Positions 1 to 34,879 of a DNA stretch of 34,879 nt are shown here, in pieces. The position numbers and the translations under genes were made by a program. The first letter of the stretch is position 1; each line of letters begins with the position of its first letter. Source of the DNA: an uncultured Clostridia bacterium (lineage in GTDB: Bacteria > Bacillota > Clostridia > TANB77 > CAG-465); contig CALWOE010000013.1 in assembly GCA_944383035.1 (NCBI GenBank), forward strand, positions 1-34,879. Reading direction: 5' to 3'. The notes under the pieces are model-generated. The model saw only the letters and a list, made by a program, of their open reading frames with translations. It was not told where the DNA came from and searched no databases.

Positions 1-70
1 CGCTTAAGAGTTCGTCGGTAACTACGCCTCGGTGGACTTTCACCACAGAGCATTGATATGCCCGTCATAC
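1..70. mobile_element. Structured G+C-rich edge, possible IS200/IS605-type element end
   Basis: This stretch is much richer in G+C than the rest of the window and has no open reading frame. It holds two adjacent short hairpins: GGTG (31-34) with CACC (41-44), flanked by CTC (28-30) and GAG (48-50), and GCAT (50-53) with ATGC (58-61). It stops abruptly at about 70, where ordinary AT-rich DNA begins. Both window edges have this character and both contain GCTTAAG, as expected if assembly stopped inside a dispersed repeat. An IS200/IS605 end or a TnpB-associated guide RNA is my best guess; no transposase is present to prove it. A different structured non-coding RNA is possible. Confidence 0.3.
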
Positions 71-75
71 AAATA

Positions 76-105
76 AATAGACTATACAAAAATATATAGT
101 CTATT
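76..105 (-). terminator. Weak hairpin downstream of the first surface-protein gene
   Basis: An 11-bp perfect inverted repeat (76-86 with 95-105) lies about 25 bases past the stop codon of the gene starting at 1802. Read on the minus strand it is followed only by TATTTG, so the U-tract is poor. It may still end the transcript or stabilise its 3' end. Confidence 0.35.
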
Positions 106-131
106 CATTATTTATCACATTAATAATAATT

Positions 132-1802
132 TTATATATTATTATGTAACATTTTTGTTTTAGCTACATATGCAAAACCAGCTGTAGCCATGAAAGCAAA
201 AATAGCTATCATTACAATTGTAAAATCTGAAGTATTTGGATTTACAATTTCTTCAATATTTTCAGTATTTGTATTATTTTCTTGATTATTATTTGTATTA
301 TCTGGTGTTTCTACAGGTGTAGTAACAATTTCTTCAGATGATAAAACATATGTATAAGCATAATCTGTTATTATTGTAGCTAGACCATCTTCATCTATAT
401 TTATATCTGATAATAATTCAACTTTTTGAGTTTGTTCATTGAAATAATATAAATGTACTTTATCACCAGCATTGTATAAACCATTTACATCAAACATAAT
501 TACTGTATCTTTTGGTAATACACCTTTGTAATCTAAAGATACAAATAATGCTTTAGCATTTTCTCCTAATTTAACTTTGTCTCCTAAAATATTTTCAGTT
601 GTAACAGTTACATTAAGTTTTAAATTCTCAGTAAATTCATTTACCATATTTTTTGTATTAAAACCAATTACAACTTTTTCTGTAGCTAATACAACAATTT
701 TTTCTGGACCATTTTTAAGCATATTTAAAACTTCTACACTTACATAGTCATCAGATGTAGTATATACAATTATTGTATCTTTATCTATATTTTCTTTAAT
801 TTGATCATCAGCTTTTGGAATACTATTTTCTTCTACTAAATAAAAATGTAATTGTTCATTAGTTCCATTAGTTCCTTCAACTTTTGCTTCAAATGCATAA
901 CCTACTACTACATTTTCAAGTACTGGATCTGTCCATAATGTTGGAAGACCATAATCTTCTGAACTATTTACTAAAGTAGCATTTGTAAGATTAATACTTG
1001 GATTTGGTCCTGATACTTCAATTCCACCAAAACCATTTCCAGAAACATTCATTGTTCCATTTACTGTTACATTTGCTCCATTTACTAAAAGACCAGCATT
1101 ACCACCTGTTAAAGATAAATCATTAATTGTTACATTTGCTCTATAAGCTTGTAAAACATAATGACCACCCCAAGTAGTTTTATCAGCTAAATTTAATGTA
1201 ATTGTATTAGAATTACCATTAATAGTTACATCTCTTGTAACATTTACTTTAGCAGTAGTTGTAATATTATTTAATATATTTATTGTTTTTACTTCTTGAT
1301 TGTTTAAAGCATCAAGTAATTCTGCTTCGTTTGTAACATTTTTAATACTTCCGTCTATTACCTTTATGTTTAAAGAATTTTGTGCTACGACATTTTGAGT
1401 AGTTGCATCTTTTAAAGCAATATTTACTGTATAATCTCCTGCTTTATTAAATGTAACTCTAAATTTTGAAGTAGCTCCATCTGTAAGTGGGAAACCAGTT
1501 CCTGCAGGTCCAAAAAGTGAATCTGCTGGCATTTCATACCATTTTCCATCCTTTACTTCGTAGTATTCAAGTTTTTCTATAGCACTTGTATCACTAATAC
1601 TACCTTCACCTAGTACCATTATATTTTTATAATCTTCTGGTACATTTGTTGTTATTGAAAATTCTTGTTGTTTTCCAACATAGAAATCTCCATTAACATT
1701 CATACTTAATGTTGGGACCTCTGCTGCATTTACATTCATAAAAGGCATAGTTACAATAGCTACTAATAATATACCTAATATGATTTTAAAAGACTTTCTC
1801 AT
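132..1802 (-). CDS. Sortase-anchored surface protein with beta-helix domain, paralogue 1
   Basis: A 556-residue secreted, probably wall-anchored protein. Residues 1-27 form a signal peptide: basic start, hydrophobic core, VNA-A cleavage site. Residues about 30-150 look like an Ig-like beta domain. Residues about 155-300 carry short Asn/Thr/Val-rich strands (TINGN, VTVNGT, GNGFGGIEVSG) typical of a pectate-lyase-like right-handed beta helix. A further beta region and an Asn/Thr-rich linker follow. The C terminus has NPNTSD at 521, a hydrophobic segment and a basic tail, which is a sorting signal. NPxTx is the kind of motif used by class B sortases, and such a sortase lies just beyond the paralogous gene. 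Start supported by AGAGAGG upstream. No catalytic residues for pectin cleavage are evident; an adhesin or surface-layer role is inferred. Confidence 0.8.
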   Translation of the reverse strand: MRKSFKIILGILLVAIVTMPFMNVNAAEVPTLSMNVNGDFYVGKQQEFSITTNVPEDYKNIMVLGEGSISDTSAIEKLEYYEVKDGKWYEMPADSLFGPAGTGFPLTDGATSKFRVTFNKAGDYTVNIALKDATTQNVVAQNSLNIKVIDGSIKNVTNEAELLDALNNQEVKTINILNNITTTAKVNVTRDVTINGNSNTITLNLADKTTWGGHYVLQAYRANVTINDLSLTGGNAGLLVNGANVTVNGTMNVSGNGFGGIEVSGPNPSINLTNATLVNSSEDYGLPTLWTDPVLENVVVGYAFEAKVEGTNGTNEQLHFYLVEENSIPKADDQIKENIDKDTIIVYTTSDDYVSVEVLNMLKNGPEKIVVLATEKVVIGFNTKNMVNEFTENLKLNVTVTTENILGDKVKLGENAKALFVSLDYKGVLPKDTVIMFDVNGLYNAGDKVHLYYFNEQTQKVELLSDINIDEDGLATIITDYAYTYVLSSEEIVTTPVETPDNTNNNQENNTNTENIEEIVNPNTSDFTIVMIAIFAFMATAGFAYVAKTKMLHNNI

Positions 1803-1852
1803 ACGAATTCCTCTCTATAAATTTACATATTGAATATCTTCAATACATGCTC

Positions 1853-1881
1853 ATTATATCAGATATATTATTAAAAGTAAA
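1853..1881 (-). promoter_or_regulatory. Sigma-A-type promoter of surface-protein gene 1
   Basis: On the minus strand TTTACT (1876-1881) is separated by 17 bases from TATAAT (1853-1858), about 50 bases before the start codon. The paralogous gene has the same TTTACT-17-TATAAT arrangement, so the promoter was probably duplicated with the gene. Confidence 0.65.
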
Positions 1882-1963
1882 TAAAAATATCATGATATTG
1901 TAACGATTTTGTAAAAAAAATGTAATATTTTGTCTTTTTTACATATTTCTAATATTTTTGACA

Positions 1964-1998
1964 AAAAATTAAGGAGAATTAAATTCTCCTTAATTTTT
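1964..1998 (-). terminator. Intrinsic terminator of surface-protein gene 2
   Basis: A 17-base perfect inverted repeat (1964-1980 with 1982-1998), containing the core AAGGAGAA/TTCTCCTT, starts 8 bases past the stop codon at 2006. Read on the minus strand it ends in a run of six T. It separates the two paralogous surface genes into independent transcripts. Confidence 0.8.
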
Positions 1999-2005
1999 AT
2001 AAATA

Positions 2006-3637
2006 CTATTTATTAGCCATTTTTGTTTTTGCAACATATGCAAAACCAGCTACAGCTGCTATAGCTAAAACTGCTATTACAGCAATTGTAATATCTGATG
2101 TATTTGGGTTTTCAACATCTCCTGTATTTATACCTCCAACATTTTCATCTGTTACTTCAGTTAAAGATAAGAAATATGTAGAAGCATGATCTAATGTTAT
2201 AGTAGCCAAACCATTTTCATCTATTACTATATCACTTGCTATTAATTCTGCTTTTTTAGTTTCTTCATTGAAATAGTATAAATATACTTTATCACCTACA
2301 TTATATACATTTTTTACATCAAATGTAATCTTTGTATCTTTAGGTAATACCCCTTCATAATCTAAAACAATATATAATGCTTTAGCATTTTCATCTAATG
2401 ATATTTTATCACCTAAAACATCATTTTCTGTAACTGTTAATTTTAATTTTAAATCAGTAGTAAATTCATCTACCATATTTTTTGTATTAAAACTTATTGT
2501 AGCATTTTCTGTTTTAATAACAACTTCTTTTTCTGGACCATTTTTAAGTTCATTTAGAACATCTACACTTATAGTGTCATTTGATGTAGTTTCTACAACT
2601 ATTTTATCTTGTGATAATTGATCTTTTATTTGTGTATCCGCATTTGGCATACTATTTTCTTTTAATAAATAGAATTGTTTTTGATCATTTTTACCATTAT
2701 TTGCTATAATATTTGCTCCGAATGGATAATCAACTACAACATTATCAAGTACTGGATCTGTCCATAAAGTTGGTAACAAATATGCCTCTGTATTATTTAC
2801 TAATTTTGCATTTGCAAGATTTATAGTTGGATTTGTTCCTGATACTTCAATTCCACCAAAGCCATTTCCTGAAACATCAATTGTTCCATTTAATGTTACA
2901 TTTGCTCCATTTACGATAAGGGCAGCATTTGCTCCAGTTAATTTTATATCATTTATAACTACTGTTGCATGATATGCTTGTAATACATAAGCTTTATTTG
3001 TATCCCATACTGTATTATTGTCCATTTGCATTTTTATTTCTTTACCATTTCCATTGATTGTAACATCTCTTACTATGTTTACTTTAGAATTTACTGTAAA
3101 GTTATTAGTTACATTTATTGTTTTTACTTTTGTATCATTTAAAGCAGCAAGTAATTCTTCTTCTGTTGATACATTTTTTACACTTTCATCAACTACATTT
3201 ATTTGTAAAGAATTTTGTGCTACAACACTTTGAGTACTTGCATCTTTTAAAGAAATATTTACTGTATAATTTCCAGCTTTATTAAATGTAACTCTAAATT
3301 TTGAAGTAGCTCCATCTGTAAGTGGGAAACCAGTTCCTGGAGGCCCAAAAAGTGAATCTGCTGGCATTTCATACCAATTTCCATCCTTTACTTCATAATA
3401 TTCAAGTTTATCAATAGCACTAGGATCACTAATATTACCATCACCCAATACCATTAAGTTTTTATATGATTCTGGTACATTTGTTGTTACTGAAAATTCT
3501 TGTTGTTTTCCAACATAAAAATCTCCATTAACATTCATAGAAAGTGTTGGTACTTCAGCAGCATAAACATTCATAAAAGGCATAACCATAACAGCTACAA
3601 ATAGCATGCCTACTATGATTTTAAATGATTTTTTCAT
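2006..3637 (-). CDS. Sortase-anchored surface protein with beta-helix domain, paralogue 2
   Basis: A 543-residue tandem paralogue of the protein encoded at 132-1802, with the same architecture: signal peptide ending VYA-A near residue 27, N-terminal Ig-like domain, beta-helix-like middle, beta region, and C-terminal NPNTSD (510) with a hydrophobic segment and basic tail. The Ig-like domain (about residues 30-130) and the sorting signal are nearly identical between the two copies. The middle part diverges more, and this copy lacks most of the Asn/Thr linker. It lies closest to, and divergent from, the class B sortase gene, which suggests it is a substrate. Start supported by AAGGAGGAG 6 bases upstream. 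Function beyond surface display is unknown. Confidence 0.8.
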   Translation of the reverse strand: MKKSFKIIVGMLFVAVMVMPFMNVYAAEVPTLSMNVNGDFYVGKQQEFSVTTNVPESYKNLMVLGDGNISDPSAIDKLEYYEVKDGNWYEMPADSLFGPPGTGFPLTDGATSKFRVTFNKAGNYTVNISLKDASTQSVVAQNSLQINVVDESVKNVSTEEELLAALNDTKVKTINVTNNFTVNSKVNIVRDVTINGNGKEIKMQMDNNTVWDTNKAYVLQAYHATVVINDIKLTGANAALIVNGANVTLNGTIDVSGNGFGGIEVSGTNPTINLANAKLVNNTEAYLLPTLWTDPVLDNVVVDYPFGANIIANNGKNDQKQFYLLKENSMPNADTQIKDQLSQDKIVVETTSNDTISVDVLNELKNGPEKEVVIKTENATISFNTKNMVDEFTTDLKLKLTVTENDVLGDKISLDENAKALYIVLDYEGVLPKDTKITFDVKNVYNVGDKVYLYYFNEETKKAELIASDIVIDENGLATITLDHASTYFLSLTEVTDENVGGINTGDVENPNTSDITIAVIAVLAIAAVAGFAYVAKTKMANK

Positions 3638-3660
3638 ATATACTCCTCCTTATTTATATA

Positions 3661-3687
3661 TATATATATTGAAAATCAATATATATA
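3661..3687 (-). repeat. 12-bp hairpin in the leader of surface-protein gene 2
   Basis: A perfect inverted repeat (3661-3672 and 3676-3687, loop AAA) made of alternating TA ending in ATTGA/TCAAT lies between the -10 box and the ribosome site of the gene starting at 3637. In the mRNA it would form near the 5' end. It could protect the transcript or affect translation; at this base composition chance is also possible. Confidence 0.45.
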
Positions 3688-3688
3688 T

Positions 3689-3717
3689 ATTATATCCAAT
3701 TTTAAAAAAATAGTAAA
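3689..3717 (-). promoter_or_regulatory. Sigma-A-type promoter of surface-protein gene 2
   Basis: Minus strand TTTACT (3712-3717), 17-base spacer, TATAAT (3689-3694). Same boxes and spacing as the promoter of the paralogue. Confidence 0.65.
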
Positions 3718-3774
3718 GAAATTATAAAAATTATATATTATTTATCAAAAAATGTTTCTTTTTATACTTGAATA

Positions 3775-3803
3775 TTGATATAACAAATAAAATGTTTTAT
3801 AAT
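3775..3803 (+). promoter_or_regulatory. Sigma-A-type promoter of the sortase gene
   Basis: TTGATA (3775-3780), 17-base spacer, TATAAT (3798-3803): five of six and six of six consensus positions. The predicted transcript starts only about 10-20 bases before the coding region. Confidence 0.75.
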
Positions 3804-3818
3804 ATATAAATAGAAAGA

Positions 3819-4799
3819 GTGAGAAATTTGAGAAAAAGAAATACACAAAATAACAATAAAAAAAATATCAAAGATGATATTCAAAAAACAAGAAATGGTT
3901 ATAAAAAAACAAAATCAAATAATTTAGATAACATTAATAAAGAAAAAGAAAAAGAAAAAAATAAAAGCAAAAACCAAACTCAAAAAAAATCAAAAAAAAT
4001 ATTTACAATATTAATTTTAATATTTTCTTCTATTTGTTTAATAGCAGCAATTTTATTAGGAGTTCTTTGGGTTTTAAATAACAACAAATCTGAACAATTA
4101 GCAGAAGATATTGAAAATAATACTCCAATTACAACAGTAGAAGATTCTGACGATGTAGAATTAATTAATCCACCAGAAAATGATAGCTCAAATGATTATT
4201 GGGATTTTATAAAAATTCCACTTATCAATGTCGACTTTTCAGAACTTTTAAAAAGAAATCCTGATACTGTTGGTTGGATTAATGTAAATAACACAAATAT
4301 TAATTATCCAGTTCTACAAACTACCGATAATGATAAATATTTACATATTGCTTTTGATGGATCTAAAAATCAAGCTGGTTGGATATTTGCAGATTATAGA
4401 AATGATATGAAAAACTTTGATAGAAATACCATTATATATGGACACAGTAGATTAAATCAAACAATGTTTGGTAGCCTATTTAATGTATTAAATCAAAGTT
4501 GGTATAATAACAAATATAATCATATAATAAGATTTTCAACTCCAACAGAAAATACAATGTGGCAAGTCTTTTCTGTATACAAAATTGGTTTAGAAAGTTA
4601 CTATTTACAAGTAGATTTCCAAAATGATGAAAAATACTTAGAATTTTTAAATACATTAAAGTCAAGAAGTATTTATAATTTTAATGTAAGTTTAAGTAGT
4701 ACAGATAAAATAATAACATTATCAACTTGTAGTGATGCTGCAGGAACCGGAAGAATTGTACTACATGCAAAACTTATAAAAAGAGAAGTTAGAAATTAA
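3819..4799 (+). CDS. Class B sortase
   Basis: A membrane-anchored transpeptidase that cleaves a sorting motif and links the protein to the cell wall. Layout of the 326 residues: an unusually long Lys/Asn-rich cytoplasmic N terminus (1-60), one membrane segment (61-86), a linker, and the catalytic domain (about 130-320). The catalytic triad is visible as His209 (in YGHSR), Cys304 (in TLSTC) and Arg312. The WI-(N)-YPV-Q and MFGSL segments fit class B. It is divergent from two genes whose products end in NPNTSD; class B sortases generally use NPxTx motifs, so these are likely substrates. The start is uncertain: GTG at 3819, or TTG at 3828, which has GAGTGAG just upstream. No ATG is available near the N terminus. 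Confidence 0.9.
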   Translation: MRNLRKRNTQNNNKKNIKDDIQKTRNGYKKTKSNNLDNINKEKEKEKNKSKNQTQKKSKKIFTILILIFSSICLIAAILLGVLWVLNNNKSEQLAEDIENNTPITTVEDSDDVELINPPENDSSNDYWDFIKIPLINVDFSELLKRNPDTVGWINVNNTNINYPVLQTTDNDKYLHIAFDGSKNQAGWIFADYRNDMKNFDRNTIIYGHSRLNQTMFGSLFNVLNQSWYNNKYNHIIRFSTPTENTMWQVFSVYKIGLESYYLQVDFQNDEKYLEFLNTLKSRSIYNFNVSLSSTDKIITLSTCSDAAGTGRIVLHAKLIKREVRN

Positions 4800-4803
4800 A
4801 CAA

Positions 4804-4839
4804 ATCCCAGTTCATATAAATTGAACTGGGATAGTTTTT
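4804..4839. terminator. Terminator between convergent sortase and aspS genes
   Basis: An 11-bp perfect stem, ATCCCAGTTCA (4804-4814) with its complement (4822-4832), followed on the plus strand by AGTTTTT. It begins 5 bases after the sortase stop. On the minus strand it lies past the aspS stop and is followed by TTGTTT, so it may work in both directions, better for the sortase gene. Confidence 0.8.
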
Positions 4840-4850
4840 ATAAATTTTAT

Positions 4851-6626
4851 TTATTTATCTTCCTTTTTTTCCTTATCTTCTTTTTCAACTAATTTTATAT
4901 GCACATCTTCTAATTGTTTATTTGATACTCTTGCTGGAGCATTCATTAAAACATCACGAGCTTTAGAATTCTTTGGAAAGGCTATTACTTCACGTATATT
5001 ATTTTCATCTTGTAAAAGCATAACTATTCTATCTACTCCTGGAGCTGCTCCTGCATGTGGTGGAGCACCATAACTAAATGCTTTATATAATGATCCAAAT
5101 CTTTGTTTTACTTCTTCTTTTGGATAACCAGCAATTTCAAAAACTTTTTCCATTATTTTAATATCATGATTTCTTACTGCACCAGAAGATATTTCATAAC
5201 CGTTACATACCATATCAAATTGATATGCTACTATATCTAATGGATTCTTTTTTAATAAAGATTCCATACCACCTATTGGCATAGAAAATGGATTATGGTT
5301 AAAAGCAATATTTCCATCATCATCTAATTCATACATTGGAAAATCAACTATAAAACATAACTCATAACTATCTTTATCAATTAAATCCAATCTTTTTCCA
5401 AGTTCGATTCTGATTTCTCCGGCATCTTTACATGCTTTGTTATACTCATCTGCTACAAAAAATACTCCTGAATTTTTAGTTAATGAAAGTAAATCTATAA
5501 GTTTTTCTTTTGTATCATTATCTATAAATTTAGCAATTGAACCAGATATATTCATATTATCATCTGTTTTTATCCAAGCAAGACCAGATAAAGATAATTC
5601 TTGTTTTGCAAATTCTCCCATTTGATCAAAGAATTTTCTTGTAGTATTTTCTTTTAAATCAAATCTTATTGCTCTAATATTTTTATTTTTAAAAACTCCA
5701 AATTCTGTATTTTCAAAAGCTTTTGTAACATCTGTTATCACAAGTGGATTTCTTAAATCTGGTTTATCAGTACCATATATTTCCATAGCATCTTTAAATG
5801 TTATTCTTCTTAATGGAGATGATGTAACTTTTTTATTAGATAATTCTTTAAATAATGAACATACAACATTTTCAAGTACGTTTAAAACATCTTCTTGTTC
5901 AGCAAAAGACATTTCAAAATCAAGTTGATAAAATTCACCTGGAGATCTATCTGCTCTTGGGTCTTCATCTCTAAAACAAGGTGCTATTTGAAAATATTTA
6001 TCAAATCCTGAAATCATAAGTAATTGCTTAAATTGTTGTGGTGCCTGTGGAAGAGCATAAAATTCACCTGGATGTAATCTACTTGGTACTAAAAAATCTC
6101 TTGCACCTTCCGGTGATGAACTTGTAAGAATTGGAGTTTGTATTTCTACAAATCCTAGTTCTGTCATTTTATCACGCATTGCTTTTAATATTTTAGACCT
6201 CATTACTATATTTTTATGTATATGTTCATTTCTTAAATCTAAGAATCTATATTCAAGTCTTAAATCTTCTTTTACACTAAGTGATGCATCAACTTGAAAA
6301 GGAAGTTCAGCAGGTGCTTTACCTAATACTTCAAATTCATGTACATATATTTCTATATCACCAGTACTTATATTTTTATTTTTATTACTTCTTTCTAAAA
6401 CTACTCCACTTACTGTAAGTGTAGATTCTAAAGTTACTTCATCTCTAAATCTTTGAAGTAGCTTTTCATTTATAACAAGTTGTGTTATACCATAATGATC
6501 TCTTAAATCAACAAATATTACAGAACCTAAGTCTCTTATTTTTTTTACAAATCCAGCAAGTCTTACATTTTTTGAAACATCAGTTATTCTCAATTCATCA
6601 CATGTATTTGTTCTATATTTATTCAT
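4851..6626 (-). CDS. aspS: Aspartyl-tRNA synthetase
   Basis: Charges tRNA-Asp with aspartate in the cytoplasm. The 591 residues match the bacterial type: N-terminal OB-fold anticodon-binding domain (about 1-110), class II catalytic core with motif 2 FRDED at 218-222, the bacterial insertion domain in the middle (about 280-420), and motif 3 around GVDRI near 530. The C-terminal tail is Lys/Glu-rich. It is the last gene of hisS-asnS-aspS, 17 bases after asnS, with an AAAGGAG ribosome site. Because a separate AsnRS gene is present, this enzyme is probably discriminating for tRNA-Asp; that is inference and would need the anticodon-recognition residues compared. Confidence 0.97.
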   Translation of the reverse strand: MNKYRTNTCDELRITDVSKNVRLAGFVKKIRDLGSVIFVDLRDHYGITQLVINEKLLQRFRDEVTLESTLTVSGVVLERSNKNKNISTGDIEIYVHEFEVLGKAPAELPFQVDASLSVKEDLRLEYRFLDLRNEHIHKNIVMRSKILKAMRDKMTELGFVEIQTPILTSSSPEGARDFLVPSRLHPGEFYALPQAPQQFKQLLMISGFDKYFQIAPCFRDEDPRADRSPGEFYQLDFEMSFAEQEDVLNVLENVVCSLFKELSNKKVTSSPLRRITFKDAMEIYGTDKPDLRNPLVITDVTKAFENTEFGVFKNKNIRAIRFDLKENTTRKFFDQMGEFAKQELSLSGLAWIKTDDNMNISGSIAKFIDNDTKEKLIDLLSLTKNSGVFFVADEYNKACKDAGEIRIELGKRLDLIDKDSYELCFIVDFPMYELDDDGNIAFNHNPFSMPIGGMESLLKKNPLDIVAYQFDMVCNGYEISSGAVRNHDIKIMEKVFEIAGYPKEEVKQRFGSLYKAFSYGAPPHAGAAPGVDRIVMLLQDENNIREVIAFPKNSKARDVLMNAPARVSNKQLEDVHIKLVEKEDKEKKEDK

Positions 6627-6643
6627 TTTTATACTCCTTTATA

Positions 6644-8056
6644 TTAAAACATAGCATTTCCTGTTGTTCTTGGGAATGGTAATACATCACGTATATTAGC
6701 TATACCAGTTATATACATTAAAAATCTTTCAAAGCCAAGTCCAAAGCCACCATGAGGTACAGTACCATATTTTCTAGTATCTAAATACCACTCATAATCT
6801 TTAATATTAAGTCCAAATTCTTCTATTTTAGCTTTTAATTTATCATAATCTTCTTCTCTTTGAGAACCACCTATCATTTCTCCAATTCCAGGTACTAATA
6901 AATCTACTGCTTGAACAGTTCTTTTATCATCATTTTCTTTCATATAGAAAGCTTTTATTTCTCTTGGATAATCAGTTACAAAAACGGGCTTTTTGAATAC
7001 AGTTTCTGCTAAATATCTTTCATGTTCAGTTGCAATATCCACACCAAAATATACTGGATATTCAAAATTATCTTTGTTCTTTTCTAGTAATTTTATAGCT
7101 TCTTCATATTTTATTCTTGCAAATGTAGAATTTACAACGTTATTTAATCTTGTTTTTAATGTTTTATCAACAAAACTATTAAAGAATTCTATTTCATCAG
7201 GACATTTATCCATTACATATTTTATAACATACTTTACCATTTCTTCTTCTAGATCCATTACATCTGATAATTCACAAAAGGCAATCTCTGGTTCTACCAT
7301 CCAAAACTCAGCGGCATGTCTTGTTGTATTTGAGTCCTCTGATCTAAAAGCAGGGCCAAATGTATATACATTTGAAAAAGCCATTGCCATAGCTTCTGCT
7401 TCTAATTGTCCAGTTACAGTAAGATTCATTTTTTTACCAAAGAAGTCTTTTTTGTAATCTACCTCTCCTTCTTTAGTTAAAGGTACATTTTTAAGATCAA
7501 GTGTTGTCACTTGGAACATCTCTCCTGCCCCTTCACAATCACTGCCAGTAAATATTGGTGAATGCATATATACAAAGCCTTTTTCATTGAAAAATTTATG
7601 TATTGCATATGCTGCTTCAGATCTTACTCTAAAAGCTGCTCTAAATAAATTAGTTCTTCCTCTTAAATGTGCAATAGTTCTTAAAAATTCAACTGTATGT
7701 CTTTTATTTTGAAGTGGAAAATCTGGTGTTGATTTTCCCAATACTTCTATTTTTGTAGCTTTTATTTCAAATGGTTGTTTTGCTTGTGGTGTTACCTCTA
7801 ATATACCATGAATCATTAAACTAGAACCAATATTTAATGATTCTACTAATTCATAATTTGATATACTATCTTCTAAAACCACTATTTGAACTGGATTAAA
7901 ACAAGTTCCATCATTTAATTCTATAAAAGTAATTGATTTTGAATTTCTAATTTTATTTGCCCATCCACAAATAGTAACCTCTTTTTTATCTAATGTTTTG
8001 TAACTATCATGTATTTTTTTTACAGTTATTCTTTCACTAAATATAGATTTTTCCAT
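6644..8056 (-). CDS. asnS: Asparaginyl-tRNA synthetase
   Basis: Charges tRNA-Asn directly with asparagine. The 470 residues show an N-terminal OB-fold (about 15-110) and a class II core with motif 2 FRSED (237-241), followed by the [13 protein letters not shown] segment characteristic of AsnRS, and motif 3 GLGFERF near 440. No bacterial AspRS-type insertion domain is present, which separates it from the aspS product next door. It is the middle gene of the operon, 18 bases after hisS, with a ribosome site AAGGATGGG. Its presence means the cell need not rely on the tRNA-dependent amidation route for Asn-tRNA. Confidence 0.97.
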
Positions 8057-8074
8057 AATATCCCATCCTTTATA

Positions 8075-9319
8075 TCATATATTATCTACAATTTCATCAA
8101 AGTTAAAACAAATTTCTTTTTGACTTCCATTTTCCATATTTCTTAATATACATTTATTATTTTTTATTTCATCTTCTCCTAAAATTATAACATATCGTGC
8201 TTTTATCTTATCTGCATATTTTAATTGTGCTCTAAAGCTTTTTTCTGATAAATCTTGTTCTATTTTATATCCGTTCTCTCTTAACATTTTTATAACATCC
8301 AAACTTTTAATATATCCTTCATCGTTTGTTATTAAAAAATATACATCAACATAACTTTTTAATTTTTCTTTCATATCTTCTAATAATAATACAACTCTAT
8401 TTAGTCCCATACCAAAACCAACAGCTGGTGTTGATGCGCCGCCAAGATTTTCAACTAAAGTATCATATCTACCGCCACCACCTATTGCAAGTCCTAAATC
8501 ATCAGATGTATATTCATATACAATTCCATTATAATAATCAAGACCACGTACTATTTTTTTATCAATCTTATAATTTATATTTAATTTTTCAAGTGAATTT
8601 ATAACCTTATTAAAAGAATTTTTACAATCATCACACAAATTATCTAATATCATTGGTGCATCTTTTAAAATTTCCTGACATGTTTCTACTTTACAATCTA
8701 AAACTCTTAGTGGATTTTTATCATACCTTTTTTTACAATCATCACACATACTTGAAAGATTTGGCTTTATATAACTTTTTAATTTATTTATATATTTTTC
8801 TCTGCATTTTTTACAACCTATAGAATTTATACTTAATGTATACTCTCCTTTTAAACCAATTCTATCTAAAAAATTTGATGATATAATAATTGCTTCTAAA
8901 TCCGCTTTATATGATTTACTTCCAAAAATTTCAACACCAAATTGACTAAACTCTCTATATCTTCCTTTTTGCATCTTTTCATATCTATACATATTTGCAT
9001 TATACCAAAATTTAATTGGTGATATTAAAGATGACATTCCATTTTCTATATATGCTCTAACAACTCCTGCTGTAAGCTCTGGTCTTAATGTAATACTTCT
9101 ATTTCCTTTATCTAAAAAAGTATACATTTCTTTATTTACAATATCTGTTTCATTACCAACACCGCGTAAAAAAAGCTCAGTTGATTCAAAAACTGGTGTT
9201 CTAATTTCATTTAAATTATATTCATCACATAAATTTCGTATATTTTCTTCAATATATTGCCATACATTCATTTCGTCTAAAAATATATCTTTAGTTCCCT
9301 TCTGTCTTGTAATTTTCAT
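8075..9319 (-). CDS. hisS: Histidyl-tRNA synthetase
   Basis: Charges tRNA-His with histidine. Counting from the ATG at 9319, the 414 residues contain the class II core with motif 2 (YRYEKMQKGRYREF, about 111-124), the HisRS signature RGLDYYNGIVYEY (258-270), the glycine-rich AIGGGGRYD (278-286), motif 3 GFGMGLNR (301-308) and a C-terminal anticodon-binding domain. The insertion domain has four pairs of cysteines (169/172, 192/195, 209/214, 229/232), possibly a metal site as seen in other Firmicutes. A GTG three codons upstream is in frame, but the ATG has GGTGAT at a proper distance, so I chose it. First gene of the three-synthetase operon; no T-box leader is visible in the short upstream region. 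Confidence 0.97.
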   Translation of the reverse strand: MKITRQKGTKDIFLDEMNVWQYIEENIRNLCDEYNLNEIRTPVFESTELFLRGVGNETDIVNKEMYTFLDKGNRSITLRPELTAGVVRAYIENGMSSLISPIKFWYNANMYRYEKMQKGRYREFSQFGVEIFGSKSYKADLEAIIISSNFLDRIGLKGEYTLSINSIGCKKCREKYINKLKSYIKPNLSSMCDDCKKRYDKNPLRVLDCKVETCQEILKDAPMILDNLCDDCKNSFNKVINSLEKLNINYKIDKKIVRGLDYYNGIVYEYTSDDLGLAIGGGGRYDTLVENLGGASTPAVGFGMGLNRVVLLLEDMKEKLKSYVDVYFLITNDEGYIKSLDVIKMLRENGYKIEQDLSEKSFRAQLKYADKIKARYVIILGEDEIKNNKCILRNMENGSQKEICFNFDEIVDNI

Positions 9320-9336
9320 AATTATCACCAGTATAG

Positions 9337-9365
9337 ATTATATCACAAAGAGTATTTATATGCAA
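9337..9365 (-). promoter_or_regulatory. Probable promoter of the hisS-asnS-aspS operon
   Basis: Minus strand TTGCAT (9360-9365), 17-base spacer, TATAAT (9337-9342). The -10 box is perfect, the -35 box weak. The predicted start lies only about 10 bases before the hisS codon, leaving no room for a T-box riboswitch. Confidence 0.55.
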
Positions 9366-9386
9366 TATCAATATATTTTTAAGGTC

Positions 9387-9413
9387 AAAAAAAATGCTTA
9401 AATTTAAGCATTT
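9387..9413 (-). terminator. Terminator of the prepilin-like Ig protein gene
   Basis: AAATGCTTAAA and its complement (9392-9413) form a perfect palindrome directly abutting the stop codon at 9414. On the minus strand it runs into a tract of eight T. A strong intrinsic terminator. Confidence 0.85.
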
Positions 9414-12400
9414 CTAAGATAAATGTTGTAGATATAGTACTAAATGTGGACTCATATTCCCAGCATTATCATATCCTCTAACCCAAACACCACAATGTTT
9501 ACTTACATCTATCATTTTCCACCATGGAACTGAATGACCTTCTAAATTATATGTTCTTAATTTATCTGCAGTCATCCAAGTTTCATATGGTGGATAATTA
9601 TTTCCTGATGGTGGAGTTTCATACCATCCATCTTGATTTAACATACCACCTTTATAACATCTAAATTTATATTCATAGGCTGATGAATTAACACCAGATA
9701 AATCATCTATCATTGAAACTGTATAACTCCAATTATAACTTCCATGTACATAATATACATCTTTATTTTCAGCTATTCTTTGGTCAGTTACACTACCACC
9801 AAATAACCTATCAACAGTTCCAAGTCCACTATGACTTGTAAGATATGGTGCAAACGGTGCAGTTTTATCTATACGCCAGTAATATCCATTATCCATCCAT
9901 CCTGTCCAGTTTCCTGCTACATCTCTAAAACGTATAAATAACATTTGTCCTTCTCCACCAAAATAATCTGAAGCTCTATTTCCACTTATTGATAAGTCAT
10001 AAGCCGCATACGAAGCAAGTGCATTATTTACATCTGTTCCTTTAGTATATCTCCACTCTATATACATTTTTCCACCACTTTGTAGAATTCCTGATGCGTT
10101 ATCTGTTGCTGTAAACGATATAACTCTTCTATCTGTGTTAGTCCAATATGATCTAGAATCATTATTTGTCCATGATACACCTGAATATGTTGGCGCTACT
10201 GTGTCTTTTTTTACTGTTAATGTTTTTGCTGCTGACTTGTTCCCTGCATTATCATATGTATACACTGTTATTGTCGTTGTTCCTTCTGCTGTTACACTAA
10301 ATGTTCCTCCATTTGAGATAGTTGTTTCTCCTTTTGACATTGCTCCACTTAGTGCATATACTACTCTATTTACGCCTGATCCTCCACTATCTGTTCCTTG
10401 TGTTACTCTTATACCAATATTAGATTTATACCAACCGTTTTCTCCTGGTGTTCCACTTGTTATTGATACACCTGCTTGTGTTGGTACACTACTATCTTTT
10501 TTTACACTAAGTGTTTTTGCTGCTGACTTATTTCCTGCATTATCATATGTATATACTGTTATTGTCGTTGTTCCATTTGCTGTTATAGTAAAAGTTCCTC
10601 CACTTGTGATAGTTGTTTCTCCTTTTGTTGTTGCTCCACTTAATGAATATGTTACTCTATTTACTCCTGATAGATTATCAGTTCCAGCTGTTACTCTTAT
10701 TGTTATATTTGATTTATACCAACTATTACTTCCTAAAGTTCCACTTGATACTGTGGCACTTGCTTGATTTGGTGCTACTTTATCTATATTAGTTACCTTA
10801 TATGATTTTGTAGTACCTATCTGATTTGTATTATCAATAATTCTTGCTTCTATAGTACAATTACTATCTATTGTTAAAGTAGTTGAATAATCAGTCCAAC
10901 CAACCCTTTGTGTGCCATCTTCATTTAATATTCTATATTGTCCTTTTGTATCTGTTATCAAAGTATATTTAATTGTTGCAGTAATATTTTTATTTGTCCA
11001 AGCTGTAGAACTTGGAGTTATTGTGATATTTGTATTACCATCAGGTACTTTTAAAGTATTTATAGCTGTAGATGTTGATTCTACATAGCCATTTCCAACT
11101 TTATCTATTACTCTTGTTTTTACTTCATAAGATGTATTTTGAGTTAAATTACTAAATATATTACTTGTCTGCCAGTTACTCCATGTCCCGTTTTTCTTTA
11201 TAGCATATTGTGTTTTAGTTGTATCAAGTCCACTTTTAGCATAATCTGTTGTTGCCGATGCATCATCTTGTTTTAGTGTTACTGTTAATTTGTTAGTAGT
11301 AGCAGATACTGTCGGTGCAGTATTTGTTGGTAATAATTTATCTATATATGTAATTTCTTTTGATGTTGATGTAGCTACTGAACTATTTAATAGTATTCTT
11401 GCGTATACTGTTGCATTTTTATCTACTTCAAACATACCTACATACTCTAACCAACCACTATCAGTTCCATTTTTATATAAAACCCTATATTGTTTTGTTA
11501 TACTTGGAATATCATCATATTTTATTTCTACAAGAACGTTTTGATTTGTACTTGCTGACGGAGTAAAATTAATTACTGGTGCATTTATTTTACTTGTACT
11601 TAATGATTTAGACTCTGTTACCTCGTTTCCAACGTTATCTACTACTTTTACTTGAATTTCATACTCTGTACCAAAATCTAGTCCTGTAAATTCATAACTT
11701 GTATTTGTTGTTATCTCACTCCATGTTTTTCCTCCATCACTACTATACATATATCCTTTTATTCCACTTAATTTATCTTGTGCTTCAACACTAACAGAAA
11801 TAGTATTTGCAAGTTCTCTTGTACTTACATTTATAATCTCTGGTGCTGTTTTATCTATTTTTACTATATATTCATTTCCTTGTGTATTTTTTCCATTGTA
11901 ATAAACATTTGGTACTACTTTTATTATACCTTCATTAGAAATTAATATTTGTCCATTATATTCCTTTAATTCTCCATCATTTTCTTTATATGACAAGCTT
12001 ACTTCATCTTCTGATGGACTATCTGAATAATATATTATTTGTAGTAGTGCATTATCTTTTATCCATGTATCTGATTTTACATTATTTACACTTGTTATTC
12101 TTGGTATACCTGGTTCTTCTGCAATTTCTACACTTGACTGATTATCTGTTTTTGTAACACAAACTATTTCATTTGATTCTATAATAGTTCCATCTTGTTT
12201 TACAACTTCTACTTTTATATAATATCTTGTTCCTTCTTTTAAATCATCTGCAGAAAAATCTATGTTTAAACTTCCACCATTTACTTTTTCTTCCGTTTCA
12301 TAAGTTCCTGATATTGTTCCGATATTTACTATATATTCTTTTATATCACTTGCTGTTATTTCTCCATTTACAGTAACTTTTCCTGTCAAATCATTTATTC

Positions 12401-12833
12401 CTGTTACAACATCAGAGATTACAACTTTTACATTTTCATATTTTTTTATTCCTGTTGCCTCTGCCCATTCTTCTTCTTTTGGTTCGTTACCTTTATATAC
12501 TAATTCTCCTTCTACAACATCAAATTTATCTTCATACTCAGTTCCTTTTATACTTGGTATTACTTCTCCTATATCTATAAATCCTTCTTTATTTTCATTT
12601 GAGGCATTTAAATTATCACTATTATATTCTCCAAAATTTTCTATTCTTTGATTTTGAATATATGTTGAGAGTTCCACTTTAAATCCTTCTAAATCAGATT
12701 TAAATGCAACTTCATTTGCATTTTCTACAGGTGTTACATCTAAATATGATATAAATGTAGCTGCCATTAATATTAAAATTATAATTATTGTTATTACAAG
12801 TACTATTAAACTTATACCACTTTTTTTACTCAT
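9414..12833 (-). CDS. Large Ig/FN3-repeat surface protein with prepilin-like N terminus
   Basis: A 1139-residue protein of unknown function. The start reads KKSG-ISLIVLVITI followed by a long hydrophobic stretch to about residue 30. This resembles a type IV prepilin (class III) signal with a Gly at the cleavage point, but the usual Glu at mature position 5 is Val. The rest is extracellular beta-domain material: an FN3-like domain (about 125-230), further Ig/FN3-type domains ending in the VDNVGN/IDKVGN style, and two nearly identical domains (about 685-880) with WYKSNI and TVYTYDNAGNKSAAKTL. The C-terminal 250 residues are Trp/Tyr-rich and also end in a DNAGN strand. It is a single gene with its own terminator; the ribosome site is AGAGAGG. 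An adhesin or pilus-tip-like role is inferred. No pilus assembly genes are in the window. Confidence 0.75.
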   Translation of the reverse strand: MSKKSGISLIVLVITIIIILILMAATFISYLDVTPVENANEVAFKSDLEGFKVELSTYIQNQRIENFGEYNSDNLNASNENKEGFIDIGEVIPSIKGTEYEDKFDVVEGELVYKGNEPKEEEWAEATGIKKYENVKVVISDVVTGINDLTGKVTVNGEITASDIKEYIVNIGTISGTYETEEKVNGGSLNIDFSADDLKEGTRYYIKVEVVKQDGTIIESNEIVCVTKTDNQSSVEIAEEPGIPRITSVNNVKSDTWIKDNALLQIIYYSDSPSEDEVSLSYKENDGELKEYNGQILISNEGIIKVVPNVYYNGKNTQGNEYIVKIDKTAPEIINVSTRELANTISVSVEAQDKLSGIKGYMYSSDGGKTWSEITTNTSYEFTGLDFGTEYEIQVKVVDNVGNEVTESKSLSTSKINAPVINFTPSASTNQNVLVEIKYDDIPSITKQYRVLYKNGTDSGWLEYVGMFEVDKNATVYARILLNSSVATSTSKEITYIDKLLPTNTAPTVSATTNKLTVTLKQDDASATTDYAKSGLDTTKTQYAIKKNGTWSNWQTSNIFSNLTQNTSYEVKTRVIDKVGNGYVESTSTAINTLKVPDGNTNITITPSSTAWTNKNITATIKYTLITDTKGQYRILNEDGTQRVGWTDYSTTLTIDSNCTIEARIIDNTNQIGTTKSYKVTNIDKVAPNQASATVSSGTLGSNSWYKSNITIRVTAGTDNLSGVNRVTYSLSGATTKGETTITSGGTFTITANGTTTITVYTYDNAGNKSAAKTLSVKKDSSVPTQAGVSITSGTPGENGWYKSNIGIRVTQGTDSGGSGVNRVVYALSGAMSKGETTISNGGTFSVTAEGTTTITVYTYDNAGNKSAAKTLTVKKDTVAPTYSGVSWTNNDSRSYWTNTDRRVISFTATDNASGILQSGGKMYIEWRYTKGTDVNNALASYAAYDLSISGNRASDYFGGEGQMLFIRFRDVAGNWTGWMDNGYYWRIDKTAPFAPYLTSHSGLGTVDRLFGGSVTDQRIAENKDVYYVHGSYNWSYTVSMIDDLSGVNSSAYEYKFRCYKGGMLNQDGWYETPPSGNNYPPYETWMTADKLRTYNLEGHSVPWWKMIDVSKHCGVWVRGYDNAGNMSPHLVLYLQHLS
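10198..10779 (-). repeat. Two tandem copies of a 291-bp coding repeat
   Basis: Inside the large Ig-repeat gene the segment encoding the YDNAGNKSAAKTL domain occurs twice, offset by 291 bases (97 codons): for example TTGCTGCTGAC starts at 10226 and again at 10517. Long stretches are identical at the DNA level, which suggests recent duplication or conversion. Copy-number change by recombination is plausible. Outer boundaries are approximate. Confidence 0.8.
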
Positions 12834-13130
12834 ATATAAAACCTCTCTTTAGATTTTGTAGATATATTGCATAACTTTCTTACATAACAAAATCAATACT
12901 AGTTTAACTAGTATTAAAAAATTATATATTTACAAAAACAATACATGTATAATTTATGCAGAAAAAATTCAACATTATATTAACATATAACATTTTTTAT
13001 ACTCTTTTCCTTCTATATAAAATTATACATACTTTAGAGATTTTTTTCAATAATTTTAAATGCATTTAAAGTTTTGTAATAAAAACGTAATATACAAGAA
13101 ATATTTTTGTTACAAAGTAAAAAAACGTAT
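12834..13130. other. Intergenic region with a 9-bp hairpin
   Basis: 297 AT-rich bases between the AGCS transporter stop and the Ig-repeat gene start. It must hold the promoter of the Ig-repeat gene, but I could not single out one convincing promoter. One perfect hairpin is present: AATACTAGT (12895-12903), loop TTA, ACTAGTATT (12907-12915). On the minus strand it is followed by GATTTTGTT, so it could be a weak terminator for the transporter or a leader structure. A 90-codon plus-strand frame starting here runs antisense into the transporter gene and is not credible. Confidence 0.5.
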
Positions 13131-14432
13131 TCATTCTAATTCATCCTTAAGATACATAACCATATATATATTTGGAAAAATCATAAAAGCATTTGCAATT
13201 GATGATATTGCCCACACAAGTTTTACTTCCATATTACAACCAATATATATAAATATTAAATATATTATTTTATATAAAAAAACATATATTTTTTTGTTAT
13301 TAAACAAAAAATCTATTGAAATACTTCCATAATATCCTGAACATGGAATAGTGGCAATTGCAAATATAACTATCATAAAAACAAATATATAATTTCCAAA
13401 TGGTAAATTTAAAAATACCATTTGAGCAAGTGATACTGGATTTTGTGTATAAAGATATGCGTTACTAGCCACAAAAATAATTCCAGTAATTGTACATAAA
13501 AACACTGTATCTATAAAAACTGTTGTAGATGATATCATAGATTGTTTTTTAATATCTTTTTGTTTTACAGAAACATCAAATAGTGGTGAAGTACCCATTC
13601 CTGCTTCATTTGTAAAAAGTCCCTTTGACATTCCAGCACTCATTGCATAAATTGCACTACTTCCAAGTATACCACCACCTACTGCTTTAAAATTAAATGC
13701 TTCTTTTATAATTAAAAAAATACTATTTAAAATGTTATTTTTAAATAAGACTAAAAGATATATGCAAGAAATAATATACAAAAATACAGCAATTGGAATC
13801 ATTACACTTGAAATATTTGAAATTCTTCTTTCATCACCAAATAAAATATAACCACATATTAATACTATAATAATTGATAAAAATACAATATCTACATTAT
13901 AATTTTCTGTAATTGTAGATGTTATAGCATTAGATTGAATCAGTGCACCCATTCCAAGGGTGGTTATTAAAACAAATACAGCAAACATTATTGCAAGAAA
14001 TTTGTTTCCAATCCTCTCCTTTAATACATACATTGCTCCGCCTATATATTTTTCATTTTTTCTTTTTCTATATTTTAATACCAAAAATGTTTCTGCATAT
14101 TTTGTAGCTATTGCAAAAACTCCTGATATAAACATCCAAAAAATACTTCCAACTCCACCAATAATTATAGCTGATGCTACTCCAATAATATTTCCTGTTC
14201 CTAAAGTACCTGCAAGTACACTCATTAAAGATTTAAATGAACTAATTCCCTCTTTACTATTAGATTTATCACTTTCTGATATAATGTATTTTAAACCTTT
14301 AAATGTATTTCTTTGAGGAAATTTTAATTTAAAAGTAAGATATATATGAATACTAATTAAAAAAACGATAAGTGGTACTCCCCATACTAATTTTTCTAAA
14401 GCAAATACTATATTACTCAAATTATTCACCAT
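13131..14432 (-). CDS. Alanine/glycine:cation symporter (AGCS family)
   Basis: A polytopic membrane transporter that brings in small neutral amino acids with sodium (family knowledge). Its 433 residues contain about ten hydrophobic segments and the family hallmark GTLGTGNIIGVASAIIIGGVG (spanning about residues 75-95). The segments IGGAMYVLKER, AMSAGMSKGLFTNEAGMG and PCSGYYG also fit AGCS. It is somewhat shorter than many members, and the YYG motif near the C terminus is followed by SIS rather than the usual acidic residue, so substrate preference is open. The start is uncertain: ATG at 14432 has no clear ribosome site, while a TTG four codons later has GGTGA upstream. It stands alone between spoIIE and the Ig-repeat gene. 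Confidence 0.9.
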   Translation of the reverse strand: MVNNLSNIVFALEKLVWGVPLIVFLISIHIYLTFKLKFPQRNTFKGLKYIISESDKSNSKEGISSFKSLMSVLAGTLGTGNIIGVASAIIIGGVGSIFWMFISGVFAIATKYAETFLVLKYRKRKNEKYIGGAMYVLKERIGNKFLAIMFAVFVLITTLGMGALIQSNAITSTITENYNVDIVFLSIIIVLICGYILFGDERRISNISSVMIPIAVFLYIISCIYLLVLFKNNILNSIFLIIKEAFNFKAVGGGILGSSAIYAMSAGMSKGLFTNEAGMGTSPLFDVSVKQKDIKKQSMISSTTVFIDTVFLCTITGIIFVASNAYLYTQNPVSLAQMVFLNLPFGNYIFVFMIVIFAIATIPCSGYYGSISIDFLFNNKKIYVFLYKIIYLIFIYIGCNMEVKLVWAISSIANAFMIFPNIYMVMYLKDELE

Positions 14433-14472
14433 TAAATTTTATGCTTTTTAATTTATAAATAACACAAAAAAC

Positions 14473-14501
14473 AAAAAAAGACTTGAAACAAATCAAGTCT
14501 T
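14473..14501 (-). terminator. Terminator of spoIIE
   Basis: AAGACTTG (14478-14485) pairs with CAAGTCTT (14494-14501), and on the minus strand the stem runs into a tract of seven or more T. It sits 18 bases past the spoIIE stop. Confidence 0.85.
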
Positions 14502-14519
14502 AAAAAATATTAACAAAAA

Positions 14520-16877
14520 TTAACTTCTTACTTTATGTACTTTTGTAACAATAATTGTAAAATCATCATTTAAATTATTTTTATTCTCTCTTAATACTAA
14601 TTTATGCATCTCATCTGAAATCATTCTTGTATTCTTAGTAATATCTAGAGATGTCAAATATTCTGTTATATAATTTTTATTTATATTCATATTTTCATTT
14701 ATAACACCATCTGTAAGTTGTATAACAATACTATTATCTTTTAATTTCTTTACTATTGGTACATAATCTGTATTATTTAAAAGTCCTACTGGTAAATTTA
14801 AATTATTTATTACTGTTACTTTTCCATCTTCTAAAATATAAGTTGGTGCACTTCCAATTTTTATAAATTCAGCTTGAGCATTTTTTTCATTTATAAGCAA
14901 TATATCAAGTGTTGAAAAATTAGTATCATCACCTTTTAACTTTAATGTTGAATTTATTATATCTATTGCTTTTTTATCATCAAATCCACCAGCAAGTAGT
15001 TTTTCTAACATATTTATTACAGTAGTTGAAGATTTTGATGCACTATCACCAGATCCAGCTCCATCACTTAAAGCACACATATATTTTAAATCTTGAAGCT
15101 CCATTGTAATATATGAATCTCCAGATACATTTTCTCCACTTTTAATATCATTTGTTACGCTTGTTGCAATATCATACTCTGGTTTTGAAACAATTTTAAT
15201 CTTAGATTTTTCTTTTTTACTACTATTTAATATTAATTTTATACACATATTTTGTTCCAATATATTTGAGGCGAGTTCTATAATTTGTCTTTTTTGTTTT
15301 TCAATATTTGTTAAAATATCTGTAACAAATGTATATTCTATATTTTCTCCATCTTTTATATATTCATCTTCATAAACTAAAAATCCATAAAATTTTAATT
15401 CTTTTCTTAATTTTTCTTGTGATTTATCAACAACTGTAGGTGTATTTTTTAGATTCTTAGCCACATTTGATAAAATTTGTGATACTTGTTTATATTGCTT
15501 TGATAGTTTAATACTATTTTCCTTTTCTTTTTGTTTTAATATTCTAGATAATTTCATACTATCATATATTTCTTTTAAATCTGTTACAATCTTTTCTGAA
15601 TATTCACAATTCTCATCAAACATTGACTTATCTATAACTTCGTTATGCTCTAATTTTGATGCTAAATAATCCACTGTCATGTCTAATCTTTTATTCTCAA
15701 CGCATTCTTTTCTTCTTGCACAATCTATACATGTATTATCAACATATTCTTTAATATACCTTTTCATTACATTTCTTGTTTCTTTTGCATCTTCTTTTGT
15801 GTAATCAACAACTATATTAGATAATGAACTAAATACTTCAGATACTGCTCCAATTTTTGATTTCAAATCAGTAGCTGTATCCAAAAAATTATTATATGGA
15901 TTTATTAAAGTATTACCTTTATTAAATAAATTTTCAAGTTTTAATTCTAAAGATTTTGGTACAAGTAAAAGTGATATTGATGCTATAACAACTTCACTAA
16001 CTCTCATAGTAAGTTCTGAAAATCCACTTGAATAATATGATATATACAAATATCCAAGTACAAATCCTATAACTACAGCCACTTTACCAAATTTTTCTAA
16101 AATTCCTGCTATTGCACCACTAAAAGCCAAAGTAACCACATAAGTCATATTTACATCTGCAATACCAGTAAGTAAAAGCCCTATTACAAGACCTGCTGCA
16201 CTTCCTATTAAAGCTCCATTTTTCCACCCATATATAAGTACAATGCAAAGTACAATTATATTGTATACAGAAAAACCGAATACTGTTATATTTTTAAATA
16301 TTGATAAAGCAATTGTTACAACTGTAATCATTGCAATACTTTCTTCTTTTGAATATACAAAACCTTTATTTAAGTTAATTAATACATATATTCCTTCTAC
16401 AAATATAAAATAAAGTATTGAAGTTACAAGTAAATTTCCAACTGTTGAAAAAAGTTCAATAAATAAATTTCCAGCAATAAAACTTGCTCCTAGTTCAACA
16501 ATTGTAATTGCTGATATAAACTTTATAAATACACTATATTTTCTACCAATCCCTTCAATATTTATTAAAGCTGTAATTAAAGTAAATAATATAAAAAATA
16601 TTACTACTTTTAAAATCATTATTGATGTAACTGATGTTACAAGCATTGATAAAACACTTGATATTAATACTAAAAGTAAAGGTACTTTAAAAACACTTGC
16701 AACAGCAAACATTACAAAACTAAAAGGCAAATAATTTACCATAAAGGTTTGTCCAGAAAGTAAAAAGCTAAGTAGTATAAATAAAATATTTTTTATGTTT
16801 ATTTTATCTTTAATAAACTTAGTTACTTCAAAAACTTTGGTTTGCATATTGTTTACCATAGATCTATCATATACCAT
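14520..16877 (-). CDS. spoIIE: Stage II sporulation protein E, PP2C-type phosphatase
   Basis: Membrane serine phosphatase of the sporulation septum; in the known family it dephosphorylates SpoIIAA and so releases sigma-F in the forespore. The 785 residues (from the ATG at 16877) have about ten N-terminal membrane segments (roughly 20-310), a cytoplasmic regulatory region with the Cys cluster CIDCARRKEC (about 385), and a C-terminal PP2C domain. Metal-binding aspartates are visible in GDSY (Asp587) and SDGAGSG (Asp605); the last motif has Ala where the family usually shows Met. A GTG four codons upstream is in frame but overlaps the ribosome site (AGAGGTG), so the ATG is preferred. Spo0A-like boxes lie upstream. 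Its presence is strong evidence that the organism forms endospores. Confidence 0.95.
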   Translation of the reverse strand: MVYDRSMVNNMQTKVFEVTKFIKDKINIKNILFILLSFLLSGQTFMVNYLPFSFVMFAVASVFKVPLLLVLISSVLSMLVTSVTSIMILKVVIFFILFTLITALINIEGIGRKYSVFIKFISAITIVELGASFIAGNLFIELFSTVGNLLVTSILYFIFVEGIYVLINLNKGFVYSKEESIAMITVVTIALSIFKNITVFGFSVYNIIVLCIVLIYGWKNGALIGSAAGLVIGLLLTGIADVNMTYVVTLAFSGAIAGILEKFGKVAVVIGFVLGYLYISYYSSGFSELTMRVSEVVIASISLLLVPKSLELKLENLFNKGNTLINPYNNFLDTATDLKSKIGAVSEVFSSLSNIVVDYTKEDAKETRNVMKRYIKEYVDNTCIDCARRKECVENKRLDMTVDYLASKLEHNEVIDKSMFDENCEYSEKIVTDLKEIYDSMKLSRILKQKEKENSIKLSKQYKQVSQILSNVAKNLKNTPTVVDKSQEKLRKELKFYGFLVYEDEYIKDGENIEYTFVTDILTNIEKQKRQIIELASNILEQNMCIKLILNSSKKEKSKIKIVSKPEYDIATSVTNDIKSGENVSGDSYITMELQDLKYMCALSDGAGSGDSASKSSTTVINMLEKLLAGGFDDKKAIDIINSTLKLKGDDTNFSTLDILLINEKNAQAEFIKIGSAPTYILEDGKVTVINNLNLPVGLLNNTDYVPIVKKLKDNSIVIQLTDGVINENMNINKNYITEYLTSLDITKNTRMISDEMHKLVLRENKNNLNDDFTIIVTKVHKVRS

Positions 16878-16908
16878 AAATTTTCCCACCTCTTTTGTTT
16901 CTTTTTAT

Positions 16909-16965
16909 ACTATATATTTTACATCATTTATATCTATTTTTTTGTCGTATTTTAATGTAGACAAA
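16909..16965 (-). promoter_or_regulatory. Candidate Spo0A-controlled promoter of spoIIE
   Basis: TTTGTCGTA (plus strand, 16941-16949) differs by one base from the Spo0A box TTTGTCGAA. A second weaker match, TTTGTCTAC, lies on the minus strand at 16965-16957. A -10-like TATAGT (minus strand, 16909-16914) is placed so that the first box is at about -40, and there is no good -35 box. In Bacillus subtilis spoIIE is Spo0A-activated from a promoter of this layout. The sites are short and in AT-rich DNA, so this is a candidate only. Confidence 0.45.
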
Positions 16966-16980
16966 AATTTTATTATACTA

Positions 16981-17018
16981 AATATACATCAAAATAGAAA
17001 ACTATCTTGATGTATATT
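16981..17018. terminator. Hairpin downstream of the H1-tailed protein gene
   Basis: A 12-bp stem (16981-16992 with 17007-17018), one A-C mismatch, then ATAG/CTAT and a tetra-A loop, directly after the stop codon at 17022. The T-run on the plus strand is good (seven T), that on the minus strand weak, although the only upstream gene is on the minus strand. Confidence 0.6.
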
Positions 17019-17021
17019 TTT

Positions 17022-18296
17022 TTACTCTTCACTTTCTTTTACTTTTGATTTTGTAGCTCTTTTTCTAGTAGTAGTTGTTGTTTTTTTCTTTGTAGTAGTC
17101 TTTTTTGTTGTTGTCTTTTTCTTAGTAACTTTTGCTACTGTTTTTTTAGCTTTTTCTACTACTTTTTTTATAGTTGGTTTATCATCCTCAACATTATCTA
17201 CATCTTCTTTATCTTCATTTTCTTCTAAATCAATTTTTACATCTTCTAGTATAACTTCTTCTACCTTTGGTTTTTCATCTATTTCTTCTTGTATAATTTC
17301 TTTTACTTTTTCATTTTTTGTGCTCTCAAGTGCTCTTTTTAATACAAACTTTCTTGTTGCTTCTTCATCATCTGCTGCAGCAAGTTTTGAATATTCCAAA
17401 TATTCATCTTCTGTTTGTATTGTTCTATGAACATCATTTACCATTGTCTTTATCTTTAAATCATATATTTCACTAAACATTTTGTAATAATCATTTATTG
17501 ATATTACCTCATTTTCTAAACTTTGATCATATATTTCTTGAATCTTTTCAAATATTTTATCTATAATTTTAAAATATCTATATGCATTTTTACATATATT
17601 TATCATTAAATTATACTCATACATATGCTTGTCTATATCTGATTCAATTCCTTTAATCATAGTTTCTATTACATATTCAATTAATTCTCTTTCATCAGTA
17701 GGCAATTTTGAAATATCATAATTATCATTTATATAACCTACATACTCATCTATACATTCAAAAAGTTCTTTATACTTTTCTTCAGTATATTCATCTGTTT
17801 GAATCAGTGTATCTACTTCTTCAGATAATTTTATTACTTTATTATATCTTTTTGATTTTCCTTCATCCTTTATATTTTGTTTTACTGCATCTATTGCTGA
17901 AGATATTGCAAGAAGACCAAATTTTATATCTTCTCTTGATTTAAATTTCGCTTTTGTTACTCTATCATATTCCATTTCTAAAAATGTTTTTTGCAATTCT
18001 AATCTATCCATTTTTTCAGTAGAATTAATTTTATCTAAAATATCTTGTGAATAAGATAATTTTAATTCATACATTTCACGTTGCATAATATCATATTGAT
18101 ATTTTACAAATACTATTTCTCTTAAAATATTTTCTTCACGTAATCTTTTATCTTCACCTTCTGTTTTTTTAATAACATTTAAATGTTCATCTATTGCTCT
18201 ATTCATTTTTGTCATATTTACTAATATAACAACACTTTGTATCACTCTATCAAATATATTTATTTTCTTTTTAGAACTTACAACTATATCTGCCAT
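17022..18296 (-). CDS. Unrecognised coiled-coil protein with histone-H1-like Lys/Thr tail
   Basis: I do not recognise this 424-residue family. There is no signal peptide or membrane segment, so it is probably cytoplasmic. Residues about 10-310 are charged and predicted largely helical, with coiled-coil-like stretches. Residues about 320-375 are strongly acidic (Glu/Asp-rich). Residues about 376-424 are a low-complexity basic tail of Lys, Thr and Ala (KKTTTKKTTTKKK), like the tails of bacterial histone-H1-like proteins, which suggests nucleic-acid binding. It has its own sigma-A-type promoter and ribosome site GGGGAGAT, and lies upstream of spoIIE on the same strand, but with a hairpin and a separate spoIIE promoter between them. 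The acidic part followed by a basic tail could also be self-masking. Function unknown. Confidence 0.8.
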   Translation of the reverse strand: MADIVVSSKKKINIFDRVIQSVVILVNMTKMNRAIDEHLNVIKKTEGEDKRLREENILREIVFVKYQYDIMQREMYELKLSYSQDILDKINSTEKMDRLELQKTFLEMEYDRVTKAKFKSREDIKFGLLAISSAIDAVKQNIKDEGKSKRYNKVIKLSEEVDTLIQTDEYTEEKYKELFECIDEYVGYINDNYDISKLPTDERELIEYVIETMIKGIESDIDKHMYEYNLMINICKNAYRYFKIIDKIFEKIQEIYDQSLENEVISINDYYKMFSEIYDLKIKTMVNDVHRTIQTEDEYLEYSKLAAADDEEATRKFVLKRALESTKNEKVKEIIQEEIDEKPKVEEVILEDVKIDLEENEDKEDVDNVEDDKPTIKKVVEKAKKTVAKVTKKKTTTKKTTTKKKTTTTTRKRATKSKVKESEE

Positions 18297-18375
18297 TTAC
18301 TATCTCCCCTTAACAAAAAATATGCAAAATAACAACAATTTTATCAATATTATTTTTACACATAATTTTACTTAT

Positions 18376-18403
18376 ATTATATCGTGTTTTTCAATAATTT
18401 CAA
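18376..18403 (-). promoter_or_regulatory. Sigma-A-type promoter of the H1-tailed protein gene
   Basis: Minus strand TTGAAA (18398-18403), 16-base spacer, TATAAT (18376-18381), about 80 bases before the start codon. It lies in the 392-base gap 18297-18688, which holds this promoter, the divergent one at 18561-18589, and otherwise only AT-rich DNA. Confidence 0.6.
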
Positions 18404-18560
18404 GTCTTTAAATAGAATTTTTACAAAAATGTTACAATTTTTTTATATTAAATTTTTAATAATTTTTTATTTTTTTGTAATATTTATGAAATAAATCTCG
18501 TATAATATTATGTAGAACCTAATATTTTAATGTTTTATATTGTCATATTATACATAAAAC

Positions 18561-18589
18561 TTTACAAATCATATTTTTTATGGTATAAT
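18561..18589 (+). promoter_or_regulatory. Strong extended -10 promoter of the 192-residue unknown
   Basis: TTTACA (18561-18566), 17-base spacer, TATAAT (18584-18589), with TGG directly before the -10 box giving an extended -10. It predicts a leader of about 95 bases. A further isolated TATAAT at 18501 has no -35 box at good spacing. Confidence 0.75.
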
Positions 18590-18611
18590 ATATGATATTT
18601 AAAAAACATTG

Positions 18612-18648
18612 ATTGAAATATGAATATACTATATTCATTTGTTTCAAT
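18612..18648 (+). repeat. Imperfect hairpin in the leader of the 192-residue unknown
   Basis: ATTGAAA (18612-18618) pairs with TTTCAAT (18642-18648), and inside it ATGAAT (18620-18625) pairs with ATTCAT (18633-18638). The structure lies wholly within the predicted 5' leader, before the ribosome site. No T-tract follows, so it is not a terminator. It may stabilise the mRNA or bind a regulator. Confidence 0.45.
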
Positions 18649-18688
18649 AAATTAATTAAATTTATTTATATTTAGGAGGAGATTAAAA

Positions 18689-19267
18689 ATGACAAGTAAT
18701 TACTTAACATTTAATAACATTAGAGTTTTTTCAACGGATACTCTGTCAGAATTCAAAATTTTTCTGGATAAAATTTTAAAGAGTTCTGACAAAAAAGTAG
18801 TCGCAACGACAAAGGAAAATTTAAAAATTCTTAGCGAATACTCTAATAGTTCATTAGAAGAAGAAAATACATATTCTGTATATTATACTTCTACTATGAA
18901 TTATTGCAGAGCTTTAGTTGAAAAATTAGTAAATTATTTAAATGGTTTGAAAAAAACTGAACTAAAAATTTCAACTAATAAAGAAGATTTTTTACATTTT
19001 GCCAAAAACGACTATAAAAACGACTATAAAAACGAAAAATACTATCCTTATAGTACTTCTTCAAAAAAGGTATTATTAAAAGATAGTATAATTTGCCAAT
19101 ATTATGAATTCAGTACTAGTTATAAAGAAAAATATAACAGTGAAATTCATAAGTTAGCAAAAGATTATTTCATTATTAATAGCAAGTATGAAGATGGAGA
19201 ATATCTCATCTATTATACAGCTGATGTAAAAGAAGGAAAAATGATTAAAGAAAGCTTAGGATATTAA
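18689..19267 (+). CDS. Unrecognised 192-residue cytoplasmic protein
   Basis: I do not recognise this protein. It has no signal peptide, membrane segment or metal motif. It is Lys/Ser/Tyr/Asn-rich. The first third reads like an alpha/beta fold (FNNIRVFSTD, KKVVATTKENLKIL). Near residue 108 there is a short in-frame repeat (NDYKNDYKNEK), a possible hinge. The C-terminal part is Tyr-rich and ends in a predicted beta hairpin (YLIYYTADVKEGK). Expression signals are unusually good: extended -10 promoter, leader hairpin, AGGAGGAG ribosome site 8 bases before ATG, and a strong terminator overlapping the stop. It is therefore a real, single-gene unit, probably well expressed. It is convergent with addB; nothing around it suggests a role. 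Confidence 0.8.
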   Translation: MTSNYLTFNNIRVFSTDTLSEFKIFLDKILKSSDKKVVATTKENLKILSEYSNSSLEEENTYSVYYTSTMNYCRALVEKLVNYLNGLKKTELKISTNKEDFLHFAKNDYKNDYKNEKYYPYSTSSKKVLLKDSIICQYYEFSTSYKEKYNSEIHKLAKDYFIINSKYEDGEYLIYYTADVKEGKMIKESLGY

Positions 19268-19284
19268 AAACCTAAGCTTTTTTT
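19251..19284 (+). terminator. Terminator overlapping the end of the 192-residue unknown
   Basis: AAAGCTTAGG (19251-19260), inside the last codons, pairs with CCTAAGCTTT (19271-19280), followed by more T. The stop codon lies in the loop, so translation to the end would compete with stem formation. Confidence 0.85.
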
Positions 19285-19303
19285 ATATAAAGTAATATAA
19301 ATT

Positions 19304-22300
19304 TTATACGATACTGTTTTTTCTACATATACTAGAATATTTACAATATTTACATGTTTCTTCTTTTTTATATGGATTAATTTTTACATTTCCAGTTAAA
19401 ACTTCCTTTCCAAGTTTTATTAATATATCTTGTGACATTTCTAAAAGATTATTAAATTCTTCTTCATCTAATGCCTTTTTTGTTTTTTTACCATTTTTTA
19501 TAGAAGACTCTACTGTAGATTTTGAAATATCAATTAATCTTTCTTTTGTATCACCAAGTTTTTTATCCATCATTTCTAATATTGTAACATCTTTTAAAAA
19601 TATCCCCTTCATTCTTAATTTTTCAATTACTTTAGATTTTATTATATCTTCATCTTGAGTATAATCACTAAGTGTAACTAATCTATCTGAAAGATTAAAA
19701 TATAACATACCAGCTGGTAAATATTTTTTCTCATTACCATTATTTTCATTTTCATTTAAATTATCTATAAAAGCTTTTAAATATGTTACAAGTTGTAATG
19801 ATATCCCCTCTTTTATTTTATCAATATCTAAAGTTTTATCACTTGATTTATAATCTACTATTCTTACATAAGATTTATCTTTATAATTTAAAATATCAGC
19901 TCTATCAATTTTACCTATTATTTTCATTTCGTGATTATCATCTATTTTTAATGTGATTGGTAAAAATACACTTTTATCTTTAAATTCTATTTCATATCCA
20001 TATGGCTTAAATTCACTTTGATTAAAAGATATTGCTATTATCTGTATAACTTTTTGCATAGTATTTATAAATTTTTGCTTTAAAATCTCATACTTTACAC
20101 TTTCTTTTTGCTTTTTTAATATAACATCTAATTCATTTAAAATAATGTCTTTTAACACATTTTTATATTTCTCATTTAATACTATTCCATCATCTAATAT
20201 CATTTGCCATGCTATATTATTTTTTTGCAAGTATGTTGAAAAATCATCTAATACATTATGCATAAAACTTCCTGAATCTAGTGATGTAATTTCAAATTCT
20301 TTATTTTCCTTTAATTTTAAAATATAATTAATATAATATGAAAATGGACATTTTCTAAATTTTTCTAATTTTGAAACACTTGTAATAAGTGCTTTTTGAT
20401 AAATATCATCAATAACTTCTTGTGATAAATTATTATCATCTTTAATATATTCTAAAAGTTCTCTATAGCTATTATCTTCCAAAAAAATATTATAAATAGC
20501 AAGTAGGCTTTCTATTTTTTTTATATTATCCTCTTTATTACTTTTATCATCTATTTTATTTTTATTTATATTATTTTCTATCTCTTTAATATTATATACT
20601 AATTTTTCAAATAACTTATCTTTTGAATAAAAATCTTTATCTAAAATTGATTTTTCATCATTAGTAGAAATATCGCCATATATTTTAAGTCCAGTCATAT
20701 TTTCAATACTTGTTACAAGTGAGGATTTTCTAAGAGCATTATTTGCTACATCAAGCGATGGTATAGATATATACAAATTCTCTATAGTGTTATTTAAAGC
20801 TTCATATATATTAAAATATTCCATATTTAATTTTGAAACTGAATTTTCTTTGAATGTAATATCATTTTTATCTTTTAATGTATTCAGTTCATCATCAGAA
20901 AAAATTAAATCCTCAGACACTTTTTTTGGAAATCTATTTTCACATACTCCAATAAAAAAAACTTGTTTTTTTGGTGTAGTTTTTTCTACATCTATATCAA
21001 TTACTTCTACTTCATCTAGAGTTGGTGGAACAGATTTTAAAGTTATATCTTTTATACTCATTTTAAATATATTTAAAAATTCTTCTAAAGTTATTTTGCA
21101 ATCGTTATATACTTTTGCTATACTATCAAATACTTCTATGATTTTATCATATACTTGCCTTTTTATATTAACATCATTTATTATATTTTCTTTTTGTTCC
21201 ATATAATTTAAAAGCTTTTCATAATTTAATAATATATCATTTTTTATTAAATGATCATATATCATTTTAATATATTCTTTTACAGTATTTTCTTTTTCTT
21301 TTAAATTATTAGTATAATTTTTTACGATATATTCCCTTAAATTATTTAGTATTTCTAAATCATAAATAAAATCATTTTTATTTTCATTATTATATATAAA
21401 TTCTTTAAATATATTATATTTATTTATATTAAATTCAGTCATATATCTTTGAAGCATAAAAATATCTTTATCATCTAAATTTGTAAATCCAAGTTTTAAT
21501 GTTTCAAGTAATATATCTTTATTAATACCATAAACAAGTAGAGATAAATAATTTAAGATATAATTTAAAAGTTTTGATTTTGTTATATTTTCTTTATTTT
21601 GTGAGTAGAAGTTTATATTATATTCAAAAAATACTCTTGATATTATACTACTATATTCATCTTTATTTGTAGTATATATACAAAAATCATTATATTTATA
21701 TCCTTCATTTATTACCTTTTGTTTTATAATACTTGCTACATTTTCTATTTCTTTATACTCATTTGTATGTGTAGACAAAAATATATTACTAAATTTTATA
21801 TCTGTTTTTTTATAATTATCTTTAAATAAATTTTCAGCTAAATATTTCAAATCATCATTTGATTTTGAATAATTTATATAATTTATTTTAAGGTTTACAT
21901 CTGAATTTACATCATTTGCAACTTTTAATAAATTTTTAAAAGTTTGATTTGATACCTCAAATATATCTGAAGTATTATTTAAATAAATATCTTCTATCTT
22001 TGTTATATCTGTTGTAAGTGTTATATATGTTTTCTTTGCTATTTGTAACAAAGATTTTATAAAATTAAGCTCTGTTTGATTAAAATTATTATACCCATCA
22101 AAAAAAATATAACTTTTATCTAAATCATGAATTTTAGAAATGTTTTCAAATAAAAGCTTTGCTTCATCAACATTATCAACAAAATTTTTATTTATTTCAG
22201 TTAAAAATAACTCATATATATTAGATATATCAATTAATTTTCTTTTTATATTTTCATCTTTTATATCTAAATTTTTTAGGACATTTACATCTATATTATT

Positions 22301-22690
22301 TTTTCTAAAAAGATCAATATAATTATTAATACTATCTAAAAATCCCTCTTTATCTTTTACTTTTCTAAATGTAGTCAATATATCCTCATTGTCTTTTAAT
22401 ATTTTAGTAATTATTATTTTTTTATCTAATTTACTTATTTTTTTATCCTGAATATGAAAAGAAAAGTTAGATATCTTTTCAGTTATATATGAATCTATTG
22501 TTGTAATATCAACGCCAATAATTCCATTTTCATTTATATTTTTCATATATTCATTTTCAGCTAAAAATCTCTTTTGCGATGGTACAAATAGTATTACCTT
22601 ACTTTCATTATCTACACACTCTTTTATACAATCATAAATATACTTACTTTTACCTGTTTTTGAGGTACCAAGTATTAAATTTAATTCCAC
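19304..22690 (-). CDS. addB: ATP-dependent nuclease subunit B (AddB)
   Basis: Subunit of the AddAB helicase-nuclease that processes double-strand breaks for recombination. The 1128 residues fit the family length. Seen in the sequence: an N-terminal nucleotide-binding motif GTSKTGKS (about residues 7-14), a diverged helicase-like middle, and a C-terminal RecB-type nuclease domain with GSFMHNVLDDF, GKIDRAD and DYKSS (Asp946, Lys948). One Cys before the nuclease domain (781, in KCPFSYY) and three at the end (1113, 1116, 1122) form the known AddB iron-sulphur staple. An in-frame TTG two codons upstream is too close to the GGAGG site, so the GTG at 22690 is preferred. It follows scpB by 34 bases. 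No addA is adjacent, unlike the usual addBA pair. Confidence 0.93.
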   Translation of the reverse strand: MELNLILGTSKTGKSKYIYDCIKECVDNESKVILFVPSQKRFLAENEYMKNINENGIIGVDITTIDSYITEKISNFSFHIQDKKISKLDKKIIITKILKDNEDILTTFRKVKDKEGFLDSINNYIDLFRKNNIDVNVLKNLDIKDENIKRKLIDISNIYELFLTEINKNFVDNVDEAKLLFENISKIHDLDKSYIFFDGYNNFNQTELNFIKSLLQIAKKTYITLTTDITKIEDIYLNNTSDIFEVSNQTFKNLLKVANDVNSDVNLKINYINYSKSNDDLKYLAENLFKDNYKKTDIKFSNIFLSTHTNEYKEIENVASIIKQKVINEGYKYNDFCIYTTNKDEYSSIISRVFFEYNINFYSQNKENITKSKLLNYILNYLSLLVYGINKDILLETLKLGFTNLDDKDIFMLQRYMTEFNINKYNIFKEFIYNNENKNDFIYDLEILNNLREYIVKNYTNNLKEKENTVKEYIKMIYDHLIKNDILLNYEKLLNYMEQKENIINDVNIKRQVYDKIIEVFDSIAKVYNDCKITLEEFLNIFKMSIKDITLKSVPPTLDEVEVIDIDVEKTTPKKQVFFIGVCENRFPKKVSEDLIFSDDELNTLKDKNDITFKENSVSKLNMEYFNIYEALNNTIENLYISIPSLDVANNALRKSSLVTSIENMTGLKIYGDISTNDEKSILDKDFYSKDKLFEKLVYNIKEIENNINKNKIDDKSNKEDNIKKIESLLAIYNIFLEDNSYRELLEYIKDDNNLSQEVIDDIYQKALITSVSKLEKFRKCPFSYYINYILKLKENKEFEITSLDSGSFMHNVLDDFSTYLQKNNIAWQMILDDGIVLNEKYKNVLKDIILNELDVILKKQKESVKYEILKQKFINTMQKVIQIIAISFNQSEFKPYGYEIEFKDKSVFLPITLKIDDNHEMKIIGKIDRADILNYKDKSYVRIVDYKSSDKTLDIDKIKEGISLQLVTYLKAFIDNLNENENNGNEKKYLPAGMLYFNLSDRLVTLSDYTQDEDIIKSKVIEKLRMKGIFLKDVTILEMMDKKLGDTKERLIDISKSTVESSIKNGKKTKKALDEEEFNNLLEMSQDILIKLGKEVLTGNVKINPYKKEETCKYCKYSSICRKNSIV

Positions 22691-22724
22691 AAACAATCCT
22701 CCAAAATATATGAATAACTAATAA

Positions 22725-23330
22725 TTATTCTTCATCATTTACATCTTGTTGCTTATCCTCTTTTTTATTATTTTCAAAGTCACTTACAAGAAGTTGTTCA
22801 TCACTAATCTTTATATTTTCAAAATCTGGTAATTCATTAATACTATTTATCCCACATGATTTTAAAAATTCTGATGTAACAGCATATGCAGCTGGTCTAC
22901 CAGGCAAATTAAGTCTTGCAACTTCTTCTACAAGTCCACATTCAAGAAGTCTAGAAACTGCAAAATCACTATTTACTCCTCTTATATTTTCTATTTCAGA
23001 TTTTGTAATTTTAGGATTATATGCTATTATGCTAAGTACTTCTTGAACTGCTACTGATAAATTTTTCCTTTTTGTATTTTCTACAAAAAGATTAACTTTA
23101 TCATAATATTTGTTATTTGTTACTAATTGATAACAATCATTCACTTTTACAAGTACTACTCCAGAGTCAAATGAATATTTTTCATACAAAGTATCAATAG
23201 CATTTTCAATATATTGTTTCTCAATTCCTAATGTTTGAGATAATTCATCTACACTTATTTCTCTTCCAAGAGCAAACATAACTGCTTCAATTTGATTTTG
23301 TATTTCTTTTATTTGTTCAACTGTTTCCAT
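22725..23330 (-). CDS. scpB: Segregation and condensation protein B
   Basis: Dimeric winged-helix subunit that, with ScpA and Smc, forms the condensin complex for chromosome organisation. The 201 residues show two winged-helix regions (about 8-85 and 90-165) and the conserved LPGRPAAYAVTSEFL segment near residue 142, which is diagnostic for ScpB. The C terminus is acidic and lysine-rich. Ribosome site GGAGGAAAT. It heads a minus-strand pair with addB; the scpA gene that usually precedes it is not here, since the neighbouring gene upstream is divergent. Confidence 0.93.
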   Translation of the reverse strand: METVEQIKEIQNQIEAVMFALGREISVDELSQTLGIEKQYIENAIDTLYEKYSFDSGVVLVKVNDCYQLVTNNKYYDKVNLFVENTKRKNLSVAVQEVLSIIAYNPKITKSEIENIRGVNSDFAVSRLLECGLVEEVARLNLPGRPAAYAVTSEFLKSCGINSINELPDFENIKISDEQLLVSDFENNKKEDKQQDVNDEE

Positions 23331-23528
23331 ATTTCCTCCAATTTTATTTTTATATTTTTTATATATTATATAATTATTTTTTTATAAAAACAAGTGTTTT
23401 AAGTTTGCAAATTTTTTTAATTTTTTAATAAACTTATTAAAAATTAGTATATTTTATATATTAAAAAACATAATAATTATATAAATAACGTTATTTATTA
23501 CTTATATTAAATTATCAAATTTAAAGTA

Positions 23529-23575
23529 GACGTGATACGTCACAAAGCTATTCTTTTGAATAGCTTTTTATTTTT
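23529..23575 (+). terminator. Orphan terminator with preceding small hairpin, upstream of the clp gene
   Basis: AAAGCTATTC (23544-23553), loop TTTT, GAATAGCTTT (23558-23567), then a T-rich tract to 23577: a textbook intrinsic terminator on the plus strand. A smaller stem GACGT/ACGTC (23529-23533 and 23537-23541) just precedes it and overlaps an alternative GTGA/TCAC pairing. No plus-strand gene lies upstream and the clp promoter is downstream. It sits in the 368-base gap 23331-23698, which is otherwise AT-rich without other clear structure. Confidence 0.65.
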
Positions 23576-23627
23576 TTACTTTTATCTAATTTGTAATGTT
23601 TAAAGTGCATATAATTATTAATATGAG

Positions 23628-23656
23628 TTGTAAAAAATAACAATATATGGTATACT
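23628..23656 (+). promoter_or_regulatory. Probable promoter of the clp gene
   Basis: TTGTAA (23628-23633), 17-base spacer, TATACT (23651-23656). No CtsR heptad pair or CIRCE repeat was recognised around it, so heat-shock control is not shown. Confidence 0.5.
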
Positions 23657-23698
23657 TATGTCTAAGTATTTTATAGAAAATGGAGATGATAAAAAGAT

Positions 23699-26032
23699 AT
23701 GCTATGTTCTGTATGTAAAAAAAATATGGCTGTTATATTTATAAATAAATTAGACAAAGAAGGAAAATCAACAGGAGAAACTACTGGTTTATGCATTGAA
23801 TGTGCAAAAAAACAAGGTATAGATCCTATTAAAAATATAATTAATGGTATGAATAATATATCTGATGAACAAATGGAAAATATGGCAAAACAATTTGATA
23901 CTATGTTACAAGATATGTCAAATGAAACAGATAATGTACCAAACGATAATACTGGAAGTAAAGAAGATTTTGAAAAAGCTAAAAAAGGCTTTCCAGGTCT
24001 TTTTGGTAATTTAATGAGTATGAATTTCAATGGCGAAGATGATGATTCAGATTATGATGATGATAAAAAAGACAAAAAGAAAAAAAAGAAGAAAAAGAAA
24101 AAATATTTAGATACTTTTGGCGAAAATTTAACACAAAAAGCAAGAGAAAATAAATTAGATAAAGTAATTGGTAGAGAAACTGAACTTGCTCGTATGATTC
24201 AAATATTAAATAGAAGAAGTAAAAATAATCCCGCACTAATTGGAGAACCAGGTGTTGGTAAAACAGCAATTGTAAATGCTCTTGCTATTGCAATTGCAAA
24301 AGGCGAAGTACCAAACAAATTACTTGATAAAGAAGTTTATCTTGTTGATATGACATCCCTTGTTGCTGGTACACAATTTAGAGGCCAATTTGAATCAAGA
24401 ATCAAAGGTATAATTGATGAATGTAAATCATTTGGTAATATAATACTTGCAATAGATGAAGTACACAACATTGTTGGTGGACTTGAACATGACAATTCAA
24501 TGAATGCAGCAAATATGTTAAAACCTGCACTTGCTAATGGTACTGTACAATTAATTGGTGCTACAACTATAAAAGAATATAGAAAATATATAGAAAAAGA
24601 TAGTGCTCTAGAAAGACGTTTTCAACCAATAATTGTTGATGAACCTACTCCAGAAGCATGTTTTGATATTTTAAAAGGTACAAAAGAATATTATGAAGAT
24701 TTCCACAAAGTAAAAATCCCTGATGAAATATTAATGGATGCTGTAAATTTATCTAGTAAATATATACATGATAGATTTTTACCAGATAAAGCAATCGATT
24801 TATTAGATGAAGCATGTGCTAGAGTAAATCTTGAAGATATAAATCTTGCTAAAATTGCCAAATTAAGAAGAAAACTAGAAAAAATAACTGAAGAAAAAGA
24901 AGAATTAGATGAATTACTTCAAAATGCAGATGAAAATAGTGATAACATAGAAAACTTTGAAAAATCTGCTAAATTAAAAGAAGACGAATGTAAACTTCAA
25001 AATAAACTTGATGAACTAATAAAAAAAACAAAACCAAAAATTGTTACTTTTGATAATCTAGCTCAAGTAGTTGAACTTTGGACTAAAATACCTGTTATGC
25101 GTATAAAAACTAAAGAAACTGAGAAATTATTGAATTTAAAAGATAACTTAAGTAAAAAAATAATTGGTCAAGATCAAGCAATTGAAGCTATATCAAATGC
25201 AATATTAAGAAAAAGATCTAATATTTACAACATTATACGTCCTCCATCATTTATATTTGTTGGACCTACTGGTGTTGGTAAAACTGCTTTAGTTAAAGCT
25301 TTAGCTTATGAACTATTTGATAATGAGGATTCTGTTATAAAACTTGATATGTCAGAATATATGGAAGCACATAGTGTTTCAAAATTAATTGGTTCTCCTC
25401 CAGGATATGTAGGATATGATGAAGCTGGTCAATTAACTGAAAAAGTTAGACGTAACCCTTATAGTATTGTACTTTTTGATGAAATAGAAAAAGCTCATCA
25501 AAGTATATATAATATATTACTACAAATTCTTGATGAAGGAAAACTTACTGATTCACAAGGAAAAAGTGTATCATTTAAGCATACTATAATTATACTTACA
25601 TCAAATCTTGGTACTAACTTTAAAAGTGATGGATATGGATTTTCTAATAAAGAAATTGATGAAAGTTTACTTGAAAACAAAACAGCAGATGCTTTAAAAG
25701 AGTATTTTTCACCAGAATTTTTAAATAGAATAGATGATATAATTACATTTAAAAAATTATCTTTTGATACTATAAATAAAATTTCTAGACTTATGTTAGA
25801 TGAATTAAAAGAAGAAACAAAACAAAAACATATTTTATTTGATTATTCAGATGAAGTAGCAAAATTTATTGCAAATGTTGGTTACAATTCTAAATTTGGT
25901 GCTAGACCACTAAAAAGAGCTATCCAAAAATATATTGAAGATCTGCTTGCAATAAACTTTATAAAAGGCAACATAAAAGAAAATACATTATATCACTTAG
26001 ATGTAAAAGATAATAAAATAATTATAAAATGA
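23699..26032 (+). CDS. ClpE-like AAA+ unfoldase with N-terminal zinc finger
   Basis: ATP-driven protein unfoldase (Hsp100 class), expected to feed ClpP. The 777 residues begin with a zinc finger (Cys3, Cys6, Cys32, Cys35) instead of the double Clp N domain; this is the ClpE arrangement. Residues about 110-138 are a low-complexity acidic-then-polylysine linker. The first AAA domain has Walker A GEPGVGKTA (about 182) and Walker B LAIDEVHN (about 250). A coiled middle segment (about 385-445) follows. The second AAA domain has Walker A GPTGVGKT (about 522) and Walker B LFDEIEKAH (about 591), then the C-terminal small domain. A GYGFS segment near 645 sits where the ClpP-binding loop is expected. 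ClpC is the alternative, but it would carry Clp_N repeats. Confidence 0.9.
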   Translation: MLCSVCKKNMAVIFINKLDKEGKSTGETTGLCIECAKKQGIDPIKNIINGMNNISDEQMENMAKQFDTMLQDMSNETDNVPNDNTGSKEDFEKAKKGFPGLFGNLMSMNFNGEDDDSDYDDDKKDKKKKKKKKKKYLDTFGENLTQKARENKLDKVIGRETELARMIQILNRRSKNNPALIGEPGVGKTAIVNALAIAIAKGEVPNKLLDKEVYLVDMTSLVAGTQFRGQFESRIKGIIDECKSFGNIILAIDEVHNIVGGLEHDNSMNAANMLKPALANGTVQLIGATTIKEYRKYIEKDSALERRFQPIIVDEPTPEACFDILKGTKEYYEDFHKVKIPDEILMDAVNLSSKYIHDRFLPDKAIDLLDEACARVNLEDINLAKIAKLRRKLEKITEEKEELDELLQNADENSDNIENFEKSAKLKEDECKLQNKLDELIKKTKPKIVTFDNLAQVVELWTKIPVMRIKTKETEKLLNLKDNLSKKIIGQDQAIEAISNAILRKRSNIYNIIRPPSFIFVGPTGVGKTALVKALAYELFDNEDSVIKLDMSEYMEAHSVSKLIGSPPGYVGYDEAGQLTEKVRRNPYSIVLFDEIEKAHQSIYNILLQILDEGKLTDSQGKSVSFKHTIIILTSNLGTNFKSDGYGFSNKEIDESLLENKTADALKEYFSPEFLNRIDDIITFKKLSFDTINKISRLMLDELKEETKQKHILFDYSDEVAKFIANVGYNSKFGARPLKRAIQKYIEDLLAINFIKGNIKENTLYHLDVKDNKIIIK

Positions 26033-26054
26033 TTTTTTATAAAATAGGCTAAGT

Positions 26055-26085
26055 AAAAAATATCCCATAATTTGGGATATTTTTT
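26055..26085. terminator. Bidirectional terminator between clp and the BofC-like gene
   Basis: A 13-bp perfect stem, AAAAAATATCCCA (26055-26067) with its complement (26073-26085), loop TAATT. T-tracts are present on both strands, and the two flanking genes converge on it. Confidence 0.85.
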
Positions 26086-26693
26086 TAACTATCTAAATCT
26101 TCTAATATAAAATTAAGTTCTTCTTTTGAATCAACTTTTATACCAACACTTAATTCATCAACCATTTCCTGTCTTAATAATTCTATTGATACCTCTATTT
26201 CCTTATATTTAGTTTTTACAATATCATTAACAAGATTATATACAATAACTTTACTATCTTCTAATTTTATTAAAAAATGATTTGGACAATATTTATCTAA
26301 TGTTCGTGTATATACTAATGTATCACTTGTTTGAGATTTTAACTCATATGATTTTTCATTTTCTTTCATATTTTTTTCTTCTTTTTCTTTTAATTTTTCA
26401 ATTGTTGTATCTTCTACTACCTTTTCTTCTTTTACAGTTTCACCACATAGATTATACACATCCTCATATATCACTGTTATATTTTTAGTTTCATTAAATG
26501 CTGGTACATCATCATAAATATCAACTTGACTTCTTTTATCATTATCATTTTCTTCATTATGATGTATCACATTTTCTTCATCATTATATATTCCACTCCC
26601 AGGAGAAATTTTAAGTCCCAATATCATTCCACCAATAAGCATAAAAAATAATGTTACACCTAAAAGCATTATAATTTTAGTATTTGAATTCAT
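26085..26693 (-). CDS. BofC-like membrane-anchored protein
   Basis: A 202-residue protein from the ATG at 26693 (AGGTG ribosome site; an in-frame GTG three codons upstream overlaps that site). Residues 5-27 are a membrane anchor or uncleaved signal, so the rest is probably outside the cytoplasm. Residues about 30-105 are charged linker with acidic and Lys/Glu-rich stretches. The end, from about 120 (TLVYTRTLDKYCPNHFLIK), resembles the C-terminal domain of BofC, a sporulation protein that in Bacillus controls the SpoIVB protease in sigma-K checkpoint signalling. The similarity is limited to a short CPNH-type motif and its flanks, so the BofC role is inference. It follows comEC by about 50 bases and probably shares its transcript. 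Confidence 0.6.
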   Translation of the reverse strand: MNSNTKIIMLLGVTLFFMLIGGMILGLKISPGSGIYNDEENVIHHNEENDNDKRSQVDIYDDVPAFNETKNITVIYEDVYNLCGETVKEEKVVEDTTIEKLKEKEEKNMKENEKSYELKSQTSDTLVYTRTLDKYCPNHFLIKLEDSKVIVYNLVNDIVKTKYKEIEVSIELLRQEMVDELSVGIKVDSKEELNFILEDLDS

Positions 26694-26744
26694 TTTTATC
26701 ACCTATTCATATTTTTTACAGATTTTTCTAATTTATACAAAAAT

Positions 26745-28916
26745 CTATTTAAAAACTATCATACCCAGATTTTCAGTTATTAATATATTAATGTTATAAT
26801 TACTTAGTATTTCTAAAACTTCTTTTGTTGGATGACCATATACTTCTTTTTTTGATGAAATAACAGCATTTTTTATATTAAAACATTCTAATAATTCTTT
26901 TGAAGTTGATGTATTAGAACCATGATGACCAACTTGTAACACGTCTATTTTTTTATTCTTTATTATTAGATTATCTAATAAGTACCTTTCGGATTTTACT
27001 GTAGCGTCTCCCATAAAAAGATAAGTACTATTTTTCATATTGTTTATTTTTACATAAATTATTAAACTATTTGAATTTGAAGAATCTTTATTATCTATAT
27101 CAATATTTTTATCTGGAGATAATATTTGTACATTTATATTATTAAATGTAAAAGTATCACCTTTTGTCACTTCTACAAAGGAAATATTATTATTTCTTGT
27201 TAAATTATATATTGTATCAAAAAGTTCATTTTTTTCTTTTGGCTCTTGATATACTATTTTTTCAGTATTAACATTTTCAACTAATTGTAATATTCCATTT
27301 ACGTGATCATTATCAAAATGAGTTAAAAATACAATATCTAGATTACTTATATTCTTTACCTTAAAAAAATTTTGTAAAGTGTTACTTGCTAAATTATTTT
27401 TTGTTGACCGCATATCTATTACTATATTTACATTTAAATTATGTATTAAAGCCATATTTCCCTGCCCTACATTAAAAAATACTACATACTTTTCAAAATA
27501 CATAATTTTTATATATAAAAAGATATTTAAAATCACAAAAAATACAAAAGTAATATTTACAATATTTTTAATTTTTTTTCTTATTTTTTTATTATAACAA
27601 AAAAGAATTAAATATTTAGAATTATAAAAGTAAAGTAAAAATAAATAATAAAAAATTAAAATTATAATACCAGGTTTTGGAAAAGAAACGTAAGATAAAT
27701 TAAGATTATATACAAAATCTACAACAAAAAATATTAATTTTAAAAATATTAGATTTATTTTAAGTAAAATATCAGAAATAATTGGAATAAAAATAAAAAG
27801 TAAAGTAATATATGAATAAGATACATAAAGTTCTATAACTGGGACTAAAATAATTGATGATATAACCATTGTTATATATATTTTTGTACCATAATAAATA
27901 TTTATAGGAATAAGTAAAATATTAACACTTAAAAGTGTTGATAAATTTTTTATTATAAAATTTAGTATAAAATTTTTCTTAAATTTTAATAACTTTACGC
28001 TAAAATATGAATTTATTAAATTATCAAACATAATAATTCCAACTATACAAAAAAATGCATAAATTAAAGAAACATTAAAAACCATATATGGATTTAATAA
28101 AAAAAGTATCAAATATGTATACAAAACTCTTAAATATTTATTTTTTAGAGTTATATCAAATAAATCTAGAATATTTAATAATATATATGTAATTCCAGCT
28201 CTTACAATTGTTATTTTAAACTCACAAAAAATTATAAATAAACTAACAAATAAAATATTAATTAGTGCTGTAGTTTTTCTTTTTTTGGTTATATTAACTA
28301 TACATTTAATAATTTTAATATAAATATATATGTTAAATCCTGAGATTGACAAAATATGTAACATACCACACTTTTCAAATTTATCTTTTATCTTATCATC
28401 AAGTAAATTATCATCTCCATAAATTAAACTTTTAAAAGTATTTTTCATATCATCATCAAAAAATTTTGACACTTTATATTCAATATTTTGTTTTAAATTA
28501 AAAATAAAATTTACTTTATTATCAATAACTTTATTTACTCTTGTTACAGAAATACTACCTACTATATTGTTAGAATTTAAATATAATTTGTAACTTGTTT
28601 CACCAAGATTTCTATATTTTTCTATTTTTGTTATTTTACCTAGTACACTTATTTTATTTCCTGGTAAATAAACTGTATCATCATTATAAATATATATAAT
28701 AAATTTATCATTTTTAATTTTTGCAACATATGAAATATAATCTTCATCATACTTTTGTATTTTAATTATTTCTAATATATAATTTGCGGTAATATCTATT
28801 TTATCTTTATATTTAAATTCAAATTTATACACAAAATATGTTATATCTATAATTACAATTAATAAAGCAATATAAATTAGCACTTTATTTAACTTAACAT
28901 TTTTTATACACTTCAT
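26745..28916 (-). CDS. comEC: ComEC/Rec2-type DNA uptake channel protein
   Basis: Polytopic protein that in competent bacteria forms the inner-membrane channel for single-stranded DNA. The 723 residues have an N-terminal membrane pair and OB-like region (about 1-130), the competence membrane core starting at LIYGDDNLLDD and HILSISGFNIYIYIK (about 165-200) with many membrane segments to about 470, and a C-terminal metallo-beta-lactamase-like domain. That domain keeps THFDNDH (His533, Asp535, Asp537, His538) and VGHHGS (about 660). The usual DVGQGD motif reads NVGQGN (482-487). No clear ribosome site precedes the ATG. No comEA or other competence gene is adjacent. Whether it works in transformation is unknown. 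Confidence 0.92.
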   Translation of the reverse strand: MKCIKNVKLNKVLIYIALLIVIIDITYFVYKFEFKYKDKIDITANYILEIIKIQKYDEDYISYVAKIKNDKFIIYIYNDDTVYLPGNKISVLGKITKIEKYRNLGETSYKLYLNSNNIVGSISVTRVNKVIDNKVNFIFNLKQNIEYKVSKFFDDDMKNTFKSLIYGDDNLLDDKIKDKFEKCGMLHILSISGFNIYIYIKIIKCIVNITKKRKTTALINILFVSLFIIFCEFKITIVRAGITYILLNILDLFDITLKNKYLRVLYTYLILFLLNPYMVFNVSLIYAFFCIVGIIMFDNLINSYFSVKLLKFKKNFILNFIIKNLSTLLSVNILLIPINIYYGTKIYITMVISSIILVPVIELYVSYSYITLLFIFIPIISDILLKINLIFLKLIFFVVDFVYNLNLSYVSFPKPGIIILIFYYLFLLYFYNSKYLILFCYNKKIRKKIKNIVNITFVFFVILNIFLYIKIMYFEKYVVFFNVGQGNMALIHNLNVNIVIDMRSTKNNLASNTLQNFFKVKNISNLDIVFLTHFDNDHVNGILQLVENVNTEKIVYQEPKEKNELFDTIYNLTRNNNISFVEVTKGDTFTFNNINVQILSPDKNIDIDNKDSSNSNSLIIYVKINNMKNSTYLFMGDATVKSERYLLDNLIIKNKKIDVLQVGHHGSNTSTSKELLECFNIKNAVISSKKEVYGHPTKEVLEILSNYNINILITENLGMIVFK

Positions 28917-28997
28917 ATGTATATTTTATAATTTATTAAAAAAAAGTAAAGATTTTTAATTCATAATTACTTATCATATATTGTCAAATTATCCTAT

Positions 28998-29026
28998 TTA
29001 ACATTTATATTTTTTTCTCATATAAT
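28998..29026 (+). promoter_or_regulatory. Sigma-A-type promoter of the glycosyltransferase gene
   Basis: TTAACA (28998-29003), 17-base spacer, TATAAT (29021-29026). It predicts transcription start near 29033, which favours the ATG at 29052 over the upstream GTG at 29037. Confidence 0.7.
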
Positions 29027-29051
29027 TTAAGTAGAGGTGCTTTCAAAATTT

Positions 29052-30119
29052 ATGATTAGTTTAAGTGTATGTATGATAGTAAAAAACGAGCAAGAAGTAA
29101 TAGCAAGATGTCTTGAATGTATAAAAGATATTGCTGATGAAATAATTATTGTAGATACTGGCTCTTATGATAAAACAAAACAAATAGCTAACAATTATAC
29201 AAATAAAATATATGATTTTAAATGGTGTAATGATTTTTCTAAAGCTAGAAACTTTTCATTTGCTAAAGCCACAAAAGATTATATAATGTGGCTTGATGCA
29301 GATGATATAATAAAAGAAAAAGATAGATTAAAATTAAAAAATCTAAAAAAAACTATTGACAATAACGTTGATTTTCTAATGTTAAAATATGATGTTTCAT
29401 TTGATGAAAATGATAATCCTACTTTTTCATATTATAGAGAAAGAATTATAAAAAGAAACAAAAATATAAAATGGATTGGTAAAATACATGAAGTAATACC
29501 ATTATCTGGTATAGTAAAATATTATGATATAGCTATATCTCATAAAAAAATAAAACAAAATGATCCAAAAAGAAATTTAAATATTTTTAATGATATGATT
29601 AAAAATGGTGATACATTTAATTCAAGAGAACTTTTTTATTATGCAAGAGAATTATATTATAACGAAAAAGTAAATGAATCTATAAAAATATTTAATAAAT
29701 TCTTAGATTCAAAAGATGGGTTTATAGAAAATAAAATTAGTGCTTGTTTAGATTTATATAACATATATATGAATTTAAACGATGAAAAAAAAGCATTAAA
29801 TTCACTTTTTAGAAGTTTTGAATATGATATACCAAGAGCTGAAATATGTTCAAATTTAGGAAACTATTTTTTAAATAAAAATAATATAAAAACAGCAATC
29901 TACTGGTATGAAGAAGCTCTAAAAAAAGAAGTAGATTTAAAAAGTGGTGGATTTTGTATACTCGATATGTACAATTTTATACCATATATAAACTTATGTG
30001 TATGTTATGATAGACTTGGAGACATAGAAAAAGCAAAATATTATAATGAACTTGCAGGCAAAATCAAACCATACGATAAATCATATTTGTATAATAAAAA
30101 ATATTTTAAAATGAATTAA
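29052..30119 (+). CDS. Family 2 glycosyltransferase with C-terminal helical (TPR-like) repeats
   Basis: Transfers a sugar from a nucleotide-sugar donor to an unknown acceptor. The 355 residues open with the GT-A signature SVCMIVKNEQEVIARCL, then IIIVDTGSYDKT and the metal-binding LDADD (about residues 88-92). The WIGKIHEVI segment near 145 is typical of the SunS/WaaE-like group of family 2 enzymes. From about 175 the protein is helical with TPR-like repeats (YYARELYYNEKVNESIKIF, AIYWYEEAL), which may hold the acceptor protein. An in-frame GTG at 29037 lies at the predicted transcript start; the ATG at 29052 matches where such proteins begin. It is a single gene with its own promoter and terminator, so the acceptor cannot be guessed from neighbours. 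Confidence 0.88.
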   Translation: MISLSVCMIVKNEQEVIARCLECIKDIADEIIIVDTGSYDKTKQIANNYTNKIYDFKWCNDFSKARNFSFAKATKDYIMWLDADDIIKEKDRLKLKNLKKTIDNNVDFLMLKYDVSFDENDNPTFSYYRERIIKRNKNIKWIGKIHEVIPLSGIVKYYDIAISHKKIKQNDPKRNLNIFNDMIKNGDTFNSRELFYYARELYYNEKVNESIKIFNKFLDSKDGFIENKISACLDLYNIYMNLNDEKKALNSLFRSFEYDIPRAEICSNLGNYFLNKNNIKTAIYWYEEALKKEVDLKSGGFCILDMYNFIPYINLCVCYDRLGDIEKAKYYNELAGKIKPYDKSYLYNKKYFKMN

Positions 30120-30124
30120 AAAAT

Positions 30125-30155
30125 ATCTAGGTACCAAAATTGATACCTAGATTTT
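30125..30155. terminator. Bidirectional terminator between glycosyltransferase and rubredoxin genes
   Basis: ATCTAGGTA (30125-30133) pairs with TACCTAGAT (30144-30152). T-rich tracts follow on both strands, and the two genes converge here. Confidence 0.8.
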
Positions 30156-30157
30156 AT

Positions 30158-30322
30158 TTATTCAACTACAAGTTCAAATAAATCTTTACTAACTCCACAT
30201 ACAGGACATACGAAATCATCTGGTATATCTTCAAACTTTGTTCCTGGTGCTATTCCATCATCAGGCATACCAACCGCTTCATCATAAATATATCCACATA
30301 CTGTACATACATATTTTCTCAT
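30158..30322 (-). CDS. Rubredoxin
   Basis: A 54-residue electron carrier with a single iron held by four cysteines: Cys6 and Cys9 (YVCTVCGY), Cys39 and Cys42 (FVCPVCGV). The conserved aromatic and Pro/Gly residues of the family are present ([21 protein letters not shown]). Length is standard. Ribosome site AAAGGAGG sits 7 bases before the ATG. It lies 13 bases after the beta subunit of the ferredoxin oxidoreductase and is probably the last gene of that operon. Likely roles are electron transfer to oxygen or peroxide reductases, or other redox partners of an anaerobe; the partner is not in the window. Confidence 0.95.
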
Positions 30323-30335
30323 AACATACCTCCTT

Positions 30336-31295
30336 TTAATTTTCTTTATTATTTGTTATTTTTTCCATCATAAGTAAATATTCCCATTTTTTATCTATTT
30401 CTTTTTGAATTTCTTCTATTAAATATCTATTTTCTTCTTTAAATAAATGTTTAAACCTTTTTTGCATTTTTAAAAATTCTTCAACAGGAACTTTCTTAAT
30501 CGGTTTATAATTTAATTTATATACACCATTTTCTACTTCATATAATGGCCAAAAACAAGTGTCAACTGCAAGTTTTGAAATCTTTGCTAAATCTTCTGTA
30601 TTATATCCCCAACCACGTGGGCAAGGAGAAAAAACATTTAAGTATGTTGGTCCATCTGTATATATTGCTTTATGTGATTTTTCATGAATATCTTTTAAAT
30701 TACCATAAAGAGCAGTCTGTGCCACATATGGTGAATTATGTTTTACCATAATTTCAGTCATATCTTTTCTTTGCTGAACTTTACCAGGTGTTTTTTCACC
30801 AGCTGGTGATGTAGTTGTGTCAGCAAAATGAGGTGTTGCAGATGAACGTTGTGTTCCAGTATTCATATATGCTTCATTATCATAACATACATATGTTATA
30901 TTATGGCCTCTTTCAAAAGCACCAGATAAAGCTTGAAAACCTATATCTACTGTTCCACCATCACCACCAAAAGCAATAAACTTAGTTTCATGTTCATTTT
31001 TTAACTTACCTGTCTTTTTTAATGAATTATATGTAGCTTCAACTCCAGATAATGTTGATGCAGCACATTCAAAAGCTGTATGTATAAAAGAACAATGATC
31101 CCATGAAGTATATGGATATATACAAGATGATACTTCTAAACAACTAGTTGCAACAGATACAACAGCATTATCTTCATCATTTAAACTTCTTAAAACACTT
31201 CTTACAATTACTGGAGCGGCACAACCAGCACACATTCTATGACCACTTACAAATCTATCTTTTTTATTTACTATATCTTTTAAAATATATGCCAT
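30336..31295 (-). CDS. porB: Pyruvate-type ferredoxin oxidoreductase, beta subunit
   Basis: Thiamine-diphosphate-binding subunit of the four-subunit 2-oxoacid:ferredoxin oxidoreductase that converts 2-oxoacid and CoA to acyl-CoA, CO2 and reduced ferredoxin. The 319 residues contain [11 protein letters not shown] (Cys22, Cys25), further conserved Cys ([10 protein letters not shown]), and the ThDP motif GDGGTVDIG followed by [12 protein letters not shown]. The N-terminal GHRMCAGC form and the subunit order fit the pyruvate enzyme; 2-oxoisovalerate or oxoglutarate enzymes are alternatives. The ATG is 3 bases beyond the porA stop, and its ribosome site (GGAGGG) lies inside the last porA codons. 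Confidence 0.92.
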
Positions 31296-31298
31296 GTT

Positions 31299-32477
31299 TT
31301 ATTTTCCCTCCATTTCATTATATATATATCTTTTTACTTTAAATTCTTTATCAGATTTTGATATTTCAATAATCTCATCAAAAACTTTCTTTATATCATC
31401 TTTTTTAATATCATATCCACCTAAACCATAGATATAATTTACAGTTTTTACATTTAATTTTTTGTAATACATAGCTGATGTGATTTCTGAGAATAATGGT
31501 CCACTAAATCCATTAACACTATCAGCTTTATCAAGTATAGCAAGTGATTTAAGATTTTTAAGTGCTTCTGGAATATTTATATAATCAAATGGTCTAAAAC
31601 ATCTTGGTTTTAAAAGTCCAACTTTAATACCATTTTCTCTTAATTCATCGATTTCATCTTTTATAGTTCCAGCAGTAGAATTTAGGGCGATTATTCCATA
31701 TTCTGCATCTTCTAATTTATATGTTTCAAACATATCATACTTTCTTCCACTAATTTTATAGAATTCATCTGATACTTCTTTTACAATATCTTTAGCTTGT
31801 TCCATAGCTTCTGCAAGTTCTATTCTATGTTTAAAATAATATTCTTGAACATCTAATGGTCCCATTGAAATATTTCTTTTTTCATCTAATAAATATTCAT
31901 CTAACTTTTTTTGACCTATAAATTCTCTTACTACTTTTGTATCTAAAAGCTCTATATTTTCAACCGAATGTGATGTAATAAAGCCATCATAACATACCAT
32001 CACTGGTAAGTGCGCTTTTTCTGCTATTTTTATAGCCATAATTGTATTATCATAAGCTTCTTGGTTGTTTTCTGAATATAGTTGTATAAATCCACAATCT
32101 CTAACACCCATAGAATCAGAATGATCATTATGAATATTTATTGGAGCTGAAAGAGCTCTATTTGCACAAATAAGTACAATAGGAAGTCTAAGTCCTGATG
32201 CAACATATAGCATTTCAAACATATATGCAAGTCCTTGAGAAGATGTTGCACTCATAACTCTTCCACCAGCAGCTGCAGCACCAATACAAGCAGACATTGC
32301 ACTATGTTCACTTTCTACTGGTATAAACTCTGTATCAACACTTCCATTTGCAACAAAGCTTGAAAAATATTGTGGTACTTCTGTTGAAGGTGTTATTGGA
32401 TATGCTGCTACTGTATCTGGATTTATTTGTTTCATTGCAGTTGCTACTGCTTCATTTCCACTTAATCTTTCTTTCAT
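31299..32477 (-). CDS. porA: Pyruvate-type ferredoxin oxidoreductase, alpha subunit
   Basis: Large subunit that forms the substrate site with the beta subunit. The 392 residues start with the family opening RLSGNEAVATAMKQINPD, followed by AAYPITPSTEVPQ, VESEHSAMSACIGAAAAGGR and TSSQGLAYMFEML, all typical of the pyrimidine-binding fold. The segment NIHNDHSDSMGVRDCGFIQ (about 112-130) corresponds to the conserved domain-swapped loop in PorA. The C-terminal domain II includes GLLKPRCFRPFD. Ribosome site AAGGAGAT. Third gene of por order G-D-A-B, 18 bases after porD. Confidence 0.93.
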   Translation of the reverse strand: MKERLSGNEAVATAMKQINPDTVAAYPITPSTEVPQYFSSFVANGSVDTEFIPVESEHSAMSACIGAAAAGGRVMSATSSQGLAYMFEMLYVASGLRLPIVLICANRALSAPINIHNDHSDSMGVRDCGFIQLYSENNQEAYDNTIMAIKIAEKAHLPVMVCYDGFITSHSVENIELLDTKVVREFIGQKKLDEYLLDEKRNISMGPLDVQEYYFKHRIELAEAMEQAKDIVKEVSDEFYKISGRKYDMFETYKLEDAEYGIIALNSTAGTIKDEIDELRENGIKVGLLKPRCFRPFDYINIPEALKNLKSLAILDKADSVNGFSGPLFSEITSAMYYKKLNVKTVNYIYGLGGYDIKKDDIKKVFDEIIEISKSDKEFKVKRYIYNEMEGK

Positions 32478-32495
32478 ATTTTATCTCCTTATTTT

Positions 32496-32762
32496 TTATA
32501 TTTCTTTCATTTCAATTGCTTTAAATGGACATACATTTGCACAGACTCCACAGCCTTTACAAAAATTAAGATCCATTCCTTGTAATATTCCATCTTTTTG
32601 TTTTATACATCCTTCTGGACAGTATGGAACACACATCATGCAATTTTTACATTTTTCTTTAGAATGACTTGGATATCTATTTTTCCAAGAACCAGTTTTA
32701 AATTTTTTTGAATTTCCTGAAGTTAAAATAGTTGCTCCTCGTCCTATATTTTTCTTATCCAT
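32496..32762 (-). CDS. porD: Pyruvate-type ferredoxin oxidoreductase, delta (2x4Fe-4S) subunit
   Basis: Electron-transfer subunit of 88 residues carrying two 4Fe-4S clusters: Cys38/41/44/48 and Cys68/71/74/78, each in CxxCxxCxxxCP form. The N-terminal Gly/Lys-rich part with TGSWKNRYP is typical of PorD. Its start is 1 base past the porG stop, and its ribosome site GGAGGA is made from the last two Gly codons of porG, so translation of the two is likely coupled. Confidence 0.93.
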   Translation of the reverse strand: MDKKNIGRGATILTSGNSKKFKTGSWKNRYPSHSKEKCKNCMMCVPYCPEGCIKQKDGILQGMDLNFCKGCGVCANVCPFKAIEMKEI

Positions 32763-32763
32763 A

Positions 32764-33333
32764 TTATCCTCCTATTACTTCATCATATGCTTTTTTTATA
32801 ACCTGCATATTAGGTTCTATAACTTCTGGTTTTCTTGCAAATTTATGCAAAAAAGCTTCTTTCATATTTTTTTCTAACTCATCTTTTCCCATTATTCCTG
32901 TAATTTTAACAATAGCTGCAAGAAGTGCAGTATTTGGAAAATTTGCTTTTAAATATTCTCTACTTATTTTTGTAGCATCTATAGTATATATTTTTCCACT
33001 AAATCCACCTAATTTTTTTCTTATATCTTCAATATTCTCATTTGTATTTACAAGAATTGCTCCATCCTTTTTTAATCCTTCTAAAACATCAATTGTTCCA
33101 ATTAGAGTATCATCTACTATTACAACATAATCTGGTTCATAAATATTAGAATGTATTCTAATTCTTGTGTCACTTATTCTGTTATATGCTGTAAGTGGTG
33201 CTCCCATTCTTTCTGGTCCATATTCTGGAAAACCTTGAATATATTTTCCAGTATTAAAAGCTATATCAGCAAGAAGTAATGATGCAGTTTTTGCACCTTG
33301 ACCTCCTCTTCCATGCCATCTTATTTCAATCAT
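32764..33333 (-). CDS. porG: Pyruvate-type ferredoxin oxidoreductase, gamma subunit
   Basis: CoA-binding subunit of the complex. From the ATG at 33333 it has 189 residues, starting IEIRWHGRGGQGAKTASLLLA, the standard PorG opening, followed by GFPEYGPERMGAPLTAYNRISD. The open frame extends 26 codons further upstream, but that part overlaps the promoter at 33368-33396 and lacks homology-like sequence, while the chosen ATG has ACAAGGAGG 9 bases before it. First gene of the por operon. Confidence 0.94.
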   Translation of the reverse strand: MIEIRWHGRGGQGAKTASLLLADIAFNTGKYIQGFPEYGPERMGAPLTAYNRISDTRIRIHSNIYEPDYVVIVDDTLIGTIDVLEGLKKDGAILVNTNENIEDIRKKLGGFSGKIYTIDATKISREYLKANFPNTALLAAIVKITGIMGKDELEKNMKEAFLHKFARKPEVIEPNMQVIKKAYDEVIGG

Positions 33334-33367
33334 AAAATTCCTCCTTGTATTAATATAATACATATAT

Positions 33368-33396
33368 AGTATATAACGTTTAAATGTATTCGTCAA
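33368..33396 (-). promoter_or_regulatory. Strong sigma-A promoter of the por operon
   Basis: Minus strand TTGACG (33391-33396), 17-base spacer, TATACT (33368-33373). A second TTGACA lies just upstream (33405-33410) and could pair with TACATT as an overlapping tandem promoter. Fits a highly expressed central-metabolism operon. Confidence 0.8.
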
Positions 33397-33433
33397 GAAG
33401 AATAATGTCAAAAAATGTATTGCTACAATATGT

Positions 33434-33492
33434 AAAAAAAGAAAGAATAATAAAAAATAAATTTTATTCTTTATTATTCTTTATTATTCTTT
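33434..33492 (-). terminator. Terminator of the collagen-like gene with 10-bp tandem repeats
   Basis: AAAGAATAATAAA (33442-33454) pairs perfectly with 33470-33482, and on the minus strand a C and seven T follow. The arm TTATTATTCT is repeated in tandem (33471-33480 and 33481-33490, plus a diverged copy at 33461-33470), so the stem can form in two registers. Confidence 0.7.
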
Positions 33493-33516
33493 TTCATCAA
33501 TATAATTTTTAATTTT

Positions 33517-34764
<1,248 letters not shown>

Positions 34765-34774
34765 CTACTCTATA

Positions 34775-34803
34775 TAATATATGAATTTTAATAGATTACT
34801 GTT
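34775..34803 (-). promoter_or_regulatory. Candidate sigma-K/sigma-E promoter of the collagen-like gene
   Basis: On the minus strand CATATATTA (34783-34775) matches the mother-cell -10 form CATANNNTA, and AACA (34803-34800) matches the short -35 form with a 16-base spacer. It lies about 35 bases before the start codon. A small stem GAGTA/TACTC (34757-34770) is in the leader. Short motifs in AT-rich DNA make this a candidate only. Confidence 0.45.
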
Positions 34804-34810
34804 AATCATA

Positions 34811-34879
34811 ACCACCAGTAAAACTGGTGGTTTGCTCTAAGCCTAGAAGGCTTTTGTACTGGCACTTCTGGGCTTAAGC
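34811..34879 (+). mobile_element. Structured edge with two perfect hairpins, possible IS200/IS605-type element end
   Basis: ACCACCAGT (34811-34819), loop AAA, ACTGGTGGT (34823-34831) is a perfect 9-bp hairpin. AAGCCT (34839-34844), loop AGA, AGGCTT (34848-34853) is a second. The stretch is G+C-rich, non-coding and runs off the window. Subterminal imperfect or perfect hairpins are the recognition sites of IS200/IS605 transposases, and such elements often break assemblies. No transposase is visible. It begins about 8 bases upstream of the candidate sigma-K promoter, so an insertion here would sit directly against the collagen-like gene's control region. The first hairpin lacks a T-tract long enough for a terminator. 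Confidence 0.4.

Follow-up and report, generated by a model that had tools for sequence, protein, structure and literature searches.

A conserved helical protein with a replaceable charged tail, usually encoded beside spoIIE, in one family of uncultured Clostridia

Directly upstream of spoIIE in the genome of an uncultured Clostridia bacterium is a gene whose product ends in an acidic segment and a lysine-rich tail, and the question raised by this locus is what such a protein might do and whether its neighbor has anything to do with it. The window analyzed here, a stretch of 34,879 nucleotides, carries the gene as an ORF at 17022-18296 on the minus strand, which encodes 424 amino acids from an ATG start, with spoIIE next downstream at 14520..16889 on the same strand (Pfam SpoIIE_N, E=1.6e-52; SpoIIE, E=1.3e-21). 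A first-pass annotation had described the product, here called X, as a coiled-coil protein with a DNA-binding tail resembling that of histone H1, and had raised a role in chromosome handling; the coordinates it gave for the ORF were exact, and its naming of the neighbor was borne out by the Pfam SpoIIE match. A chance ORF is excluded, because X has orthologues in 35 genomes and the dN/dS of its core is 0.01-0.06 between close relatives. Divergent from X lies an ORF for 192 amino acids (18689-19267, plus strand) to which no family was assigned; relatives have a different gene, or none, at this position.

The core of X, residues 1-303 (17388..18296, minus strand), is predicted to be all-helical, is strongly conserved and has no known family. 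Single-sequence and profile searches of Pfam, NCBIfam, PHROGs and PDB sequences gave nothing significant for it, and the best matches, to EXD1 (E=0.052) and MinE (E=0.12), were at chance level. The annotation had recognized no domain, and the Pfam, NCBIfam and PDB searches agreed; it had also named a clear match to a known family with unrelated function as one outcome that would speak against it, and the profile search of the N-terminal region found none. None of the libraries searched has a name for the family that the core represents; the layout of the protein is one already known from CarD. Conservation of the core was measured against that of neighboring genes. Across the family of the window's organism, core identity is 66-83% in a DNA scan, or 62-80% for residues 1-341, and between the window and relatives in its genus it is ~75-80%, compared with ~72% for a ClpC-type ATPase, ~70% for ScpB, ~50-58% for SpoIIE and ~45% for an AddB-like protein. 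X thus ranks with or above the ATPase and ScpB, and above SpoIIE and the AddB-like protein, as expected of an important core gene.

The structure prediction of the N-terminal region that had been proposed with the annotation gave an all-helical model of modest confidence, without a significant fold match. The AlphaFold2 model of the core reached a pLDDT of 65 and a pTM of 0.46, that of full-length X 60 and 0.32, and the two agreed on 14 helices, followed by disorder past about residue 341. Residues 304-341 (17274..17387, minus strand; alignment A3) form two more predicted helices, with lower conservation, and from residue 301 the pLDDT of the core model is 77-90 per block. The annotated 300-residue helical domain is helical by the model and extends somewhat further, to about residue 340. 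The term coiled coil was only partly apt: in the models, which are of modest confidence and gave no significant fold match, the helices lie in an irregular array rather than in one long coiled coil. Foldseek gave no match at E<=0.001 in the PDB or among viral models, all of its PDB matches having E>=0.23. In a fold search with the same modest-confidence model, 14-3-3 proteins appeared at Z 5-6 and the best match at Z ~8, which is the background for helical models; the recurring 14-3-3 and designed helical-repeat matches lie within that background, and a likeness to a 14-3-3 segment noticed by eye (KTEG..KK) is too short to count.

How widely X occurs was determined with profiles of the core. 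The first (A2) matched 35 of the 36 genomes of the window's family, in one copy each and in all five genera, and none of the 251 genomes of the order outside that family (287 genomes of the order in all). A wider profile (A4) found the same 35 in the order, plus one chance match with three stops. A sample of the class gave five genomes of the family and a 65-residue chance match with a stop, and in a sample of the phylum the one match among 398 genomes was the window's own. A query with the single protein had reached 23 of 38 nearby genomes, all in one genus. The two profile matches outside the family (G423, E=7e-4; G040, E=0.019) were short and had in-frame stops, and were taken as chance. 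Other families of the order were checked for a hidden homologue in the region before spoIIE: the regions from 10 genomes, several of them extending only a short way upstream, gave no match to the core profile. An origin in a mobile element was likewise set aside, as no relatives were seen in viral contigs, phages or plasmids. By profile search, then, X is family-specific, confined among the genomes sampled to one family of uncultured Clostridia. That so constrained a single-copy core gene is confined to a single family of gut Clostridia with small genomes suggests that this lineage has added something of its own to basic cell biology.

Past the core, the protein continues with an acidic stretch (residues ~342-371; 17184..17273, minus strand) that is predicted to be disordered (pLDDT ~30), and then with a Lys/Thr/Ala-rich tail (residues ~372-424; 17025..17183, minus strand), at the place where relatives have AT-hooks. 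Both segments had been correctly picked out by the annotation: K, T, R and A make up 37 of the 45 residues at 377-421, where no other ORF of at least 100 amino acids in the window exceeds 24, and the net charge per 30 residues runs from +14 at its most basic to -12, its minimum, in the acidic stretch. The tail consists of Lys/Thr runs, with no KPAA in the sequence or in a tandem repeat scan, and its mixed codons (AAA/AAG, ACA/ACT) and low tandem-repeat scores rule out a simple trinucleotide run.

Comparison among the 35 sequences placed this tail in a series. Nearly all have an acidic disordered stretch after the core. Behind it, a motif search located one or two AT-hooks (e.g., KRRVGRPRK) in 23 of the 35, which by motif have GRP hooks following an acidic segment. 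The X of the window species has no AT-hook; its tail belongs with the five that are Lys-rich and hookless (with L072, L078, L083 and L079), and a Lys/Thr-rich composition is found in it and one other species. Two sequences (L076, L080) have few basic residues in the tail, and five have no basic tail at all (L056, L081, L106, L107, L108), the last four of these forming a clade of genera g12 and g14. As the nearest relatives of the window's X (L054, L055, L058) carry hooks, a Lys/Thr tail has probably taken the place of hooks in its lineage. On the tree of the core, tail type requires 7 changes, compared with a mean of 11.4 and a minimum of 9 when labels were shuffled: tail type is inherited but replaceable. 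With the Pfam AT_hook model (PF02178), which has only 13 positions, matches sat on the motifs but fell below the gathering cut-off (best 15.2 bits, L055, versus 17.4), and the tail of the window's X had none; the hooks are thus identified by motif and conservation rather than by model score. A series of AT-hook, Lys/Thr, Lys-rich and absent tails on one conserved core is a natural experiment on tail function, and on whether an H1-like tail and an HMGA-like one can replace each other.

With AT-hooks at the same place in most relatives, the Lys/Thr tail most likely stands in for a minor-groove-binding tail, and to this extent comparison favors the annotation's proposal of a DNA-binding tail. However, with 5 of 35 sequences lacking it, a basic tail cannot be an essential part, and together with the two that have few basic residues these argue that DNA contact is not general in the family; DNA binding by the tail is plausible but would be accessory. 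The acidic stretch, for its part, is present also where there is no basic tail, so masking the tail, as had been suggested, cannot be its only role. The same tail-less and weakly basic members are what one would expect if the core's job were unrelated to DNA (e.g., in the envelope, cell shape, the ribosome or a metabolic assembly) and the charged tail were a loosely constrained appendage for solubility or for binding RNA or polyphosphate. This possibility, to which we give a minority share of credence, would also accommodate the rate of tail evolution, as dN/dS is higher in the tail than in the core in every close pair: tail values are mostly 0.14-0.54 (0.07 in one pair), exceeding those of the core from severalfold to tens of times, and between the window and its nearest relatives they are 0.65-0.86, versus ~0.13 for the core. 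It would fit, too, with the lack of any known DNA-binding fold in the core. It has more difficulty with the hooks themselves, a specific minor-groove motif with a conserved GRP core that most of the genus has retained, and with their distribution: a strict codon pattern for AT-hooks occurs twice in the G007 genome, both times in X, although it occurs once, elsewhere, in G000 and not at all in G038.

Few bacterial proteins are known in which a folded domain is followed by an acidic segment and then by AT-hooks; the described case that our literature search for bacterial AT-hook nucleoid proteins returned was CarD of Myxococcus xanthus, the other results being general papers. CarD has a folded N-terminal domain, an acidic segment and a disordered C-terminal region with RGRP AT-hooks; its hook module binds DNA and raises activity, yet is dispensable (PMC4374960). 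Like X, it has tail-less kin (CdnL). The window's X departs from it in lacking an AT-hook, and the core of X is unrelated to it by every sequence search done. The shared layout, and a CarD tail that is likewise dispensable for part of the activity, raise the idea that X is a gene regulator of the same kind, its core contacting RNA polymerase or a sigma factor and its tail AT-rich promoter DNA. We regard this as very improbable, since there was no match to CarD_CdnL_TRCF in the window's X (E<=1), in 14 cores (E<=0.1) or in 35 members (NCBIfam), and the N-terminal domain of CarD has beta strands (PMC4374960), whereas X is predicted to be all-helical.

Other systems resemble parts of X. In Pseudomonas, AlgP and PhaF join a helical N-terminal domain to a long, disordered, Lys-rich H1-like tail that has been linked to DNA binding and is used to place cell contents along the nucleoid, the AlgP tail being needed for granule positioning (PMC9239181). 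That such a tail can work in granule spacing also counts in favor of the reading in which the core's job is unrelated to DNA. Their KPAA repeats are not found in X, whose core is much larger and has no detectable homology to theirs, and an acidic linker, a feature of X, is not described for AlgP in the portion of that source drawn on (PMC9239181). HMGA2 similarly combines AT-hooks and an acidic segment in a disordered chain, and dimerization is promoted by its acidic part, which binds the hooks (PMC4482583); by this analogy, the acidic stretch of X could modulate its tail. HMGA2 lacks a folded domain, and in it the acidic segment lies on the C-terminal side of the hooks, whereas in X it comes before them. 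The lysine-rich, low-complexity composition of the window's tail is reminiscent of chlamydial Hc2, a protein of 165-237 amino acids whose length varies with the number of lysine-rich pentamers (PMC2848022), but X has a conserved helical core of 340 amino acids. The best reading of these analogies is that X may work like CarD, AlgP or PhaF while belonging to none of their families.

The position of X beside spoIIE suggested a further possibility, that X acts in sporulation and, together with SpoIIE, handles the forespore chromosome, taking over the function of RacA or a similar protein. The synteny check proposed in the annotation found the two genes adjacent in 31 of the 35 sequences, and the window organism's genome has Spo0A, so the organism may sporulate. 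The window also encodes a collagen-like protein with GPT/GAT repeats and a BclA C-terminal domain (33517-34740, minus strand); BclA-type collagen-like proteins are typical of spore-surface filaments, and its presence fits a spore-forming host. In addition, one genome of high completeness (G006) has neither X nor spoIIE, although it has kept Spo0A; as X and spoIIE are neighbors in its genus, a single assembly gap would explain the double absence. Against a link to sporulation stands the promoter of X (18375..18402, minus strand), TTGAAA and TATAAT separated by 16 bp, the -10 box ending 79 nt before the ATG. Promoters of the form TTGNNN/TATAAT are of the housekeeping sigma-A type and not sporulation-sigma-like, and the pattern TTGNNN-(15-19)-TATAAT was present within 260 bp of X in 34 of 35 orthologues (shuffled mean 2.9), nearly always with the 16-bp spacer. 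The annotation's assertion that X has its own promoter is thereby upheld. Between X and spoIIE, directly after the X stop codon, is a terminator-like hairpin (16980..17019, minus strand; -20.3 kcal/mol, z = -7.2), and hairpins are found 3' of the stop in nearly all relatives, that of L079 being weak. Promoter and hairpin together indicate that X is probably transcribed alone, with spoIIE probably a separate transcription unit; TACGACA, seen by eye upstream of spoIIE (~16889-16960, minus strand), is one base off a Spo0A box, and would fit separate sporulation control of spoIIE.

Adjacency has moreover been lost in two genera that keep both genes. In g12, X lies beside a dnaE-type polymerase gene in L108 (in its congener L107 the gene beside X is cut by the edge of the region compared), and in g14 beside pflB and a sodC gene, with spoIIE elsewhere in these genomes. 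Two genomes in which Spo0A_C was not detected (G010, G023) still have X, and searches of the core against Pfam and NCBIfam found no RacA-type DNA-binding domain, nor a match of any kind. Nothing in its genomic context marks X as a sporulation gene: it has no sporulation-type promoter and its linkage to spoIIE is not obligate, and we consider a forespore role improbable. The link that the neighborhood had suggested, to spoIIE and to sporulation, is weak.

The reading we prefer, and to which we assign about an even chance, is that X is a vegetative helical scaffold or adaptor held on the AT-rich nucleoid by its basic tail. X would be expressed constitutively during vegetative growth; the essential work would fall to its core (residues ~1-340), which would self-associate or bind one or more conserved partners, and the disordered acidic linker would connect the core to the tail. 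The tail would anchor X to AT-rich DNA, through AT-hooks in most species and through a Lys/Thr-rich, histone-H1-like sequence in the window species, and so may raise its concentration locally on the nucleoid or tether the core's partner there. Such a tail would be accessory, altered or lost several times. A stronger version, which we offer tentatively and hold less likely, is that X is a new bacterial chromosome-organizing scaffold, i.e., a near-essential, family-specific helical assembly with a swappable grip on DNA (AT-hook, Lys/Thr H1-like, Lys-rich or absent). That X might stand in for a lost HU was considered and rejected, as HU was found in 34 of the 36 family genomes.

Several other genes of the window deserve mention. 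The ClpC-type double AAA ATPase (23699-26032, plus strand) has at least 10 lysines in a row (KKDKKKKKKKKKKYLD) in the stretch that separates the N-terminal part from the first AAA domain. Next to a ComEC-like competence gene (26745-28916) is one for a 205-aa protein with a weak match, below the cut-off, to the BofC C-terminal domain (26085-26702, minus strand). A protein of 1139 amino acids (9414-12833, minus strand) combines a hydrophobic, pilin-like segment at its N terminus with Ig/fibronectin-type repeats, and is possibly a pilin-type surface protein. Finally, two adjacent and related proteins with a pectate-lyase-like adhesive domain (132-1802 and 2006-3637, both minus strand) are probably the products of a tandem duplication.
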